DNA from: Actinomycetospora sp. TBRC 11914
GTDB taxonomy: Bacteria; Actinomycetota; Actinomycetes; Mycobacteriales; Pseudonocardiaceae
Length of the DNA stretch: 64,000 nt
Reading direction: 5' to 3'
Assembly: GCF_012933465.1 (NCBI RefSeq)
Contig: NZ_JABBND010000017.1
Location: 62,001 to 126,000, forward strand
Positions 1 through 64,000 of the stretch are shown here, piece after piece; within the stretch, counting starts at the first letter, position 1; every line of letters starts with the position of its first letter. Both the position numbers and the translations under genes were made by a program. A model generated the notes under the pieces. The model was not told the origin of the DNA. It ran no database searches and was given only the letters and a program-made list of their open reading frames with translations.

Positions 1-963
1 CAGGTGCAGCGAACGCGCGATGTCGGCGGTGTCGACGCCCTGGAGCACCAGCCCGACGACGTCGCGCTCCCGCCCGGTCAGCCCGTAGGCCGACACCACC
101 AGCGGCACGATCTCCGGGGGACGGGCGTCGTCGATGGTCACGACGACGTCGCGCCCGGTGCCCGAGGCGTCGACGAGCAGGGACGCGTCCGCGACGACCC
201 ACCGGCCGTCCTGGGCGCGCAGCCGGGCCCGCGGGTTGACCGAGCCCGGCGTCGTCGCGCTGCGCCGCGCGGCCGCGACGAGGCAGTCGACGACGTGGGG
301 CAGCGGGCCCGCGTCGAGCCGGTCGCAGCCGAGGGCGGCCAGGCGGGCGGCCGCCCCGGCGTTGGCCTGCCGCAGCTCCCCGTCGGTCCCGACGACGAGC
401 ACAGCCGGTCCGCTCGGGCCGAGCGCCTCGCCCTGCGTGGCCATCCCGGTGACGATGCCGGCGCGCAGGCCCCGGGCGAAGGCGGGCGCCACCGACGCCA
501 CGAACTCCTGCTCGGCGGCGGTGAACGTCCGCGTCCCGTCGTGGAAGAGGGCCAGGCCGCCCCAGGTCGCGTCGTCGATCCGCAGCGTCGCGCGCAGCTC
601 GTCGGTGTAGTCCCAGACGGGCGCGAACAGCTCGGTGTAGCGGCGGGAGCGGCCGACGTCCCCGCTGGTCGTCGTCGCCAGGCCGACCACGCGGGTCCCC
701 GCGGCGGTGAGCGAGCGGAAGTCGTAGAGGTCGTCGGCGACGTACTCGTGGAAGGCCCACTCGGCGTCGTGATCGTCGTCGAGGGCCCCGGTCTTCACCG
801 TCGAGGTGACGATGTGGGTGGCCGGGTCCATCGTCGCGAGGCACGCCGACGCGAACGGCATGCCCTGGCGGAGCACCTCGAGAGCGGTGTTCCCGAAGGT
901 CCGCCAGTCGAGCCCCGCGCCCGCGAGCCCGTCGAGCTGTGCGCGGACGCGATCGGCGGTCAT
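1..963 (-). CDS. LuxR-family transcriptional regulator, 3' end cut by window edge
   Basis: The reverse strand from the ATG at 963 reads as one open frame to the window edge (321 codons, no stop). The last visible residues, LTGRERDVVGLVLQGVDTAD, are the first helices of a LuxR/GerE helix-turn-helix, so the DNA-binding domain is C-terminal and its end is missing. The preceding ~290 residues look like a GAF/PAS-type sensor region, but I see no diagnostic ligand motif. It is divergent from the RidA/FAD-oxidase pair at 1087, with a strong palindrome between them, so it may control that pair and itself. The LuxR call is firm; the signal is unknown. Confidence 0.8.
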   Translation of the reverse strand, partial: MTADRVRAQLDGLAGAGLDWRTFGNTALEVLRQGMPFASACLATMDPATHIVTSTVKTGALDDDHDAEWAFHEYVADDLYDFRSLTAAGTRVVGLATTTSGDVGRSRRYTELFAPVWDYTDELRATLRIDDATWGGLALFHDGTRTFTAAEQEFVASVAPAFARGLRAGIVTGMATQGEALGPSGPAVLVVGTDGELRQANAGAAARLAALGCDRLDAGPLPHVVDCLVAAARRSATTPGSVNPRARLRAQDGRWVVADASLLVDASGTGRDVVVTIDDARPPEIVPLVVSAYGLTGRERDVVGLVLQGVDTADIARSLHL

Positions 964-1009
964 TCCCCCCATGTGACGCAGAGTAGATCACCCTGCTCTG
1001 ATCGGGTAC

Positions 1010-1048
1010 CCCCAGAAATCTGGGGCACGGAGTCCCCAGATCGCTGGG
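1010..1048. promoter_or_regulatory. Tandem inverted repeats between luxR-type gene and ridA-type gene
   Basis: CCCCAGA-AA-TCTGGGG (1010-1025) is a 7-bp-arm dyad. It is followed by CCCAG-ATCG-CTGGG (1035-1048), which reuses the CCCAG half-site. It lies in the only intergenic space between the divergent LuxR-type regulator and the RidA gene, which suggests an operator. Binding is inferred. Confidence 0.45.
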
Positions 1049-1086
1049 ATGGGCCGCCGGCGTCGGGGCGCGCAGGCTTCTCCCCC

Positions 1087-1500
1087 ATGACGAACACCGA
1101 AGTCAACGCCCCGGTCCGCATCAACCCGACCACGTGGAACCTCGGCTTCCACTACGACCAGGCCCAGCTCCGCCCCGCCCCGAGCCAGCTACTCACCGTG
1201 GCAGGCCAGGGACCGATCGACGCCGACGGCGCCTTCCTGCACGCCGGCGACGTCGCCGCCCAGATGGCCCTCGCCGTCGCCAACGTCGAGGACCTCCTCG
1301 CCCGCGGCGGCATGGACCTGCGCGACGTGCTGCGGCTGACGATCTACGTCACCGACATGGACGCCGCCCTCGGCGCCTACGGCTCGCTCGTCGAGCGGCT
1401 CGCCGCCCTCGGCGCCACCCCGCCGGCGACGCTCGTCGAGGTCCGCCGCCTCGCGATCCCCGGCATGGCCGTCGAGATCGACGCCACCGCCGGCCGATGA
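1087..1500 (+). CDS. RidA family (YjgF/YER057c/UK114) protein
   Basis: A 137-residue protein, the usual RidA length. RidA proteins hydrolyse reactive enamine/imine intermediates; many operonic relatives serve specific catabolic pathways. The C-terminal part carries the family pattern (RLTIYVTDM, then PPATLVEVRRLAIPGMAVEID), including the Arg that binds substrate carboxylates in characterised members. The ATG at 1087 starts the homologous region (WNLGFHYDQA). It is followed after 78 bp by a co-directional FAD oxidase, so the pair may handle an amine or imine product of the oxidase. That coupling is inferred from position. Confidence 0.85.
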   Translation: MTNTEVNAPVRINPTTWNLGFHYDQAQLRPAPSQLLTVAGQGPIDADGAFLHAGDVAAQMALAVANVEDLLARGGMDLRDVLRLTIYVTDMDAALGAYGSLVERLAALGATPPATLVEVRRLAIPGMAVEIDATAGR

Positions 1501-1578
1501 GCCCCGCTCCCGTGCGGGAGCTCCCGCCCGGGAGCCGTCCGCACTCCCCCGCCACCCCCACCCGCAAGGAGACCCGCC

Positions 1579-2937
1579 ATGTCCGTCGCCCCGTCCACCT
1601 CCGCCGGGATCGACTCCCCCGCGACCCTTTCGCCCGCTGACCCCGGGTACGAGGCCGCCGTCGCCGCCTTCAACACCACCGTCACCCCACGCCCGGCCCT
1701 GGTCGTGGAGGCCCGCAGTCCCGACGACGTCGTCGCCGCGGTCCGCCGGGCGGCCGCCGAGGGCCTGGCGGTCACCGTCCAGGCCACCGGCCACGGGCTG
1801 GTCGACGACCTCGCCGGCTCGCTGCTCGTCTCCACCCGCCACCTCGACACGGTGCGCGTCGATCCCGCGACCGCCACGGCCGTCGTCGGGGGCGGTGCCA
1901 CCTGGAAGCAGGTCATCGCGGCCGCCGCGCCGCACGGCCTCATGCCGATCTGCGGCTCGTCGTCCGGGGTCGGCGTCGCGGGCTTCCTGCTCGGCGGCGG
2001 GCACGGTCCGCTCTCCCGGGAGTTCGGCGTCGGGTCCGACCACCTGCGCCGGGTCCGGATCGTCACCGCCGACGGCGTCGAGCGCGACGTCGACGCCGAC
2101 CGCGACCCCGAGCTCTTCGCCGCGCTGCGCGGCGGCAAGGCCGGGTTCGGGGTCGTCACCGAGCTCGAGGTCGGGCTCGTCCCGGTGACCCGGTTGTACG
2201 CGGGCGGCGTGTTCTTCCCCGGCGAGGCCGCACGGGAGATCCTGCCCGCCTGGCGGGACTGGGTGACGACGCTGCCCGACGAGGCCTCCAGCTCGATCGC
2301 GCTGCTGCGCCTGCCCCCGGACCCGTCGCTGCCGCCCCCGCTGCAGGGCCGCTTCGTCGTGCACCTGCGGTTCACGACGACGGCCTCGGCGGAGGAGGGC
2401 GCGGCGATGCTCGCCCCGGTGCGGTCGCTCGCCGAGCCGATCGCCGACCTCGTCGCCGAGATGCCGGCTGCCGGGCTGGACGCGGTGCACTCCGACCCCA
2501 CCGACCCGATGCCGGTGTGGGACGGCTCCGCGCTGCTCTCCGACCTCCCCGACGCCGCTCTGGAAGCGCTCCTCGCGGTGGCCGGACCCGGCGTCGAGAC
2601 CCCGCTGATCATGGCGGAGCTCCGCGCCCTCGGCGGCGCGATCGACCGGGGCCGCGGCGGGCCCGACTCGGTCGCCGGGCGGGGCGCGGCGTTCGCGCTC
2701 TACTCGCTGGCGCCGATGTTCCCGCCGGTGGCCGGGGTCGCGCCCGCGGTCGCGAAGGGCGTGGTCGACGCGCTCGCGCCGTGGGCGGTGGGCGCCCTGC
2801 CCAACTTCCGCGGCGCCGACCACGGCGGCGTCCTCGGCCCGCTGTGGGACGACGCGGTGTTCGCGCGGCTGCTGGAGGTCGCGCGCCGGTACGACCCGGA
2901 GGGCGTGTTCCGCCGGTCCGGGATCCGGTTGGTCTGA
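1579..2937 (+). CDS. FAD-binding oxidoreductase, PCMH/berberine-bridge type
   Basis: A 452-residue protein with the PCMH-type FAD domain (about residues 35-205). GHG within VTVQATGHG occupies the position of the flavin-linked His of 6-hydroxynicotine-oxidase-like enzymes, and GGGHGPLSREFGVGSDHL is the conserved FAD/pyrophosphate loop. The C-terminus (ARRYDPEGVFR) is the BBE tail. AAGGAG at 1565-1570 supports the ATG at 1579. Such enzymes oxidise alcohols, amines or sugars with O2; the substrate cannot be read from sequence. It probably forms a unit with the upstream RidA gene. The stop at 2935-2937 lies just before a long palindrome. Confidence 0.85.
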   Translation: MSVAPSTSAGIDSPATLSPADPGYEAAVAAFNTTVTPRPALVVEARSPDDVVAAVRRAAAEGLAVTVQATGHGLVDDLAGSLLVSTRHLDTVRVDPATATAVVGGGATWKQVIAAAAPHGLMPICGSSSGVGVAGFLLGGGHGPLSREFGVGSDHLRRVRIVTADGVERDVDADRDPELFAALRGGKAGFGVVTELEVGLVPVTRLYAGGVFFPGEAAREILPAWRDWVTTLPDEASSSIALLRLPPDPSLPPPLQGRFVVHLRFTTTASAEEGAAMLAPVRSLAEPIADLVAEMPAAGLDAVHSDPTDPMPVWDGSALLSDLPDAALEALLAVAGPGVETPLIMAELRALGGAIDRGRGGPDSVAGRGAAFALYSLAPMFPPVAGVAPAVAKGVVDALAPWAVGALPNFRGADHGGVLGPLWDDAVFARLLEVARRYDPEGVFRRSGIRLV

Positions 2938-2945
2938 CCCCCGCG

Positions 2946-3004
2946 GCACGCACGACCGGCCGGTTCGTGACCATCGATGGTCACGAACCGGCCGTTCGTG
3001 CGTC
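2946..3004. repeat. Intergenic palindrome, family D
   Basis: A perfect 38-bp palindrome (2957-2994) centred on ATCGAT, with arms CGGCCGGTTCGTGACCAT, and outer arms GCACGCACGA/TTCGTGCGT. It lies between convergent genes. The minus-strand TGA stop of the CoxS-CoxG gene (2981-2983) lies in its right arm, so the element encodes that protein's last residues. It may act as a bidirectional terminator. Confidence 0.8.
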
Positions 3005-4174
3005 GCGGCGTCGCCGCAGGACCGCCCGCAGGCGGGCCCGGAGCGCGGCCAGCACCAGCCGGACCGGGCTCGGGCCCGACCGCGGCGCCGGGGCCTCGCC
3101 GGTGCGGGCCGCCTCGTCGACCGAGGCCGCGAACTGCTCGAACAGCCGCCGGGACACGTCGCCGGCCAGCGCCCGGCCGAACTGCGCGACGCGGCCGGAG
3201 AGGTGCACGTCGGCGCCCGCGCGCAGCGTCGTGCCGCCGTCCTCCCGGCCGTCCGCGGCGAGACGGATGACGGCGTGGGTGCTCGACCCACCCCGGTCGG
3301 CGCCCTGGGCCAGCACCCGCATGACGTGCGCGGCGGGGTCGTGCTCGACGACGTGGGCGAGCCCGTCGAAGGCCAGCGACACCGGCCCGAGGGCGACCTT
3401 CGCCGCCCCGCGGTAGCGGCCGCCGCCGAGGTCGGCGGTCATCTCGGCGCCGGGCAGGCAGGCGGCGAGGCGTTCGAAGTCGGCGAGCACCGCCCAGACG
3501 TCCTCGACGGGCGACGCCAGCGCCTCCTCGACCTCGACGGTCACCGTCGGCGGACCGGACGGGACCGTGATCTCGGCGGGAGCGCCGGCGGCGTCCTCGT
3601 CGTGCCCGGACGCCGGTGCCGCGGCGCTCGCGGACCCGGACCGCCCGACGAGGGCCGCGGGGACCGCGGCACGCGGCGCCGGGACGCCCTCGGGGTGGGC
3701 CACCGCGACGTCGGCGACGGCCGCGAGGATCCCGCGGTAGCCGGTGCAGCGGCAGAGCACGCCGGACATGTCCTCGGCGAGCGTGGCCTCGTCGTAGGTG
3801 CCGCCGGCGAGCAGGTCGTACGACGACATCAGCATCCCGGGCGTGCAGAACCCGCACTGCAGGGCGTGGTGGTGCGAGAACGCCCGCTGCAGCGGGTGCT
3901 GGTCGCCCGCGCTGCCGAGACCCTCCACCGTCGTGATCTCCGCGCCCTCGCACTGCACCGCGAAGAGCAGGCAGGCCCGGGCGGCCTCGCCGTCGACGAG
4001 CACCGTGCACATCCCGCACACCCCGTGCTCGCACCCGACGTGCGTCCCGGTGAGGCCGAGCCGGTCGCGCAGCACGTCGGAGAGGGTCGTGCGGGGTGCG
4101 ACGGCGAGGGTGGTCTCCCGGCCGTTGACGGTGAGGGTGAGCTCGGCGGTGGCGTCGGCGGCGATGTGGGTCAT
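2981..4174 (-). CDS. Molybdenum hydroxylase 2Fe-2S subunit (CoxS) fused to CoxG domain
   Basis: A 397-residue protein. Residues 10-90 form a plant-type 2Fe-2S domain (Cys48, 53, 56, 68). Residues 95-155 form the second, helical 2Fe-2S domain (Cys107, 110, 141, 143). After a Pro/Ala/Ser linker, residues about 209-365 form an SRPBCC/CoxG domain, followed by a basic tail. CoxS carries electrons from the Mo site to FAD. CoxG normally is a separate protein linked to membrane association or maturation of CO dehydrogenase. It is the last gene of the operon, its ATG overlapping the upstream CoxM stop (ATGA). Its stop codon lies inside palindrome D. Confidence 0.9.
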   Translation of the reverse strand: MTHIAADATAELTLTVNGRETTLAVAPRTTLSDVLRDRLGLTGTHVGCEHGVCGMCTVLVDGEAARACLLFAVQCEGAEITTVEGLGSAGDQHPLQRAFSHHHALQCGFCTPGMLMSSYDLLAGGTYDEATLAEDMSGVLCRCTGYRGILAAVADVAVAHPEGVPAPRAAVPAALVGRSGSASAAAPASGHDEDAAGAPAEITVPSGPPTVTVEVEEALASPVEDVWAVLADFERLAACLPGAEMTADLGGGRYRGAAKVALGPVSLAFDGLAHVVEHDPAAHVMRVLAQGADRGGSSTHAVIRLAADGREDGGTTLRAGADVHLSGRVAQFGRALAGDVSRRLFEQFAASVDEAARTGEAPAPRSGPSPVRLVLAALRARLRAVLRRRRDARTAGS

Positions 4175-5028
4175 GCGAGGGCCTCCCGGTGGGCGCGGGC
4201 GAGCTCGCGGGCGGCGAGCACGCCGAGCAGGCGGGCGCGGTAGGCGGTGGAGCCGTGGGCGTCGCCGGCGGTGTCGACCACCTCGGCGGCCAGCGCCGCG
4301 GTGGCCGGCCGGAGCTCGGCCTCGGTGGTCGCGTCCGCCAGCAGGTCGGTGACGTCGCGGACGACGGGCCGGTCGGAGACGCCGAACGCGGCCAGCGTCG
4401 CGTCCCGCAGTGCCCCCGACGACGAGGCCCGCACCCGCACCGCCACCCCGGCCAGCGCGAAGTCGCCGTGCCGGCGGGCGATCTCGGCGAACCCGAAGCC
4501 CTCACCCGGACCCGCCGTCGGGAACCGCACGCCGGTGACGAGCTCGTCGGGGGACACGGCCGTCGTCATCGCGCCCGTGACGAACGACGCGGCGGGCACC
4601 TCCCGGTCCCCGTGCGGGCCGGTGACCTCGACGACCGCGCCGAGGCACGCGGCGACGGCGGGCAGCTCGGCCGCGGGGTCGGCGTGGGCGAGGCTCCCGC
4701 AGACCGTGCCGCGGCTGCGCAGCTCGCGGTGCCCGACGAAGGGCATCGCGCGCCCGATCAGCGGGACGGCGGCCGTGAGCGGGTCGCGCTCGACGCGGCG
4801 CTGGCGCACCGCGGCGCCCAGGCACAGCTCGTCGCCGCGGCGTTCGAGGCGCCCGAGCTCGGACAGCGCGGTGATGTCGACGAGCGTGCCCGGGCGGCCC
4901 AGCCGCATCGCGAGCACGGGGACCAGGGACTGGCCGCCGGCGAGCACCTTGGCGTCGCCGGTGGCCAGCGTGTCCACCGCCTCGGCGACGCTGGCGGGGC
5001 GGTGGTAGGCGAAGGGCGCGGCCTTCAT
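4171..5028 (-). CDS. Molybdenum hydroxylase FAD-binding medium subunit (CoxM-like)
   Basis: A 285-residue protein, normal for CoxM. The N-terminus KAAPFAYHRPASVAEAV and the AGGQSLVPVLAMRL motif (about residues 31-44) form the FAD pyrophosphate loop. GTVCGSLAHADPAAELPAV is the second FAD-contact motif of the XDH/CO-dehydrogenase middle subunit. The ATG at 5028 matches the conserved family N-terminus; upstream codons are spurious. It receives electrons from the CoxS-CoxG fusion and passes them to the external acceptor. It overlaps the CoxS gene by 4 nt and starts 19 nt after the enoyl-CoA hydratase stop. Confidence 0.9.
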   Translation of the reverse strand: MKAAPFAYHRPASVAEAVDTLATGDAKVLAGGQSLVPVLAMRLGRPGTLVDITALSELGRLERRGDELCLGAAVRQRRVERDPLTAAVPLIGRAMPFVGHRELRSRGTVCGSLAHADPAAELPAVAACLGAVVEVTGPHGDREVPAASFVTGAMTTAVSPDELVTGVRFPTAGPGEGFGFAEIARRHGDFALAGVAVRVRASSSGALRDATLAAFGVSDRPVVRDVTDLLADATTEAELRPATAALAAEVVDTAGDAHGSTAYRARLLGVLAARELARAHREALA

Positions 5029-5047
5029 CGGATCGACTCCAGCACGT

Positions 5048-5827
5048 CTAGCGCCCCGTGAAGTGCGGCGCGCGCTTCTCGGTGAACGCGGCGACGCCCT
5101 CGGCGAAGTCGTGGCTCGAGCGCAGCATCGCGTACGCCTTGCGCTCCAGCTCGATGCCCGAGTACAGCGGCGCGTCCACACCGCGGTCGAGCACCTCCTT
5201 CGCGGTGCGCAGCGCCATCGGGGAGAAGCCGAGCAGCTTGTCGAGCAGGGCGTCGGTGGCCTTGTCGAGGGCCTCGCGGTCGGGGTGCAGCTCGGCGACG
5301 AGGCCCCAGTCGGCGGCCTCGGCGCCGGTGATCCGCTTCGCGGTCATGACGTGGTGCTTGGCCCGCGACAGCCCGATGAGCCGGGCCAGCCGCTGGGTGC
5401 CGCCCGAGCCGGGGATCATCCCGAGGTTCATCTCCGGGAGGGCGAACCGGCTGCGCTCGGTGGCGAGCCGGATGTCGCAGGACAGGACGAGCTCGAGACC
5501 GACGCCGAAGCAGTAGCCGTCGACGGCGACGACGACGGGCTTGGGGGAGCGCGACGCGGCCGTCACCTCGTGGCCGAGGTCGGTGAAGTCGATCGGGTCG
5601 ACCTCCATGAAGCCGGCGATGTCGCCGCCGGAGGAGAAGTGCTCGCCGTCGGAGCGCACCAGCACCACCCGGACGTCGTCGTCCCGGTCGATCTCGGCGA
5701 ACCGCGCCGCGACCGCGGAGCGCATCTCCCACGTGATCACCGTGTACGGGCCGTGGGACAGCACGAGGTGCGCGACGCGCCCGTCGTGCGAGCGTTCGAG
5801 CCGCACCTCGCCGCCGGTCAGTGCCAT
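5048..5827 (-). CDS. Enoyl-CoA hydratase/isomerase (crotonase) family protein
   Basis: A 259-residue crotonase. HFSSGGDIAGF forms the first half of the oxyanion hole, and YCFGVGLELVLSCDIR with PEMNLGMIPGSGGTQRL supplies both Glu residues used by true hydratases. It probably hydrates, isomerises or cleaves an unsaturated acyl-CoA. It is embedded in an operon with a CoA ligase and a molybdenum hydroxylase, so the substrate is probably an aromatic or alicyclic acyl-CoA (inferred). Its ATG overlaps the upstream CoxL stop (TGATG), so translation is coupled. Confidence 0.9.
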   Translation of the reverse strand: MALTGGEVRLERSHDGRVAHLVLSHGPYTVITWEMRSAVAARFAEIDRDDDVRVVLVRSDGEHFSSGGDIAGFMEVDPIDFTDLGHEVTAASRSPKPVVVAVDGYCFGVGLELVLSCDIRLATERSRFALPEMNLGMIPGSGGTQRLARLIGLSRAKHHVMTAKRITGAEAADWGLVAELHPDREALDKATDALLDKLLGFSPMALRTAKEVLDRGVDAPLYSGIELERKAYAMLRSSHDFAEGVAAFTEKRAPHFTGR

Positions 5828-8286
5828 CAGGGGAGCCCTCCTTCGTCGGGCACGTGAACGGATGTGGTCGCCGGAGCGACCACATCCGTGCACATGCGCT
5901 GGAACAGCGCCTCGCCGTGCAGGGGCAGCGAGTCGATCACGACGCCGGCCGGGGCCAGCGCGTCCGCGACCGCGTTGGCGATCGCGACGGGCAGGCTCAT
6001 CGAGCTGCCCTCCCCGCAGCCCTTCGCGCCGAGCGGGGTCAGCGGCGACGGGGACTCGAGGTGGTCGGAGACGAGGTCGAAGCCGGTCTCGGCGCTCGTC
6101 GGGCAGAGGTAGTCCAGGAACGTCGCCGACTGCGGCTGTCCGGCGTCGGAGTACCGGAACTCCTCGTAGAGCGCGCCGCCGAGCCCGTGCACGAGCGCGC
6201 CGAGCACCTGGCCCTCGAGCAGCACCGGGTCGAGCACGGTGCCGGCGTCGTGGACGCTCGCGACCCGGTCCAGCGTGATCTCGAGGGTGTCCGGGTCGAT
6301 CCGCACGCCGACCATCTCGGCGACGAAGCCGTAGCAGAGCGACGAGTTGATCCTGTCCTCCGCGGTGGCCGCGACCGCCTCGGGCGGGCGGAACTCCCCC
6401 TCGGCGCTGGTCCTCGCCGGCACCTCGGCCGGGAGCGAGCCCGGGTCCCAGTGGATGAGCCCGGCCGCGTGGCGGAAGCGGCAGGAGGTTCCCGACGACG
6501 GGTCCCGCACCTCGCCGTCCGCGAGCTCCAGCCGGGCCGCGGCGTCCGGTGCGAGCCCGAGCAGCACCGTCGCCGCCCCGCGCACCGACTCGGCGAGCCG
6601 GTCGACGGCCGCGATCACCGCGCTGGTCACCAGCGGGGCGAACCGGGAGGAGTAGCTCCCGGAGGTGACCGTCCACGGCGTCGTCGCGGTGTCCATCTCG
6701 ATGCGCGCGCGGACCTGCTCCACCGGCAGGCCGAGCCGGTCGGCGGCGACCCGCCGGGCCACCGTCGCGTGGCCCTGGCCCTGCGGCACCGAGCCGAGCA
6801 GCACCGTCACCACGCCCTGGACGTCGACCGAGGCGCGCACGATCTCGGTGGAGCCGGACTTGTCGCGGCCCGGCGTGCGGTCCTGCGCGGGCGTCGCGAG
6901 CCCGACGTAGCCGATGTTGGTGCCCGAGGGGTCGACCACCAGCGCGAGCCCGACGCCGTAGTACGCGCCCGCCTCGCGCGCGGCGACCTGCCGGGCCCGC
7001 AGCTCGTCGTACCCGCCCTTGGTCACGAGCATCTCGAGGGCGCGGGCGTAGTCGCCGGAGTCGTAGAGCCCGCCGGTCGGGGTGCGGTGGGGGAAGGTCC
7101 GGACGAGGTTGCGGCGGCGGACCTCGGCGACGTCGAGACCCGTCGTCGTCGCCACCGCGTCCATCAGCCGTTCGAGCCCGAAGTAGAGCTGTTGGCCGCC
7201 GAAGCCGCGGTTGAGCCCGGTCGGGGCGCGGTTGGTGACGACGGCGCGGGCCCGGATGGCGACCGCGGGCACGTCGTAGGCGCCGGTGATGTTGCCGAAG
7301 CAGCGGTAGAGCGTGGACGGTTCGGGCGGGCGGAGGTAGGCCCCGACGTCGTCGACGAGGTCGGCCCGGAGGGCCGCGACCCGGCCGTCCTCCGACACCG
7401 CCGCCTCGAACGCCATGACCCGTCCGGCGCCGGACGAGCTGGCGAGCAGGTGCTCGATCCGGTCCTCGGTCCAGCGCACGGGTCGCCCGGCGTGCTTCGA
7501 CGCGAGCGCCATGAGCACGACGTAGGGGTAGATGCCGGACTTGATGCCGAAGCTCCCGCCGATGTCGGCCGGGACGTGCAGGCGGAACCGGCTGGTCGGG
7601 AGGCCCAGCGCGCCGGCCGCGACCGGCACCATCGTGAACGGGCCGTGGAAGTTGGCCCACGCCTGGACCGCCGGCCCGTCGGCGTCCTCGCTCCAGCGGG
7701 CGACGACGCCGTAGGTCTCCATCGGCACCGACGAGTAGCGCGGGAACGTGTACTCGCCGCGGACGGTGTGGGCGGCGGCGGCGAAGGCGCCCTCGACGTC
7801 GCCGAAGGCGAAGGTGCGGTCGGTGGCGACGTTGGTGCCGGCCTCGTCGTGCAGCAGCGGCGCGTCCGGCTCGAGGGCGCGGCGCGTGTCGACGACGACG
7901 TCGAGCGGCTCGTAGTCGATGACGACCAGCTCGGCGGCGTCCTCGGCGACGTAGCGGTCGGTCGCGACGACGACGGCGACCGGCTCGCCCACGTAGCGGG
8001 CGGTGTCCACGGCGCTGGGGAGGTAGGGCATCGGCGTCGCGGTGGAGAGCGGGAACGGCCGGACGGCGGCGCGCACCTCGTCGGGGCCGATGACGGCGGC
8101 GACGCCGGGGTGGTTCCGGGCGCGCTCCAGGTCGGCGCCGCGGACGCGGGCGTGGGGGTGGGGGCTGCGGACGACGGCGGCGACGAGGGTGCCGGGCAGC
8201 GGGTCGAGGTCGTCGAGGAACGCGCCGGTGCCGCTGACCAGCGCGGCGTCCTCGTCGCGGGCGGGGGTCCAGGTGGGCTCGCTCAT
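5827..8286 (-). CDS. Molybdenum hydroxylase large subunit, xanthine dehydrogenase/CoxL family
   Basis: An 819-residue molybdopterin-binding subunit. ADIGGSFGIKSG (about 240-251) is the GGxFG cofactor motif. The active-site loop reads GLNRGFGG (about 357-364), neither the AYxCSFR of true CO dehydrogenase nor the AYRGAGR of form II, so the substrate is not CO. LGAKGCGEGSS near residue 750 carries the catalytic Glu. With the ligase and hydratase this suggests hydroxylation or reductive dehydroxylation of an aromatic CoA ester, like 4-hydroxybenzoyl-CoA reductase (inference). The last ~20 residues are encoded by palindrome B1. The ATG overlaps the ligase stop. Confidence 0.9.
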   Translation of the reverse strand: MSEPTWTPARDEDAALVSGTGAFLDDLDPLPGTLVAAVVRSPHPHARVRGADLERARNHPGVAAVIGPDEVRAAVRPFPLSTATPMPYLPSAVDTARYVGEPVAVVVATDRYVAEDAAELVVIDYEPLDVVVDTRRALEPDAPLLHDEAGTNVATDRTFAFGDVEGAFAAAAHTVRGEYTFPRYSSVPMETYGVVARWSEDADGPAVQAWANFHGPFTMVPVAAGALGLPTSRFRLHVPADIGGSFGIKSGIYPYVVLMALASKHAGRPVRWTEDRIEHLLASSSGAGRVMAFEAAVSEDGRVAALRADLVDDVGAYLRPPEPSTLYRCFGNITGAYDVPAVAIRARAVVTNRAPTGLNRGFGGQQLYFGLERLMDAVATTTGLDVAEVRRRNLVRTFPHRTPTGGLYDSGDYARALEMLVTKGGYDELRARQVAAREAGAYYGVGLALVVDPSGTNIGYVGLATPAQDRTPGRDKSGSTEIVRASVDVQGVVTVLLGSVPQGQGHATVARRVAADRLGLPVEQVRARIEMDTATTPWTVTSGSYSSRFAPLVTSAVIAAVDRLAESVRGAATVLLGLAPDAAARLELADGEVRDPSSGTSCRFRHAAGLIHWDPGSLPAEVPARTSAEGEFRPPEAVAATAEDRINSSLCYGFVAEMVGVRIDPDTLEITLDRVASVHDAGTVLDPVLLEGQVLGALVHGLGGALYEEFRYSDAGQPQSATFLDYLCPTSAETGFDLVSDHLESPSPLTPLGAKGCGEGSSMSLPVAIANAVADALAPAGVVIDSLPLHGEALFQRMCTDVVAPATTSVHVPDEGGLP
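5851..5896. repeat. Palindrome family B, copy 1 (inside 3' end of coxL-type gene)
   Basis: Arms GTGAACGGATGTGGTCGC and GCGACCACATCCGTGCAC around a CGGA loop (5854-5893). Nearly identical to the copy at 23688-23735. Here it lies within the last codons of the CoxL-type gene, so it adds a C-terminal extension. Confidence 0.8.
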
Positions 8287-9893
8287 CGGCCGGTCTCCGA
8301 TGCTTCGGCGCGAGGGGAGGATTCGGCTGCTCTATCCGACCGAGGGTTCCCCTCGCGCGGGGACGGCACGGCGGAGTCGGCCAACGGCGTGTACTCGCCC
8401 GCGACGAGGACCCGCCGCAACGTCTTCCCGACCGCCGACCGGGGCACCTCGGACAGCGCCACCACCCGCTTCGGCCGGTGCAGCGAGGGCAGCGCCGACC
8501 GTCCCCAGCGGTCCGCCGCCGCCACCGCCGCGTCGGCACCCACCCCGGGCGCCGGCACCACGAACGCCGTCACCGCCTGGCCCCAGCGCTCGTCGGGCAG
8601 GCCGGCGACGACGACGTCGGCGAGCTCCGGGCAGCGCACCAGCGCCGCCTCGATCTCGTCGGGGTAGACGTTCTCGCCGCCCGAGTTGATCATGTCGTCG
8701 ACGCGGCCGGCCACCCACAGGTCGCCGTCGTCGTCGGTCACCGCGAGGTCGCCGGTGAAGTACCAGCCGTCGCGGACGGCCTTCGCGGTCGCGTCGGGCC
8801 GGCGCCAGTACCCGGCGAACGCCTCGGGGCTCGCCATCGACACCGCGACCTGGCCCTGCTCGCCCGGCCCGACGAGCGCGTCGGGGGAGGCACCGGGCGT
8901 CGGGTCGACCAGCCGCAGCCGGCCGAATACCCCGGCCCGTCCCGCGCAGCCGGGCTTCGCGGCGACGTCCGGGCCGATCGAGAACGTGTAGACCTCGGTG
9001 GAGCCGAAGTGGTTGACGAACGACTCCGGCGCCAGCGCCTCCACCAGCCGCTCGGCCAGCGCCGGGGCCATGGCCGCCCCCGCGTAGGCGAGCCGGCGAA
9101 CCGAGCGGAACCGCGACAGCGTCGGGTCCTCCCGCAGCAGCGACCAGAACATCGTCGGGACGAGGTAGAGCGAGGTGACGCCGTCCGTAGCGACCAGCTC
9201 GGCCGCCTCGGCCGCGTCGAACCGGGCCTGGGGCACCCAGGTGCCGGCCGCGAGGACCGTCGCGAGCAGCGTCCGCAGGCCCATCGTGTGGAAGAGCGGC
9301 ATGACGCCGAGGGTCACCTCGCCGGGCCGCCCGCCGGTCTGGAGGAGGTGCGCGACGGCGGCCGCGTGCTCCGCGGCGTGCGTGCGCGGCACGCCCTTCG
9401 GGCGCCCCGTGGTGCCCGAGGTGTAGAGCATGACGCTGACGTCGTCGGGGCGCGGCGCACCGCCGGGTGGCGCGTCGGGCGCCGCCGCCGCCAGCCGCTC
9501 GAGGTCGTCGAGGTGGCGGTGGGTGTGCGGGCGCACCCGCTCGTCGGCCGTCGCGGCGGCGACCCGCTCGGCGGTCAGGTCGTCGGAGACGACGACGGTG
9601 GGCGCGGCGTCGGCGAGGCAGTGGACCAGCTCGCCGTGGCCCAGCCGGGTCGAGAGCGGCACCGCCACCGCGGCGAGGCGCTGGACGGCCAGGTGCAGCG
9701 ACGCCGCCGGCTCCCCGCCGGTGAGGACGAGCGCGACCCGGTCGGCGCGGCGCACCCCGAGATCGGCGAGGGCGTGCGCGAGGCGGGCGGTGCGGGCGTC
9801 CCACTGCGCCCACGTCATCGGGGCGGGGCCGCCGACGGCGCGCCGGTGGGGGTAGCGCTCGACCGTCCAGCTCCACGCCGTCGCCAGGTCCAC
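8283..9893 (-). CDS. AMP-dependent acyl-CoA ligase (benzoate/4-chlorobenzoate-CoA ligase type)
   Basis: About 536 residues from the GTG at 9893, which has GGAGG (complement of 9901-9905) 7 nt upstream; an in-frame ATG at 9968 is less likely. ANL motifs are present: P-loop YTSGTTGRPKGVP, YFTGD, and GRVDDMINSGGENVYPDEIE with the hinge. SAVGKTLRR carries the catalytic Lys. It activates a carboxylic acid, probably aromatic, to its CoA thioester. It is the first gene of the five-gene operon running down to 2981. The C-terminal ~25 residues are encoded by repeat C1. A PadR gene is divergent upstream. Confidence 0.88.
   Translation of the reverse strand: MDLATAWSWTVERYPHRRAVGGPAPMTWAQWDARTARLAHALADLGVRRADRVALVLTGGEPAASLHLAVQRLAAVAVPLSTRLGHGELVHCLADAAPTVVVSDDLTAERVAAATADERVRPHTHRHLDDLERLAAAAPDAPPGGAPRPDDVSVMLYTSGTTGRPKGVPRTHAAEHAAAVAHLLQTGGRPGEVTLGVMPLFHTMGLRTLLATVLAAGTWVPQARFDAAEAAELVATDGVTSLYLVPTMFWSLLREDPTLSRFRSVRRLAYAGAAMAPALAERLVEALAPESFVNHFGSTEVYTFSIGPDVAAKPGCAGRAGVFGRLRLVDPTPGASPDALVGPGEQGQVAVSMASPEAFAGYWRRPDATAKAVRDGWYFTGDLAVTDDDGDLWVAGRVDDMINSGGENVYPDEIEAALVRCPELADVVVAGLPDERWGQAVTAFVVPAPGVGADAAVAAADRWGRSALPSLHRPKRVVALSEVPRSAVGKTLRRVLVAGEYTPLADSAVPSPREGNPRSDRAAESSPRAEASETGR
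8309..8358. repeat. Repeat family C, copy 1 (inside 3' end of ligase gene)
   Basis: A 50-bp element bounded by the inverted repeat GCGCGAGGGGA/TCCCCTCGCGC, with a conserved non-palindromic interior (ACCCTCG, then CGGATAGAGC, then CCGAATCCTC on the minus strand). Copy 2 is at 31281-31330 in the other orientation, with about 90% identity by eye. Here it is read through as the ligase C-terminal tail. Confidence 0.75.
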
Positions 9894-9923
9894 CGGGCCG
9901 CCTCCACGATCATGCTCCGCTGC

Positions 9924-9946
9924 ATACCGTCCGGATCGGACTGTAT
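9924..9946. promoter_or_regulatory. Near-perfect inverted repeat, candidate PadR operator
   Basis: ATACCGTCCG and CGGACTGTAT flank a GAT centre (9 of 10 positions pair). It lies between the divergent CoA-ligase operon and the padR-type gene. PadR proteins bind ATAC/GTAT-containing dyads, so autoregulation plus operon repression is a reasonable inference. Confidence 0.55.
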
Positions 9947-9988
9947 GGACCGTAGGGTTCGAAGGCAAGGGTCGGTAGGGTCCGGGAG

Positions 9989-10513
9989 GTGGCCGAGCGG
10001 TTGTCCCCGACCTCCTACGTCGTCCTCGGGACGATCGCGCTGCGGGGACCCTCGACGTCGTACGACCTCAAGCGGGCCGTCGGCCGGTCGATCGGCTACT
10101 TCTGGCACTTCCCCCACGCGCAGCTCTACTCCGAGCCGCAGCGGCTGGTCGACCTCGGCCTGCTCGACGCCGAGACCGAGGAGGGCGGCCGGCGACGCCG
10201 CACGTTCCGCCTCACCGATGCGGGGCGGGACGAGCTCAAGGCGTGGCTCGCCGAGCCGACGCCCGAGCACTTCCAGATGCGCGACATCGCCGAGCTCAAG
10301 CTGTTCTTCAACGAGGTCGGCGACCCCGGCGACGTCGAGCGGCTGGCCCGCGAGCAGGTGGCGGCGCACCGCGAGCGCATCGCGGTGTACGAGGACATGC
10401 AGGAGCGCTACTCCTCGCTCGACGCCGTCGCCAAGCGAATGATCACGCTGCGGCTCGGCCTGGAGATGGAGCACGCGGCGCTGCGGTTCTGGTCCTCGCT
10501 GCTGGAGGACTGA
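9989..10513 (+). CDS. PadR-family transcriptional regulator
   Basis: A 174-residue protein: N-terminal winged helix (about 5-80: YVVLGTIALRGPSTSYDLKRA, then LYSEPQRLVDLGLL and RRRTFRLTDAGRDEL) and a C-terminal helical dimerisation region with EMEHAALRFW. PadR members repress phenolic-acid or aromatic detoxification genes. The divergent ligase-hydroxylase operon and the dyad at 9924-9946 make that the likely target. The GTG at 9989 directly abuts GGGAGG; TTG at 10001 would have better spacing, so the start is uncertain by four codons. Confidence 0.88.
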   Translation: MAERLSPTSYVVLGTIALRGPSTSYDLKRAVGRSIGYFWHFPHAQLYSEPQRLVDLGLLDAETEEGGRRRRTFRLTDAGRDELKAWLAEPTPEHFQMRDIAELKLFFNEVGDPGDVERLAREQVAAHRERIAVYEDMQERYSSLDAVAKRMITLRLGLEMEHAALRFWSSLLED

Positions 10514-10514
10514 G

Positions 10515-11150
10515 TCACCGTCCGGCGCACGCCCGGGCCTGCGCCGTCAGCCAGGCCGTGAAGGCCGCCGCCGACCAGCCGCGGTCGAGCACCAGGCGCC
10601 GGTAGAGCGTGCCGTCGTTCAGGGCCCAGAACGCGTCGGCCGCCCGCTCGGCCGTCACGCCGGGCGCGAGGCCGCCGATCGCCGCGAGGTGGGCGGTGAA
10701 CGCCCGCGCCCCCTCGAGGCGCTCCGTGGCGGCCTTGGTGAGCAGGGCCGCCGCGTCCGCGTCGACGTCCGCGGCCGCCTCGAGGACGCGCCCGATCGGC
10801 GCCGCCCGCTCCTCGACCTCCACGGCCATCTCGGCCCAGAGCCGCACCGACTCGTCCGGGTCGGTGCTCGCGCGGATCGCGAGGACCGCCGGGCGGTCGG
10901 CCATCGGCACCGGCTCGTCGTCGCCGACCAGCGAGAAGTCCCACGCCAGCGACAGCAGGGCCGCCTTGCCGCCCACGGCGTTGACGACCGTCCGGCGGCT
11001 CACCCCCGCGGCCGCGGCCACGGCGTCGAGCGTGGTGTCCGCGTAGCCGCGCGCGACGAACAGCCCGGTGGCCGCCTCCACGACCGCCCGCCGTGTCGCC
11101 CGGGCCTGCCGGGTCCGCAGCTCGGACCGGTAGGGGCGCCGCTCGCTCAC
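10515..11150 (-). CDS. TetR-family transcriptional regulator
   Basis: About 211 residues from the GTG at 11150, preceded by GGGAGG. The N-terminal HTH reads RRAVVEAATGLFVARGYADT then LDAVAAAAGVSRRTVVNAVGGKAALL. The ligand domain is unremarkable, ending RRLVLDRGWSAAAFTAWL. It is divergent from the flavin monooxygenase at 11246, the standard arrangement for a local repressor. Its stop is one base after the padR-type stop, so the two genes converge with no space for a terminator. Confidence 0.88.
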   Translation of the reverse strand: MSERRPYRSELRTRQARATRRAVVEAATGLFVARGYADTTLDAVAAAAGVSRRTVVNAVGGKAALLSLAWDFSLVGDDEPVPMADRPAVLAIRASTDPDESVRLWAEMAVEVEERAAPIGRVLEAAADVDADAAALLTKAATERLEGARAFTAHLAAIGGLAPGVTAERAADAFWALNDGTLYRRLVLDRGWSAAAFTAWLTAQARACAGR

Positions 11151-11204
11151 CGTGTCCTCCCGGTGTCGGGACGAAGTGTGTCTTGACGGCGGCCGCAAAT
11201 CGAC

Positions 11205-11219
11205 TGCACTCTCGGTGCA
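11205..11219. promoter_or_regulatory. Short dyad between tetR-type and monooxygenase genes
   Basis: TGCAC-TCTCG-GTGCA, five-base arms, 27 bp before the monooxygenase ATG. Its position suits a TetR operator, but the arms are short and no second site is clear. Confidence 0.3.
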
Positions 11220-11245
11220 ACGAACATAGCGGTCAGGAGGACGGG

Positions 11246-12574
11246 ATGCACGTCGCGATCATCGGAGCCGGCCCGACGGGGCTCTTCCTCGGCGCCGCGC
11301 TCGCCCGGCGTGGTCACCGGGTCACGGCGGTCGACCGGGACGCCGGCCCGGATCCCGACGGCGGGTGGGCGCGGCGCGGGGTGATGCAGTTCCACCACGC
11401 CCACGGGTTCCGCCCACAGGTCGGCGAGGCCCTCCGCGCCGAGCTCCCGGAGGCCCACGGCAGGTGGGTCGCCGCCGGCGCCGAGCCGATCACGTTCACG
11501 CTCGACGACGGCCGGACGCTCCCCGGCGGCATGCGTTCGCGGCGGGAGACCTTCGAGCGCGCGCTGCGCGCCGCCGTCGTCGGGACCCCGGGCCTGGACC
11601 TGCGCCGCGGCCACGTCGACGGGGTGGTGCTCGACGGGTCGCGCGCCCGCGGGCTGCGCGTCGACGGCGTGGAGCTGCGGGCGGACCTCGTCATCGACGC
11701 ATCGGGACGGTCGGGCCGCGCGACCCGCGACCTGCGGGCCGCCCCGGCGCTGAGCGGCCACGCGGGTGTCGCCTACGTCGACCGGCAGTACCGGCTGCTC
11801 CCGGGCGCCGACCCGGGCCCGATGACGAACCCGCTGGCCTGGCAGGCCGAGTTCGACGGCTACCAGGTGATCGTCTTCCGGCACGAGCAGGGGATCTTCT
11901 CGGTGCTGATCGTGCGGCCGACGGCGGACCCCCGCCTCGCCCTGCTGCGGCACGGGCCCGCCTTCGAGGCGGCCTGCCGGGCGATCCCCGGCCTCGACAC
12001 CTGGACCGACCCGGAGCGCGCCGAGCCGATCACCCCGGTGCTCGTCGGCGGCGCGCTCGTCAACCACTACCGCGGCCAGGCGGCGCCCGACGGCAGCGTC
12101 CGACCGAACTTCGTCGCCGTCGGCGACGCGGTGGCCACGACGACGCCGATGTTCGGCCGCGGCATCACGACCTCACTGCTGCAGGCCCGCGAGCTGCTCC
12201 GGCGCCTCGACGACGGGGCCGACCCGGCCGACGTCGCCGTCGGCTTCGACGCGTGGTGCGAGACGGCCATGCGGCCGTGGGTGGCCGACCACGTCCGCAT
12301 GGACGCGGCCATGCTCGACCGGTGGGCGGGCCACGACATCGACCTCGACCAGCGGCTGCCCTCGGACCTGGTGATGGCGGCGGCGGCCGTCGAGCCCGCG
12401 ATCCGGCCGGCGCTCCCGCCCTACCTCGCGATGCTCGCCGGACCGGAGTGCCTCGACGCGGTGGAGCCGCTCGCCGCCGCGGTCTACCGCGGTGGGTGGC
12501 GGCCGCCGCGCGACGAGGGCCCGAGCCGCGACGAGCTCGTCGCCGTCCTGCGGGGCGCGCCGGTGCCGGCCTGA
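11246..12574 (+). CDS. FAD-dependent monooxygenase/oxidoreductase
   Basis: A 442-residue protein. It begins with the dinucleotide-binding motif VAIIGAGPTGLFLGAALARRGH. DLVIDASGRSGR is the mid-domain motif, and [22 protein letters not shown] is the GD FAD-ribityl motif in the degenerate form seen in halogenase- and tryptophan-2-monooxygenase-like groups. CAGGAGG at 11234-11240 fixes the ATG. The substrate is unknown; control by the divergent TetR gene is inferred. Confidence 0.82.
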   Translation: MHVAIIGAGPTGLFLGAALARRGHRVTAVDRDAGPDPDGGWARRGVMQFHHAHGFRPQVGEALRAELPEAHGRWVAAGAEPITFTLDDGRTLPGGMRSRRETFERALRAAVVGTPGLDLRRGHVDGVVLDGSRARGLRVDGVELRADLVIDASGRSGRATRDLRAAPALSGHAGVAYVDRQYRLLPGADPGPMTNPLAWQAEFDGYQVIVFRHEQGIFSVLIVRPTADPRLALLRHGPAFEAACRAIPGLDTWTDPERAEPITPVLVGGALVNHYRGQAAPDGSVRPNFVAVGDAVATTTPMFGRGITTSLLQARELLRRLDDGADPADVAVGFDAWCETAMRPWVADHVRMDAAMLDRWAGHDIDLDQRLPSDLVMAAAAVEPAIRPALPPYLAMLAGPECLDAVEPLAAAVYRGGWRPPRDEGPSRDELVAVLRGAPVPA

Positions 12575-12575
12575 C

Positions 12576-12833
12576 CTACTGGCGGTAGTTCTCGACCGTG
12601 GCCGCGTCGCGCTCGTGGGCCTCGGCCTCGTCCTCGCCGGCGTCGCGGCGGCCCTGGCGCTGGCGCTTGAGGTCGTAGAGCCGGTCGCGCTCGATCTCGA
12701 GGGTGCGCAGCCGGGCCAGGTCCTCCTCGCTCAGCCCGCCGTGCGCGCCGTTGCGGATCTCGTGCTCCTCCGCGGCGTTGGCGTCGATGCGCTCGGCGAT
12801 CTCGGCTTCGGTGCGGGGCTCGTCGTCGGTCAC
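12576..12833 (-). CDS. DUF2630 family small protein
   Basis: An 85-residue, strongly charged helical protein from the GTG at 12833. EIAERIDANAAEEHEIRN, RLRTLEIERDRLYDLKRQRQ and the ATVENYRQ end match the DUF2630 family of short actinobacterial proteins of unknown function. Its stop is one base after that of the convergent monooxygenase gene. Confidence 0.8.
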   Translation of the reverse strand: MTDDEPRTEAEIAERIDANAAEEHEIRNGAHGGLSEEDLARLRTLEIERDRLYDLKRQRQGRRDAGEDEAEAHERDAATVENYRQ

Positions 12834-12846
12834 GGCGTCCACCCTA

Positions 12847-12918
12847 GGTGCGCTCCGCGCTCGTGAGCACTTTCTGGTGCTATGGCCCCAGAAAGTGCTC
12901 ACGAGGCCGGAGGCCACC
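12847..12918. repeat. Palindrome family A, copy 1
   Basis: A 72-bp GGTG...CACC-bounded inverted repeat, inner arms CGTGAGCACTTTCTGG/CCAGAAAGTGCTCACG. This is the only copy placed between divergent genes. Its right flank (GCCGGAGGCCACC) directly abuts the ATG at 12919 and provides the Shine-Dalgarno GGAGG for the nitrilase-fold gene. Confidence 0.88.
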
Positions 12919-13986
12919 ATGGTCGAGCCGTACAACGCCGTCGGACTGATCCCGACCTTCTGGGGCATCCGGGAGCGCGCCGACATCGCACACAACCTCG
13001 AGCACCTGGAGTCGCTGACCACCGCCGCGTTCTGGCTGTCGAACCTCGACATCCCGGTGAAGCTGCTGGTCATCCCCGAGGGCGCACTGCAGGGGTTCAA
13101 CGACGAGATCCTCGACGTCGACCACGTCGAGTTCGCCCACCACTGCGCGATCGACGTGCCCGGCCCGGAGACCGAGCGGCTCGGGCGCCTCGCCCGCCAG
13201 TGGGGCGTGTACGTCATGGCGCAGGCGAAGGTGCGACACCCCGAGTGGCCGGACCTGTTCTTCAACGCCGGCTTCGTGATCTCGCCGGACGAGGAGCTCC
13301 TCCTGGTCCACTACAAGCTCAACGCGCTGCTGCCGGTGGAGCGGTCGGTGTCCCCGCACGACGTCTTCGACTGGTGGGTCGAGCGCTACGGCCGCACGCT
13401 CGACGCGTTCTGGCCGGTCGCCGACACCCCGATCGGCCGGCTCGGTGTGATGATGGCGATGGAGGGCAGCTACCCGGAGAACGGGCGGGGCCTCGCGCTC
13501 AACGGTGCCGAGGTCGTCTACCGCGCCTCGCTGCCGGTGCCGTTCACCGAGAACGACGTCTTCGAGATCTCCAACCGGGCCCGCGCGCTCGAGAACAACT
13601 TCTACGTCGTCGCCCCGAACATCGGCGGCTACCACCTCTACCCCGACAGCCCGCACGCGATCGACGCCGGCGGCGGGCGCTCGATGATCGTGAACCACCG
13701 CGGGCAGCTGGTCGGCACGCAGTTCGACACCAACGGCTCGACGTTCGTCAGCGGCGTCGTCGACATCGAGGCGCTGCGCCACCACCGGGCGACCGCGCAG
13801 ATCAGCAACTGGGCCAAGGACATCCGGACCGAGCTCGCCCAGATCGTCTACGAGCGCCCGATCTACCCGAAGAACCTCTACCTCGACCGCAAGCCGCCGC
13901 ACCACGACGAGTACCGCAGCGAGATCCTCGAGAAGCAGATCGAGCTCATGCACGACCGCGACGTGTGGCGTCGTCCCGGGTCCTGA
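12919..13986 (+). CDS. Carbon-nitrogen hydrolase (nitrilase) fold protein lacking the catalytic Cys
   Basis: A 355-residue protein. The nitrilase triad is Glu-Lys-Cys. Glu54 (VIPEGAL) and Lys133 (HYKLN) are present, but the nucleophile position in LGVMMAMEGSYPENGR is Ala180 where amidases and nitrilases have Cys (usually CYEG..PE). The rest of the fold is intact, including ENNFYVVAPNIGGY. It may be non-catalytic, use another residue, or act as a regulatory subunit. The SD comes from palindrome A1 and fixes the ATG at 12919. A hairpin at 14031-14055 follows. Confidence 0.82.
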   Translation: MVEPYNAVGLIPTFWGIRERADIAHNLEHLESLTTAAFWLSNLDIPVKLLVIPEGALQGFNDEILDVDHVEFAHHCAIDVPGPETERLGRLARQWGVYVMAQAKVRHPEWPDLFFNAGFVISPDEELLLVHYKLNALLPVERSVSPHDVFDWWVERYGRTLDAFWPVADTPIGRLGVMMAMEGSYPENGRGLALNGAEVVYRASLPVPFTENDVFEISNRARALENNFYVVAPNIGGYHLYPDSPHAIDAGGGRSMIVNHRGQLVGTQFDTNGSTFVSGVVDIEALRHHRATAQISNWAKDIRTELAQIVYERPIYPKNLYLDRKPPHHDEYRSEILEKQIELMHDRDVWRRPGS

Positions 13987-14030
13987 GCGCGACGGCCAGC
14001 GCAGCGGCCGTCGGCGGACGGAGTCATTCC

Positions 14031-14055
14031 GGCGGCGATCGGCCCAATCGCCGCC
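14031..14055. terminator. Hairpin after the nitrilase-fold gene
   Basis: GGCGGCGAT/ATCGCCGCC arms with a 7-nt loop, 45 nt after the stop and 42 nt before the CsbD start. There is no U-tract. It could also lie in the CsbD leader. Confidence 0.4.
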
Positions 14056-14096
14056 GAAACAGGACTCCTGCTGCTCGACCGGGGAATTCCGTGTGC

Positions 14097-14246
14097 ATGA
14101 GCGTCGACGACACCGCCAAGAACCGGTCCCGCCAGGTCAAGGGCAAGGCCAAGGAAGTGACCGGGAAGGCCACGGGCAACAAGAAGCTCGAGCGCAGCGG
14201 TCAGAAGGACATGGTGGCCGGCGAGGTCAAGGAACGCCTGAACTAG
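14097..14246 (+). CDS. CsbD-like stress protein
   Basis: 49 residues, highly charged: KNRSRQVKGKAKEVTGKATG then KDMVAGEVKERLN is the CsbD repeat pattern. These proteins accumulate under general stress; the molecular role is unknown. An in-frame GTG at 14091 is an alternative start. The TAG stop overlaps the first base of palindrome A2. Confidence 0.82.
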   Translation: MSVDDTAKNRSRQVKGKAKEVTGKATGNKKLERSGQKDMVAGEVKERLN

Positions 14247-14318
14247 GTGGCCTCCGGCCCCGTGAGCAGAAAATGTCGCTATAGCGGCACTTTCTGCTCA
14301 CGGGCGCGTCAGCGCACC
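14246..14318. repeat. Palindrome family A, copy 2
   Basis: A 73-bp GGTG...CACC element with inner arms CGTGAGCAGAAA-TGTCGCTA and the imperfect reverse. It exactly fills the space between convergent genes: the CsbD TAG and the PPOX TAG overlap its two ends. Confidence 0.88.
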
Positions 14319-14743
14319 TATATGCGCTCGCCGTACACCCGCTCCACGGCCATCGTCATGAGCACCCGCCGGTCGGCGACCATCGCCGCCCGGTACTCCT
14401 CCCAGTCCGGGTGCTCGCCGGCCGCGGCCCGGTAGTAGGTGACCAGCGCCTCGACCTCGGGGCCGTGGGGGTCGCTGCCCGGTCCGGTGAGCGTGACCGA
14501 CCCCTCGGCGACGGCCCACTGGCGGCCGTCGGACGAGGTGACCTCGAGTGCGGCCCGGGGGTCGCGGCGCAGGTTCGCGGTCTTCGCGCGGCCCTCGGTC
14601 ATCGAGACCTGCAGCGTGCCCGCGTCGGCGTCGTAGAAGGGCGTGACGGGGGAGAGCTGCGGCAGCCCGCTGGACTTGATGGTCGCCAGCACACCCAGAC
14701 GGCTCGTCGCGAGCAGGGCGTCGTGGTCGGCGCGTGAGGTCAT
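14318..14743 (-). CDS. PPOX-class (pyridoxamine 5'-phosphate oxidase-like) flavin/F420-dependent protein
   Basis: A 141-residue split-barrel protein. LATSRLGVLATIKSSGLPQLSPVTPFYD is the typical PPOX start, and MTEGRAKTANLRRDPRAALEV is the cofactor phosphate-binding stretch. The C-terminus (RVLMTMAVERVYGERI) is common in actinobacterial F420- or FMN-binding members. The substrate is unknown. Its stop abuts palindrome A2. Confidence 0.85.
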   Translation of the reverse strand: MTSRADHDALLATSRLGVLATIKSSGLPQLSPVTPFYDADAGTLQVSMTEGRAKTANLRRDPRAALEVTSSDGRQWAVAEGSVTLTGPGSDPHGPEVEALVTYYRAAAGEHPDWEEYRAAMVADRRVLMTMAVERVYGERI

Positions 14744-14838
14744 GCCGCGATCCTCCTCCGCGTCGGACCTCGACGCCCGGATCCGCGGGCCACCGTGGCT
14801 GCGGACGTGACACCGGGCCGGACGGGGTAGTCGCCGGG

Positions 14839-15639
14839 GTGCGCCTGGCGACCTGGAACGTCCTGCACGGCCGGTCGCACGAGGACGGACTCGTCGACGT
14901 CGACCGGTTCGCCGCCGCGGTCGCCACGCTCGACGTCGACGTGCTCGCGCTGCAGGAGGTCGACCGCGGCCAGCCCCGCTCCCACGGGGCCGACCTCACC
15001 GCGCTCGCCGCGCAGGCCCTCGGCGCCGGTCACCACCGGTTCGTCCCGACGATGGCCGGCGAGCCCGGCCGGTGGACGCCCGCCGCACCGCCCGTCGGCG
15101 CCGACTCCGGCTGGGTGGACGCCGGCACGGCCCCCGCCGTCCCGGACGGCCCGACCTTCGGCGTCGCCCTGCTCTCGCGCCACCCCGTGACCGCCTGGCG
15201 GATCCTCCGGCTGGCGCCCGCGCGGGTCGCGCTGCCGCTGCTGCTGGGCCGCCCGCCCCGCCCGGTGCTGGTGCCCGACGAGCCGCGGGTGGCGCTCGCG
15301 GCCCGGGTCGCCGCGCCCGGGGGGCCGGTCACGGTCGTCAGCACCCACCTGTCGTTCGCGCCGGGCTGGAACCTCGTCCAGCTGCGGCGGGTCGTCGCGG
15401 CGCTCTCGGACGGCGCCGAGGGCGACCGCCTCGTCCTGCTGGGCGACCTCAACGCCGGTGGGTGGCCGGTCCGGATGGCGAGCGGGCTCGCGTCGCTGGC
15501 GGCCGAGTCGACGTTCCCGTCGTGGTCGCCGGTGCTGCAGCTCGACCACGCCCTCGGGCGGGGCGTCACCGCGACCGGCTCGACGGTGCACCGGCTGCCG
15601 GTGTCCGACCACTGCGCGCTCGCCGTCGGGGTGCGCTGA
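14839..15639 (+). CDS. Endonuclease/exonuclease/phosphatase (EEP) family protein
   Basis: 266 residues from the GTG at 14839, where homology begins (RLATWNVLHG). EEP motifs follow: LALQEVD (metal-binding Glu), STHLSFAPGWN, LLGDLNAG (Asp/Asn) and PVSDHCAL (catalytic Asp-His). Family members hydrolyse phosphodiesters in DNA, inositol phosphates or sphingomyelin. No signal peptide is seen, so it is probably cytoplasmic. Confidence 0.85.
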   Translation: MRLATWNVLHGRSHEDGLVDVDRFAAAVATLDVDVLALQEVDRGQPRSHGADLTALAAQALGAGHHRFVPTMAGEPGRWTPAAPPVGADSGWVDAGTAPAVPDGPTFGVALLSRHPVTAWRILRLAPARVALPLLLGRPPRPVLVPDEPRVALAARVAAPGGPVTVVSTHLSFAPGWNLVQLRRVVAALSDGAEGDRLVLLGDLNAGGWPVRMASGLASLAAESTFPSWSPVLQLDHALGRGVTATGSTVHRLPVSDHCALAVGVR

Positions 15640-15684
15640 CCTCCGCCACGAGCGGGCGCCGCCAGATCGGCGCGCTGATCGCCA

Positions 15685-15756
15685 GGTGCGCTCCGCGCCT
15701 GTGAGCACTAACTGTCGGTATAGCGACAGTTAGTGCTCACGAGGCCGGAGGCCACC
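15685..15756. repeat. Palindrome family A, copy 3
   Basis: A 72-bp GGTG...CACC element, inner arms GTGAGCACTAACTGTCG/CGACAGTTAGTGCTCAC around GTATAG. It sits at a convergent gene end. The minus-strand TGA of the TetR gene (15737-15739) lies in its right arm, and its flank encodes RWPPAS at that protein's C-terminus. Confidence 0.88.
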
Positions 15757-16435
15757 TGGCGGTGATCCCGGCGAGGAACAGGTCGACCCCGGCGAGGAAC
15801 TGCTCGCGGTCGTCGTGCCCCCGCATCTGGTCGCCGACGACCCGGGTGAACGGGTAGTCCTCCGGGTCGAGTGCCTCCCACACGCGGGCCACGTCGTCGA
15901 GGTAGGTGTCGCGGTCGGCGTCGGGCCCGAGCACCTGGGCGTTGGCGGCGTTCTGCGCGGCGGCGCCCAGGATGTACTGCACGAGCACCGAGGTCACGGT
16001 GAACCACTCGGCCCGGGGCACCCCCATCGCGCGGACCTGCCGCCCGGTGCTCTCGAGGAGCCGGGGCGTCGTCGTCACCTGCCACGCGCTGGCCGACAGC
16101 TGCACGCCGACCCACGGGTGGGCGTCGATCGCGTCGAACAGGGCGAGCGCAACGGCCCGGATGCGCTCCTGCGGTGACGGGTCCGGCGCCGTCCGTGGGG
16201 GAGTGGCGGCCAGGGCGGCGGCGACGACGGCGTCGGTGGCTGCGCCGAGCAGCTCGCCCTTGTTCGCCACGTGCCAGTAGATGGCGCCAGGGCCGGTCGC
16301 GAGGTGCTCGGACAGCGCGCGGAACGTCAGTCCGCCCTCGCCCGCCGTGTCGAGCACGGCGATCGCGGCGTCGACGATGCGCTCGCGGGAGAGCGCCTCC
16401 GTGCGCCGGGCCGACCGGCGCGCCTGCGGTGACAC
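15737..16435 (-). CDS. TetR-family regulator (TetR C-terminal-domain type)
   Basis: A 232-residue protein with HTH RERIVDAAIAVLDTAGEGGL then LTFRALSEHLATGPGAIYWHVANKGELL, the form seen in true TetR-type repressors. The GTG at 16435 has GGAG upstream. It is divergent from a TetX-like monooxygenase, and two TGGAAC...GTTCCA-type operators lie between them. Drug- or substrate-induced control of the monooxygenase is inferred. The stop codon and last residues come from palindrome A3. Confidence 0.9.
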   Translation of the reverse strand: MSPQARRSARRTEALSRERIVDAAIAVLDTAGEGGLTFRALSEHLATGPGAIYWHVANKGELLGAATDAVVAAALAATPPRTAPDPSPQERIRAVALALFDAIDAHPWVGVQLSASAWQVTTTPRLLESTGRQVRAMGVPRAEWFTVTSVLVQYILGAAAQNAANAQVLGPDADRDTYLDDVARVWEALDPEDYPFTRVVGDQMRGHDDREQFLAGVDLFLAGITARWPPAS

Positions 16436-16454
16436 GGCTCCATCTTGACACGTC

Positions 16455-16492
16455 TGGAACGTCGTTCCAAACTTGGCTGGAACGACATTCCA
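16455..16492. promoter_or_regulatory. Two tandem TetR-type operators
   Basis: TGGAACGTCGTTCCA (16455-16469) and TGGAACGACATTCCA (16478-16492), centres 23 bp apart, occupy most of the 77-bp divergent promoter between the tetR-type and TetX-like genes. TTGACA at 16445-16450 may be a -35 element on the plus strand. They are strong candidates for cooperative repressor binding. Confidence 0.75.
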
Positions 16493-16512
16493 GAACCCGT
16501 GAGGAGCTCACC

Positions 16513-17631
16513 ATGAACGTCACGATCATCGGCGCCGGCCTCGGCGGACTCGTCCTCGCCCGCGTCCTGCACGTCCACGGAATCCCGGTCACGGTCCACG
16601 AGGCCGAACCCTCCCCGACCTCGCGCGCCCAAGGGGGGATGCTCGACATCCACACCGAGAACGGACAGCCGGCCCTCGAGGCGGCCGGGCTGACCGAGGA
16701 GTTCCGCGCCCTCGTCCTCCCCGGGCGCGAGGCGATGCGGGTCCTGGAGCCGGACGGCACGGTCCTGCTCGACCAGCCCGACGACGGCGGGGGCGAGCGG
16801 CCCGAGGTGCAGCGCGCGGACCTGCGCCGGCTGCTGCTCGACGCGCTGCCCGAGGGCACCGTCCGGTGGGGCCACAGGGTCACCGGGGTGCGCGCGCTCG
16901 GCGATGGTCGTCACGAGGTGTCCTTCGCCGACGGCTCGACCGTGGTCACCGACCTGCTCGTGGGTGCCGACGGCGCGTGGTCCCGCGTCCGACCGCTGCT
17001 CTCCGACGCGGTGCCCGAGTACACGGGGAGGTCCTTCGTCGAGACCTGGCTCCACGACTCCGAGGAGCGGCACCCGGCCGCCGCGGCCGTCGTCGGGGGC
17101 GGCTCGCTCATGGCGCTCGCCCCGGGGAAGGGCATCCAGGCCCACCACGAGAGCGGCGGCACCCTGCACGCCTACATCGCCCTGTCCCGGTCCCGGGAGT
17201 GGTTCGCGGAGATCGACTTCGAGGACCCGGCGGCGGCGACGTCGCGGGTGGCGGCGGAGTTCGCGGGCTGGGCCCCGGAGCTGACCGCGCTCATCACCGA
17301 CAGCGACACGCCGCCGGTCCTGCGTCCGCTGCACACCCTCCCCATCGGGCACCGGTGGGAGCGGGCGGCGGGGGTGACCCTCGTCGGCGACGCCGCGCAC
17401 CTCGCGCCGCCCAACGGCGAGGGCGCCAACCTCGCGATGGAGGACGGCGCCGAGCTCGGCACGGCCCTCGCGGCGCATCCCGACGACGTCGAGGCTGCTC
17501 TCGCCGCCTACGAGGAGCCGATGTTCGCGCGGGGCGAGGCCGCCGCGACCGACGGCGTCGAGCTCTACGAGCTCATGTTCGGCGACGATGCGCCGCGGAG
17601 CCTGGTGGCTGGGTGGCCTGCGGCCTCGTGA
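16513..17631 (+). CDS. FAD-dependent monooxygenase, TetX-like
   Basis: A 372-residue class A flavoprotein: VTIIGAGLGGLVLARVLHVHG (FAD), SRAQGGMLDIHTENGQPAL (the TetX-type substrate/flavin loop), DLLVGADGAWSRVRPLL (DG motif) and VTLVGDAAHLAPPNGEGANLAM (GD motif). TetX relatives hydroxylate tetracyclines, but many actinobacterial homologues have other aromatic substrates. Regulation by the divergent TetR gene is very likely. Its TGA (17629-17631) lies in the left arm of palindrome A4, which also encodes the final WPAAS. Confidence 0.88.
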   Translation: MNVTIIGAGLGGLVLARVLHVHGIPVTVHEAEPSPTSRAQGGMLDIHTENGQPALEAAGLTEEFRALVLPGREAMRVLEPDGTVLLDQPDDGGGERPEVQRADLRRLLLDALPEGTVRWGHRVTGVRALGDGRHEVSFADGSTVVTDLLVGADGAWSRVRPLLSDAVPEYTGRSFVETWLHDSEERHPAAAAVVGGGSLMALAPGKGIQAHHESGGTLHAYIALSRSREWFAEIDFEDPAAATSRVAAEFAGWAPELTALITDSDTPPVLRPLHTLPIGHRWERAAGVTLVGDAAHLAPPNGEGANLAMEDGAELGTALAAHPDDVEAALAAYEEPMFARGEAAATDGVELYELMFGDDAPRSLVAGWPAAS

Positions 17632-17681
17632 GCACTAACGGTCGGTATAGCGACACTTTGTGCTCACAAGCCGAAGGCACC
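17612..17681. repeat. Palindrome family A, copy 4
   Basis: A 70-bp GGTG...CACC element, inner arms CGTGAGCACTAA and TTTGTGCTCACAAG around GTCGGTATAGCGAC. Both convergent neighbours stop inside it: the monooxygenase TGA at 17629-17631 and the pseudokinase TGA (minus) at 17664-17666. Confidence 0.88.
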
Positions 17682-19049
17682 CAGGTCGTCGTCCTTCGGG
17701 CCGTCGTGCTTCGCGCTGGTGTCCTTCGAGCTGGTGTCCTTCGCGCTGTCGTGGCCCTCGGCGTGACCCTGGCCGGAGGACACGGCGAGGCCGCCGAGGA
17801 CGGCGCCGAGGCCGTGCGACCGGTGCTCGTTCGACCCGGAGGACTTCGACGGCGTCGAGGGCTTCTTCGACGGGGCGGGCGCGGGGTCCTGGCGATCGCT
17901 CGACGCGTGGTGCGCGGTGTGGGTCGTGGCGGCGCCCGACGAGCCGCGGCTGGTGGAGGCGGCGTGGGAGGACGAGGACGCGTCGCCGTCGGGGCCGCCG
18001 GACGGCTCGCGGTCCGCGGCGTCGGCGACGTGCGAGGTGTCGACGGCGTCCGCCGACCCCGACCCGGTCGACGGCGACGCCGGCCCGGCCGACGCGTCGT
18101 CGGGCATCCGGAGGTGCAGCGCGAACGGCGGCGCCGCGGCGGGTGCGGCGGTGGCGAGCGTCGCCCCCGCCGCGCCCGGCTCGGCAGGGGCCGTGCCGGC
18201 GGCGGCCAGCCCGACGCCGAGCCCGACGAGACAGCAGGCCGCCGCTGCGAGCCCGACCCGCCGGCCGTGCCGCTCGAGGGTGCTCCGGGCCGCGCGGAGG
18301 GGACGGACCGCAGCGGGCACCGTCGTCAACCGCGCCAGCACCTCGTCGAGGGAGGGACGGGCCGCGGGCGACTCGGCGGTCATGTCCGCGAGCAGACCCC
18401 GCAGGCCCGGTCGCAGGCCGTGCTCCGGCGCGAGCTCGCCGAGCAGCCGGCCGAGGGCGTACACGTCGGACGCCGGGCCGTGCGGCGCCCCGGTGCGCTG
18501 CTCCGGCGCGGGGAACGGCGGCGCGACGGGGACGTCGCCCCAGCGGGCGAGCCAGGGCAGGAGGCCGAAGTCGGCGAGGCTGGTGCCCCGCGGACTCCAC
18601 GCGACCGTCCCGGCCCCGAGCCCGCCGTGCACCGCACCGTGCTGGTGGCGGGGGAGCAGGGCGGTGGCGACGGCGGTGCCGAGCTCGCGGACGTCGCGCA
18701 CGTCGAGCCCGCCGGGCGGGGTGGTCTCGGCCAGCGTGGGCTGGTCGGGGTGCTGGGTCACGAGGAACACGCGGTCGCCGTCGCTGCCGGCGTCGTAGAG
18801 CTCGGCGACCTCGGGGCCCCGGTCGTGCCACGACTGCGGCGCGAGCGACAACGGCGCCGTCGGGTCCGGCACGCCCGCCACGAGCGTCACGCTCACCGTG
18901 CGCTGGAGCAGGCCGTCGTACGCGCGGTGCGCGCAGCACCCGGGGGAGCGGCGCAGGACCGGGCCGAGGCGATAGCGGTCGCCGACGACGTCGGCGTGGT
19001 CGTCGCACGGGACGGTCTTGCGGCGCTCGTCGAGCACGAAAGCCCCCAT
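17664..19049 (-). CDS. Membrane-anchored serine/threonine pseudokinase
   Basis: 461 residues from the ATG at 19049. The kinase-like domain spans about 24-245. The beta-3 Lys site (TVSVTLVAG, 51-59) has no Lys, and the catalytic loop reads HGGLGAGTV (141-149) with neither Asp nor Asn. SLADFGLL (DFG 160-162) and the APEQ/SDVYALGRLLGEL activation-segment end are kept. One transmembrane helix follows (about 265-285), then ~175 Ser/Thr/Asp/Lys-rich residues predicted outside the cell. Catalysis is unlikely; a scaffold or sensing role is possible. Its stop and last residues come from palindrome A4. Confidence 0.82.
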   Translation of the reverse strand: MGAFVLDERRKTVPCDDHADVVGDRYRLGPVLRRSPGCCAHRAYDGLLQRTVSVTLVAGVPDPTAPLSLAPQSWHDRGPEVAELYDAGSDGDRVFLVTQHPDQPTLAETTPPGGLDVRDVRELGTAVATALLPRHQHGAVHGGLGAGTVAWSPRGTSLADFGLLPWLARWGDVPVAPPFPAPEQRTGAPHGPASDVYALGRLLGELAPEHGLRPGLRGLLADMTAESPAARPSLDEVLARLTTVPAAVRPLRAARSTLERHGRRVGLAAAACCLVGLGVGLAAAGTAPAEPGAAGATLATAAPAAAPPFALHLRMPDDASAGPASPSTGSGSADAVDTSHVADAADREPSGGPDGDASSSSHAASTSRGSSGAATTHTAHHASSDRQDPAPAPSKKPSTPSKSSGSNEHRSHGLGAVLGGLAVSSGQGHAEGHDSAKDTSSKDTSAKHDGPKDDDLGAFGL

Positions 19050-19233
19050 CAGGCGTGACACGGCCCGGACGGAGCCGTCCGGACGGGTGGTGTGGCGGCC
19101 GTCGGGTCGACCTCGGGCGGATTGCCCTCCCTCCGTTGCTCGACACCTGTGAGTTCGTCGGGCCGCGGCTGGCGCGGGGGACGTCACACCGCCGAGACTG
19201 GGCCGGACATCCACCCCGACGCCGGGAGGCACC

Positions 19234-20385
19234 GTGGCCGGGCAGACCGAGGCCTACATCGTCGACGCCGTCCGGACGCCGGTCGGGACCCGCAAGGGCG
19301 CCCTCGCCGACGTCCACCCCGCCGACCTCGGCGCCCACGCCCTGCGCGCGCTGGTGGAGCGCACCGGCATCGACCCCGGCGCCGTCGACGACGTCCTCAT
19401 GGGCTGCGTCAGCCAGCTCGGCCCGCAGGCCGGCGTCATCGGGCGCACCGCGTGGCTCTCCGCCGGCTTCCCCGAGCACGTCCCCGGCACCACCATCAAC
19501 CGCGCCTGCGGCTCCTCCCAGCAGGCGCTGCACTTCGCCGCCCAGGCCGTGCTGTCGGGGACGCAGGACCTGGTCGTCGCGGCCGGCGTCGAGAACATGG
19601 CGATCGTCCCGATCGACGCCAACGCCTCGGTGCTCGAGAAGATGGGCACCCGCCGCGAGGGCGCCGGGTGGATCGAGCGCTACGGCGAGCAGGAGATCAG
19701 CCAGTTCCGCGGCGCGCAGCTGATCGCGGAGAAGTGGGGCATCACCCGCGAGCGCATGGAGGAGTTCGCGGTCCAGAGCCACCGCCGTGCCGCCGCCGCG
19801 ACCGACGAGGGCCGGTTCACCTCCCAGCTCGCCCCGCTCAACGGGCTGGACCGCGACGAGGGCATCCGCCCGACCGTCGACCGCGAGAAGATGGCGACGC
19901 TGCCCCCGCTGCGGGAGGGCTACGCGCTCACCGCGGCCGTGTCGTCCCAGGTGTCGGTGGGGTCGGCGGCGCTGCTGGTCGCCTCCGAGGACGCGGTGCG
20001 GACCCACGGGCTGACGCCGGTCGCGAAGGTCTCCACCCTCGCCGTCGTCGGGGAGGACCCGGTCCTCATGCTCACCGGGCCGATCCCGGCGACGCAGATG
20101 GTGCTGAAGCGGGCGGGCCTGTCGATCGACGACATCGACCTGTTCGAGTGCAACGAGGCGTTCGCGCCGGTCGTGCTCGCGTGGGCCGAGGAGACGGGCG
20201 CGCCGCTGGAGCGCACCAACGTCAACGGCGGCGCGATCGCGATGGGCCACCCGCTCGGCGCGACCGGCGCGGTGCTCGCCACCAAGCTCGTCCACGAACT
20301 GCAGCGCACCGGCGGGACCTACGGGCTGCAGACGATGTGCGAGGGCGGCGGCCAGTCGAACGCGACGATCATCGAGAGGTGCTAG
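19234..20385 (+). CDS. Acetyl-CoA C-acyltransferase (thiolase)
   Basis: A 383-residue thiolase. The acylated Cys is Cys92 (NRACGSSQQAL). ECNEAFAP, NVNGGAIAMGHPLGATGA (catalytic His) and TMCEGGGQ (second Cys) complete the active site. GGGAGG at 19224-19229 supports the GTG at 19234. It probably splits acetoacetyl-CoA or another 3-ketoacyl-CoA. It converges on an acetoacetyl-CoA synthetase gene, so the pair can convert acetoacetate to two acetyl-CoA. The stop abuts the 76-bp palindrome. Confidence 0.92.
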   Translation: MAGQTEAYIVDAVRTPVGTRKGALADVHPADLGAHALRALVERTGIDPGAVDDVLMGCVSQLGPQAGVIGRTAWLSAGFPEHVPGTTINRACGSSQQALHFAAQAVLSGTQDLVVAAGVENMAIVPIDANASVLEKMGTRREGAGWIERYGEQEISQFRGAQLIAEKWGITRERMEEFAVQSHRRAAAATDEGRFTSQLAPLNGLDRDEGIRPTVDREKMATLPPLREGYALTAAVSSQVSVGSAALLVASEDAVRTHGLTPVAKVSTLAVVGEDPVLMLTGPIPATQMVLKRAGLSIDDIDLFECNEAFAPVVLAWAEETGAPLERTNVNGGAIAMGHPLGATGAVLATKLVHELQRTGGTYGLQTMCEGGGQSNATIIERC

Positions 20386-20460
20386 GTGCGACTCCGTCGC
20401 ATGTGAGCACTTTCGGTCGCTATAGCGACCGAAAGTGCTCACATGCGACGGAGTCGCACC
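20385..20460. repeat. Palindrome family A, copy 5: perfect 76-bp palindrome
   Basis: Every base pairs: the 38-bp arm runs from GGTGCGACTCCGTCGCATG through TGAGCACTTTCGGTCGCTA. The thiolase TAG overlaps the left end. The minus-strand TGA of the acetoacetyl-CoA synthetase (20439-20441) lies in the right arm, whose flank encodes the last six or so residues of that protein. Confidence 0.92.
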
Positions 20461-22424
20461 CACTCGACGATCGCGTCCAGCGCCGTCGGGTCGGCCAGCG
20501 AGTCCCGGCTCGCGACGTCCTCGGGCGCCGCGCCGCGCAGCAGCCGCTTCACCGGGGTCTCCAGCTTCTTGCCCGACAACGTGCGGGGGAGCGCCTCGAC
20601 CCACGCGATCTCGTCGGGTACGTGCCGCGGTGACATCTCGCCGCGCAGCCGGCGCACGATCTCGGCCTCGAGCGCCGGCCGGTCGGGCCCGCCGACGAGC
20701 AGCAGCACGAGGGTGCCGGCGCCCCCGACCTGGTCCTCCAGGTGCACGACGAGGCTGTCGGCGATCCCGGAGCCATCCTCCAGGCTGACGTCCTCGACCA
20801 CCGTGTAGAAGTCGGAGGTCCCCAGCCGGACGCCGCCCCGGTTCAGCGTCGCGTCGGAGCGGCCGGTGATGACGCACCCGCCGTCGTCGAACACCGTGAT
20901 CCAGTCGCCCTGGGTCCACACGCCGGGGAACCGGTCGAACCACGTCGACCGCAGCCGGGACCCGTCGTCGTCACCCCACAGCGCCACCGGCATCGACGGC
21001 ATCGGCGCGGTGATCACCAGCTCGCCGGGCTCGCCGACCACGTCCCGGCCGTCCTCGTCGAAGGCGTGCACGTCGACCCCGAGCATCGGCCCGGGGATCT
21101 CCCCGGCGCGCACCGGCAGCAGCGGCGCCGCGCCCACGAAGCCGCTCGCGACGTCCGTCCCGCCCGAGGTCGAGTTGACGACGACCTCGGGCCCGAACGT
21201 CGCCGCCGCCCACCGGAACCCCTCGGCCGGGAGCGGCGAGCCGGTGGAGCCGAGCATCCGCAGCGCGGACAGGTCGTGGTCCTGCCCGGGCTGCAGGCCG
21301 GCGTCGCGGCACATCATGAGGAACGACGCCGACGTCCCGAACTGCGTGAGCCGCTCGGACTCGGCCATGGCCCACAGGGCGTCGAGGTCGGGCCAGGCCG
21401 GGTTGCCGTCGACGCAGACCACGGTGGCGCCGACGAGCAGCGCCGACACGCCGTAGTTCCACATGATCCAGCCGGTGGTCGAGTACCAGAAGAACCGGTC
21501 GCCGGGCCGGACGTCGTTGTGCAGCCCGAGCGTCTTGTGGTGCTCGAGCAGGATGCCGCCGTGCCCGTGGACGATCGGTTTGGGCAGACCGGTGGTGCCC
21601 GAGGAGAAGAGCACGTAGAGCGGGTGGTCGAAGGCGACGGCCTCGTGCTCGAGCGGGCCGGGCTCGGCGAGCAGGTCCGCCCACGTCGTCGCGTCGGGCG
21701 GTGCCGCGGCGTCCGGGTCGAGGTAGGGCAGGAGCACCGTCGCGCGCAGTGAGGGCAGGGCGGCGCGGATCTCGGCGAGCTCCGCGGACCGGTCGATCGG
21801 GCGGTCGCCGTAGCGGGTGCCGTCCACGGCGATCAGCACCGTCGGCTCGACCTGCCCGAGCCGGTCGACCACCGCGCGTGGCCCGAACTCCGGCGGGCAC
21901 GACAACCACACCGCCCCGAGCGAGGCCGTCGCGAGGAACGCGACGATCGTCTCCGGGACGTGCGGCAGGTACCCGGCCACGCGGTCGCCGGGCCCGACGC
22001 CGAGCCGCACCAGCCCGGCGCGCGCCCGCGCGACCCGGTCGCGCAGTTCGTCGTAGGACAGCTCGACCCGCCCCCGTGCCTGCGAGATCCCGACGACGGC
22101 GGGTCCGGTCCACTCCTCGCGCAGCGCGTGCGCGGAGTAGGACATCCGCGCGCCCGGCAGCCAGCGCGCGCCCGGCATGCCCGCGTCCGCCAGCACCGTC
22201 GTGAGGTCGGCGACGTCCACGTCGAAGAAGGCGATCACCGCCCGCCAGAACGCCTCCGGGTCGTCGACCGACCAGCGGTGCAGCGCCTGGTAGTCCCCCG
22301 GGCCCAGGGCGGCGGTGAGGAAGCGGCCCATGCGCGACGCGGTCGCCGCGTCGTCGGGGACGGGCCGGAGGATCTCGCCGCGCTGCGGCTCGTCGGGGCG
22401 GGCGCCGGTGCTCACGACCGCCAT
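20439..22424 (-). CDS. aacS: Acetoacetyl-CoA synthetase
   Basis: A 661-residue ANL-family enzyme of AacS length. The N-terminal region FLTAALGPGDYQALHRWSV then DPEAFW is typical of AacS/acetyl-CoA synthetase types. VLFSSGTTGLPKPIVHGHGG is the P-loop, STTGWIMWNY an AacS-typical motif, GRSDATLNRGGVRLGTSDFY the hinge region, and TLSGKKLETPVK carries the catalytic Lys. It activates acetoacetate with ATP and CoA. A GTG at 22415 has a better-spaced GAGG than the ATG at 22424. The C-terminus and stop are supplied by palindrome A5. Confidence 0.9.
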   Translation of the reverse strand: MAVVSTGARPDEPQRGEILRPVPDDAATASRMGRFLTAALGPGDYQALHRWSVDDPEAFWRAVIAFFDVDVADLTTVLADAGMPGARWLPGARMSYSAHALREEWTGPAVVGISQARGRVELSYDELRDRVARARAGLVRLGVGPGDRVAGYLPHVPETIVAFLATASLGAVWLSCPPEFGPRAVVDRLGQVEPTVLIAVDGTRYGDRPIDRSAELAEIRAALPSLRATVLLPYLDPDAAAPPDATTWADLLAEPGPLEHEAVAFDHPLYVLFSSGTTGLPKPIVHGHGGILLEHHKTLGLHNDVRPGDRFFWYSTTGWIMWNYGVSALLVGATVVCVDGNPAWPDLDALWAMAESERLTQFGTSASFLMMCRDAGLQPGQDHDLSALRMLGSTGSPLPAEGFRWAAATFGPEVVVNSTSGGTDVASGFVGAAPLLPVRAGEIPGPMLGVDVHAFDEDGRDVVGEPGELVITAPMPSMPVALWGDDDGSRLRSTWFDRFPGVWTQGDWITVFDDGGCVITGRSDATLNRGGVRLGTSDFYTVVEDVSLEDGSGIADSLVVHLEDQVGGAGTLVLLLVGGPDRPALEAEIVRRLRGEMSPRHVPDEIAWVEALPRTLSGKKLETPVKRLLRGAAPEDVASRDSLADPTALDAIVEWVRLRRM

Positions 22425-22525
22425 CCTCTGCTTCCGGAGGTGACCTGGGCCACGCCGCTCTGGTGTGATCGGGACGACACGCGGGCTCCACGCGGGGGGC
22501 GCGCGAGACCAATGGAGGTCAGACG

Positions 22526-23695
22526 GTGTCCACGTTCGACGGGTCCGGCATCGACAAGGTCCTGCAGGCGGCGGTCGACAACCGGGCGGTTCCCCACGTC
22601 GCGGCGATCGCGGCCGACCGGGACGGCGTGTTCTACGAGGGGGCGGCCGGTGAGCGCGTCACCGGCAGCGGCGAGCCGGTGTCCACGAGCACCCACTTCC
22701 GGATCATGTCGATGACCAAGATGGTCGCGACGACGGCCGCGCTGCAGCAGGTCGAGCAGGGCACGCTCGACCTCGCCGCGCCCGTCGAGGAGTACGTGCC
22801 GGAGTTCGGGCAGCTGCAGGTGCTCGACGGCTGGGACGGCGACACCCCGCGGCTGCGGGCGCCGGCGAGCAGGGCGACGGTCAAGCACCTCGTCACCCAC
22901 ACCTCGGGGCTCACGTACTGGTTCTGGAACGCCGACATGGCGCGCTACGAGTCGACGACCGGGCTGCCCAACGTCGTCCCCGGCGACATGGCCGCGTTCG
23001 GGGCGCCGCTGGTGGCCGACCCCGGCACCCGCTTCGAGTACGGCATCAACACCGACTGGCTCGGCCGCGTGGTGGAGGCCGTCGCCGGGACCACCCTCGA
23101 CGTCGTCGTGAAGGACCACATCACCGGCCCGCTGGGCATGGACGACACGATGTTCGCCCTCGACGACGCCCGGCAGGGCAACAAGACCCCGGTGCACGCC
23201 AAGGGCGAGGACGGGCAGTGGGCGTCGATCGGGAACGTCCTGCCCGACGACCCGTCCTGGTGGGCCGGCGGCCACGGGCTGCACTCCACGCCGCGCGACT
23301 ACATCCGCTTCGAGCGGGCGCTGCTGCGCGGCGGTGAGCTCGACGGGGCGCGCATCCTGCGCCAGGAGACCGTCGACGCGGCGTTCTCCGACCAGCTCGA
23401 CGGCGCCCCGTTCCCGACCGAGATCGCCACCGCCGACCCGGCGACCACCGACACGCTGCACCTCGGACCGGGCTGGACGTGGGGCTACGGGCTGCTGCTC
23501 AACACCTCCGACGTCCCGGGCCGTCGCCGGGCGTGGAGCGGGGCGTGGGCGGGCCTGTTCAACACCCACTTCTGGATCGACCGCACCACCGGCATCTGCG
23601 CGTCGATCTACACCAACTCGCTGCCGTTCATCACCGAGCACGAGGCGTGGAAGCTCTACGGCGACTTCGAGGAGGCCCTCTACGCGGCCATGTGA
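22526..23695 (+). CDS. Serine hydrolase, beta-lactamase/esterase (class C-like) family
   Basis: A 389-residue protein. SMTK at 62-65 is the SxxK nucleophile motif, YGIN near residue 177 is the YxN motif, and HTSGLTYWFW and GGHGLHSTPRDYIRF are typical of family VIII esterases and EstB-like hydrolases. No signal peptide is present, which favours a cytoplasmic esterase over a beta-lactamase. The GTG start at 22526 matches the beginning of homology. Its TGA (23693-23695) lies in palindrome B2, which also encodes the final residue. Confidence 0.86.
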   Translation: MSTFDGSGIDKVLQAAVDNRAVPHVAAIAADRDGVFYEGAAGERVTGSGEPVSTSTHFRIMSMTKMVATTAALQQVEQGTLDLAAPVEEYVPEFGQLQVLDGWDGDTPRLRAPASRATVKHLVTHTSGLTYWFWNADMARYESTTGLPNVVPGDMAAFGAPLVADPGTRFEYGINTDWLGRVVEAVAGTTLDVVVKDHITGPLGMDDTMFALDDARQGNKTPVHAKGEDGQWASIGNVLPDDPSWWAGGHGLHSTPRDYIRFERALLRGGELDGARILRQETVDAAFSDQLDGAPFPTEIATADPATTDTLHLGPGWTWGYGLLLNTSDVPGRRRAWSGAWAGLFNTHFWIDRTTGICASIYTNSLPFITEHEAWKLYGDFEEALYAAM

Positions 23696-23735
23696 ACGGA
23701 TGTGGTCGTCCCGGCGACCACATCCGTTCACATGG
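23688..23735. repeat. Palindrome family B, copy 2
   Basis: Arms CCATGTGAACGGATGTGGTCG/CGACCACATCCGTTCACATGG with a 6-bp loop. It lies between convergent genes (serine hydrolase and amidohydrolase) and contains the serine hydrolase stop codon. Confidence 0.85.
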
Positions 23736-23737
23736 CG

Positions 23738-25183
23738 TCAGCCTCCGTGCGTCGCGGACGACCGGTAGTCGGTGTAGGTGTACGGGTTGTCGAGGACCTT
23801 GGTCGTCGGGATCTCCGGGTTCATGCCCTGCGCCCACGCCTCGTCGCCGAGGGTGCCGCGGAGGTGCTCCACGGTCGACTCCACGGTCCGGCGCGCGGCG
23901 GCGAGGTCGATCCCGACGAGGCGGTGGTCCCGCTTGACCACGCGCCCGTCGACGATCACGGCCTCGACGTCGCCGCGCTGGGCCTGGAAGGCGACGTGCC
24001 CGTAGGGGTGCAGCAGCGGGAACATCACCGGCGATCCCTCGTTGCGGATCAGCACGACGTCGGCCTTCTTGCCGACCTCGAGCGACCCCAGGTCGTCCCG
24101 GCCCAGCGCGCGGGCGCCGCCGCGGGTGGCCCAGTCGACGACCTGCTCGGCGCGCAGCGACGCGTGGGTCACCGTCTCGCCCTTGGCGTGGGCCTCGAGG
24201 TGCTCGCGGGAGCGGTCGGCGCCCAGCGTCGTGCGCATCGCCGAGAACAGGTCGCCGCTCCACCAGACCGTCGTGTCCATCGAGAGCGACACCGGCAGGT
24301 CGTGCGCCCGCAGCGCCCAGGTGGGCGGGTAGCCCTGGCCGGCCGACTGCTCGCTCTCGGTGGACACCGAGATCGACCCGCCGGTCGCGGCGATCCGGTG
24401 GTAGGAGTCCGCGGAGAGCGACGCGGCGTGCACGTACACCGTCTCCGGGGTGGCGAACCCGTGGTCGTGCATGAGCCGGATGCCGTCGTCGTTCGTCGCG
24501 CCCCACACCCCGGCGTGCGTGGTCACCGGGACGGCGAGCTCCCGGGCCACCTCGAAGGCCGGCTTCTCGGGGAACGACGGGTCGCCGGTGACGTCGAACG
24601 CGAGCTGGAAGCCGAGCATGTCGCGGTCGCCGCTCATCCGGCGCTCGACGAAGTCGCGGAAGCCGGGCGACGCGGTCCAGGTGGCCGGGGCGTCCTGGAT
24701 GTTGCCGTAGGCCAGCACGAACCGGCCGGGGACGGCCTCGAGCGCGTCGGCGGCGGCGTCGGCGTGCTGCGGCGTCTGCAGGCCGTGGGACCAGTCGACG
24801 GTGGTGGTGACGCCGGCGTCGACGGCCTCGATCGCGCCGAGCAGGTTCCCGGCGTGCACGTCCTCCGGTCGGAACGCCGTGCCGTGCTCGAGGTAGTACC
24901 AGACGAAGTACTGGGTCAGCGTCCAGTCGGCGCCGTACCCGCGCATCGCCGTCTGCCACATGTGGCGGTGCGTGTCGATCATCCCGGGCATGACGATGCC
25001 GCCGCGCGCGTCGATCTCCTCGGTGCCCTCGGGCACGGCGAGGTCGGGTCCGACGGCGGCGATGCGGTCGTCGACGACGAGGACGTCGGCGTCCGACAGG
25101 ACGGTGTGCGCGGCGTCGAGCGTGAGGACGGTGCCCCCACGCAGGACGACGGGACGACGGGCCTCGCCGGCGGACTCGGACAT
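23738..25183 (-). CDS. Amidohydrolase, ATZ/TRZ (cytosine deaminase-like) type
   Basis: 481 residues from the ATG at 25183. VLRGGTVLTLD is the composite-domain start. Metal ligands appear as MIDTHRHMWQT (HxH), VTTHAGVW and a later His in YVHAASL, with Asp in LSMDTTVWWSG. DLGSLEVGKKADVVLI is the family C-terminal beta motif. Members deaminate or dechlorinate purines, triazines and related rings; the substrate here is unknown. It is divergent from an IclR regulator, and the intergenic region shares a motif with the CoA-transferase promoter at 28.05 kb. Confidence 0.87.
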   Translation of the reverse strand: MSESAGEARRPVVLRGGTVLTLDAAHTVLSDADVLVVDDRIAAVGPDLAVPEGTEEIDARGGIVMPGMIDTHRHMWQTAMRGYGADWTLTQYFVWYYLEHGTAFRPEDVHAGNLLGAIEAVDAGVTTTVDWSHGLQTPQHADAAADALEAVPGRFVLAYGNIQDAPATWTASPGFRDFVERRMSGDRDMLGFQLAFDVTGDPSFPEKPAFEVARELAVPVTTHAGVWGATNDDGIRLMHDHGFATPETVYVHAASLSADSYHRIAATGGSISVSTESEQSAGQGYPPTWALRAHDLPVSLSMDTTVWWSGDLFSAMRTTLGADRSREHLEAHAKGETVTHASLRAEQVVDWATRGGARALGRDDLGSLEVGKKADVVLIRNEGSPVMFPLLHPYGHVAFQAQRGDVEAVIVDGRVVKRDHRLVGIDLAAARRTVESTVEHLRGTLGDEAWAQGMNPEIPTTKVLDNPYTYTDYRSSATHGG

Positions 25184-25202
25184 CGGGCACTCCCTCGGAC
25201 TA

Positions 25203-25216
25203 CGGACGTCTGTCCG
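25203..25216. promoter_or_regulatory. Candidate IclR half of shared operator (amidohydrolase side)
   Basis: CGGACGTCTGTCCG; its reverse complement CGGACAGACGTCCG differs at two central bases from CGGACAAGCGTCCG at 28052-28065 in front of the CoA-transferase gene. It lies 20 bp upstream of the amidohydrolase start. Confidence 0.5.
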
Positions 25217-25313
25217 AACAGCGGTCGAATGGTGCTCGTCACTCTGCTCAGCGATGGTTTCGCTGTCAACGGTCGACGGGCCTGCGAGTGTCTCTCCGCA
25301 ACTTCCCGACGAG

Positions 25314-25335
25314 GTGTCCGCCAGACGGTCAGGAC
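25314..25335. promoter_or_regulatory. Candidate IclR operator upstream of the iclR-type gene
   Basis: TCCGCCAGACGGTCAGGA is matched by TCCGGCAGACGGACAGGA at 28062-28079 (16 of 18 bases). It lies about 60 bp before the IclR start, as expected for autoregulation. Confidence 0.5.
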
Positions 25336-25396
25336 GGGCTACGCTGCGCCCGACGGTGCCCGCCCGACGCGGCGGGCCGGCGGCGGGAGGGTGCAC

Positions 25397-26203
25397 GTGC
25401 CACGCGAGGGCGCCGGGCCGGACTTCATCGAGGCGCTGGCGCGCGGGCTCGAGGTGATCGCGGCGTTCGGCCCGGAGCGCCCGACGATGACGCTCGCCGA
25501 GGTCGCGACGGCGACCGGGCTGGCCCGGCCCACCGCGCGGCGCATCCTGCTGACGCTCGCCGAGCTCGGCTACGTCCGCAGCGGTGAGCGCGGCTTCGCC
25601 CTCACCCCGCGGGTGCTCGACCTGGGCGTCGCCTACGTCGGGTCGATGGGGCTGTGGGACGTGGCCCGACCCCACCTCGAGGCGCTCTCCGCCCGGACCA
25701 ACGAGTCGTGCTCGATCGCCCAGCTCGACGGCTCCGACATCGTCTACGTCGCCCGCGCCAGCGTCCCCAAGATCGTCTCGCTCGCCGTGCAGATCGGCAC
25801 CCGGTTCCCGGCGCTCCCGACCTCGCTCGGCAAGGTCCAGCTCGCCGCCCTGCCGCCCGACGAGCTCGACCGCGTCCTCGCCGAGCCGACCCGGTCGGGG
25901 CTCGCCGCGCGGTGGCAGCCCTCGCGGGAGGAGCGCGACGCCGCGCTGCGCGAGGTCCGGGCCCGCGGGTGGGCGCTCACCGACGAGCAGCTCACCCTCG
26001 GCATCCGCTCGGTGGCCGCCCCGCTGCGCGACGGCACCGGCCGCGTCATCGCCGGGGTCAACGTCAACTGCCACGCCGCGGAGACCTCGGTCGAGCACCT
26101 CGTCGAGCACCACCTGCCGCTGCTGCTCGCGACCGCCGGGGAGATCAGCGCGGACTTCGCCCGCCGGGAGGCGCTCCCGCACGTGACGCTGCCGGCGTCG
26201 TAG
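25397..26203 (+). CDS. IclR-family transcriptional regulator, PcaR/PcaU/PobR-like
   Basis: 268 residues from the GTG at 25397, six nt after GGGAGG; a GTG at 25391 is too close. FIEALARGLEVIAAFG then MTLAEVATATGLARPTARRI and LLTLAELGYV form the IclR winged helix. The effector domain follows (SIAQLDGSDIVYVARA, PALPTSLGKVQLAALPPDEL). The N-terminal IEALARGLEV pattern is typical of PcaR/PobR-like activators of aromatic catabolism. Together with the shared motifs upstream of itself, the amidohydrolase and the CoA-transferase, this suggests it governs the aromatic operon at 26.8-32.4 kb. Confidence 0.88.
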   Translation: MPREGAGPDFIEALARGLEVIAAFGPERPTMTLAEVATATGLARPTARRILLTLAELGYVRSGERGFALTPRVLDLGVAYVGSMGLWDVARPHLEALSARTNESCSIAQLDGSDIVYVARASVPKIVSLAVQIGTRFPALPTSLGKVQLAALPPDELDRVLAEPTRSGLAARWQPSREERDAALREVRARGWALTDEQLTLGIRSVAAPLRDGTGRVIAGVNVNCHAAETSVEHLVEHHLPLLLATAGEISADFARREALPHVTLPAS

Positions 26204-26214
26204 CGGGCAGGGGT

Positions 26215-26237
26215 GTCAGGAACGACTCGTTCCTGAC
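26215..26237 (+). terminator. Hairpin after iclR-type gene
   Basis: GTCAGGAACG/CGTTCCTGAC, perfect 10-bp arms with a 3-nt loop, 12 nt after the stop. There is no T-tract, as is common in high-GC actinobacteria. Confidence 0.6.
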
Positions 26238-26297
26238 GCTGGACGTCAGGAACGCGGCGTTCACGATCCGGGCGGCTCGGCACGGGGCTCAGCTCGT

Positions 26298-26555
26298 GAG
26301 GGGCACGTGGGGCAGGGCTGCGGGCTGTGCGCGCTGCGTGGAGTGCTCCTCGTGTGGGCGGCCCTCGGGTCGGTCCGGCCCCGCGCGAGCGAGGGGCACG
26401 TGGGCCAGGTCCGGGGGTGGTGCGGGCTGCGTGGAGTGCCCCTCGTGTGGGCGGCCCTCGGGTCGGTCCGGCCCGGCGCGAGCGAGGGGCACGCGGGGCA
26501 GGTTCGGGGGCGGCACGCGCGGCGTGGAGTGCTCCTCGTGTGCGCGCCGATCGCT
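26298..26555. repeat. 93-bp tandem repeat, about 2.8 units
   Basis: Units begin at 26298, 26391 and 26484 (exact 93-bp steps) with GAGGGGCACG. Each carries CGAGGGGCAC-like and GTGCYCCTCG-like inverted arms about 37 bp apart, then TGTGGGCGGCCCTCGGGTCG. The third unit degenerates near 26540. Confidence 0.8.
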
Positions 26556-26568
26556 CGGGCGCGGCCGA

Positions 26569-26690
26569 TGTGTGCGGTGCGCGTAGGTCCCCGCAGGACC
26601 GGACTCCGTTCCCGTCGGAGTGTGTGCGCGGCGCGTCGGTTCCGCGGCAAGGGATCGCCGCGCTGCGCGGAGTGTGTGCGGCGCGCGCAG
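26569..26690. repeat. 52-bp-period array R1 (three cores, one orientation)
   Basis: Cores GTGTGCGGTGCGCGTAGGT (26569), GTGTGCGCGGCGCGTCGGT (26621) and GTGTGCGGCGCGCGCAGG (26673) are spaced exactly 52 bp. The same core and period recur at 52.3 kb and 58.5 kb. Confidence 0.75.
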
Positions 26691-26817
26691 GACCGCCCAG
26701 GACGGAACGCCGTTCTCGTCGGATCGTCGCCTTCCCGCCCACCGGGATTCGCCGCGCGCCGCACCACCCGGCACGCGCACGCTTGCTCCGCAGGACGACG
26801 ACGAGGAGGGCGGCCCG

Positions 26818-28020
26818 GTGCCGGACGAACCGCGCGTGGTGATCGTGGGGGCGGGCCCGGCGGGGCTCGTGCTCGCCTGGCTGCTGCACCACGCCGACGT
26901 GCCGTTCCAGCTGGTGGAGCGCCAGCAGCAGGAGCAGATCGGGACCCAGCCGAAGGCGGGGATCGTCGAGTACCGGACCGTCGAGCTCCTGCGCCGGGAG
27001 GGCATCGCCGACGTCGCGCTGCACTTCGAGGCCGAGAACCGCCGCGTCGAGTTCCGCACCCCGCAGCTCGCGCACGTCTTCGACTACGCCGACCTCACCG
27101 GCGACCGCCCGCACTACGTCTTCCCGCAGCACCGCCTCGTCGCAGAGCTCGCCGCCGCCCTCGTCGTACGCGGCGCGCCGCTGCGCTTCGGCCACCGCGT
27201 CCGCGAGGTGGGCACCGACGGCACGCGGCCGCATCTCGTCGTCGAGGGTCCCGACGGTGCCCGCCAGCACCTCACGCCCGACGTCGTCGTCGGGGCGGAC
27301 GGCGCGTCGAGCGCGGTCGCGCGGGCGATCGCCGGGCACGTCGACGTCCTCGACCGGTCCCTGCCCGCCCGCTGGCTCGTGGTCTCGACGGCGTCCCCGG
27401 CGCTCGTCGGGCACACCGTCTACGGCATCCACCCCCGCGGCTACGCCGCCCACCTGCGCCGCGGCCCGCAGGAGACCCGGTTCTACGTCGAGGTCCCGGC
27501 CGACGTCGGCGCCGACGACCTCACCCACGACGAGATCCGCACCGAGCTCGCCGAGCGCCTGCGCCTCGACCCGCCCGCCGTCGCCGGGCTCGACATCCGC
27601 TCGGTCGACGTCCTCGACCTGCGCACCCGCATGACGGTCCCGATGCAGCACGGTGGCTGCCATCTCGTCGGCGACGCCGCGCACCTGATCACCCCGGCCG
27701 GCGGGAAGGGGATGAACCTCGCCATCGCCGACGCCGTCGAGCTCGCCCACGGACTGGTCGAGGCGTTCGGCCCCACGGCCGACCGCAAGCGCCTGGACGC
27801 CTACTCCGACACCCGGGTCCCGGCGCTGTGGCGCACCCAGGCGTTCTCCGACTGGTTCCTGCGCATCCTCACCGCGCGCTCCTCCGACGCCGTCGACGAC
27901 GGGTCGGCGGCGTTCGTGCACGGCCTGCGGGAGGGCTGGGTCGCGGCCCTGCGCGACGACGCCGGGCTCGCTCGCTGGTTCGCCCACGCCTACGCGGGTG
28001 CCGAGCCGACCGACCCTTGA
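26818..28020 (+). CDS. 4-Hydroxybenzoate 3-monooxygenase-like flavoprotein (PobA-like)
   Basis: 400 residues from the GTG at 26818 (GAGGAGGG upstream). It follows PobA along its length: VVIVGAGPAGLVLAWLLHH, DVVVGADGASSAVARAI, GIHPRGYAAHLRRG, TRFYVEVP, VPMQHGGCHLVGDAAHLITP and QAFSDWFL. By motif alignment the PobA substrate residues Tyr201, Arg214, Tyr222 and Tyr385 are kept, but Ser212, which binds the substrate carboxylate, is Leu. The substrate may therefore be a modified 4-hydroxybenzoate or another phenol. It heads an operon with ring-cleavage genes, so it probably makes the catechol-type substrate for LigAB. Confidence 0.85.
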   Translation: MPDEPRVVIVGAGPAGLVLAWLLHHADVPFQLVERQQQEQIGTQPKAGIVEYRTVELLRREGIADVALHFEAENRRVEFRTPQLAHVFDYADLTGDRPHYVFPQHRLVAELAAALVVRGAPLRFGHRVREVGTDGTRPHLVVEGPDGARQHLTPDVVVGADGASSAVARAIAGHVDVLDRSLPARWLVVSTASPALVGHTVYGIHPRGYAAHLRRGPQETRFYVEVPADVGADDLTHDEIRTELAERLRLDPPAVAGLDIRSVDVLDLRTRMTVPMQHGGCHLVGDAAHLITPAGGKGMNLAIADAVELAHGLVEAFGPTADRKRLDAYSDTRVPALWRTQAFSDWFLRILTARSSDAVDDGSAAFVHGLREGWVAALRDDAGLARWFAHAYAGAEPTDP

Positions 28021-28051
28021 CGGGACTCCGGCGCCGGTCGAGGATCAAGGT

Positions 28052-28080
28052 CGGACAAGCGTCCGGCAGACGGACAGGAG
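28052..28080 (+). promoter_or_regulatory. Candidate IclR operator upstream of the CoA-transferase gene
   Basis: It combines both motifs seen around the iclR-type gene: CGGACAAGCGTCCG (28052-28065) and TCCGGCAGACGGACAGGA (28062-28079). The AGGAG at its right end doubles as the ribosome binding site for the ATG at 28086, so bound regulator would overlap the translation start. Confidence 0.5.
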
Positions 28081-28085
28081 ATTCC

Positions 28086-29240
28086 ATGGCTGGGACCGGG
28101 GGCGGACCGCTCGCCGGGGTGCTGGTGGCCGACTTCAGCCGCATCCTCGCGGGTCCCTACGCGACGATGCTGCTGGCGGACCTCGGCGCCGAGGTCGTCA
28201 AGGTCGAGGGCCCGAAGGGTGACGACACCAGGACCTGGATGCCGCCGACCCGCGGCGAGACCTCGACCTACTACCTCGGGGTCAACCGCGGGAAGCGCTC
28301 GATCGCGCTCGACCTGCGCGACCCGGAGGACATCGGCGTCGCGAAGGAGCTCGCGCGCCGCGCCGACGTCGTCATCGAGAACCTGCGGCCGGGGGGCATG
28401 GCGAAGTACGGGCTGGACTACGAGACGGTCAGCGCCACGAACCCCGGCGTCGTCTACTCGAGCATCTCCGGGTTCGGTTCCGGCGAGGGCGCGCACGTCC
28501 CGGGCTACGACCTCATGGTGCAGGCGATCTCCGGGCTGATGGACCTCACCGGCGACCCCGACGGCCCGCCCTACCGCGCCGGCATCTCGGTGTTCGACGT
28601 GATGGCCGGCAACCACGCGGTGATCGGCATCCTCGCGGCGCTGCGCCACCGCGACGCCACCGGCGAGGGCCAGCACGTCGAGGTCAACCTGCTCTCCTCG
28701 GCACTGACCGGGCTGGTCAACCACTCGAGCGCCTGGGTCGCGGGCGGCGTCGTGCCGCACCGGATGGGCAACGCCCACCCCAGCGTCTTCCCCTACGAGC
28801 CGCTCGAGACCGCCGACGACGACCTCATCGTCACCGCCGCGAACGACGGTCAGTTCCGCAAGCTCTGCGAGGTGCTCGGCCTCGACGGCGTCGCCGACGA
28901 CCCGCGCTTCGCCCGGAACGCGGACCGGACGGCGAACCGTGACGAGCTGCGCCCGATCCTCGTCGGGAAGCTCAAGGAGAAGACCGCGGTCGAGTGGTTC
29001 GACCTGCTCGTCGACGCCGGGGTCCCGTGCGGGCCGATCCAGTCGATCGACGGCGGGTTCGCGATGGCGGAGCGGTTCGGGCTGGAGCCGGTCGTCGAGG
29101 TCGGCCAGGGCGACCGCGCGGTCCCGACGACGAGGCACCCCATCCGGTTCTCGCAGACCCCGGCGGTCTACGAGCTGCCCCCGCCCGAGCTCGACGAGCA
29201 CGGCGCCGAGCTGCGGAAGTGGCTGGGCGCTGGTGAGTGA
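28086..29240 (+). CDS. CaiB/BaiF family CoA-transferase
   Basis: 384 residues, a standard class III CoA-transferase. ADFSRILAGPYATMLLADLG then EVVKVEGP is the N-terminal signature. GYDLMVQAISGLMDLTG includes the Asp that forms the glutamyl/aspartyl-CoA intermediate. AGEG-type end motifs and PHRMGNAHPSVFPYEPL are typical. It moves CoA between carboxylates. It overlaps the citryl-CoA-lyase-like gene by 8 nt, which suggests that it activates the substrate the lyase then splits. The acid is unknown. Confidence 0.9.
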   Translation: MAGTGGGPLAGVLVADFSRILAGPYATMLLADLGAEVVKVEGPKGDDTRTWMPPTRGETSTYYLGVNRGKRSIALDLRDPEDIGVAKELARRADVVIENLRPGGMAKYGLDYETVSATNPGVVYSSISGFGSGEGAHVPGYDLMVQAISGLMDLTGDPDGPPYRAGISVFDVMAGNHAVIGILAALRHRDATGEGQHVEVNLLSSALTGLVNHSSAWVAGGVVPHRMGNAHPSVFPYEPLETADDDLIVTAANDGQFRKLCEVLGLDGVADDPRFARNADRTANRDELRPILVGKLKEKTAVEWFDLLVDAGVPCGPIQSIDGGFAMAERFGLEPVVEVGQGDRAVPTTRHPIRFSQTPAVYELPPPELDEHGAELRKWLGAGE

Positions 29241-30060
29241 CCACGTGTACGAGACCGCGCTCGGCGCGGCGTCGCCGGACAGGATCAGCCTGCTCGGGCA
29301 CGACCTCGTCGAGGACGTCATGGGGCAGGTCGGGTTCGGCGAGCTGGCGTTCTGGCTGGCCACCCAGCGGCGCCCGACCCCCGGGGAGACCCGCGTCTTC
29401 GAGGCGGTGCTGGCGGCGCTGGCCGACCACGGCTACACCCCCACGGCCATCGTCACCCGCCTGACGCACCTGTCGGCGCCGGACTCGGTGCAGGGCGCGC
29501 TCGCGGCCGGGCTCCTCGCGGGCGGCAGCCGGTTCCTCGGCGTCACCGAGGACTGCGGCCGGTTCCTGCACGACCAGCTGGTCGCGACCGACGGCGCCCT
29601 GCCCACCGACGACGAGGGCTGGGACGCCCTCGCGCTCCGCACCGTGCAGGCCCAGCGCGACGCGAAGCGCTTCGTCCCGGGCCTCGGCCACCACGTGCAC
29701 AAGCAGGGCGACCCGCGCACCCCGAAGCTCATGGCACTCGCGGCCGAGGAGGGCGTCACCGGCCCGCACCTCGCGCTGTTCGCCGCCATCGGCCGGGTGC
29801 ACCCGCAGGTGCTCGGGAAGACGCTGCCGCTCAACGGGGCCGGGGTGTGCGGCGCGGTGCTGGCCGACCTCGGGCTGCCGCTGGAACTGCTGCGCGGGTT
29901 CGCGCTGCTCGCGCGCACCGCCGGGCTGATCGGCCAGCTCGCCGAGGAGCTCCGGCACCCCGTGGCCAACGAGATCTTCCTGAGCGTCGACCTGAACAAC
30001 AAGCCGGTCGACCCCGACCCCTACCAACCCCCATCCCTGGACGGAGAAACGCATGGCTGA
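29233..30060 (+). CDS. Citryl-CoA lyase/citrate synthase-like protein
   Basis: 275 residues from the GTG at 29233 (overlaps the transferase stop). FGELAFWLATQRRPTPGETRVFEAVLAAL, PGLGHHVHKQGDPRTPKLM and PLNGAGVCGAVLADLGLP match the shortened citrate-synthase fold of citryl-CoA lyases, with His residues in the expected loop. Such enzymes cleave 3-hydroxy-3-carboxyacyl-CoA into oxaloacetate and an acyl-CoA, or run the reverse condensation. Next to LigAB it may act on a CoA ester from a ring-cleavage product (inference). The start is uncertain; GTG at 29245 is possible. Confidence 0.82.
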   Translation: MSDHVYETALGAASPDRISLLGHDLVEDVMGQVGFGELAFWLATQRRPTPGETRVFEAVLAALADHGYTPTAIVTRLTHLSAPDSVQGALAAGLLAGGSRFLGVTEDCGRFLHDQLVATDGALPTDDEGWDALALRTVQAQRDAKRFVPGLGHHVHKQGDPRTPKLMALAAEEGVTGPHLALFAAIGRVHPQVLGKTLPLNGAGVCGAVLADLGLPLELLRGFALLARTAGLIGQLAEELRHPVANEIFLSVDLNNKPVDPDPYQPPSLDGETHG

Positions 30061-30919
30061 ACTCGTCGCGGTCATCGCGTCCACCCACCACCCGTTCTAC
30101 TACCGGGCGAGCACCTCGACCGGTGAGGACCGCCCGCCGTTCGCGGACGAATGGGTGACGAAGATCGAGACGTTCCGGGAGACGCTGACCCGGGCCCGTC
30201 CCGACGTGCTGGTGATGGTGGGCTCGGACCACTTCCACCAGCTGTGGCTGGACAACATGCCGCAGTTCCTCGTCGGGAAGGCGCCGGTCTACGACGCCAA
30301 CTGGTACAACGAGGAGCGCGAGTTCGGTCTGCCGAAGATGCGGCTCGCGGGCCAGGAGGACCTGTCGTCGTACATCCTGCGGGAGGGTCTCGACGCCGGG
30401 TTCGACCTCGCGTTCTCCAACGAGCTGCGGATCGACCACTCGATCACGTGCCCGATCATCACGCTGCGGCCCGAGGCGGACCTGCCGATCGTGCCGATCT
30501 ACACGAACATCTTCGCGCCGCCGCTGCCGCGGCCGCAGCGGTTCGTGCAGCTCGGGCGCACGATCCGCGAGCTGGTCGAGTCGTGGCCCTCCGACCAGCG
30601 GGTCGCCGTGATCGGCACCGGGCACCTCTCGCTCGAGCTCGGCGGACCACGCCAGTTCGGGCCGCACGGCCCGGACCCGGAGTTCGACCGCAAGGCCGTC
30701 GACTGGATCGCCTCCGGCGACGTCGAGGGGTGCCTGGCGGAGGTCACGCTCGACTCGCTGCACGCGCCCGGGAACGCCACGCACGGGTTCATGGACTTCA
30801 TGCTGATGATGGGTGTCGCGGGGGAGGGGAAGAAGGCCGACCACGTCGACTCGCTCGACCTCTTCCACACGATGGAGGCCTACTTCACCTGGTACCCGAA
30901 GGGAGTCCCTACGGCATGA
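30053..30919 (+). CDS. Class III extradiol ring-cleavage dioxygenase, catalytic (LigB-like) subunit
   Basis: A 288-residue LigB-fold protein. STHHPFYY (His12/His13) and VMVGSDHFHQLW supply the Fe(II) His ligands, and GTGHLSLELGG and the DFMLMMG region are typical. It opens a vicinal-diol aromatic such as protocatechuate or gallate with O2. It overlaps both neighbours: the ATG lies inside the lyase 3' end and its stop overlaps the LigA ATG (ATGA), so the two subunits are translationally coupled. Confidence 0.88.
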   Translation: MAELVAVIASTHHPFYYRASTSTGEDRPPFADEWVTKIETFRETLTRARPDVLVMVGSDHFHQLWLDNMPQFLVGKAPVYDANWYNEEREFGLPKMRLAGQEDLSSYILREGLDAGFDLAFSNELRIDHSITCPIITLRPEADLPIVPIYTNIFAPPLPRPQRFVQLGRTIRELVESWPSDQRVAVIGTGHLSLELGGPRQFGPHGPDPEFDRKAVDWIASGDVEGCLAEVTLDSLHAPGNATHGFMDFMLMMGVAGEGKKADHVDSLDLFHTMEAYFTWYPKGVPTA

Positions 30920-31275
30920 GCAAGTACCTGGTGGACAAGTTCCTCTACACCGTCGACCGGGATCCGGAGCTCGTCGAGCGCTATCGGGAATCGCCGGCGG
31001 AATGTGTGGCGGAGTGGGAACGCGAATACGCCAACAAGCTGCTCAACTGCCACACCGGCGAGGCATCGACGTGGCTGGCGTTCGAGCCCGCCGAACGGGA
31101 GGCGCTCGCGGCCCACGACCACGTGCGGCTCTTCGAGATGGGCGCGCACCCGTTCCTCACGCTGACGCTGTTCATCGCCATGTTCGAGCGCGACCACGGC
31201 CCGCTCGAGTACCAGCTCGCCTACGCGCGGGCCATGGAGCACATCACCCTGCCCTACCCCGACATCGCGACCTGA
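30916..31275 (+). CDS. Extradiol dioxygenase small (LigA-like) subunit
   Basis: A 119-residue alpha-subunit: KYLVDKFLYTVDRDPELVERYRE, then LAFEPAEREALAAHDHVRLFEMGAHPFL. It matches the LigA helical subunit that caps the active site of protocatechuate 4,5-dioxygenase-type enzymes. Gene order is LigB before LigA, the reverse of Sphingobium. Repeat C2 follows 5 bp after the stop. Confidence 0.87.
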   Translation: MSKYLVDKFLYTVDRDPELVERYRESPAECVAEWEREYANKLLNCHTGEASTWLAFEPAEREALAAHDHVRLFEMGAHPFLTLTLFIAMFERDHGPLEYQLAYARAMEHITLPYPDIAT

Positions 31276-31280
31276 CCTCC

Positions 31281-31330
31281 GCGCGAGGGGAACCCTCGTG
31301 CGGATAGAGCGACCGAATCCTCCCCTCGCG
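31281..31330. repeat. Repeat family C, copy 2
   Basis: A 50-bp element, GCGCGAGGGGAACCCTCG at the left and GAATCCTCCCCTCGCG at the right, with CGGATAGAGC inside. It fills the gap between the ligA-type and metE-like genes and may attenuate or process the transcript. See the copy at 8309. Confidence 0.78.
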
Positions 31331-31348
31331 ACCCCGGAGAGAGCACCG

Positions 31349-32374
31349 ATGACGCTGCCCCTGCTGCCCACGAGCCTCGTCGGGAGCTACGCCCAGCCCG
31401 ACTGGCTCATCGACCGCGCCAAGCTGGCCGGCCGCTTCCCGCCGCGGGTTCGTGCGAAGGAGCTGTGGCGGGTCGCCCCCGAGTACCTCGAGCAGGCCCA
31501 GGACGACGCGACGCAGCTCGCGATCCGGGCGCAGGAGCGCGCCGGGCTCGACGTCCTCACCGACGGCGAGATGCGCCGCGAGAGCTACTCCAACCACTTC
31601 GCCACGGCGCTCGAGGGTGTCGACGTCGACAACCCCGGCACCGCGCTCGACCGCTCCGGGCACCCCAACCCGGTCCCGCGCATCACCGGCCCGATCCGGC
31701 GCCCGCGGCCGGTCCAGGTGCGCGACCTGGAGTTCCTGCGCGCGCACACCGACCGCACGATCAAGATGACCGTGCCCGGCCCGTTCACGATGTCGCAGCA
31801 GGCGCAGAACGACCACTACCCCGACGCCGAGGCCGCCGCGATGGACTACGCGGCCGCGGTCAACGCCGAGGTGCGCGACCTGCACGCCGCGGGCGCGGAC
31901 ATCGTGCAGATCGACGAGCCCTACATGCAGGCCCGCCCGGACGCGGCGCGCCAGTACGGGCTCGCCGCGCTCAATGCGGCCCTCGACGGCGTCACCGGCA
32001 CGACCGCCGTGCACATCTGCTTCGGGTACGCGGCGATCATCCACGCCCGGCCCGAGGGCTACTCGTTCCTGCCCGAGCTCGCCGGCTCGCCGGTCGACCA
32101 GATCTCGATCGAGACCGCGCAGTCGGGCCTCGACCTCGGCGTGCTCTCCGACCTCACCGACAAGACGATCATCCTCGGCGTCATCGACCTGTCGGACGAG
32201 GCCGTGGAGACCGCCGAGACGGTCGCGGCCCGCGTCCGTCGCGCCTACGACCGCATCCCGCGCGAGCAGCTCGTCATCGCCACCGACTGTGGCATGAAGT
32301 ACCTGCCGCGGGAGTCCGCGGAGGGCAAGATGGCGGCGATGGCCGCTGCAGCGGAGATCCTCCGCGCCGAGTAG
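31349..32374 (+). CDS. MetE C-terminal-like zinc methyltransferase
   Basis: 341 residues, covering only the catalytic barrel of cobalamin-independent methionine synthase. The zinc ligands are all present: His222 and Cys224 (VHICFGYA), Glu255 (QISIETAQ) and Cys314 (ATDCGMKY). DIVQIDEPYMQARPD is the conserved substrate region. MetE itself is about twice as long, so this belongs to the stand-alone group with other methyl donors or acceptors. Its position after ring-cleavage genes suggests methyl-group handling from methoxy-aromatics, a weak inference. Confidence 0.85.
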   Translation: MTLPLLPTSLVGSYAQPDWLIDRAKLAGRFPPRVRAKELWRVAPEYLEQAQDDATQLAIRAQERAGLDVLTDGEMRRESYSNHFATALEGVDVDNPGTALDRSGHPNPVPRITGPIRRPRPVQVRDLEFLRAHTDRTIKMTVPGPFTMSQQAQNDHYPDAEAAAMDYAAAVNAEVRDLHAAGADIVQIDEPYMQARPDAARQYGLAALNAALDGVTGTTAVHICFGYAAIIHARPEGYSFLPELAGSPVDQISIETAQSGLDLGVLSDLTDKTIILGVIDLSDEAVETAETVAARVRRAYDRIPREQLVIATDCGMKYLPRESAEGKMAAMAAAAEILRAE

Positions 32375-32380
32375 GCGGAC

Positions 32381-32416
32381 CCGGCTGGAGCGGTCAAGAC
32401 CGCTCGGCGCTCCGGG
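32381..32416 (+). terminator. Terminator hairpin of the aromatic operon
   Basis: GAGCGGTC-AA-GACCGCTC (32388-32405), with flanking CCGG/CCGG pairing and GTTTG just after. It lies shortly after the metE-like stop. Confidence 0.6.
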
Positions 32417-32538
32417 TTTGCGGAGATCATGACGGGGCCGTGTGACGCAGTCCACATGCGCCGTAACGGCTGATTGCTGCAGCCCGTACGCAGGACGACG
32501 CTCTCCGACATGCATCAGTGCCCGACGGAGGGGCTGTC

Positions 32539-33291
32539 ATGACCGCGGTCATCATCGTCATCGTGGTGGTCGTCGTGCTCCTGCTGGCCGGCGGCGGTTT
32601 CGCCCTGGCCCGGAGACGACGCTCGCAGCAGCTCGAGGAGCAGTTCGGACCGGAGTACGACCGCGCGGTCGAGCGGTCGGGCTCGAAGAGCGAGGCCGAG
32701 AAGGAGCTCGCCGACCGGCGCAAGCGCCACGCCGAGCTCGACCTGCGCCCGCTCGACCCGCAGACCCGGGAGCGCTTCCAGGGCGACTGGAAACAGATCC
32801 AGGGTGAGTTCGTCGACGACCCCGGCGGCGCGGTCGAGAAGGCCGACTCGCTGGTCACGACGATCATGCGGGAGCGCGGCTACCCGGTGGAGGACTTCGA
32901 CCGGCGGGCCGACGACATCTCCGTCGAGCACCCGCGCGTGGTCGAGAACTACCGCGAGGCGCGCCGTGTGCGCGACGGCCACCGCAACGGCAGCGCCGGC
33001 ACCGAGGACCTGCGGGGCGCGGTCACCTCGTACCGCAGCCTGGTCGACGCCCTGCTCGACGAACGCTCCGCGGACGACCACGGCGGCGGGCCCGGCCGCG
33101 ACGACGGGGCCCGGGGCGAGGGCCGCCACCGCGAGGGCGACCACCGCGACGGTCCCCGGGGCGACGAGGCCCCGCGCCGTGACGACGGCCCTCACCGCGA
33201 CGAGCACCTCGGCGACGGTCGGCGGGAGCGGGAGTCGGCCGGCGGGGCGCCGACCGACGGGGCACACGACAACGACGGGAGCCGACGGTGA
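32539..33291 (+). CDS. Single-pass membrane protein with paralogous helical domain
   Basis: A 250-residue protein of unknown function. Residues 3-24 are a strongly hydrophobic helix followed by RRRR (N-out/C-in anchor). The helical domain about 75-180 (ERFQGDWKQIQGEFVDDPGGAV...LVDALLDE) recurs in the next gene. The C-terminal ~70 residues are low-complexity Arg/Asp/Gly/His. Its stop overlaps the downstream GTG, so the pair is coupled. Confidence 0.75.
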   Translation: MTAVIIVIVVVVVLLLAGGGFALARRRRSQQLEEQFGPEYDRAVERSGSKSEAEKELADRRKRHAELDLRPLDPQTRERFQGDWKQIQGEFVDDPGGAVEKADSLVTTIMRERGYPVEDFDRRADDISVEHPRVVENYREARRVRDGHRNGSAGTEDLRGAVTSYRSLVDALLDERSADDHGGGPGRDDGARGEGRHREGDHRDGPRGDEAPRRDDGPHRDEHLGDGRRERESAGGAPTDGAHDNDGSRR

Positions 33292-33764
33292 GCACGGAGA
33301 CGACGGGCGAGGGGCGTCACGACGGGGGCGTGCGCGACGAGGGCCTGCGCGACGAGGGCCTGCGCGGCGACGCGGATGGTCACGACAGGGGCCCGCGCGA
33401 CGACGCGGGCCGCCCGGACGACGGGCCGGGCCGGTACACCCGCCAGCACGGCGACCAGCCCGGTCAGCATGACCACGACGCGCCGGGCTCGGACGGGGTC
33501 AGCGTCCTCGAGCCGTCGGCGTCGGAGCGGTTGCGCGGGCGCTGGCAGGAGGTCCAGGCCGCCTTCGTCGACGAGCCCCGGCAGGCGGTGACCGAGGCCG
33601 ACCAGCTCGTCGGCGAGGTGCTCGACGAGGTCAGCCGGGTGTTCCGCGACCAGCGCTCCGAGCTCGAGGCGGAGTGGAGCGGCAACACCGAGCCCGGCAC
33701 CGAGGAGCTGCGCCAGGCGCTGCGCCGCTACCGGGAGTTCTTCGACCGTCTGCTCTCCCTGTAG
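33288..33764 (+). CDS. Soluble paralogue of the upstream membrane protein
   Basis: 158 residues. The first ~70 are low-complexity Asp/Gly/Arg/His with GLRDEGLRDEGLR-like short repeats. Residues about 80-158 (ERLRGRWQEVQAAFVDEPRQAV... YREFFDRLLSL) align with the domain of the preceding protein: ERxxGxWxxxQxxFVDxPxxAVxxAD. It has no membrane segment. The GTG overlaps the upstream stop by 4 nt. The two may interact through the shared domain. Confidence 0.75.
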   Translation: MSTETTGEGRHDGGVRDEGLRDEGLRGDADGHDRGPRDDAGRPDDGPGRYTRQHGDQPGQHDHDAPGSDGVSVLEPSASERLRGRWQEVQAAFVDEPRQAVTEADQLVGEVLDEVSRVFRDQRSELEAEWSGNTEPGTEELRQALRRYREFFDRLLSL

Positions 33765-33946
33765 GAGACCACTCCCAGGACCGCCCGGGCCGCACACGTC
33801 GCGTCCCGGGTGGTCGCTCGTTCGGCGCAGCTGACGTACACGCAGCGCGAGATCTACGCGAGGTGGCCGATGTTCCGGCCGCCGTGATCCCCGACTCTCG
33901 GTGCCAGCTCGTCCGCAAGGAGGACGATCGGACACCAGGAGTAGTC

Positions 33947-34501
33947 GTGGGTTACTTCGCCTTCCAGTGGGCGGTCATCATCATCGGCCTGGCCCTGCAC
34001 GTCGGGTTCGACCGGTCCCGCTCCCGGCACACGAAGGGACGGATCGCCGAGCTGGCCGCCCTGTGGCTCGTCGTCGGCTTCGGCGCCTGGTCGATCTGGG
34101 GCGGCGTGTTCCACGTCGGCCCGACGTCGACCGCGATCGCCGACCAGATCGGCTACGCGCCGTCGATGTTCCAGTGGGAGGTCGGCTGGGCCGACATCGC
34201 GTTCGGCGTGCTCGGGGTCCTCTGCGTGGCCAGGCGCTTCCGCGGCGGCTGGACCGACGCCCTGCTCGCGGGCCTCGCGATCTACTTCTACGGCGACGGC
34301 ATCGGGCACATCATGCAGCTCGTCGCCCACGGCAACACCGCGCCCGACAACGTCTGGGCGCTGCCGGCGGACTTCCTCATCCCCACCCTGAGCATCGTCG
34401 CCGTCCTCGTCGCGCGCCGGCTCGGCACCTACAGCCGACCCGCTGTCCCGGCGGCCGCGGGCGGGGCGCACGAGGCGCCCGAGCGCCCCGTCGCCGCCTG
34501 A
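33947..34501 (+). CDS. Multi-pass membrane protein, DUF6790-like
   Basis: 184 residues from the GTG at 33947 (AGGAG upstream). It has about five hydrophobic segments: FAFQWAVIIIGLALHVGF, LAALWLVVGFGAWSIWGGVF, WADIAFGVLGVLCVA, DALLAGLAIYFYGDGIGHIM and FLIPTLSIVAVLVA. The architecture is like DUF6790 proteins, though I hold that name loosely. It has a soluble Ala/Pro-rich tail and no known activity. A 25-bp-arm hairpin follows. Confidence 0.7.
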   Translation: MGYFAFQWAVIIIGLALHVGFDRSRSRHTKGRIAELAALWLVVGFGAWSIWGGVFHVGPTSTAIADQIGYAPSMFQWEVGWADIAFGVLGVLCVARRFRGGWTDALLAGLAIYFYGDGIGHIMQLVAHGNTAPDNVWALPADFLIPTLSIVAVLVARRLGTYSRPAVPAAAGGAHEAPERPVAA

Positions 34502-34569
34502 GCCCCGGACCCGCGCCCGGGCACGAGGGTCCCGCGACCGCCCCGGTGCGGGCCTGACCCCGGTGCGCC

Positions 34570-34626
34570 ACGTCAGCGGTGTGCCATCGCAGACACCGGA
34601 CGTCTGCGATGGCACACCGCTGACGT
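34570..34626. repeat. Perfect 25-bp-arm hairpin, family E
   Basis: Arm 34570-34594 (ACGTCAGCGGTGTGCCATCG...) pairs perfectly with 34602-34626 around a 7-nt loop. It lies between convergent genes and ends 2 bp before the LuxR stop, so it probably terminates both. Confidence 0.8.
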
Positions 34627-34628
34627 CG

Positions 34629-37334
34629 TCAGGCCCTCCGACGGGACAGCTCCGCCGCCAGCTCCACCCGGGAGCGCAGCCCGAGCTTGCGCAGCACGTG
34701 GGAGATGTGGGTCTGCACGGTCCGGGGCGAGATGAACAGCCGGGCCCCGACCTGCGGGCTCGTCATCCCCTCGCCGACGAGCTCCGCGATCTGCCGCTCG
34801 GTCGGGGTCAGGCTCTCCCAGCCGGTGCTCGGCCGGCTGCGCCGGCCGCGGGCCCCGAGCCGGACACCGCCGTCGCGCAGCCGGGCGGCGAGCCGGCGCT
34901 CGACGGTCACCGCGCCGACCGAGGAGGCGAGCGCGGTGGCGCGGGCGCCCGCCGCGCGGGCCTCGTCCACGGCCCCGACGACGACGGCGAGGCACGCCAG
35001 CTCCTCGCGGGCGGTCATCTCGTCGGCGACCTGCCCCAGCGACTGCAGCTCGTCGGCGGCGGCCCGGGCGGCGGCGAGGTCGCGGGCGTCGAGCGCGAGC
35101 ACCAGGCGGGCGACCGGGGCGAGCGCCACCGCCTGGTCGAGCGGGACCGTCGCGGTGTCGCGGGCCACCCGCGCGGCGAGGTCCTCGTCGCCCGCGGCCC
35201 GCGCCAGGCGCAGCGTGTCGACGCCGGCGAGCAGCGGCCACACCAGCCGGCCGCCGTCGAGGGCACCGCGCCAGGCCCGCCCGGCGAGCGCCGCGGCCTC
35301 GCGGGTCCGGCCGCGGGCGTCCAGGAGCAGCGCCTCGGCGAGGTCGACCACCGGCACCCCGAACTGCTGCGGCACCTCCAGCGCGCGCCACGCGTCGATC
35401 GCCGCCTCGGCCGCGTCGAGCTCGCCGCGGTCGACCCGGAGGCGGGCGAGGGTCGCGACCGGCCGCGAGGTCCACGCGGTGCCGGTGAGCCGGGCCGCGT
35501 CGAGACATGAGCCGACCTCGGCGAGCGCGTCGTCCCAGGCGCCGGTGGCGTGCAGGATGCCCGCGGCCATCGCGTGGTGGTACGGGGAGAGCCAGAGGTT
35601 CCCGGCCCGACGGACCGCGTCGGAGAGCTCCCGGGCACGATGCGGGCCCTCGGCGGCGGCCGCCAGGAAGACCGGCCACAGCGGTGTGCTGGGCCCGCTC
35701 GCCCAGGGCGCCGGGTCGAGGTCCTCGCGGAGCGCGGCGGCGGCGCGGGCGCGCGCGTAGCCCTCGGCCGGGCGGGCCAGCAGGTAGAGCTCGATCGCGT
35801 CGCTGACGAGGGCGCTGGAACCGGCCGAGGGCTCCGCCGGCGGGTCGGGGCGCTGCCGGCCCCCGAGCACGGCCGCCCACCGGCGCACGTCGGTGAGCGC
35901 GGCCCGGGCCTCGGGGGCGGTGACCCGCTCCAGCGCGGTGTCGACCTGGCCGATCGCGGCGTCCACGCGGGCGCTGCTGACCAGGCAGAACACCAGCACG
36001 CGCAGCAGGGTGGCGCGCACCGCGGGGTCCCGGGAGAGCGCCAGGCGGCGGCGTGCGACCTCCTCCACGGCGTCGATCTGCCCCGAGGTCGCGAGGGCGG
36101 CGACCCGCTCGACGTCCACCGCGGCGGCCTCCGCGGACTCGTCGGGCAGCCGGCGCGCCGCCTCTGCGAGCAGCTCCGCGGCCTGGGCGGGCGCGTGCCG
36201 GAGCTCGGTCGCCGCCGCCCGGAGCACCGCGACGGCGTCGGCGCGCCCCGCGTCGGCGGCGTGCCGCGCCACGGCGGGGGCGACGCCACCGGCACGCCGC
36301 AGCACCGCCGCGCACGCACCGTGCAGGGCGCGGCGCAGCGGCTCGTCGAGGTCGGCGAGCAGGACGTCGCGGTAGGTGTCGTGGACGAAGGCGACGTGCC
36401 CGTCGTCGGTCCAGCCCACGACGCCGGCCTCGACGGCCAGCCCGACCGGCTCGGCCACCGCGACGGGGGCGAGGCCGAGGACCTCGCCGAGCACCGGCAG
36501 GTCGGCGGGACCGCCCCAGACCGCCAGGACCCGCAGCAGGTCCCGCGCCCGCGGGTCGACCAGCCGCAGCGCGGCCCGCACGCCCGCCTCGAGCGACCCC
36601 GACGTGCCCGGATCGGCCCCCGAGACCTCCACGACGCCGCGGCCGACGGTCAGCGCGTCGTGCCGCTCGAGCTCGTCGAGCAGGCGGTGGGCGCGGAACG
36701 GGTTGCCGCCGGTGCCGTCGAGCAGGGCGACCAGCCGCGCCCCGGGGGCGGCGTCGAAGCGGCGCCGGACGAGCAGCGCGTGGCCGGCCGCGTCGAGGCC
36801 CTCGACCTCGGCGGTGACGACCTCGGCGCGCCCGGCGAACGCGGTCAGCGCGTCGCGCTCGGGGCTCGGCCGCCGCGCGAGCACGACGGCGACCGGCAGC
36901 GCCCGCGCCCGGTCGAGCAGGTGGGTGAGCAGGTCGAGCGTGCCCGCGTCGGCCCGGTGGGCGTCGTCGACGCCGAGGACGACCGGCCCGGAGAGGCAGG
37001 CGACGTCGAGCGCCTCGACGACGCGGTCGGCGAGGTCGGGGCGCGGCGGGTAGTCGCGGGGCAGGCCGACGAGGTCGGTGACGGTGGCGAAGGGCTGGTC
37101 GCGGCCGAGGTCGTCGGTTCCGACGCTGCGGACGTCCAGCCCTCCGGCGAGCAGCCGACGCCCGAGCGCGCCCAGGACGGTCGACTTCCCGGCGCCGGGC
37201 GCGCCGGTGAGGACCATCCCGCGGGCGTCGGTCAGGCCGTCGCCGACGAGCAGACGGGCGAGCCGCTCGGCCTGCGCGGCGCCCGGGACCTCGGCGGCGG
37301 GGGTCTCGAGGGGGCGGGAGGCCCACGTCGTCAC
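34629..37334 (-). CDS. Large ATP-binding LuxR-family regulator (LAL/MalT type)
   Basis: A 901-residue protein. Walker A is GAPGAGKST at 44-52 and a Walker-B-like VVLGVDDAHRAD follows about 75 residues later. The middle is an Ala/Leu-rich TPR-like helical array. The C-terminus (LTPTERQIAELVGEGMTSPQ then VGARLFISPRTVQTHISHVL) is a LuxR HTH. These signal-transduction ATPases bind an inducer and activate nearby genes. The target is not obvious; the gene is not flanked by a pathway. Start GTG at 37334. Confidence 0.88.
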   Translation of the reverse strand: MTTWASRPLETPAAEVPGAAQAERLARLLVGDGLTDARGMVLTGAPGAGKSTVLGALGRRLLAGGLDVRSVGTDDLGRDQPFATVTDLVGLPRDYPPRPDLADRVVEALDVACLSGPVVLGVDDAHRADAGTLDLLTHLLDRARALPVAVVLARRPSPERDALTAFAGRAEVVTAEVEGLDAAGHALLVRRRFDAAPGARLVALLDGTGGNPFRAHRLLDELERHDALTVGRGVVEVSGADPGTSGSLEAGVRAALRLVDPRARDLLRVLAVWGGPADLPVLGEVLGLAPVAVAEPVGLAVEAGVVGWTDDGHVAFVHDTYRDVLLADLDEPLRRALHGACAAVLRRAGGVAPAVARHAADAGRADAVAVLRAAATELRHAPAQAAELLAEAARRLPDESAEAAAVDVERVAALATSGQIDAVEEVARRRLALSRDPAVRATLLRVLVFCLVSSARVDAAIGQVDTALERVTAPEARAALTDVRRWAAVLGGRQRPDPPAEPSAGSSALVSDAIELYLLARPAEGYARARAAAALREDLDPAPWASGPSTPLWPVFLAAAAEGPHRARELSDAVRRAGNLWLSPYHHAMAAGILHATGAWDDALAEVGSCLDAARLTGTAWTSRPVATLARLRVDRGELDAAEAAIDAWRALEVPQQFGVPVVDLAEALLLDARGRTREAAALAGRAWRGALDGGRLVWPLLAGVDTLRLARAAGDEDLAARVARDTATVPLDQAVALAPVARLVLALDARDLAAARAAADELQSLGQVADEMTAREELACLAVVVGAVDEARAAGARATALASSVGAVTVERRLAARLRDGGVRLGARGRRSRPSTGWESLTPTERQIAELVGEGMTSPQVGARLFISPRTVQTHISHVLRKLGLRSRVELAAELSRRRA

Positions 37335-37479
37335 GGTCTCGCCTCCTCGGCCCCGGAGCGATCCATCACCCTACGTCGTCCCTCGTCCCGTTTCGAGACT
37401 CCACTGCTCCGAACGGGTGATGGGGTGGTGCGCGCCGAGCCGCTGGTCACCGGTGCAGCCGCCCGGGCAGGGTGACGCC

Positions 37480-38607
37480 GTGACCACCGACGGGCCGGCA
37501 CTGGCCGAGGCGCTCCCCGCCCTGCTCGCCGCGCTCGGCACCGGGCTGGGCGCGCCGTCGACGATCGCCCTGCCGCGGGTGCGGTCCGCCGTCCTGTTCC
37601 TCGTCGACGGGCTCGGCCGCGAGCTGCTCACCGAGCACGCCGCGGACGCGCCGTTCCTGGCCGGGATGCACGACGCCGGCCCGCTCACGGTCGGGTTCCC
37701 GACGAGCACGCCGATCAGCGTCACCAGCCTCGGGACCGGATTGCCACCCGGCGGCCACGGCACCCTCGGCGTGCGCTTCCGCGTCGACGCCACGCTGCTC
37801 GACGCCCTCACGTGGACCCAGGGCACCGACGACCTGCGCGAGCGGCTCGCGCCCGAGGTCGTCCAGCCCCACCCGACGCTCTTCGAGCGCGCCGCCGCGG
37901 CCGGCGTGGCCAGCACCGTCGTCTCCGCCCGCGCCTACCGCGAGTCGGGCCTGACGCGGTCCGCGCTGCGCGGGGCGACCTACCGCGGCGTCGGCGCGCT
38001 CGGTGACCTGGCGGCCGAGACGCTCACCGCGCTGGCCCGGCCGGGGCTCGTCTACGCCTACCACGCGGACCTCGACCAGCTCGGCCACCTGCACGGGCCC
38101 GGCTCGCTCGCCTGGCGCTGGCAGCTGCGCCAGATCGACCACCTGGTCGCGATGCTCGCCGAGGACCTCCCGCCCGGGACGCTGCTCGCGGTCACCGGCG
38201 ACCACGGGATGGTGGCCGTCGACCGGCGCCACGACGCCGACACCCACCCCGACCTCCTCCTCGCCGAGCCGGTGGTGGGCGGCGACCCCCGGGCCCGGCT
38301 GGTGTACGCCCGGCCCGGCAGCGCGCCCGACGTGCTCGCGGCCTGGCGCGCGACCCTGGGCGGCGACGCCACCGTGCTCACCGGGGAGCAGGCGATCGAC
38401 GACGGGTGGTTCGGGCCGGTCGACGACGCCGTCCGGGACCGTGTCCCCGACGTCGTCGCGGTGACCCGCGGCTCCGCCGCGGTCGTGCGCTCCGAGGGGG
38501 AGCCGGTCCTCGCGCGGCTGCCCGGGCAGCACGGCGCGGTGACCGACGCCGAACGGTTCGTCCCGCTGCTCGTCCACGCCGCGGATGCGGCGTCACCCGC
38601 CGGCTGA
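37480..38607 (+). CDS. Alkaline phosphatase superfamily nucleotide pyrophosphatase/phosphodiesterase-like protein
   Basis: 375 residues. Metal ligands and nucleophile of the superfamily are present: Asp43 (LFLVDGLG), Thr75 (GFPTSTPIS) as nucleophile, AYHADLDQLGHLHGP, VTGDHGMV and LPGQHG. The GTG at 37480 is used; a GTG at 37472 is out of frame. No signal peptide is apparent, so it is probably cytoplasmic. The substrate is unknown (phosphodiester or phosphonate). Confidence 0.86.
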   Translation: MTTDGPALAEALPALLAALGTGLGAPSTIALPRVRSAVLFLVDGLGRELLTEHAADAPFLAGMHDAGPLTVGFPTSTPISVTSLGTGLPPGGHGTLGVRFRVDATLLDALTWTQGTDDLRERLAPEVVQPHPTLFERAAAAGVASTVVSARAYRESGLTRSALRGATYRGVGALGDLAAETLTALARPGLVYAYHADLDQLGHLHGPGSLAWRWQLRQIDHLVAMLAEDLPPGTLLAVTGDHGMVAVDRRHDADTHPDLLLAEPVVGGDPRARLVYARPGSAPDVLAAWRATLGGDATVLTGEQAIDDGWFGPVDDAVRDRVPDVVAVTRGSAAVVRSEGEPVLARLPGQHGAVTDAERFVPLLVHAADAASPAG

Positions 38608-38745
38608 CGCCGCAGGCGAGATCATTCCTGGCCAGCGGAAACGACGCTGTGCGCGCCGTCACGCGGCTGGGTTAATGTCCGAGAAGAGGTGTCGGGATGC
38701 ACGACGGCGTCCCGTGAACCGCGACGAGGGCACGAAGGAGCACGC

Positions 38746-41121
38746 GTGAGCGTCACGACCCATTCCGGTGGCTCGATCCTGGGGCACGCGGTCAAGCGGA
38801 CCGAGGACCAGGAACTCATCACGGGGGCCGGGCTGTACACCGGCGACCTCCCCGTCGAGGGGTCGCTGCACGCGGTGTTCGTCCGTTCCCCGATCGCCCA
38901 CGGCACCCTCGGCGACATCGACGTCGAGGAGGCCAAGGGGATGCCGGGCGTGGTGGCCGTGTACACCCACGCCGACCTCGACGTCGCCGACCGGCCCGGC
39001 CTGCCCGGCGTCGTGCCCGACGCCATGGCCCGCCCGCACCTGGCGACGGGCAAGGTGCGCTTCGTCGGCGACATCGTCGCCGTCGTCATCGGCGAGACCG
39101 CGGGCCAGGCGCTCGACGCGGCCGAGACCGTCTTCCCCGACATCGACCCGCTGCCCGCGGTCACCGGGATCGAGGAGGCCTACGCCGACGGCGCGCCGCT
39201 GCTGTTCGACGAGGTCGGCAGCAACCTGTGCGCCGGCGCCGGCACGGGCGACGTCGAAGGAATCTTCGACGAGGCCGACGTCGTCGTGAGCGGGAAGTTC
39301 TACAACCAGAAGCTCGCGGGCGTGCCGATGGAGCCCAACGCCTGCGTCGCGGAGCCGGGCACCCCGGAGGGCGGCATCACCCTCTGGCTGTCCACCCAGA
39401 CCCCGCACGGCGCACGGGACGCCCTCGCCGGCGACCTCGGCCTCGAGGCCGACCAGGTCCGCGTCGTCGCCCCGCGCGTGGGCGGCGGCTTCGGGCCCAA
39501 GGCCACGGCCTACCCCGAGTACACGATCGCCGCGAAGGCGGCGCTGGTGCTCGGTCGCCCGGTCCGCTGGACCGAGACCCGCTCCGAGAACATGCTCTCG
39601 ATGGTCCACGGCCGCGCCCAGGTCCAGTGGGCCGAGCTCGGCGTCAAGAACGACGGCAAGATCGTCGGGCTCCGCGCGACGGTCATCGGTGACGGCGGGG
39701 CCTACCCGGCGGTCGGCGCGATCCTCCCGAGCCTCACGCAGCTCCTGGCCCAGGGCGTCTACGACATCCCGGCCATCGACTTCACCTGGAAGACCGTCGT
39801 CACCAACACGACGACCGTCGGCGCGTACCGCGGCGCCGGGCGCCCCGAGGCGACCCAGCTGCTCGAGCGCATCATCGACATGGCGGCCGACGAGATCGGG
39901 GTCGACCCGCTCGAGATGCGGCGGCTGAACTACCTGCAGCCCGAGCAGTACCCGATGACCTCGCTGACCGGCGCCGAGTACGACAACGCCGACCACGAGA
40001 AGTCCCTCGAGGCGGTCAAGGCGGCCGCCGGCTACGACCAGCTGCTCGCCGAGCAGAAGCGTCGCCGCGACGCGGGGGAGCGGGTCGCGATGGGCATCGG
40101 GATCGGCTCCTACGTCGAGGTCACCGCCCCGCTGGGTCTCGACGGCGAGTACGGCTCCGCCCAGGCCCACCCCGACGGCACGTTCACCGTCATGGCCGGC
40201 ACCAGCGCCCACGGGCAGGGCCACGAGACGGCGTTCGCGCAGCTCGCCTCCTCGGTGCTCGGCGTGCCGATGGACAAGGTGAAGGTCGTGCAGTCCGACA
40301 CCGCCGTCGTGCGCTCCGGGGCGGGGACGCTGGGCTCGCGCTCGCTGCAGACCGGCGGGAGCGCCATCCACAACGCCTCGCAGGAGCTCGTCTCGCGGGC
40401 CCGCGAGATCGCGGCGCACCTGCTCGAGGCCGCCGTCGAGGACATCGAGCACTCCGACGACGGGTTCGGCGTGCGCGGCGTCGCCGGCCACACGGTGAGC
40501 TGGTCGCAGATCGCGACCGCGTCCGAGGACGGCACCGGCCTCGAGGACGGCAACGGCCGCGCGCTGCGCGAGGACCTGGACTTCAAGCAGGGCCAGTCCA
40601 GCTTCCCGTTCGGCTCGCACATCTCGGTCGTCGACGTGGACCTCGACACCGGCATGGTGACCCCGCGGCGCCACGTCGCGGTCGACGACTGCGGGAAGAT
40701 CCTCAACCCGATGCTCGTCGCGGGCCAGCAGCACGGCGGGATCGCGCAGGGCATCTCGCAGGCGCTCTTCGAGCGGGTCACCTACGACGAGGACGGCAAC
40801 CCGACGTCGGGCAACCTGGCGTCGTACACCATCCCGTCGGCCGCCGACCTGTGCTCCTACGAGGCCTCCAACACCGAGACGCCGACCTTCCTCAACCCGA
40901 TCGGCGCGAAGGGGATCGGGGAGTCCGGGACCATCGGGTCGACCCCGGCGGTGCACAACGCCGTCGTCGACGCCGTGTCCCACCTCGGCGTGCGCCACAT
41001 CGACATGCCGCTCACCCCGGAGGCGGTGTGGCGGGCGATCCAGGGCGTGTCGGCCTCGGACCCCGCGACCCGGCAGCAGGCCGGCCCGGAGTACGCCGGG
41101 ATGGCGGGCACCGAGAACTGA
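38746..41121 (+). CDS. Orphan molybdenum hydroxylase large subunit (form II CoxL-like)
   Basis: A 791-residue xanthine dehydrogenase family subunit. [12 protein letters not shown] (245-256) is the cofactor motif. AYRGAGR (360-366) is the exact form II 'putative CO dehydrogenase' loop, not AYx[17 protein letters not shown] near the C-terminus holds the catalytic Glu. AAGGAG at 38735-38740 supports the GTG at 38746. No CoxM or CoxS gene adjoins it, so it must borrow partner subunits, perhaps those at 2981-5028. The substrate is unknown; form II enzymes are generally not efficient CO oxidisers. Confidence 0.9.
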
Positions 41122-41235
41122 GCGTGGTGGCCGGGTCGCGGTCGGTGATGCAGTAGCGCGCTACGGCATCGTCGGCCGCGACCCCGGCGCGATCATCCGT
41201 CCGGCTCCCACCACTCCGCCGGAAGGTCGCGCCCG

Positions 41236-41784
41236 ATGACGTCCGTCGTCCCGTTCACCAGCAACCACTCGGACGTCAGCACGAACGAGGGCTACCAGTA
41301 CGAGTTCCGCTGCCTGCGCTGCGGCAACGGCTTCCGCTCGCGGTTCCGGCACTCGATCAGCGGGACGGGCGGGCGGATCGCCGCCCTCGCCGGCGGGCTC
41401 ATGGGCGGGGAGTGGGGCGGCCGCATCGAGCAGTTCGGGCTGATGGCCGGCTGGAACCGCAGCAGCACCCGCGGCTCGACGAACGACAAGCACCTGCTCG
41501 AGGCCTCGCAGGACGTGGCCGACGAGTTCGTGCAGTGCCGCGGGTGCGGGCAGTGGCTGTGCCGGCAGGTGTGCTGGAACGACGCGGCCGGCTACTGCGT
41601 CGGGTGCGTCCCCCGGCAGGCCCCGGTGATCCCGGGCCGCTGCGGGCGCTGCGGGTCCTACGGCGACGGCGCGTACTGCGGTCACTGCGGCGGTCCGCTG
41701 CGGGCGACGACGGCGTGCGGGCACTGCGGCACCCAGCTCGGCACCGGCAACTTCTGCCCGGGGTGCGGCACGCCGCGGGGGTGA
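41236..41784 (+). CDS. Zinc-ribbon protein
   Basis: A 182-residue protein with many CxxC pairs: FRCLRCG near the N-terminus, VQCRGCGQWLC then YCVGC in the middle, and three more in the C-terminal 60 residues (RCGRCG, YCGHCG, ACGHCG, FCPGCG). The centre is Gly-rich (GGRIAALAGGLMGGEWGG). It resembles TFIIB-like zinc-ribbon and double-zinc-ribbon proteins of actinobacteria with unknown partners. The ATG at 41236 is the first in frame. Confidence 0.75.
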   Translation: MTSVVPFTSNHSDVSTNEGYQYEFRCLRCGNGFRSRFRHSISGTGGRIAALAGGLMGGEWGGRIEQFGLMAGWNRSSTRGSTNDKHLLEASQDVADEFVQCRGCGQWLCRQVCWNDAAGYCVGCVPRQAPVIPGRCGRCGSYGDGAYCGHCGGPLRATTACGHCGTQLGTGNFCPGCGTPRG

Positions 41785-41805
41785 GGGTCGGGGTGCCGGG
41801 GAGGG

Positions 41806-41849
41806 GCACTGGAGGCAGGTCCGAGGGTCCTCGCGGCTGCGCCCAGTGC
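41806..41849 (+). terminator. Weak inverted repeat after zinc-ribbon gene
   Basis: GCACTGG (41806-41812) and CCAGTGC (41843-41849) arms with a long GC-rich loop. It may be a terminator; the arms are short. Confidence 0.25.
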
Positions 41850-41925
41850 TCGTGACCATGGGGCCGCGCCCCCGCGACCGGGGTCCGGCCGTGCCCGATC
41901 GGGACCCCGTGCCACGATCGGCCCG

Positions 41926-43899
41926 GTGAGCGAACCGAGCGCGCGACGCGAGCTGGCGGTCCTGATCGTCTCCTACCGGCGGGCGGACCTGCTCGAGCGC
42001 GCCCTGGCCAGCGTCGACAAGTGGATCCCCGACGCGCGGGTCCACATCTGGGACAACGCCTCCAGCGGGACGCCGGCGGTGCGCGAGCTCGCCGAGTCCC
42101 GCCCCGACGTCACGTGGACCTTCTCGGACACCAACCTCGGCTACATCGCCGCGATGAACCGGCTCATGGCCCAGGTCCCCGACCACGACGCCCTGCAGCT
42201 CAACCCCGACGCCGAGCTGCTCGGCCCGCTCACCCGTGCCCGCGCGGTGCTCGCCGAGCCCGGCGTCGCCGCCGTGTCGCCCACGGTGATCGACCCCGAC
42301 GGCCGGGACGAGCCGTGGGACGTCGCCCACCGCGAGCAGGGCGTCGTCCGCAACCTCGTCAACGCGGCCGGCTACGCCAAGCGGCTGCGCGGACGGGTGC
42401 TGAGCAACCTGTACGAGGGCCCGCACGAGCGGGTCGACGGCTACCTCACCGGCTGCTGCCTGTTCATCTCCCGCGACGCCTGGAACGCCCTCGGGCCGTT
42501 CGACGAGTCGTTCTTCGTCTACGGCGAGGACGCGACGTGGCAGCCCGACGCGCGCAAGGCCGGCTGGTCGCTGCGCCTGGTCGACGACCCGGAGCCGCAG
42601 GTCCGGCACGCCAGCGGCGGCACCGTCTCCGACGACCCGCTCGCGTCGGTCCGCGGCGACGACCTGCTGCGGGCGGCGCAGGTGATCGCGCTGGGCCTCG
42701 AGCACCAGGTGGGGCGCGGCACGCTGTTCTCGGCCGGCGCGACGGTGCTCGAGCGGTTCCAGCGGTCCAAGCGGGGCCCGCGGCAGGCGCGGCTGGCCGC
42801 CCTGGCGCAGCAGGCGGCGGGACGCCCCGCCGTCGTCGTCCTCACCCACGGGCTGCGGACCGCCGCCGAGCGGCAGCGGGCCGTGCTGGCGAACCAGCTC
42901 GTCGCGCGGGGCCACCCGGTGACGCTGGTGTGCCTGGACCACCTCGGGCCGTCCGTCGCGGAGCTCGACCCGCGGGTGCGGATGCTGCTGCAGCCGTGGT
43001 GGCAGCCGGTGGTGGACGTGGCGGACACCGACGAGGCCCTCGTCGTCGGCGGCACCACCGCGCCCGAGATCGGGTTCGCGACGACCTGGCGGACGCTGGG
43101 CCGCGCCGTCGGGCAGCGCCGGTACTGGCTCCCGCTCGCGCAGGACCCGGCCGACCCCGACGGGCCCACCTACCCCGACCTCACCGCCCGCGCGCTGCGC
43201 ACCGCCGACGCGCTGCTCGTGCCCTCCTCGCAGCACCACGTCGACCTCACACGCCACCAGTGGCTGGGCGGCCCGGTCCTGGTCGCGCCGCTCGGCATCT
43301 CCCCCGCCGACCCGCGCCCGGCGCGCCCGACGTCGGGTCGGGTGCGGTTCACCGTGGTCACCCGGCTCGAGGAGCGCGGGAACACGACGCTGCTGATCCG
43401 GGCCCTGGACGCGCTCGCGCGGCCTGACGAGTGGTCGCTCGACGTCGTCGGCGACGGCCCCGACCGGGCCGTCCTGGAGGCCCAGGTCCCGGCCTACCTG
43501 CGCGGGCAGGTCCGCTGGCACACCGACCCGACGGGCCCGGGCGAGGCCCTCGCCGACGCGGACGTGCTGTGCGTCCCGGGCGTCGACGACCCGTTCCCGC
43601 TCGTCGCGCTCGAGGCGATGACCCGCGGCGTGCCGGTGGTGGCGTCGGCGACCGGCTCGGTGCCCGAGGTGCTCGACCACGGCGCCGCGGGCGTGGTGGT
43701 CGCCCCGGTCTCCGTCCCCGCGTGGACCGAGGCGCTGCGCGGCGTGCTCGACGACCGCGACCGGCTCGCCCTGCTCGCGGCGGCGGGCCGCACGCGGGCG
43801 CTGGAGCACTACACGGAGGCCGCGGTGGCCGACGCCCACCAGCGCGCGTTCGTCCGCGTCCTCGGGCACCCGTTCCCGGGGGCGCCCGCCGCCAGCTGA
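41926..43899 (+). CDS. Two-domain glycosyltransferase (GT2 fused to GT4)
   Basis: 657 residues. Residues about 10-270 are GT2: LAVLIVSYRRADLLERALAS, WDNASSGT, DTNLGYIAAMNR, LNPDAELLGP, and GCCLFISRDAWNALGPFDES with FFVYGEDATW. Residues about 295-650 are GT-B/GT4: VVLTHGL start, FTVVTRLEERGNTTLLIRAL, and DPFPLVALEAMTRGVPVVAS with the conserved Glu. It probably extends a polysaccharide or glycolipid at the cytoplasmic membrane face. It has no glycan cluster around it, so the acceptor is unknown. Start GTG at 41926. Confidence 0.88.
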   Translation: MSEPSARRELAVLIVSYRRADLLERALASVDKWIPDARVHIWDNASSGTPAVRELAESRPDVTWTFSDTNLGYIAAMNRLMAQVPDHDALQLNPDAELLGPLTRARAVLAEPGVAAVSPTVIDPDGRDEPWDVAHREQGVVRNLVNAAGYAKRLRGRVLSNLYEGPHERVDGYLTGCCLFISRDAWNALGPFDESFFVYGEDATWQPDARKAGWSLRLVDDPEPQVRHASGGTVSDDPLASVRGDDLLRAAQVIALGLEHQVGRGTLFSAGATVLERFQRSKRGPRQARLAALAQQAAGRPAVVVLTHGLRTAAERQRAVLANQLVARGHPVTLVCLDHLGPSVAELDPRVRMLLQPWWQPVVDVADTDEALVVGGTTAPEIGFATTWRTLGRAVGQRRYWLPLAQDPADPDGPTYPDLTARALRTADALLVPSSQHHVDLTRHQWLGGPVLVAPLGISPADPRPARPTSGRVRFTVVTRLEERGNTTLLIRALDALARPDEWSLDVVGDGPDRAVLEAQVPAYLRGQVRWHTDPTGPGEALADADVLCVPGVDDPFPLVALEAMTRGVPVVASATGSVPEVLDHGAAGVVVAPVSVPAWTEALRGVLDDRDRLALLAAAGRTRALEHYTEAAVADAHQRAFVRVLGHPFPGAPAAS

Positions 43900-43989
43900 A
43901 CACCGCCACCTGCTCACATCCCTGAGACGCTCCCGTCATCTGCGTGTCACACTGCGCCGTCCGTGACCCCGCCGCGGAGGGCGCCACCT

Positions 43990-45327
43990 GTGATCGACAC
44001 CGGGAGCACGGCCTGGGTGCTCGCGAGCACCGCGCTCGTCATGCTGATGACCCCGGGGCTCGCGCTCTTCTACGGCGGCATGGTCCGCACGAAGGCCGTC
44101 CTCAACGTGATGATGACGAGCTTCGTGTGCCTCGCCGTCGTCGGCGTGCTCTGGGTCGTCTACGGCTACTCGCTCGCCTTCGGGTCGGACGCCTTCGCGG
44201 GGCTCGTCGGCGGGTTCGGCGACGTCGGGCTGCGCCACCTGGACACCGCCGTCGTCGGGAGCGGGCCGACCGCGATCCCCGCCGGCGTCTACGCGATGTT
44301 CGAGCTGATGTTCGCGGTGATCACCGTCGCGCTGCTCGCGGGCGCCGTCGCGGAACGCACCCGGTTCTGGCCGTGGACGCTGTTCGTACTGGTCTGGGTC
44401 ACGCTGGTGTACCTCCCCGAGGCCCACTGGGTCTTCGCGCTCGACGGCGCCACCGGGCCCGGCTCGGTCGGCGGGTGGATCGCCAACCGGCTGCACGCCC
44501 TCGACTTCGCGGGCGGCACGGCGGTCGAGATCAACTCGGGCGCGTCGGCCCTCGCGCTCGTGCTCGTCGTCGGGCGCCGGCGCGGCTGGCCGCGCGACCC
44601 GGTCCGGCCGCACAACCTGCCCTCGGTGCTCCTCGGGGCCGGCCTGCTGTGGTTCGGGTGGTTCGGGTTCAACGCGGGCTCCGCGCTGGGCGCGACCCCG
44701 GCCGCGGGCACCGCGCTGGTCTCGACGATGACGGCGGGCGCGGCGGCCGTGCTGGCGTGGCTGGTCGTCGAGCAGATCCGGGACGGCAGGCCGACGTCGC
44801 TCGGGGCGGCCTCGGGCGCCGTCGCGGGCCTCGTCGGGATCACGCCCGCCTGCGCCTACGTCGAGCCGCTCGGGGCCCTGCTGATCGGGCTCGCCGCCGG
44901 GGCGATCTGCGCGAGTGCGGTCCGGCTCAAGTTCCGCTACGGGTTCGACGACTCCCTCGACGTCGTCGCGGTCCACGGCGTCGGCGGCCTCGTCGGGATG
45001 CTGCTGCTGGGCCTGCTGGCCTCGGTCGCGACCAACCCGGCCGGCGCCGACGGCCTGTTCTACGGCGGCGGGTTCGGCCAGCTCGGGCGGCAGGCGGTGG
45101 CCGTGGTCGCGGTGCTGGCCTGGTCGTTCGTCGTCACGGCGCTGATCGCGTGGGTGATCAACCGGACGATCGGGCTGCGGGTGGACCGGGAGGTCGAGGC
45201 CGAGGGCGTCGACGAGGGCGAGCACGCCGAGAGCGGCTACGACTTCTCGACGGTGGTCGTCGGTCACGGCTCGCAGCGCACCGGCTCCCTGCCCGGCAGC
45301 ACCACGGGGGCGCGGCCCCGCTCCTGA
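43990..45327 (+). CDS. amt: Ammonium transporter
   Basis: 445 residues from the GTG at 43990, with GGAGGG at 43976-43981; a GTG at 43963 has poorer support. Amt features: STALVMLMTPGLALFYGGMV at the N-terminus, TAVEINSGASALALVLV, LLWFGWFGFNAGSALG, and VHGVGGLVGMLLLGLLA with the pore His. About 11 membrane helices, then a 70-residue charged cytoplasmic tail. No glnK follows; the next gene is furA-like. It imports ammonium. Confidence 0.93.
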   Translation: MIDTGSTAWVLASTALVMLMTPGLALFYGGMVRTKAVLNVMMTSFVCLAVVGVLWVVYGYSLAFGSDAFAGLVGGFGDVGLRHLDTAVVGSGPTAIPAGVYAMFELMFAVITVALLAGAVAERTRFWPWTLFVLVWVTLVYLPEAHWVFALDGATGPGSVGGWIANRLHALDFAGGTAVEINSGASALALVLVVGRRRGWPRDPVRPHNLPSVLLGAGLLWFGWFGFNAGSALGATPAAGTALVSTMTAGAAAVLAWLVVEQIRDGRPTSLGAASGAVAGLVGITPACAYVEPLGALLIGLAAGAICASAVRLKFRYGFDDSLDVVAVHGVGGLVGMLLLGLLASVATNPAGADGLFYGGGFGQLGRQAVAVVAVLAWSFVVTALIAWVINRTIGLRVDREVEAEGVDEGEHAESGYDFSTVVVGHGSQRTGSLPGSTTGARPRS

Positions 45328-45351
45328 GCGGTGCGCAATCTGCCGATGCCG

Positions 45352-45373
45352 CTGGATTCTTGATTCATTCCAG
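45352..45373. promoter_or_regulatory. AT-rich dyad upstream of furA-like gene
   Basis: CTGGATTCTTG/ATTCATTCCAG, an imperfect dyad in an otherwise GC-rich region, ending 22 bp before the GTG. Mycobacterial FurA binds a similarly placed AT-rich site to repress furA-katG, so autoregulation is inferred. Confidence 0.5.
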
Positions 45374-45395
45374 TTTGTCGGCCAGACTCGCGGCC

Positions 45396-48066
<2,671 letters not shown>

Positions 48067-48068
48067 TA

Positions 48069-48139
48069 GGTGGCCTGCGGCCTCGTGAGCAGTAAGTGTC
48101 GGTATACCGACACTTACTGCTCACGAGCGCTCGCGCACC
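48069..48139. repeat. Palindrome family A, copy 6
   Basis: A 71-bp GGTG...CACC element, inner arms CGTGAGCAGTAAGTGTCGG/CCGACACTTACTGCTCACG around TATA. It lies between convergent katG and MOSC genes; the MOSC TGA (48121-48123, minus) is in its right arm. Confidence 0.9.
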
Positions 48140-48918
48140 TCGTCGCCCCGGCGGATCACGCCGGGGCGCACCACCTCGGCGTAGGCCCCGGCGCAGGGCA
48201 GGACGCCGAACCCCGGCACCTCGACCCGGTTCCCGGTCAGCAGCGGCCGGAGCGCGTCGGGGTTGCGGGGCAGGTCACCGTGCTCGAGCGTCGGCACCGA
48301 GCACCGCGGGGTCGGCAGCGTCAGCCGCAGCACGACCTCGCCGACGTGCAGCTCCCGCCCGAGCCAGTCGTTCTCGGCGAACGGCGCCACGTCCGCGGCG
48401 ATCACCAGGTTCGGCCGGTAGCGCCGGGCCTCGACGCCCAGGTGCTCCAGGGTCGCCGTCGTGATCAGGTGCACCGGCGAGTGGTCGACGAACGTGTCGC
48501 CCGCCGTCCCCTGTGAGATCTCCAGCGTCGGCGCCTCGACCTCGGCCTCGACGCCCTGCGCGAGGACCTCCTCGGGGTCCGGGCGCTCCACCGACGACGA
48601 CGGCGGGCGCCGGTCGTGGATCTCGACGGGCCGGCCGAGGTCGGCAGTGAGGGTCTCGACGAGGCGCGGGTCGTCCGCGTCGAGCGTCTCGCCGCCCGGC
48701 GTCGTCACCAGCACGTGGTCGTCCCGGGCGGCCGCCGAGTACTGCAGCAGCCGGCGCCACAGCCGCGGGTGCTTGGCGGTGCACACGTACCCCGTCGCCG
48801 GATCCATGAGCGCCCGCCACCGGTCCCGCTCCAGCCCGGTCGTCCCGACGACGGCCTCCTCGACCTGCTGGCCGAGCATCGACTTCACGGGGTAGCGCGT
48901 CAGCGTCGACACCTGCAC
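48121..48918 (-). CDS. MOSC-domain protein
   Basis: 265 residues. The MOSC N-terminal barrel is at the start (VSTLTRYPVKSMLGQQVEEA, GLERDRWRALMD) and the MOSC domain follows (YRPNLVIAADV, LTLPTPRCSVPTLEHGDLPR with the conserved Cys). Such proteins are mARC-like molybdenum reductases or sulfur carriers to Moco. Its presence fits a strain with several molybdenum hydroxylases, but no partner adjoins it. The start is GTG at 48918. The end (VRERS) and stop are in palindrome A6. Confidence 0.85.
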   Translation of the reverse strand: MQVSTLTRYPVKSMLGQQVEEAVVGTTGLERDRWRALMDPATGYVCTAKHPRLWRRLLQYSAAARDDHVLVTTPGGETLDADDPRLVETLTADLGRPVEIHDRRPPSSSVERPDPEEVLAQGVEAEVEAPTLEISQGTAGDTFVDHSPVHLITTATLEHLGVEARRYRPNLVIAADVAPFAENDWLGRELHVGEVVLRLTLPTPRCSVPTLEHGDLPRNPDALRPLLTGNRVEVPGFGVLPCAGAYAEVVRPGVIRRGDEVRERS

Positions 48919-48956
48919 GGCTCCACCATAGGCACGTCCTCCAGCACGTCCCCGGC

Positions 48957-49078
48957 GCCGAGTGGACTCCTGTGGCTGGTGCGGGAGCCCTGACGGTCCA
49001 CTCGGCCAGCGTCCGGCCGGCCGCCGACGCCGAGTGGACTCCCACGGTCGCCGCGGCAGCCCTGACGCTCCACTCGGC
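48957..49078. repeat. Tandem pair of hairpins, family F (72-bp period)
   Basis: Two units, 48957-49006 and 49029-49078, each bounded by GCCGAGTGGACTCC and (G/C)TCCACTCGGC, with GCCCTGACG before the right arm in the second. They fill the spacer between the MOSC start and the trmO-like stop. Confidence 0.8.
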
Positions 49079-49089
49079 GCGCAGGGTCC

Positions 49090-49491
49090 CTACCGGCGCG
49101 CGGTCAGCACGGGCTTGAGGTCGACGACGGGCGTGCCGTCGAACGCCTCGAGGGCGTCGACGTGCACCCGCGTGCCGTGGACGGCGAGCACCCGGACCGT
49201 GTGCAGCCCCAGCGGGTTGGGCCGCGCCGGGGAGCGGGTGCTGAACACACCGGTCGGTGGCCGCGTGGGGTCGCTGCGCGGGTGCACGACCTGGGTCGAT
49301 CGGTCGGCCTCGTGCAACCACGTCACGACGACGAGCTCGTCCCCGGCGGCGAGGTCGGCGCACGCGGCGGCGAGCGCGGGGTCGAGCGCCAGCCACGCGT
49401 CGGGCGCGCCCTCGTCGGCCTGCTTCGGGACGTCCTCCCCGGCCCGCAGCACCGACTCGACGTGCCCGATCGCCCGCAGCTCGAAGGTCAC
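49090..49491 (-). CDS. trmO: TrmO-type tRNA methyltransferase (TsaA/YaeB family)
   Basis: 133 residues. ELRAIGHVES is the canonical N-terminus, and the signature STRSPARPNPLGLHTVRVL plus LEAFDGTPVVDLKPVL is decisive. E. coli TrmO uses SAM to N6-methylate t6A37 in tRNA-Thr; this copy lacks the extra C-terminal domain of E. coli TrmO, as in many actinobacteria. The GTG at 49491 overlaps the monooxygenase stop (GTGA). Confidence 0.85.
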   Translation of the reverse strand: MTFELRAIGHVESVLRAGEDVPKQADEGAPDAWLALDPALAAACADLAAGDELVVVTWLHEADRSTQVVHPRSDPTRPPTGVFSTRSPARPNPLGLHTVRVLAVHGTRVHVDALEAFDGTPVVDLKPVLTARR

Positions 49492-50594
49492 CCCCGCCCC
49501 CCGATCCTCGCGACGACGTCCTCGACACGGCGCAGCAGGTCGAACGACACGGTGCCGCCCCCGGGCGGGGCCACGACGACGTGCAGGCCGGGAGCGTCCG
49601 TGGTGACCCCGTCGATGCCCCAGAAGGCGGGCGGCCCGGCGTCGAACTCGTCGGGGACCACGAGCACGTCGAGGTCGCACCGACCGCCGTCGGCCAGCTC
49701 CAGACCGGTCGGCCCCACCCGCGCCAGGTCGCCGCGGGGCACGACCGCCACGTCCGGGCGGCCGAACAGCTCGAGCCAGCCGTCGTCCATCGTCACCCGC
49801 CCCGCCTCGCCGTCGGGAACCAGCAGCGGCGCGAGGCGCGGGTCGGCGAGCCGGGCCCGCATCGCGTCGCGGTCGGGCACGAGCGGCGCGTCCTCCGGCG
49901 CCGAGTCCCGCAGCGCCGCGAACCGCTCCCGGTACGCGTCGCGCTCGCGCCACCCGTAGACGGGGTTGGTGCGGGCGACGACGTCGCGGGGCCCGTCGAC
50001 GACCAGCACCAGCGCGGCGACGCGCTCGACGATCCACGGCGCGAGCTGGATCGCCGCAGGGGTCGTCCCGAGCACCCCGACCCGCCGTCCGTCCAGGTCG
50101 TGCCCGTCCTCGGGCCACGCCGCGGTCCGCACGACGAGGCCGCCGAAGCCGCCCACGTCGTCGTCGGGCTCGACGGGCAGCCGCCCGGTGCAGGCGACCA
50201 GGTGCCGGGTGCGCACCGTCGCGCCGTCGGAGGTCCGCACCGTCCACCCGGCGTCGTCGGGCCGGGCCTCGACCACCCGCGTCCGCAGCCGGAGATCGCG
50301 CCGCAGGTCGAGCCGGTCGGCCACGAACCGCAGCCACCGCTGCACCTCGTAGCCCGCCGGATGGCGCTCGCTCCAGCCCCAGTCGCGGTAGAGCTCCTCG
50401 GAGAAGAAGTACTGGTACAGGTGGCACTCGGTGTCCAGGTGGGAGCCCGGGTACGCGTGCCACCACCAGGTCCCCCCGACGTTGCCCGCCTCGTCGTAGG
50501 CGCGCACGCGCAACCCCCGCTCGCGGAGCAGGTGCAGCGCGGCGAGCCCCGAGAACCCCGCGCCGACGACGACGACGTCGAGGTCGGAGGTCAC
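49488..50594 (-). CDS. Short flavin-containing monooxygenase (BVMO-like, degenerate)
   Basis: A 368-residue protein. VVVVGAGFSGLAALHLLRER is the first Rossmann motif, and GGTWWWHAYPGSHLDTECHLYQY is the Baeyer-Villiger monooxygenase active-region motif. The BVMO fingerprint FxGxxxHxxxWP reads FGGLVVRTAAWP, with Arg for His. The second Rossmann motif is weak (VGVLGTTPAA), and the protein is ~150 residues shorter than usual BVMOs. NADPH use or catalysis may be altered. It is next to a P450, so both may act in one oxidation route. Confidence 0.8.
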   Translation of the reverse strand: MTSDLDVVVVGAGFSGLAALHLLRERGLRVRAYDEAGNVGGTWWWHAYPGSHLDTECHLYQYFFSEELYRDWGWSERHPAGYEVQRWLRFVADRLDLRRDLRLRTRVVEARPDDAGWTVRTSDGATVRTRHLVACTGRLPVEPDDDVGGFGGLVVRTAAWPEDGHDLDGRRVGVLGTTPAAIQLAPWIVERVAALVLVVDGPRDVVARTNPVYGWRERDAYRERFAALRDSAPEDAPLVPDRDAMRARLADPRLAPLLVPDGEAGRVTMDDGWLELFGRPDVAVVPRGDLARVGPTGLELADGGRCDLDVLVVPDEFDAGPPAFWGIDGVTTDAPGLHVVVAPPGGGTVSFDLLRRVEDVVARIGGRG

Positions 50595-50632
50595 GCCCGC
50601 ATCCTGCGCCGTCGGGCCCGGCGACGCACGCG

Positions 50633-51802
50633 TCAGGACACCGTCACCTCGAGCCGCGCCAGTCCGCGCAGCCCGTTGTTGAGCAGCGGCGCCGAGTCGA
50701 CGACCTCGAAGCGCTCCACCCGGTCGGCGAGCCGGCCCAGCAGCGTCGACATCTCCAGCCGCGCGAGGTGCATCCCGACGCAGACGTGCTCGCCTCGACC
50801 GAACGCGAGGTGGTCGGAGGGCTTGCGGGTGATGTCGAAGCGGTCCGGGTCGGGGTACTTGCGCTCGTCGCGGTTGGCCGAGCCGTAGAGCAGCGCGACC
50901 CGGCTGCCCGCGGGCAGCGCCACCCCGTCGATCTCGTGGTCCTCGGTGAGCACCCGGGTGAACTGCGGGACCGACGTCTCCACCCGCAGCGCCTCGTTGA
51001 TCGCGTGCGGGATCAGCGAGCGGTCGGCGCGCAGCATCGCCCACTGGTCGGGGTGGGCCGCGAACAGCGCGATCGTCGCGGTGATCCCGAGGATCGTGGT
51101 GTCCAGGCTCGGCGTCACGTAGTCGAGCATCATCACCGGGCACTTCTCGCGGGGCATCTCGCCGCGGTCGGCGGCCTGGTAGAGGTGCGCCGCCCAGCCG
51201 TCGGGGTCGATGTTGCCGGGGACGGCCTCGTGCTGGGCGAACCCCAGGAACTCCTCGACCTGCGGCATCGCGGCGTGGAACCGGTCGTTGGCCGGGCCCT
51301 GCACGTCCCAGATGGCCGCGGCCCACTCCAGCATCTTCTGCCGGTGGCCCTCTCCGAGCCCGACCAGCTTCGACACCACGGCCAGCGGCAGGTGCTCGGC
51401 CAGCTCGGTGGCCGCGTCGAACCGGCCCTTCTCCACGAGCGCGGAGACGATCCGGTCGGCCTCCTCCTCGATGGTCGGCGTGATCTCGCGCATCCGGTCG
51501 GGGCGCAGCGGCCGGCCGAGCACCGAGCGCATCATCGTGTGGTCCGGCGGGTCGCTGCACAGCGTGATGCCCTCGAGCTGGGCGTTCATCGTCGGGTCGA
51601 CGAACACGCTCTTCGCGGACGAGAAGGTCTTCCAGTCCATGAGCGCGGCCCGCACGTCGGCGTAGCGCGAGAGCGCGTAGTGCCCGTGGCGGCGCATCTC
51701 GACGACGGGGCCGAGGTCACGCAGGGTGCGGTAGATCGGGTACGGGTCGACGCGGGCGTCGTCGGCGAAGAGGTCGACGTCGCTGACCGGGATGTCCGGC
51801 AC
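50633..51802 (-). CDS. Cytochrome P450
   Basis: About 389 residues from the GTG at 51802 (GGAGG 4 nt upstream); an ATG at 51832 would add ten. DLFADDARVDPYPIYRTLRD is the usual bacterial P450 start. LDYVTPSLDTTILG is the I-helix, with Pro-Ser in place of the common Ala-Gly. NEALRVE is the ExxR motif, and HLAFGRGEHVCVGMHLARLE holds the haem Cys. It is soluble. There is no ferredoxin gene adjacent. The substrate is unknown; its 3' end is 38 bp from the flavin monooxygenase start. Confidence 0.92.
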   Translation of the reverse strand: MPDIPVSDVDLFADDARVDPYPIYRTLRDLGPVVEMRRHGHYALSRYADVRAALMDWKTFSSAKSVFVDPTMNAQLEGITLCSDPPDHTMMRSVLGRPLRPDRMREITPTIEEEADRIVSALVEKGRFDAATELAEHLPLAVVSKLVGLGEGHRQKMLEWAAAIWDVQGPANDRFHAAMPQVEEFLGFAQHEAVPGNIDPDGWAAHLYQAADRGEMPREKCPVMMLDYVTPSLDTTILGITATIALFAAHPDQWAMLRADRSLIPHAINEALRVETSVPQFTRVLTEDHEIDGVALPAGSRVALLYGSANRDERKYPDPDRFDITRKPSDHLAFGRGEHVCVGMHLARLEMSTLLGRLADRVERFEVVDSAPLLNNGLRGLARLEVTVS

Positions 51803-51985
51803 GGGGCCTCCGAAGGTGGTGGGGATCACCATCGTGCGCCGCCCGGCCGCCGGTCGGAACCGCGTTCCCACGCGGCGGAAGCGCGTCGGGGAGCCGCGCG
51901 GCGGGCGGCCGGCGTCGCGGAGCTCGCGCTCCTCGCGGGTGACCGGCCTGCGCGGGATGCGGCGCGGGTGGTTGGTGGTGCTGGG

Positions 51986-52103
51986 ACCTGCGCGTGGCGC
52001 ACACACGGGGGCGGCGCGGGTGGTCGGCGGGACCTGCGCGTGGCGCACACACGGGGGCGACGCGGGTGGTTGGTGGTGCTGGGACCTGCGCGCGGCGCAC
52101 ACA
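51986..52103. repeat. 52-bp-period array R2, left half (forward cores)
   Basis: Cores ACCTGCGCGTGGCGCACACA at 51986 and 52032 and ACCTGCGCGCGGCGCACACA at 52084; steps 46 and 52 bp. Confidence 0.75.
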
Positions 52104-52306
52104 TCCGCGAGCCGTTCACGGTCGCCGGGTCCGCGGGGTGATCGAGGCGGCGTCCCGCGAGGGCAGACCCGCGCGAGGGAGCCGCTGCGCGTCGAACGGA
52201 TCTCCGCCCGGCGTGCAGGAGCTCCCTGATCTTCGTCCGGATCCCCGGCCGCCGGCGAGCCCTCGGCGGTCGGCGCCCGGGCGGCGAGGCGAGCGACCCG
52301 TCCGGA

Positions 52307-52431
52307 GTGTGTGCGCGACGCGTCGGTCCCCCGGCGCCGGTGTCGGCCGGCTGGTCGAGAGTGTGCGCAACGCGTCGGTTCCCTGGCGGCTCTGTTGACC
52401 GGCGAGCGGAGTCTGTGCGCGACGCGTCGGT
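52307..52431. repeat. 52-bp-period array R2, right half (reversed cores)
   Basis: Cores GTGTGCGCGACGCGTCGGT (52309), GTGTGCGCAACGCGTCGGT (52361) and CTGTGCGCGACGCGTCGGT (52413) at exact 52-bp steps, in reverse-complement orientation to the left half. Confidence 0.75.
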
Positions 52432-52466
52432 CTCTCGGCAGCCGGGTCGCAGCTCCGTCGACGCGG

Positions 52467-52679
52467 ACCGCGCAGCTCGACCGGGTGCTCGGCCCGTACC
52501 CCGAGCAGATCGCGGTGTGGGCGGTCGGGCTCGGCGTCGGGTCGGTCGCGTCGCGGCTGGGCCGGCTCGCGGCGCTGCGCGGCGACGCCGAGGGCGCCCG
52601 CCGCCACCGCGCGCAGGCCCTGGAGATCGAGGAGCGGGCGCAGGCCCCGACCTGGCTCGCGCGCACCCGGGCGGGCTGA
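52467..52679 (+). pseudogene. C-terminal remnant of an ATPase-type (AfsR/LAL-like) regulator
   Basis: One frame reads as typical protein for ~70 residues: LGPYPEQIAVWAVGLGVGSV, RLGRLAALRGDAEGARRHRA and QAPTWLARTRAG. This matches the last TPR-like repeats of large regulators (the usual end is a '...ARPWLARTR' motif). No start or upstream domains exist in frame; the preceding bases are repeats. It is probably a decayed fragment, though a tiny gene is not excluded. Confidence 0.5.
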
Positions 52680-52755
52680 TCGCGGACGGCTGGTGCGTGC
52701 CGCGCGGTCGCCTAGGCTGCGACGTCGGCCGGTGTCCGTGCGGGGAGAGGGTCTG

Positions 52756-54336
52756 GTGAACGAATCGCTCGGAGTGCTCCTCGCCGTCCTCGTCGGGTCA
52801 CTGGCGGTGACGGTGCTCGCGCGCAAGCTGCGGGTCTCGCCGCCCCTGGTCCTCGTGGTCGTCTTCCTCGGCGTCTCCTTCGTCCCCGGCATGCCCGAGG
52901 TGCGGCTCGACCCCGACCTCGTGCTCCCGCTCGTCCTCGCACCGCTGCTCTACTCGGCGGGCCTGCAGAGCTCGCCGCGCCGGCTGCGCGAGAACCTGCG
53001 CCCCATCGGCCTGCTCGCCGTCGGGCTGGTGCTCTTCACCGCGTTCGCGGTCGGGTTCACCGCCTCGTGGTTCCTGCCCGGGCTGCCGCTGGCGAGCGGG
53101 CTGGTGCTGGGCGCGATCGTGGCCCCGCCCGACGCCGTCGCCGCCGCCTCGATCGGCCGCCGCCTGGGCCTGCAGCGGCGGGTGATGGCGATCCTCGAGG
53201 GCGAGAGCCTGCTCAACGACGCCTCGGCGCTCACGCTGCTGCGGATCTTCCTCGCCGCCGCGGGAGTCGGGGCGGTGACGCCGAGCGTGTGGGTCGGGCT
53301 GGGGGAGTTCCTGCTCACCGCGGTCGGCGGGATCGCGGTGGGCGCCGCCATCGGCTGGCTCGTGCACCGGGTGCGGCTGCGGCTGAACGACGCGATCATG
53401 GAGAGCGCCCTCGGCCTGCTGATCCCCTTCGCGACCTACGTGCTCGCCGAGGACTTCACCGGCCCGGTCCACGCGTCGGGTGTCCTCGCCGTCGTCGTCG
53501 CGGGCCTCTACCTCGGGCACAAGTCGAGCGAGAGCACCTTCGCGTCGCGGCTGCAGGACCAGGCGGTGTGGGCCGGTCTCGACACCGTGCTCGAGGCGTT
53601 CGTGTTCGCGCTGATCGGGCTCCAGCTCGCCCCGGTGGTCAACGAACTGCGGGCCGGGCTCGGCACCGTGCTCCTGGCCGCGGTCGCCGTGCTGGTCGCG
53701 ACGGTGCTGGCCCGCATCGTCTGGGTGTTCCCGATGACCTACGCCTTCCGGCTCGTGCCCCGGATTCGGGCCCACGAGCCGCGGCGGCCGCCGTGGCGGG
53801 TGCCCGCGATCATCTCGTGGTCGGGCATGCGCGGCGTGGTCACGCTCGCCGCGGCGTTCGCGGTCCCCGACGACGTCCCCGGCCGCGACGTGATCATCTT
53901 CCTGGCCTTCGCGGTCACCGTCGGCACCCTGCTCCTGCACGGGCTGACGCTGCCGTGGCTCATCCGCCGGCTGCGGGTCTACGACACCGGCCAGCAGAGC
54001 GACGCGCTCGCCGAGGCCGCCGCCAAGCAGGCCGCCGCGGAGGCCGCGATCACCCGGCTCGACGAGGTCGCCGGGGACGGCACCCCCGACCACATCACCA
54101 CCCAGCTGCGCTCCTGGGCCGAGCAGCGGGCGAACGGCGCGTGGGAGCGGCTCGGCCGGCCGACCGAGGAGGTCGGGGAGGCGCCGACGGCGACCTTCTC
54201 CCGCCTGCGCCGGCAGATGCTCGCCGCGGAGCGGGAGACGTTCGTGCGGTTCCGCGACCAGGGCCGGCTCGAGGACGGGGTGTTCGTGGAGATGCTCCGC
54301 GAGATCGACCACGAGGAAGCGATGCTGGACCGGTAG
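52756..54336 (+). CDS. Na+/H+ antiporter, CPA1 family
   Basis: 526 residues from the GTG at 52756 (GGGGAGAGG upstream). About 12 membrane helices. The ion-site motifs VAPPDAVAAASIGRRLG and ILEGESLLNDASALTL are CPA1 (NhaP/NHE) signatures, and SGMRGVVTLAAAFAVP is the later conserved helix. A soluble ~120-residue tail (about 405-526) is helical and charged. It exchanges cytoplasmic Na+ or K+ for H+. The TAG stop abuts a vestige of the family A repeat. Confidence 0.92.
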   Translation: MNESLGVLLAVLVGSLAVTVLARKLRVSPPLVLVVVFLGVSFVPGMPEVRLDPDLVLPLVLAPLLYSAGLQSSPRRLRENLRPIGLLAVGLVLFTAFAVGFTASWFLPGLPLASGLVLGAIVAPPDAVAAASIGRRLGLQRRVMAILEGESLLNDASALTLLRIFLAAAGVGAVTPSVWVGLGEFLLTAVGGIAVGAAIGWLVHRVRLRLNDAIMESALGLLIPFATYVLAEDFTGPVHASGVLAVVVAGLYLGHKSSESTFASRLQDQAVWAGLDTVLEAFVFALIGLQLAPVVNELRAGLGTVLLAAVAVLVATVLARIVWVFPMTYAFRLVPRIRAHEPRRPPWRVPAIISWSGMRGVVTLAAAFAVPDDVPGRDVIIFLAFAVTVGTLLLHGLTLPWLIRRLRVYDTGQQSDALAEAAAKQAAAEAAITRLDEVAGDGTPDHITTQLRSWAEQRANGAWERLGRPTEEVGEAPTATFSRLRRQMLAAERETFVRFRDQGRLEDGVFVEMLREIDHEEAMLDR

Positions 54337-54364
54337 GTGCGCACCGCGCTCGCGCGTCAGCCAC
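54336..54364. repeat. Probable vestige of palindrome family A
   Basis: TAG-GGTG-type start with GGTGCGCACCGCGCTCG matches the left flank of copy A1 (GGTGCGCTCCGCGCTCG), but the stem is missing and GCCACCC follows. It lies at a convergent gene end like the full copies; a deletion remnant is inferred. Confidence 0.4.
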
Positions 54365-54629
54365 CCAGGATCCGGGCCTTCTGCTGCGCGAACTCCTGGT
54401 CGGTCAGCACGCCCTGGGCCTTGAGGTCGGCGAGGTCCTTGAGCTGGCTGATGACGTCGTCACCGGCCGGGGCGGGGGCCGGGGGCGCGTAGGCCTGTGG
54501 GGGGTAGGGCTCGGCCTGGGCCTGCGCGGCCCACCGGCCCTGCTGGCGGCGGCTCACGCGGTTGGACACGGCGGTGGCCGTGCCGGCGACGACGGCGGTG
54601 CGGGCGATCCCGCGGAGGAGGCCGGGCAT
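54357..54629 (-). CDS. SHOCT-domain small protein
   Basis: 90 residues. It has a basic N-terminus with a short hydrophobic stretch (GLLRGIARTAVVAGTATAVS), a Pro/Ala/Gln/Tyr linker, and the C-terminal SHOCT motif ISQLKDLADLKAQGVLTDQEF then AQQKARIL. SHOCT modules mediate oligomerisation in many contexts. It lies 36 bp after the DUF6325-like gene, probably in one transcript. Confidence 0.86.
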   Translation of the reverse strand: MPGLLRGIARTAVVAGTATAVSNRVSRRQQGRWAAQAQAEPYPPQAYAPPAPAPAGDDVISQLKDLADLKAQGVLTDQEFAQQKARILGG

Positions 54630-54665
54630 GGTCGAGTCCCTCGGTCGGTGGGGTGGGGGGAGACG

Positions 54666-55109
54666 TCAGGCCGGGGTCTCGACGGCCTCGGCGGCGGCGA
54701 CGAGGTCCTCGACGGACACCCGCCCGCCCGCGACGAGGCGGGCCCCGCCACGGCGCAGCGCGGTGGCGAGCGGGGCGGCCCAGAGGTTCTCGTAGACGAT
54801 GGCCACGCCGACGGCGCCGGGCTCGAGGACCGAGCCGACCGAGTCGGCGTCGTCGGGTCCGAGCAGGCCCGACGTCGCGCCCTCGAAGAGCCGAAGGTCG
54901 GGGACGCCGTCGCCGTCGACGTCGGCGATCTCGGCCACGGTGACCGTGCCGTCCTGGCCCCGGCGGACGACGATGAAGTCGAGGATGCGCACGATCCGGC
55001 GGTCGACGAGGTCGAGCAGCAGCGGGAGTCCCTCGCCGGTGCCGCCACCGGCGGGGAACTCGATGACCAGGAAGTCGACCGGGCCGACCTCGACGGTGTC
55101 CTCGTCCAT
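54666..55109 (-). CDS. DUF6325-like small protein
   Basis: 147 residues. VEVGPVDFLVIEFPAGGGTG, LLLDLVDRRIVRILDFIVVRR and a Gly/Ala/Val-rich middle (GAVGVAIVYENLWAAPLATAL) match the actinobacterial DUF1269/DUF6325 group, which is often next to SHOCT genes, as here. Function is unknown. Confidence 0.75.
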   Translation of the reverse strand: MDEDTVEVGPVDFLVIEFPAGGGTGEGLPLLLDLVDRRIVRILDFIVVRRGQDGTVTVAEIADVDGDGVPDLRLFEGATSGLLGPDDADSVGSVLEPGAVGVAIVYENLWAAPLATALRRGGARLVAGGRVSVEDLVAAAEAVETPA

Positions 55110-55203
55110 GGGTGTCCTCCTCGGTGCCGGCGCCGGTGTCCGCCGTGGTCCCGATGGTGGCCGGGCGCCGCGCGCCCGCCCACGACCGATCGGCCCGCCG
55201 CCG

Positions 55204-55219
55204 CGGGACCTTGGTCCGG
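55204..55219 (-). promoter_or_regulatory. GGGACC-type dyad upstream of DUF6325-like gene
   Basis: GGACC-TT-GGTCC (55206-55217) resembles DosR/DevR boxes (GGGAC...GTCCC), about 95 bp before the DUF6325-like start. The match is short; DosR control is only a possibility. Confidence 0.25.
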
Positions 55220-55250
55220 CGCTCCCCGGGCTCGTGAGCCCTGTCGGGGG

Positions 55251-55766
55251 CTACTCCCAGCGCCGGTGGATGCTCGAGCCCCGCCGCGAGACGTCGACCC
55301 CGTACACGTGCAGCGAGATCGCCGTGTCGTCGCCGGAGTTGGTCACCCGATGGATGTCACCGGGTGGGAGGAGGCCGGTGACGGTGCCCGGGCCGGCCAC
55401 CGCGGTGCCGTCGACGACGGGCCGCCCGCCCTCCAGGCGGTAGCGGGTCTCGTGCTCCTCGCCGGTGTGCACGCCGACCACGCACCACGACAGGTGGTCG
55501 TGGATCGCGGTGCTCTGTCCCGGCAGCCACACCATCGCCACGAGCGAGAAGGCACCGTCGGGCGCGACGTGCAGCAGGTGCGCGCGGTAGCCGGCCGGGT
55601 CACCGTGGCGCTGGTCGTCGGTCAGGAGATCCGGACATCGGACGTGGCGCTCCAGGGCGTCACAGACGGCGTCGACGCGGGGCCGGCCGTCGCGGGTGCG
55701 GCGCACGGCGGCGTCGAGGTCGTCGACGAGGGCGGTCAGGGGGCTGGTGGTCAGGATGGCGGTCAT
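55251..55766 (-). CDS. Cysteine dioxygenase-type cupin (thiol dioxygenase)
   Basis: 171 residues. LVAMVWLPGQSTAIHDHLSWCVVGVHTG contains the HxH iron ligands, and SLHVYGVD supplies the third His. GLLPPGDIHRVTN is the second cupin strand region. It matches CDO-type enzymes that oxidise cysteine or 3-mercaptopropionate to sulfinates with O2. It is 26 bp after the GNAT gene and so co-transcribed from the TGGGCA-type promoter at 56.4 kb (inferred). Confidence 0.87.
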   Translation of the reverse strand: MTAILTTSPLTALVDDLDAAVRRTRDGRPRVDAVCDALERHVRCPDLLTDDQRHGDPAGYRAHLLHVAPDGAFSLVAMVWLPGQSTAIHDHLSWCVVGVHTGEEHETRYRLEGGRPVVDGTAVAGPGTVTGLLPPGDIHRVTNSGDDTAISLHVYGVDVSRRGSSIHRRWE

Positions 55767-55792
55767 GGTCGGTCTCCGGTTCTCGGTGGGTG

Positions 55793-56341
55793 TCACGCGG
55801 CGGTGGTGGTCTCCGCGGCGCGGAGCGAGGCGGTCAGGGTGGTCTCGGGGCCGTTCGTGACGACGTCGACGACCGGCAGCACGGACGCGAGCAGCACCCG
55901 CATCCCGGTGTTCTCGGTCAGCACGTCGGCGACGAGGCGGTCGTAACCGGCGGCCCGTCCGCGCGTGGCGACGGCGAGCAGCAGCCGCCGCCCGACCCCG
56001 CGGCCCTGCCAGGCGTCGACCACCTCGACGGCGAGCTCGGCGTGGTGCGCGTCGAGGCCGACGAGCCGGGCGATGCCGATCGGGGTGCCGTCCGGCGCGA
56101 AGGCCGCGACCGCGAGGTGGGTGTGCCCGTCGACGGCGGCGAGCGCCCGGCGCACCCCCGGCGTCAGCCGGGGCGTCGCGCCGTGGAAGCGCAGGGCCCG
56201 GCTCCGCGGCGACAGCCCCGCGAAGACGGCGTCGAGCACGTCGAGCTCGCCGTCGCCGAGCTCGCGCACGGTGACGTCGGGCGGTCGGGGACGGCGGCGG
56301 CGCCGGGCCGTCGTCGGGAGCGGGATCACGGTGGCGGTCAT
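55793..56341 (-). CDS. GNAT-family N-acetyltransferase
   Basis: 182 residues from the ATG at 56341. TVRELGDGELDVLDAVFAGLS opens the GNAT fold. AELAVEVVDAWQGRGVGRRL is motif A with the acetyl-CoA QGRGVG loop, and DVLTENTGMRVLLAS follows. It resembles the stand-alone GNATs associated with acyl-CoA-synthetase regulation and stress operons. The acceptor is unknown. It precedes the thiol dioxygenase in the same operon. Confidence 0.87.
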   Translation of the reverse strand: MTATVIPLPTTARRRRRPRPPDVTVRELGDGELDVLDAVFAGLSPRSRALRFHGATPRLTPGVRRALAAVDGHTHLAVAAFAPDGTPIGIARLVGLDAHHAELAVEVVDAWQGRGVGRRLLLAVATRGRAAGYDRLVADVLTENTGMRVLLASVLPVVDVVTNGPETTLTASLRAAETTTAA

Positions 56342-56391
56342 GGCGGGTCCTCTCGTCGGGCTCCGGCCGGGCGGTCCGGCCGAGCACGACG

Positions 56392-56459
56392 AGCGTGGGC
56401 GCGGCGCACCCGCCGCCGCGTCGGTGGTCGTGGCCCATGTCGGGCGGCCACGTCGCCCA
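56392..56459 (-). promoter_or_regulatory. TGGGC-pair promoter, minus strand (GNAT/thiol dioxygenase)
   Basis: On the minus strand, TGGGCG and TGGGCC lie 22 bp apart (complements of GCCCA at 56455-56459 and 56433-56437), then CCGACG, then CACGCT at the -10-equivalent position (56392-56397). The layout matches the other four promoters; the second box is one base off TGGGCA. Confidence 0.5.
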
Positions 56460-56504
56460 TGCCGGCCGGGACGCGGCCGGGTCGGTAGGCAAGCGCCGTC
56501 GAGG

Positions 56505-56571
56505 TGGGCAACGGGGCCGGCGGGATGGGCACGCGTCGCCGATGCCCGGGGTCCGGCGGTCTTCCTAGCGT
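56505..56571 (+). promoter_or_regulatory. TGGGCA-pair promoter of the flavoprotein gene
   Basis: TGGGCA at 56505 and 56526 (21 bp apart), GCCGATGCCC over the presumed -35, and TAGCGT (56566-56571) as -10 within CCTAGC. The start codon is 33 bp further. The same layout occurs at 61.1 and 63.8 kb. Confidence 0.65.
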
Positions 56572-56604
56572 TCGGCGTCATCCACTCCCGGACCCACGAA
56601 GGGG

Positions 56605-57873
56605 ATGACGACGATGACCGAGGGAACGACGATCGTGATCGGCGCCGGCCAGGCCGGCCTCGCGATGAGCCGCTGCCTGACCGCCCGCGGGATGCACCAC
56701 GTGGTGCTCGAGAGGGGCCGGATCGGCCAGCGGTGGCGCCACGAACGGTGGGACTCCTTCACCCTGCTCAGCCCGAACTGGCAGACCCGGCTCCCCGGCC
56801 GGCGCTACACCGGCGCCGACCCGGACGGCTTCATGACCGGCACCGAGGTCGCCGACATGCTCGAGGGGTACGCCGCGGAGTCGGCGGCGCCGGTGTGCGA
56901 GGGCGTCACGGTCCGCTCCGTCGCGCGGATCGGGCGCACCTGGCGGATCCGCACCGACGCGGGGGACCTGTACGCCCCGTCGGTCGTCGTCGCGACCGGC
57001 GACCTCGACCGCCCGGCGATCCCCGCCCTCGCCGACTCCCTGCCCGTCGGGATCACCCAGCTGCACACCAGCGGGTACCGCAACCCGGAGCAGCCGGCGC
57101 CCGGTGCGGTCCTCGTCGTCGGCGCCGGGCCGTCGGGCCAGCAGATCGCCGACGAGCTCGCCCGGGCCGGGCGCACCGTGCACCTGGCCGTCGGCCGGCA
57201 CAAGGGCCTGCCGCGGCGCTACCGCGGGCAGGACACCTACTGGTGGATGGACCGCATGGGCACCCTGTCGCGCACCGTCGACTCCCTGCCCGACCCGACC
57301 GCCACCCGCACCCCGAACGCGGTGCTCACTGGCGGCACGCGCGACCTCGACCTGCACCGGCTCGTGGCCGACGGGGTCGAGCCGCACGGCCGCCTGGAGT
57401 CGGTGCACGGCGGCACGCTGACGTTCGACGACGGGCTCCCGGCGATGCTCGCCGAGGCCGACGACAACGTCGAGCGCTTCCGGACGAAGGTCGACCGCTG
57501 GATCGCCGCCCAGGGGCTCGACGTGCCGGAGGACGCGCCGTGGGTCCGCCGGTCCGCGCCCTGGGCCCAGGCGGCGTCGTCGACGCTCGACCTGCGGGCG
57601 GCCGGCATCACCACCGTCATCTGGGCCACCGGCTTCCGCCGCGACTTCTCGTGGATCCACGCGCCGGTCCTCGACGCGGCCGGGGAGCCGGTGCACCGGC
57701 GCGGTATCACCGACGCCCCGGGCCTGTACTTCCTTGGGCTGAAGTGGCAGTACCGGCGCTCGTCGAGCTTCCTCGACGGCGTGGGTACCGACGCCGAGTA
57801 CCTGGCGCGCCATCTCGTCCAGGAGCGGACGCAGGACCCCGACGGGCTCTCGGAGCTCGCGGTCGCGGCCTGA
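56605..57873 (+). CDS. Flavin-dependent monooxygenase/CzcO-like flavoprotein
   Basis: 422 residues. TIVIGAGQAGLAMSRCLTARG (FAD) and VLVVGAGPSGQQIADELARAG (NAD(P)H) are two intact Rossmann motifs. RIGQRWRHERWDSFTLLSPNW is typical of the CzcO/'K+ transport flavoprotein' group, and TTVIWATGF is the ATG-type motif. It oxidises an unknown soft nucleophile or small substrate. An ATG at 56614 has better spacing from AAGGGG. Its promoter belongs to the TGGGCA set, tying it to OsmC, thiol dioxygenase and LuxR genes. Confidence 0.87.
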   Translation: MTTMTEGTTIVIGAGQAGLAMSRCLTARGMHHVVLERGRIGQRWRHERWDSFTLLSPNWQTRLPGRRYTGADPDGFMTGTEVADMLEGYAAESAAPVCEGVTVRSVARIGRTWRIRTDAGDLYAPSVVVATGDLDRPAIPALADSLPVGITQLHTSGYRNPEQPAPGAVLVVGAGPSGQQIADELARAGRTVHLAVGRHKGLPRRYRGQDTYWWMDRMGTLSRTVDSLPDPTATRTPNAVLTGGTRDLDLHRLVADGVEPHGRLESVHGGTLTFDDGLPAMLAEADDNVERFRTKVDRWIAAQGLDVPEDAPWVRRSAPWAQAASSTLDLRAAGITTVIWATGFRRDFSWIHAPVLDAAGEPVHRRGITDAPGLYFLGLKWQYRRSSSFLDGVGTDAEYLARHLVQERTQDPDGLSELAVAA

Positions 57874-58096
57874 GCAGCTTCCGGACGCCGGGCGACGGTC
57901 ACCGTCGCCCGGCGTCGTCGTGCGTGCGGGCGGGGTGCCGTTTCGAGCGGAGGGCACCATCGCGCGGAAGAGCCGGCGGTGGGCGCCCAGGGCCCGGACC
58001 ACACGAGCGAGGGAGGCCGTCAGGCGCGGCCGCCGCCCGGTCGTCGTCGCTCCCGACGATGCTCACCGCTGCGCCGCCCCCGGTCGGGAACGGCGC

Positions 58097-58371
58097 ACCT
58101 GCGCGCGGCGCACACACGGCAGCGCTGGACCGGTGGTGGTCCGGCCGCATCTGTGTGCGGCGCACGCACGGCGGTCCTGGCCGGGTGGTGGTCTGGCCGC
58201 ACCTGCGCGCGGCGCACACCCGGCGGTCCCGGGCGGGCAGAGGTTCGGCCGTGCCTGCGCGTGGCACACACAGCGGTCCCGGGCCGGCCGCGTCCGGCCA
58301 CACCTGCGCGCGGCACACACGTCGGCTCCGGGCCGACAGCGTTTCGTCCGCGCCGACGCGCGCACTCACAC
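58097..58371. repeat. 52-bp-period array R3, left half (six forward cores)
   Basis: Cores like ACCTGCGCGCGGCGCACACA start at 58097, 58149, 58201, 58253, 58302 and 58352 (steps 52, 52, 52, 49, 50). The intervening ~31 bp are also related between units (GGCGGTCC..GG..G), so this is a degenerate tandem repeat. Confidence 0.82.
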
Positions 58372-58478
58372 CGGCCCCGTCGGAGGGCACCTCGGCCGTT
58401 CCGCTCTCCATCGCCGCGCGGTCGAGCGCGGACTCGTCGCCCCGCTGTGGCCGGCGATCCGGCCCGGCGCAGCTCCGC

Positions 58479-58655
58479 GTGTGTGCGCCACGCGCAGGTC
58501 TCCGCACGGGCCACCAGCGCCGCTGGCCGACTGTGTGCGCCGCGCGTAGGTCTCTGCACGGGCGATCGGCGTCGCTGCTCGAGTGTGTGTGCCACGCGTA
58601 GGTCCCCGCGCGAGCGACCGGCGCCGCTGTCCGACGGTGTGCGCCACGCGCAGGT
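58479..58655. repeat. 52-bp-period array R3, right half (four reversed cores)
   Basis: Cores like TGTGTGCGCCACGCGCAGGT end at 58499, 58551, 58603 and 58655, exact 52-bp steps, in reverse complement to the left half. Confidence 0.82.
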
Positions 58656-58770
58656 CCAGCCGCCGGTCCCTCCAGCGAGCGACCCTTCGCTCGACACGCC
58701 ACGCGGGGAACGGGCACGACGAACACCCGCCCCGGCGGCGGCCGGAGCGGGTGTTGCGGTGCGACGAAGG

Positions 58771-59166
58771 TCAGGCGGACGAGTGCTCCTGGAGACGCAG
58801 CAGCGCGAGCGCGGTGGTGATGCGCCGGCCGAGCCGGCCGTGGTCCCGTGGTCCCGGAGCACCGTCATCCGGCCCTGGACCACCCGGGTCGGCGCGGTCG
58901 TGCAGGTCGAGCAGGATCGCGAGGTGCTCCCGCAGCGGCTCGTCGAGCGGCTCGAGGGCCAGGGCCCCGAGGACCTCGCCGGCCGGCGCGGCCGGGTCGA
59001 GGCCGACCGCGCGCCAGTGCAGGCCGCGGGCGACGTCGAGCGCCTCGTCCTGGGAGAAGCCGCGCCAGAGGAACGCGGCGGTGGCGTAGCGCTGGATGCG
59101 GTCGGTCTCGTCGGCGGCGAGGCTGCCGAGACGGACGTCCAGTTCGGGATCGACGATGGTGATCAC
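58771..59166 (-). CDS. Hypothetical protein in FAD-monooxygenase operon
   Basis: 131 residues, not assigned to a family. The N-terminus ITIVDPELDVRLGSLAADET is followed by helical stretches (YATAAFLWRGFSQDEALDVARGL). It is acidic, with no membrane segment. The GTG at 59166 is 4 nt after the FAD monooxygenase stop, so the two are co-transcribed. A role with that enzyme is plausible but unproven. Confidence 0.65.
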   Translation of the reverse strand: MITIVDPELDVRLGSLAADETDRIQRYATAAFLWRGFSQDEALDVARGLHWRAVGLDPAAPAGEVLGALALEPLDEPLREHLAILLDLHDRADPGGPGPDDGAPGPRDHGRLGRRITTALALLRLQEHSSA

Positions 59167-59170
59167 GGCG

Positions 59171-60340
59171 TCACGCCGCCAGCTCGACGGGCCGGTCGAG
59201 AGCGCGCAGGGCCTCGACCTCGGGCTGCATCGACCGGCTCAGGGCCGGCAGCAGGTCGCGGAGCTCGGTGAGGTCCCACGCGTACGACGCGAGCCGCTCG
59301 GTGATCGCCTCGAGCTCGGCCGAGAGCCGGTCCCGGGTCTCCTGGTAGCCGCGCAGGGCGTCGCGCTGGGCCGCACCCGGTGACGGCGCGGCCAGGACCG
59401 CCCGCGCGAGCAGCTCGGCGTCGCGCAGCGCGTCGGTGATGCCGTGGGCGGTCAGCGGGTCCTTGAAGTAGCCGGCGTCGCCGACGAGCGCCCACCCCGG
59501 TCCCGCGGCCGTCCGCCGGTGGCCCGGCACGCCACGGAAGCCGCGCACCGGACCCTCCATCCGTCCGCCGGCCATCTCCCCGGCGAGCGCGGGGGCGGCC
59601 TCGGCCAACAGGTCCCGGTAGCCGGTGTCGAGCTGTCCGCGCAGCGTGTCGAAGCGGTCGGACGGGGCCCCGGCCCACACGCACGCGCGGCCGTCGTTGG
59701 TCGGGACGACGCCGGCGGTGACGCCGGGACCGTAGAACCAGCGGTAGCGGTCGAGCCCGAACCCGGACCAGTAAGCGAGCAGCAGCGCGCCGGAGGCGTG
59801 GCCGCGGTGCTCGTACCCGGCGTCGACGGCCTCGGCGATCGTCGAGCGCCGCCCGTCGGCGCCGATCGTGATCGGGGCGAGCGCGGTGCCGGTCGTGCCG
59901 GTCCCGCGCTCGGCGTACTCGACGCCGCGCACCCGGCCCGAGGCGTCGCGCACGACGTCGGTGACGCGGGTGGCGCACCGGACGTCGGCGCCGCGGGCCT
60001 GGGCCGCGTCGAGCAGGACCGGGTCGAGGACCGTGCGGCGGGGCGCGCGGAGCGGGGTGCTGCCCGGCCGCGCGGCCACGGTGACGGTGTCCTCGCCGTA
60101 GTGGAACTCGGTGGCGCGGATCGCCGGGGTCCCGGCCGCGACGATCTCCTCGAGGAGACCCCACCGGTCGAGCTGGACGACGGCGCCCCGCATCAGGGCG
60201 TGGGTGGAGAGGGTGTCCGTGCCGCGGCGGCCGGACTCGAGCAGCAGGACGTCGAGGCCGGCCTCGGCGAGCAGCAGGGCGGTGGCGGCGCCGGCACATC
60301 GGCCGCCGACCACGACCGCGTCGTGATGGGTCGTACTCAT
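59171..60340 (-). CDS. FAD-dependent monooxygenase (geranylgeranyl reductase/PHBH-like fold)
   Basis: 389 residues from the ATG at 60340. DAVVVGGRCAGAATALLLAEAG is a GxGxxG variant (GGRCAG) common in this subgroup. APITIGADGRRSTIAEAV is the DG motif, and WALVGDAGYFKDPLTAHGITDAL is the GD motif. Such proteins act on lipid or phenolic substrates. It follows the OsmC gene by 69 bp on the same strand, so transcription from the OsmC promoter is likely. Confidence 0.87.
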   Translation of the reverse strand: MSTTHHDAVVVGGRCAGAATALLLAEAGLDVLLLESGRRGTDTLSTHALMRGAVVQLDRWGLLEEIVAAGTPAIRATEFHYGEDTVTVAARPGSTPLRAPRRTVLDPVLLDAAQARGADVRCATRVTDVVRDASGRVRGVEYAERGTGTTGTALAPITIGADGRRSTIAEAVDAGYEHRGHASGALLLAYWSGFGLDRYRWFYGPGVTAGVVPTNDGRACVWAGAPSDRFDTLRGQLDTGYRDLLAEAAPALAGEMAGGRMEGPVRGFRGVPGHRRTAAGPGWALVGDAGYFKDPLTAHGITDALRDAELLARAVLAAPSPGAAQRDALRGYQETRDRLSAELEAITERLASYAWDLTELRDLLPALSRSMQPEVEALRALDRPVELAA

Positions 60341-60409
60341 CGTCGATCGGGTCCTTCCCGTGGGGCCGGGGCACCGGCCGGGCTCGCGGCCCGGCCGGTG
60401 CCGCAGGGG

Positions 60410-60982
60410 TCAGTCGGTGACGACGTCCACCGAGACGGGGACACCGCGGGTGACGCTGTCGAAGACCACCGAGCGGTCCACCCCGCGCTGCACGACCTCG
60501 CGCAGCTTCTCCTCGGGGGCCTCGCCGGTGATGCGGATCGTCATGCCGATCTGCTCGAACCCGTTGCGGACCTCCCGCGAGAGGCCCATCGCGCCCTGGA
60601 CGTCGAGGTCGCCCTCGAGCGTCGAGGACACCGAGGTCAGCGGGACCTTGCGGGCGGACGCCGCGTAGACCAGCGACGTCGTCACGCAGGCCGCGAGCGC
60701 GTGGAGCAGGAACTCGGCGGGGTTCGGGCCGTCGTCCTCGCCGATGAGGATCGCGGGCTCGCCGGCGTCGAGGGTGAACGGCACGTCGCGGGAGGTGTCC
60801 TCGCCGCCCGCGGCGTAGAAGTCCTTGATCGTGCTGCGGTTGTGCGAGCCCCGGATCCACTCGTTGGTCGCCCGGAAGCGGAACCGGGCGAGGTCGGGCT
60901 GGGCCTTCAGCGCGTCGAGCGTGGCGAACAGGGTCGTGGTGTCCACGCCGTTGCGGACGGTGTGGGTGACGGTCTCGGTCAT
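60410..60982 (-). CDS. OsmC-family protein with a single Cys
   Basis: 190 residues from the ATG at 60982. NEWIRGSHNRSTIKDFYAAG, ILIGEDDGPNPAEFLLHALAACVTTSL and RSVVFDSVTRGVPVSV are OsmC/Ohr-like motifs. The first redox Cys (AACVTT) is present. The second position is Ser in VVFDSVT, so classical two-Cys peroxidase chemistry is not expected. It may work with a low-molecular-weight thiol such as mycothiol or have another role. A TGGGCA-type promoter drives it. Confidence 0.86.
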   Translation of the reverse strand: MTETVTHTVRNGVDTTTLFATLDALKAQPDLARFRFRATNEWIRGSHNRSTIKDFYAAGGEDTSRDVPFTLDAGEPAILIGEDDGPNPAEFLLHALAACVTTSLVYAASARKVPLTSVSSTLEGDLDVQGAMGLSREVRNGFEQIGMTIRITGEAPEEKLREVVQRGVDRSVVFDSVTRGVPVSVDVVTD

Positions 60983-61020
60983 GGTGTCTCCTCGGTCGTG
61001 TCGGTCTGGCGACGACCGAG

Positions 61021-61088
61021 ACACTCCCGGCGGGGGGTGGTCCCCGACATCGGCAAGCCCTGCCCAACCCGGGCCGCGCCACTGCCCA
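61021..61088 (-). promoter_or_regulatory. TGGGCA-pair promoter, minus strand (osmC operon)
   Basis: TGCCCA at 61083-61088 and 61061-61066 are minus-strand TGGGCA boxes 22 bp apart. Next come GCCGATGTC and GAGTGT at the -10 position (complement of 61021-61026). The OsmC start is ~40 bp beyond. Confidence 0.6.
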
Positions 61089-61120
61089 GGTCGACCCCGC
61101 CGGGCACCGTCACCAGGAGA

Positions 61121-61186
61121 TGGGCAGCCCCACCGGTGATGTGGGCACCGGCATCGGTGTCCCGCCGGCTCGCGCGTTCCTAGCCT
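61121..61186 (+). promoter_or_regulatory. TGGGCA-pair promoter of the LuxR gene
   Basis: TGGGCA at 61121 and 61142 (21 bp apart), GCATCGGTGTCCC downstream, and TAGCCT (61181-61186) as -10 within CCTAGC. The ATG is 32 bp on. This would make the LuxR gene autoregulated. Confidence 0.65.
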
Positions 61187-61217
61187 CGTCCCCGCAGGTC
61201 GGAGGAGGGGATGCACC

Positions 61218-63815
61218 ATGACGGGGGCACTGCTGGAGCGCGACGCCGAGCTGGCCGCGCTGGGATCGGCCCTCCGGGACGCCGAGGCCGGCGCCGGCTC
61301 GGTGGTGCTGCTCTCGGGCGAGGCGGGGATCGGCAAGACCAGCCTCGTCCGCGCGTTCACCGGCGACGCCGACGACCGCGCCCGCGTGCTGTCCGGGGCG
61401 TGCGACGACCTCCTGACCCCCCGCACGCTGGGGCCGCTGCGCGACGCGGCGCGCTCGGGGGCCACCGCCCTCGCCGAGGCCCTGCACGCCGACGACCGCG
61501 ACGCGATCCTCGCCGCGGCCCGCGCCGAGCTCGCCGGGCCCGGCGGGCCGACGGTGCTCGTCGTGGAGGACCTGCACTGGGCCGACGACGCCACCCTCGA
61601 CGTCGTGCGCTACCTCGGCCGGCGGATCGCCGACCTGCCGGCGGTGCTCCTGCTGACGTTCCGGGACGAGGAGGTGGGTGCCTCCCTGCGGCGCGTCCTC
61701 GGTGCGCTCGGCGGCCCCTCGGTCCACCGGCTGGCCCTCGCGCGGCTCTCCCGCACCGCCGTGGCCCGCTGGTCGGAGGCCACCACCGTCACCTCGGCCG
61801 CGCTCTACCAGCTCACCCGCGGCAACCCGTTCTACGTCTCCGAGGTGCTCGCGAGCTCCCCGCCCGGCGACCGTGTCGAGGTGCCCCCGACCGTGGTGGA
61901 CGCCGTCCTCGCCCGCACCCGCCGCCTCGACGACGACGTCCAGGCCGCGCTCGACCAGCTCTCGGTGGTCCCCGGCGAGGTCGACCTCCCGCTGGCGCGG
62001 GCCCTCGTGGGCGACCTCGCCGTGCTCGGCGCGGCCGAGACGGCGCGGGTGCTGGAGGTCCGCGTGGACGCGGTCGCCTTCCGCCACGAGCTGGCCCGCC
62101 GGGCCGTGCAGAGCGCGCTCCCGACGACGTCACGGCTGGCGCTGAACGCGCGGGTGCTCGCCGTGCTGGTCGAGCGCCCCGACGTCGACCCCGGCCGGCT
62201 CGTCCACCACGCGGTGGGCTCCGGGGACGACGCGGCCGTGGTCCGGTACGGCCCGCGGGCGGCCCGGGAGGCCGAGCGGGTCGGCGCCCACGCCCAGGAG
62301 ATCGCGACCTACGAGCCGGTGCTGGCGCGCGCGTCCCTGCTCGACCCGGACGAGCACGCGGCGATCCTGCAGCGGTGCTGCGCCGCCCACTTCTCCCTCG
62401 ACCACCAGGCCGCCGCGCTCGTCGCGGGGGAGGCGGCGGTGCGCCTGCGTGAGGGGCTCGGCGATCCCGCCGCGCTCGGCGGAGCCCTCATCCCGCTCGG
62501 CCCGACCCTCTGGGCGCTGACGCGGCCCCGCGAGGCGCTCGCGACCGCGGCGCGCGCCGTGGCCCTCCTCGAGCCCGCCGGCGACTCGCCGGCCCTCGCG
62601 GTCGCGATGGCCTACGACGGCCTGCTGCGCTCCACGCTCGACCGCCACGCCGAGGCGCTCGCGCTCGCCGCGGCCGCCCTGCCGATGGCCCTCCGCCTCG
62701 GCATCCCCGAGATCGAGGGCCTGGTCCGGGTGCTGTGCGGCCGCCTCCGCGCGCTCGTCGACGACCCGGAAGGGTTCGACGACCTCGCGGACGGCCGCCG
62801 CCTCGCCGCCGCCGGCGGGCACCACCTGTGGGTCATGTTCGGCTACGTCCTCGCCGTGCAGGACCTGTGGGAGCTCGGCCGCTGGGCCGAGGCCGTCGAG
62901 GTCGGCGACGAGGGCCTGGCGTACGCCTCGGAGCGCGAGCTCGACCTGTTCACCGACCACCTCCTCGCGCACCGGTACCGCTGGCTGGGCCTGCGCGGGG
63001 ACCGGGAGGCGGCCGAGGCCGGGCTGCGCGGCCTGGTCGGGCACCGCGACGGCGGGGAGACCGCCGGGACCCGCTACTGCCTGCCCGGCCTCGCCCGGCT
63101 GCTGGTGCGGCGCGGCGCCGAGGACGCGGACGAGGTGCTCGCGTGGGCGCGGGACTACGCCGACCGGGCGGACAGCCGCTACGAACTGGCGCCCACCGGC
63201 CTCGCCGAGATCGAGCACGCCTGGCTGCGCGACGACCACGAGCGGGCGCACCGCGTGGCCGCCCGGCTCGAGGAGCGGCTCGCCGGGCCCGGTCCGGCCC
63301 GGCAGCGCGCCGAGCTGCGGCGCTGGCGACGGCGGGCCGGGGAGGACGTCGGTCCGTTCGACGGGTGCCCGGAGCCGTGGGCGGCCGGGCTGCGCGGTGA
63401 CTGGGAGGCGGCCGCGGCGGCGTGGCGGGAGCAGGGGCTGCGCTACGAGGAGGCCCTGGAGCTCGCCGACTCCGGCGAGGTGGGGCCCACCGTCGAGGCC
63501 CTCGCCCTCCTCGACGACCTCGGCGCCGGCCCGGCCGCGGCCCGCGTCCGGCGCCGGTTGCGCGAGCTGGGGGTGACCTCGGTGCCGCGCGGCCCGGTGC
63601 CGGCGACGCGGGCCAACCCCTGCGGGCTGACCGACCGGCAGATGGCGGTGCTGCGCGAGCTCGCCGACGGGCGGACCAACGCCGAGATCGCCTCCGGGAT
63701 GGTGGTGTCGGTCCGCACGGTCGACCACCACGTCTCGGCCGTCCTGGCGAAGCTCGGCGTGTCCAGCCGCAGGGAGGCCGTCGCCGCCGCGGCGCGGCTC
63801 GGGGTGACCGCCTGA
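61218..63815 (+). CDS. LAL-type LuxR-family regulator with AAA ATPase domain
   Basis: An 865-residue protein. N-terminal LERDAELAALGSAL, Walker A GEAGIGKT at 34-41, and Walker B VLVVEDLHWAD at 113-123. GNPFYVSEVLASSP is a typical LAL sensor motif. A long TPR-like region follows. The C-terminal LuxR HTH is LTDRQMAVLRELADGRTNAEI then VSVRTVDHHVSAVLAKLGVS. It probably senses a small molecule and activates the TGGGCA-type promoters, including its own, since five lie within 7.5 kb around it. GGAGGAGGGG upstream supports the ATG at 61218. Confidence 0.92.
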   Translation: MTGALLERDAELAALGSALRDAEAGAGSVVLLSGEAGIGKTSLVRAFTGDADDRARVLSGACDDLLTPRTLGPLRDAARSGATALAEALHADDRDAILAAARAELAGPGGPTVLVVEDLHWADDATLDVVRYLGRRIADLPAVLLLTFRDEEVGASLRRVLGALGGPSVHRLALARLSRTAVARWSEATTVTSAALYQLTRGNPFYVSEVLASSPPGDRVEVPPTVVDAVLARTRRLDDDVQAALDQLSVVPGEVDLPLARALVGDLAVLGAAETARVLEVRVDAVAFRHELARRAVQSALPTTSRLALNARVLAVLVERPDVDPGRLVHHAVGSGDDAAVVRYGPRAAREAERVGAHAQEIATYEPVLARASLLDPDEHAAILQRCCAAHFSLDHQAAALVAGEAAVRLREGLGDPAALGGALIPLGPTLWALTRPREALATAARAVALLEPAGDSPALAVAMAYDGLLRSTLDRHAEALALAAAALPMALRLGIPEIEGLVRVLCGRLRALVDDPEGFDDLADGRRLAAAGGHHLWVMFGYVLAVQDLWELGRWAEAVEVGDEGLAYASERELDLFTDHLLAHRYRWLGLRGDREAAEAGLRGLVGHRDGGETAGTRYCLPGLARLLVRRGAEDADEVLAWARDYADRADSRYELAPTGLAEIEHAWLRDDHERAHRVAARLEERLAGPGPARQRAELRRWRRRAGEDVGPFDGCPEPWAAGLRGDWEAAAAAWREQGLRYEEALELADSGEVGPTVEALALLDDLGAGPAAARVRRRLRELGVTSVPRGPVPATRANPCGLTDRQMAVLRELADGRTNAEIASGMVVSVRTVDHHVSAVLAKLGVSSRREAVAAAARLGVTA

Positions 63816-63817
63816 TG

Positions 63818-63883
63818 TGGGCAGCGGCGGCGCCGAGATGGGCAGCGCTCGCCGACGCCCCGGCCCCGGCGCGCTCCTAGCGT
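63818..63883 (+). promoter_or_regulatory. TGGGCA-pair promoter of the last gene
   Basis: TGGGCA at 63818 and 63839 (21 bp apart), GCCGACGCC downstream, and TAGCGT (63878-63883) as -10 within CCTAGC. The next GTG is 34 bp further. Confidence 0.65.
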
Positions 63884-63917
63884 CGGTGCCCACCACGGAC
63901 GACGGAGGAGGACCGAC

Positions 63918-64000
63918 GTGAGCAGCACACCCGCGACCACACCCCGAGGGGCAGTTCCCCCCGGGCCCCCCGAGCAGCCCGACCTGGTGGCGCGGCTGAT
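63918..64000 (+). CDS. N-terminal fragment of an unidentified protein, cut by window end
   Basis: 27 codons from the GTG at 63918 (GGAGGAGGA at 63904-63912), reading SSTPATTPRGAVPPGPPEQP then DLVARL. The Pro/Thr-rich start gives no family. Placement behind a TGGGCA-pair promoter makes it part of the proposed regulon. Confidence 0.7.
   Translation, partial: MSSTPATTPRGAVPPGPPEQPDLVARL

Follow-up and report, generated by a model that had tools for sequence, protein, structure and literature searches.

Five promoters in one block of redox genes of an Actinomycetospora genome probably form a single local regulon, with one operator architecture that would be read by a large ATP-binding LuxR (LAL) protein. 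Co-regulation of the five is well supported by the genome count of sites, by a model trained on other genomes, and by footprinting across relatives, and what reads them is best explained as a LAL/LuxR protein. The sites are confined to this block in the genome, are conserved, and are frequently found in the company of a LAL gene.

Genes and operators of the block

The window is the whole stretch of 64,000 nucleotides that was analyzed; its relevant features are listed in Table 1. A sequence-only reading had described paired TGGGCA boxes at five promoters, and these are present, exact at four and with one mismatch per box on the GNAT side. The genes that it named as targets (GNAT plus thiol dioxygenase, the flavoprotein, OsmC plus FAD monooxygenase plus a hypothetical protein, and the LuxR ATPase) are also present, and the gene leaving the window can now be called SnoaL-like, with Pfam scores just below and just above the cut-offs and a MaoC-like gene next to it. 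Homologues of the hypothetical protein occupy the matching position in four relatives. The flavoprotein is related to the MSMEG_0569 (nitrogen-starvation) family, but we rejected it as a plain member given its subthreshold TIGR04046 score, a reading also weakened by the lack of an exact pair at its 20 paralogues in the genus.

Table 1. Genes, operator pairs, and promoter elements of the block
Feature	Position	Strand	Basis or remark
CDO (cysteine-dioxygenase-type protein), provisional start	55251..55703	-	PF05995
GNAT acetyltransferase	55793..56341	-	PF00583
Degenerate operator pair TGGGCG-N16-TGGGCC, then N6 and ACCGACG, upstream of GNAT-CDO	56432..56459	-	Sequence
Operator pair TGGGCA-N15-TGGGCA, FMO-like gene	56505..56531	+	46.1 bits, model from other genomes
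Box 3 GCCGATG, FMO-like gene operator	56538-56544	+	Sequence
Inferred -10 TAGCGT, FMO promoter	56566..56571	+	Sequence; CTA(G/A)CGT in 6 close orthologues
FMO-like flavoprotein	56605..57873	+	TIGR04046 (MSMEG_0569 family), 413.5 bits; cut-off 498.35
131-aa hypothetical protein, downstream of FAD monooxygenase	58771..59166	-	No Pfam family
FAD-dependent monooxygenase (FAD_binding_3), same strand as and downstream of OsmC	59171..60340	-	Profile
OsmC-like protein, single cysteine C99	60410..60982	-	Profile and sequence
Operator pair TGGGCA-N16-TGGGCA (exact) with box 3 GCCGATG, OsmC operon	61061..61088	-	36.3 bits, model from other genomes
Operator pair TGGGCA-N15-TGGGCA, LAL gene; without box 3	61121..61147	+	18.5 bits, model from other genomes
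Inferred -10 TAGCCT, LAL promoter	61181..61186	+	Sequence
LAL1, 865-aa LuxR-family regulator, N-terminal AAA/Walker ATPase, C-terminal GerE HTH; candidate activator	61218..63815	+	
Operator pair TGGGCA-N15-TGGGCA, SnoaL-MaoC genes	63818..63844	+	51.4 bits, model from other genomes
Box 3 GCCGACG, SnoaL-MaoC operator	63851-63857	+	Sequence
Inferred -10 TAGCGT, SnoaL promoter	63878..63883	+	Sequence
Start of SnoaL-like gene	63918..64000	+	Complete in L008 918-1409; MaoC-like gene and second LAL after it

The same reading placed a GCCGAYG-like box after every plus-strand pair. Such a box follows the FMO and SnoaL pairs, but the LAL1 promoter shows CATCGGTG where it would stand; the form (A/G)CCGAY recurs in both minus-strand sites. 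Broadly as had been described, the distance from the second box to CCTAGC is 32, 31, and 31 bp at the three plus-strand sites (CCTAGC is absent from the GNAT-CDO and OsmC sites), and the -10-like hexamers there end 33, 31, and 34 nt ahead of the start codon. At the two box 3 promoters with a clear -10, the third box falls at about -40 to -33 relative to the inferred, unmapped transcription starts.

Rarity in the genome

In a genome search along the lines suggested by the sequence-only reading, TGGGCA-N15-TGGGCA is found only three times in 6.52 Mb, at 56505, 61121, and 63818 of this block, always on the plus strand. With spacers of 14 to 17 bp there are 7 pairs genome-wide (11 for the reversed control), 4 of them inside 7.3 kb, a clustering beyond chance; the Poisson probability of at least 4 pairs in the block is 5e-12 if the 3 other pairs set the background and 1e-9 at the control rate. 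When two mismatches are allowed, the window holds 6 pairs against a mean of 3.96 in shuffles, and 20 of 100 shuffles reach 6. Because this count is not unusual, the evidence comes from the exact matches and from how they cluster and are conserved.

A scoring model was trained on 17 sites in other genomes, which had been found with the motif of the window. Among the 150 scored candidates of a whole-genome scan, this model placed the SnoaL, FMO, and OsmC operators (63818, 56505, and 61061-61088) on top, the next match having an E value of 0.09. With filters off, the five proposed sites are the window's top five, the GNAT-CDO site barely clearing the noise (12.4 bits versus 11.0 for the next match). 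In another genome scan, 150 of 27,460 candidates were scored and none outside the five sites exceeded 17.4 bits. A genome-wide regulon is unsupported, no other strong site having appeared in the two scans of 150 scored candidates each.

Conservation and wider occurrence

Comparison of orthologous loci, another check suggested by the sequence-only reading, showed that the boxes are kept at close FMO and OsmC orthologues and not at paralogues. An exact pair lies about 100 bp upstream of all six close FMO orthologues in the genus versus none of 20 FMO paralogues, and the OsmC counts are 5/5 versus 0/4, leaving all 24 paralogue loci without one. Across the six FMO promoters, identity is 100% in boxes 1 and 2 and 92% in box 3, compared with 62% for the spacer and 44% for the 60 bp that precede the site. 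The GNAT-CDO promoter reads T(A/G)GGTA-N16-TGGGGA-N6-ACCGACG in five relatives, and the full site at the SnoaL promoter is shared by only one of four. Box spacings at two relatives' promoters (10 and 11 bp) are compatible with binding to one face. An exact-motif scan of an 84,980-species collection returned five loci, all from Actinomycetospora and all upstream of block-gene orthologues.

At the order level, the exact pattern matched five times among 397 genomes, two of these being further hits. Since the reversed pattern matched 42 times by our count, rarity alone proves nothing here; the argument is that both extra matches carry box 3, which was not part of the pattern, and have a LAL gene no more than about 1 kb away. 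A family-level model scan (200 genomes) found, besides the window genome, a match at a GNAT-CDO operon (G480), and matches in two genomes (G006 and G119) near which no block-gene homologue was found and which are probably chance. In 396 genomes of the phylum there were 14 non-window matches in 10 genomes: seven at block-gene homologues, one at a LAL gene (L109), one near a LuxR C-terminus (L108, 51 residues matched), and five (L104, L110-L113) at neither a block-gene homologue nor a LAL. In another class of the phylum, the hits obtained from DNA alone fall at homologues of FMO, of FAD monooxygenase, and of GNAT, and G584 has such a hit at a LAL gene. Eleven distant loci, most of them picked because of a motif match and together 163,673 bases long, contain 13 relaxed sites, versus none in the reversed control and none in five local shuffles. 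A site by the criterion used here lies upstream of 3 of 15 distant OsmC loci, 9 of which have an adjacent LAL; the two closest (69% and 65%) show none in the DNA covered, and three of eight distant FMO homologues are without one.

The LAL proteins

Judged by its sequence, the gene at 61218 encodes a LAL protein (LAL1), with all three hallmarks of the group: a C-terminal LuxR/GerE helix-turn-helix (PF00196 at 804-856, E 6.5e-15, 55 bits versus 23.5), an N-terminal P-loop ATPase (PF13191 AAA_16, 80.1 bits versus 32.6, with the Walker A pattern), and a size within the LAL range, these regulators being large (roughly 800 to 1,100 aa). LAL1 as a MalT orthologue was rejected for want of a whole-length match above the cut-off of NCBIfam model NF003420 (28.5 bits versus 537, the best stretch covering the HTH only). 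Among solved structures, LAL1 matches only GerE/NarL-type domains (VraR, DevR/DosR, ComA, and GerE), and does so over its HTH.

A paralogue 55% identical to LAL1, LAL2, sits at the block edge just outside the window (C9:126837-129422), on the opposite strand and starting about 1 kb past the LAL1 end. The blocks of four relatives hold LAL3, with 88 to 89% identity between the four proteins and about 45% to LAL1, and the block of G487 contains three LALs. Among the five other genomes, a LAL1 orthologue lies within the block only in G487 and outside it in G484 (65%). The in-block LAL is not the same between species, and because it differs between genomes a universal role for LAL1 is unsupported.

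LAL1, LAL2, and LAL3 have a recognition-helix stretch in common. All eight LALs from blocks of the genus contain SVRTVDHHVSA, as do those of the four distant blocks that bear the motif, versus none of the eight family LALs with a readable HTH from loci without a motif match (L011, L012, L014-L017, L019, and L020). The same helix also occurs in L139, L142, and L162, three LALs for which no site was seen, and the LALs at the two order-level matches have the variants SERTVHHHVAA and SQRTVDHHVSA. LAL regulation is favored because a LAL is present in the block of five of the six Actinomycetospora genomes that carry the FMO site and in four of the five distant regions where FMO and OsmC homologues sit together.

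Proposed regulation and alternatives

From these patterns we infer LAL binding, activation, the start sites, and an inducer. Every site has a pair of TRGGYA-like half-sites in the same direction, spaced by 21 or 22 bp (two helical turns), which would put them on one face of the DNA; where the -10 is clear, at three promoters, they would be centered near -70 and -49. Four of the five sites have a third half-site, (A/G)CCGAY in reverse sense, which would overlap the -35 region at the two of these with a clear -10. The LAL may oligomerize with ATP and an inducer, its GerE-type domains occupying the boxes cooperatively and recruiting RNA polymerase to promoters without an obvious -35. The targets would be GNAT and CDO; the FMO-like flavoprotein; OsmC, FAD monooxygenase, and the hypothetical protein; the LAL gene; and SnoaL and MaoC. 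The best candidate for the reader is the protein at 61218, which would be autoregulated from the site at its own promoter, and LAL2 may share the sites.

The sequence-only reading had the 61218 protein activating all five promoters. The shared operator stands and a LAL is still the likeliest reader; the assignment to this particular protein is tentative, given LAL2, the common helix, the differences in LALs between species, and the G482 site without a detected LAL. There is a substantial chance, somewhat short of even, that the reader of a genuine site is not LAL1 alone and that LAL2, or several LALs with the same helix, serve interchangeably; the common helix, the LAL3 proteins of the four relatives, and the three LALs in one block point that way. 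Against this, LAL2 has an edge location and no site at its own promoter, whereas LAL1 carries one and the promoter of its G487 orthologue likewise has TGGGCA boxes. No site stands directly at the four LAL3 genes. More tentatively, an old three-part LAL operator may outlive its regulator gene, being kept at the same redox enzymes across Actinomycetota classes even as its LAL reader is swapped among one-helix paralogues (four species have LAL3 in the block, the window genome has LAL1 and LAL2, and G487 has three).

It is unlikely that another DNA-binding protein, such as a NarL-type response regulator or other GerE-domain factor, reads the boxes with the LAL genes as passengers or targets. The half-site does broadly resemble the GerE/NarL type, the only structures matching LAL1 are of that kind, and sites occur where a LAL was not detected: G482 has the FMO site and no LAL at E<=1e-70 (54 of 98 candidates scored) or in its 19-kb region, and a 17.4-kb contig of G798 has the motif, FMO, and a partial OsmC and no LAL. 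However, LALs accompany the site in most Actinomycetospora blocks, in four distant genomes, and near both order-level matches, and no other recurring regulator was noticed among the block genes covered by a partial annotation. Less probable still is that the LAL represses from these sites. The LuxR-type LAL SCO6993 is reported, in the excerpt available, as a negative regulator, and a protein bound at box 3, over the -35 region, could block polymerase; yet boxes 1 and 2 are placed ahead of that region, and Actinoplanes MalT and TpdR are activators whose sites are located at -35 or farther upstream (PMC7567727, PMC6099782). Chance repetition of GC-rich words or recent copying of one promoter, which the two-mismatch count and the equally or more frequent reversed controls might suggest, is rejected as having a negligible probability on clustering (4 of 7 exact pairs in 7.3 kb), model ranking, and cross-species conservation, with boxes fixed while spacers diverge and relaxed sites at distant loci absent from the controls.

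Relation to known systems

Actinobacteria encode many LAL proteins and, to our knowledge, the DNA site or the set of targets has been worked out for few of them. Here, a site definable from sequence alone is tied to a recognition helix and to a handful of enzymes that recur (FMO-like flavoprotein, OsmC, FAD monooxygenase, GNAT, and thiol dioxygenase), which makes the regulator, inducer, and pathway testable and provides a motif for finding further members; operator and regulator can also be followed separately across species. Our literature searches found no paper describing this motif, operator, or gene cluster; the combined block gene set returned nothing, and TGGGCA with LuxR only unrelated papers. 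The LAL1 HTH matches solved GerE/NarL/DosR-type domains, and the TRGGY half-site presumably fits the Bacillus subtilis GerE consensus, but sites of that type are mostly inverted pairs bound by small dimeric regulators.

In its sequence organization, with one motif at several promoters near a LAL gene, the block would be a new LAL/MalT-like local regulon, of a kind already known. The closest parallel in the available text is the MalT region of Actinoplanes sp. SE50/110 (ACSP50_3900-3950), also an actinobacterial region with two LuxR/MalT-like regulator genes and one motif at many promoters; one of the regulators activates most genes of the region, and the motif, kept in relatives, lies upstream of 17 transcription starts and overlaps -35 (PMC7567727). 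There, the motif is an inverted TCATCC-N5-GGATGA, starts were mapped, and mutants were made, whereas ours consists of direct repeats, TGGGCA-N15/16-TGGGCA plus (A/G)CCGAY, serves a different gene set, and is known from sequence only. Escherichia coli MalT, as outlined in the same partial sources, likewise has an N-terminal ATP-binding site, a C-terminal HTH, and direct-repeat boxes, one overlapping -35, but with a GGA(T/G)GA core unlike TGGGCA (PMC7567727, PMC6099782). TpdR, the LAL activator of the Rhodococcus jostii TMP1 tpdA promoter, is likewise described with two direct repeats, at -79 to -65 and -51 to -37, a 7-bp inverted repeat near -35, and a degradation operon for its target; it differs in its 15-nt repeats of other sequence, single promoter region, and methylpyrazine inducers (PMC6099782).

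Promoter architecture and chance expectation

The sequence-only reading had assigned the promoters of the redox block to one shared design, and most of its elements hold. All plus-strand pairs are exact, as is the minus-strand pair at the OsmC operon; the GNAT-side pair has the single mismatch per box that had been described, and CCTAGC and the -10 elements of the plus-strand sites are spaced much as claimed (see the table). Box 3 (GCCGAYG-like), said to follow every plus-strand pair, was found at two of the three, the LuxR promoter having CATCGGTG instead, and CCTAGC is absent from both minus-strand sites. Assuming that transcription starts 7 nt past the -10 element, box 1 lies at -73 to -67, box 2 at -52 to -46, and the box 3 position at -40 to -33.

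Sites and genes of the block and its surroundings
Feature	Position (strand)	Description
GNAT	55793-56341	Adjoined by cysteine-dioxygenase-type protein (CDO)
M2, GNAT-CDO site	56432-56459 (-)	TGGGCG-N16-TGGGCC; box 3 ACCGACG
P1, FMO site	56505 (+)	TGGGCA-N15-TGGGCA; box 2 to CCTAGC start, 32 bp; TAGCGT end to start codon, 33 nt
FMO-like flavoprotein		TIGR04046 score below cut-off
Repeat-rich intergenic interval	57915-58722	Three direct copies at 52-bp spacing in each of two arrays, which are inverted relative to each other (e.g., 58097-58118/58478-58499, 95% complementary); between FMO and hypothetical gene, the interval occupied by LAL3 in four relatives
OsmC-like protein	60410-60982	With FAD monooxygenase and 131-aa hypothetical protein
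M1, OsmC operon site	61061-61088 (-)	TGGGCA-N16-TGGGCA; box 3 GCCGATG
P2, LAL1 site	61121 (+)	TGGGCA-N15-TGGGCA; 31 bp; TAGCCT, 31 nt
LAL1	61218	LuxR-family regulator, 865 aa; AAA_16 and GerE domains
P3, SnoaL-MaoC site	63818 (+)	TGGGCA-N15-TGGGCA; 31 bp; TAGCGT, 34 nt
SnoaL-like, MaoC-like	beyond window	
LAL2	beyond window	LAL1 paralogue (55% identical), opposite strand; no site
SDR	beyond window	No site

The suggested genome search for the pair (6,521,412 bases, 63 contigs) bore out its concentration in the block: TGGGCAN{14,17}TGGGCA gave seven matches, four inside the block, and N15 pairs occur only as the block's three. The reversed pattern gave 11 matches in the same genome. The Poisson estimate for at least four pairs in the block is 5e-12 or 1e-9, by choice of background. 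With two mismatches allowed, the window holds 6 pairs versus 3.96 expected, a count that is not unusual.

A site model (R2) trained on 17 sites from other genomes, a test not fully independent because those sites were found with the window's motif, ranked the five proposed sites top in the window with filters off (51.4, 46.1, 36.3, 18.5, and 12.4 bits). The next match scored 11.0 bits, so that the main support for the fifth site comes from its relatives. In the genome as a whole, P3, P1, and M1 led and the next match had an E value of 0.09; P2 and M2 were not returned (150 of 30,653 candidates scored). The model whose training set includes the window sites (R1) finds all five, after which the score falls from 37.1 to 17.4 bits (150 of 27,460 scored).

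Conservation within and beyond the genus

We scanned an 84,980-species collection, which possibly lacks the window genome, for the exact pattern TGGGCAN{15,16}TGGGCAN6GCCGAYN{18,23}CTAG. All five loci found belong to Actinomycetospora (straminea, endophytica, lutea twice, and succinea); four precede FMO orthologues and one SnoaL-MaoC orthologues, and the second lutea locus has the OsmC site as well. Searching 18 genus genomes with the flavoprotein itself yielded 26 matches at E<=1e-40. The proposed orthologue comparison came out in favor of conservation: the exact pair lies ~100 bp upstream in 6/6 close FMO orthologues (73 to 100% identical) versus 0/20 paralogues (43 to 46%) anywhere in the locus, the paralogues having few two-mismatch matches and none upstream in the right sense. 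Likewise, the OsmC site is present in 5/5 orthologues (85 to 100%) versus 0/4 paralogues (34 to 36%; Fisher, 4e-6 for FMO and 0.008 for OsmC, the orthologues not being independent). Across the six FMO promoters, identity is 100% in boxes 1 and 2, 92% in box 3, and 89% in the -10 stretch, falling to 62% in the spacer and 44% in the upstream 60 bp.

In four other full blocks, the GNAT, FMO, and OsmC promoters all carry the full site under a degenerate box alphabet (12/12), and the GNAT-CDO site is retained in G480. The SnoaL promoters of four relatives show one full site, one pair without box 3, one 11-bp pair, and none in the last; MaoC, where it stands apart from SnoaL, carries a separate exact pair that lacks a good box 3 (3/3).

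C99 is the only cysteine of the OsmC-like protein, and 6/6 relatives checked likewise have just one; typical OsmC peroxidases have two. The window genome has a second, paralogous OsmC-FMO pair (L065/L057, G000:C2:190900-192735), with counterparts in G484, G488, and G491, and the exact motif pair is absent from all of these.

Searching 396 phylum genomes with R2 (E<=1e-3) yielded, besides the window's own sites, 14 matches spread over 10 genomes. Seven, all from four genomes of a single genus in another class, adjoin homologues of FMO (4), FAD monooxygenase (2), or GNAT (1); of the others, one is beside an LAL and OsmC (L109), one near a LuxR C-terminus (L108), and five at neither. LAL, OsmC, and FMO occur together in regions of G789, G574, G863, and G584; G798 has FMO and part of OsmC on a 17.4-kb contig with no LAL. 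Starting from proteins, a site lies ~85 to 115 bp upstream of 5/8 distant FMO homologues and is absent from 3/8; distant OsmC loci have a site upstream in 3/15 and an LAL within 1.5-kb flanks in 9/15. In G818 and G776, OsmC adjoins FMO, and the DNA examined contains no site and no LAL. Relaxed sites number 13 in 11 distant loci (163,673 bases; L120-L128, L133, and L144, mostly picked for a motif match; loci lacking a match, such as L129 and most of L130-L152, lie outside this count) versus none in the reversed control or in any of five local shuffles. A motif match with CCTAGCGT (L104; G789 contig 1, 285-354) lies at a possible extra target, a gene that is no homologue of the block genes tested.

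Candidate regulator and mechanism

An exact scan of the order (397 genomes) returned the window's three sites and two in other families, a number that is no evidence because the reversed pattern gave 42. Each of the two lies within ~1 kb of an LAL gene and has box 3, which was not in the search pattern; small SCO4226-like (PF14026) genes are near both. SVRTVDHHVSAVL is found in 8/8 block LALs of the genus and SVRTVDHHVSAIL in LALs of four distant blocks. Of nine other LALs from the family scan, one had no HTH match; the remaining eight carry different helices, and scanning the loci of these eight for the motif turned up nothing. The two order-level LALs, which have variant helices, argue against a strict helix-site rule, as does SVRTVDHHVSA in some LALs without a site seen. 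From these comparisons, the reader of the site is likely an LAL of this helix type. In G482, which has one site, no LAL reached E<=1e-70 among the 54 of 98 candidates that were scored, and its 19-kb region contains none.

The protein at 61218, proposed as activator of all five promoters, appears to be the best single candidate reader in this genome, and LAL2 is a possible one. Four genus blocks have a third type of LAL (LAL3, 88 to 89% identical), on the same strand and 3' of OsmC, the FAD monooxygenase, and the hypothetical gene, so that transcription from the OsmC site could extend to it; a site of its own was found in 0/4. The window genome has LAL1 and LAL2 (45% to LAL3) without a close LAL3. 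The G487 block has three LALs, one a LAL1 orthologue (64%), and G484 has a LAL1 orthologue (65%) outside its block.

The 21/22-bp period, together with variants of 10 and 11 bp at two promoters from relatives, would place the boxes on one helix face. Box 3 reversed (RTCGGY) resembles TGGGC, and boxes 2 and 3 may therefore form an inverted pair. The geometry fits an LAL oligomer that would bind the boxes cooperatively and replace a -35 contact, as has been proposed for MalT-type activators. At another site (L026 9597, G170), the ATG follows very closely (TAGCGT-CGGGAC-ATG), so its transcript is likely leaderless.

In a literature search mostly outside subscription journals, we found no published description of this operator or gene set. 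The nearest precedent found for the regulon is Actinoplanes MalT (PMC7567727), and the nearest single promoter is that of TpdR (PMC6099782).
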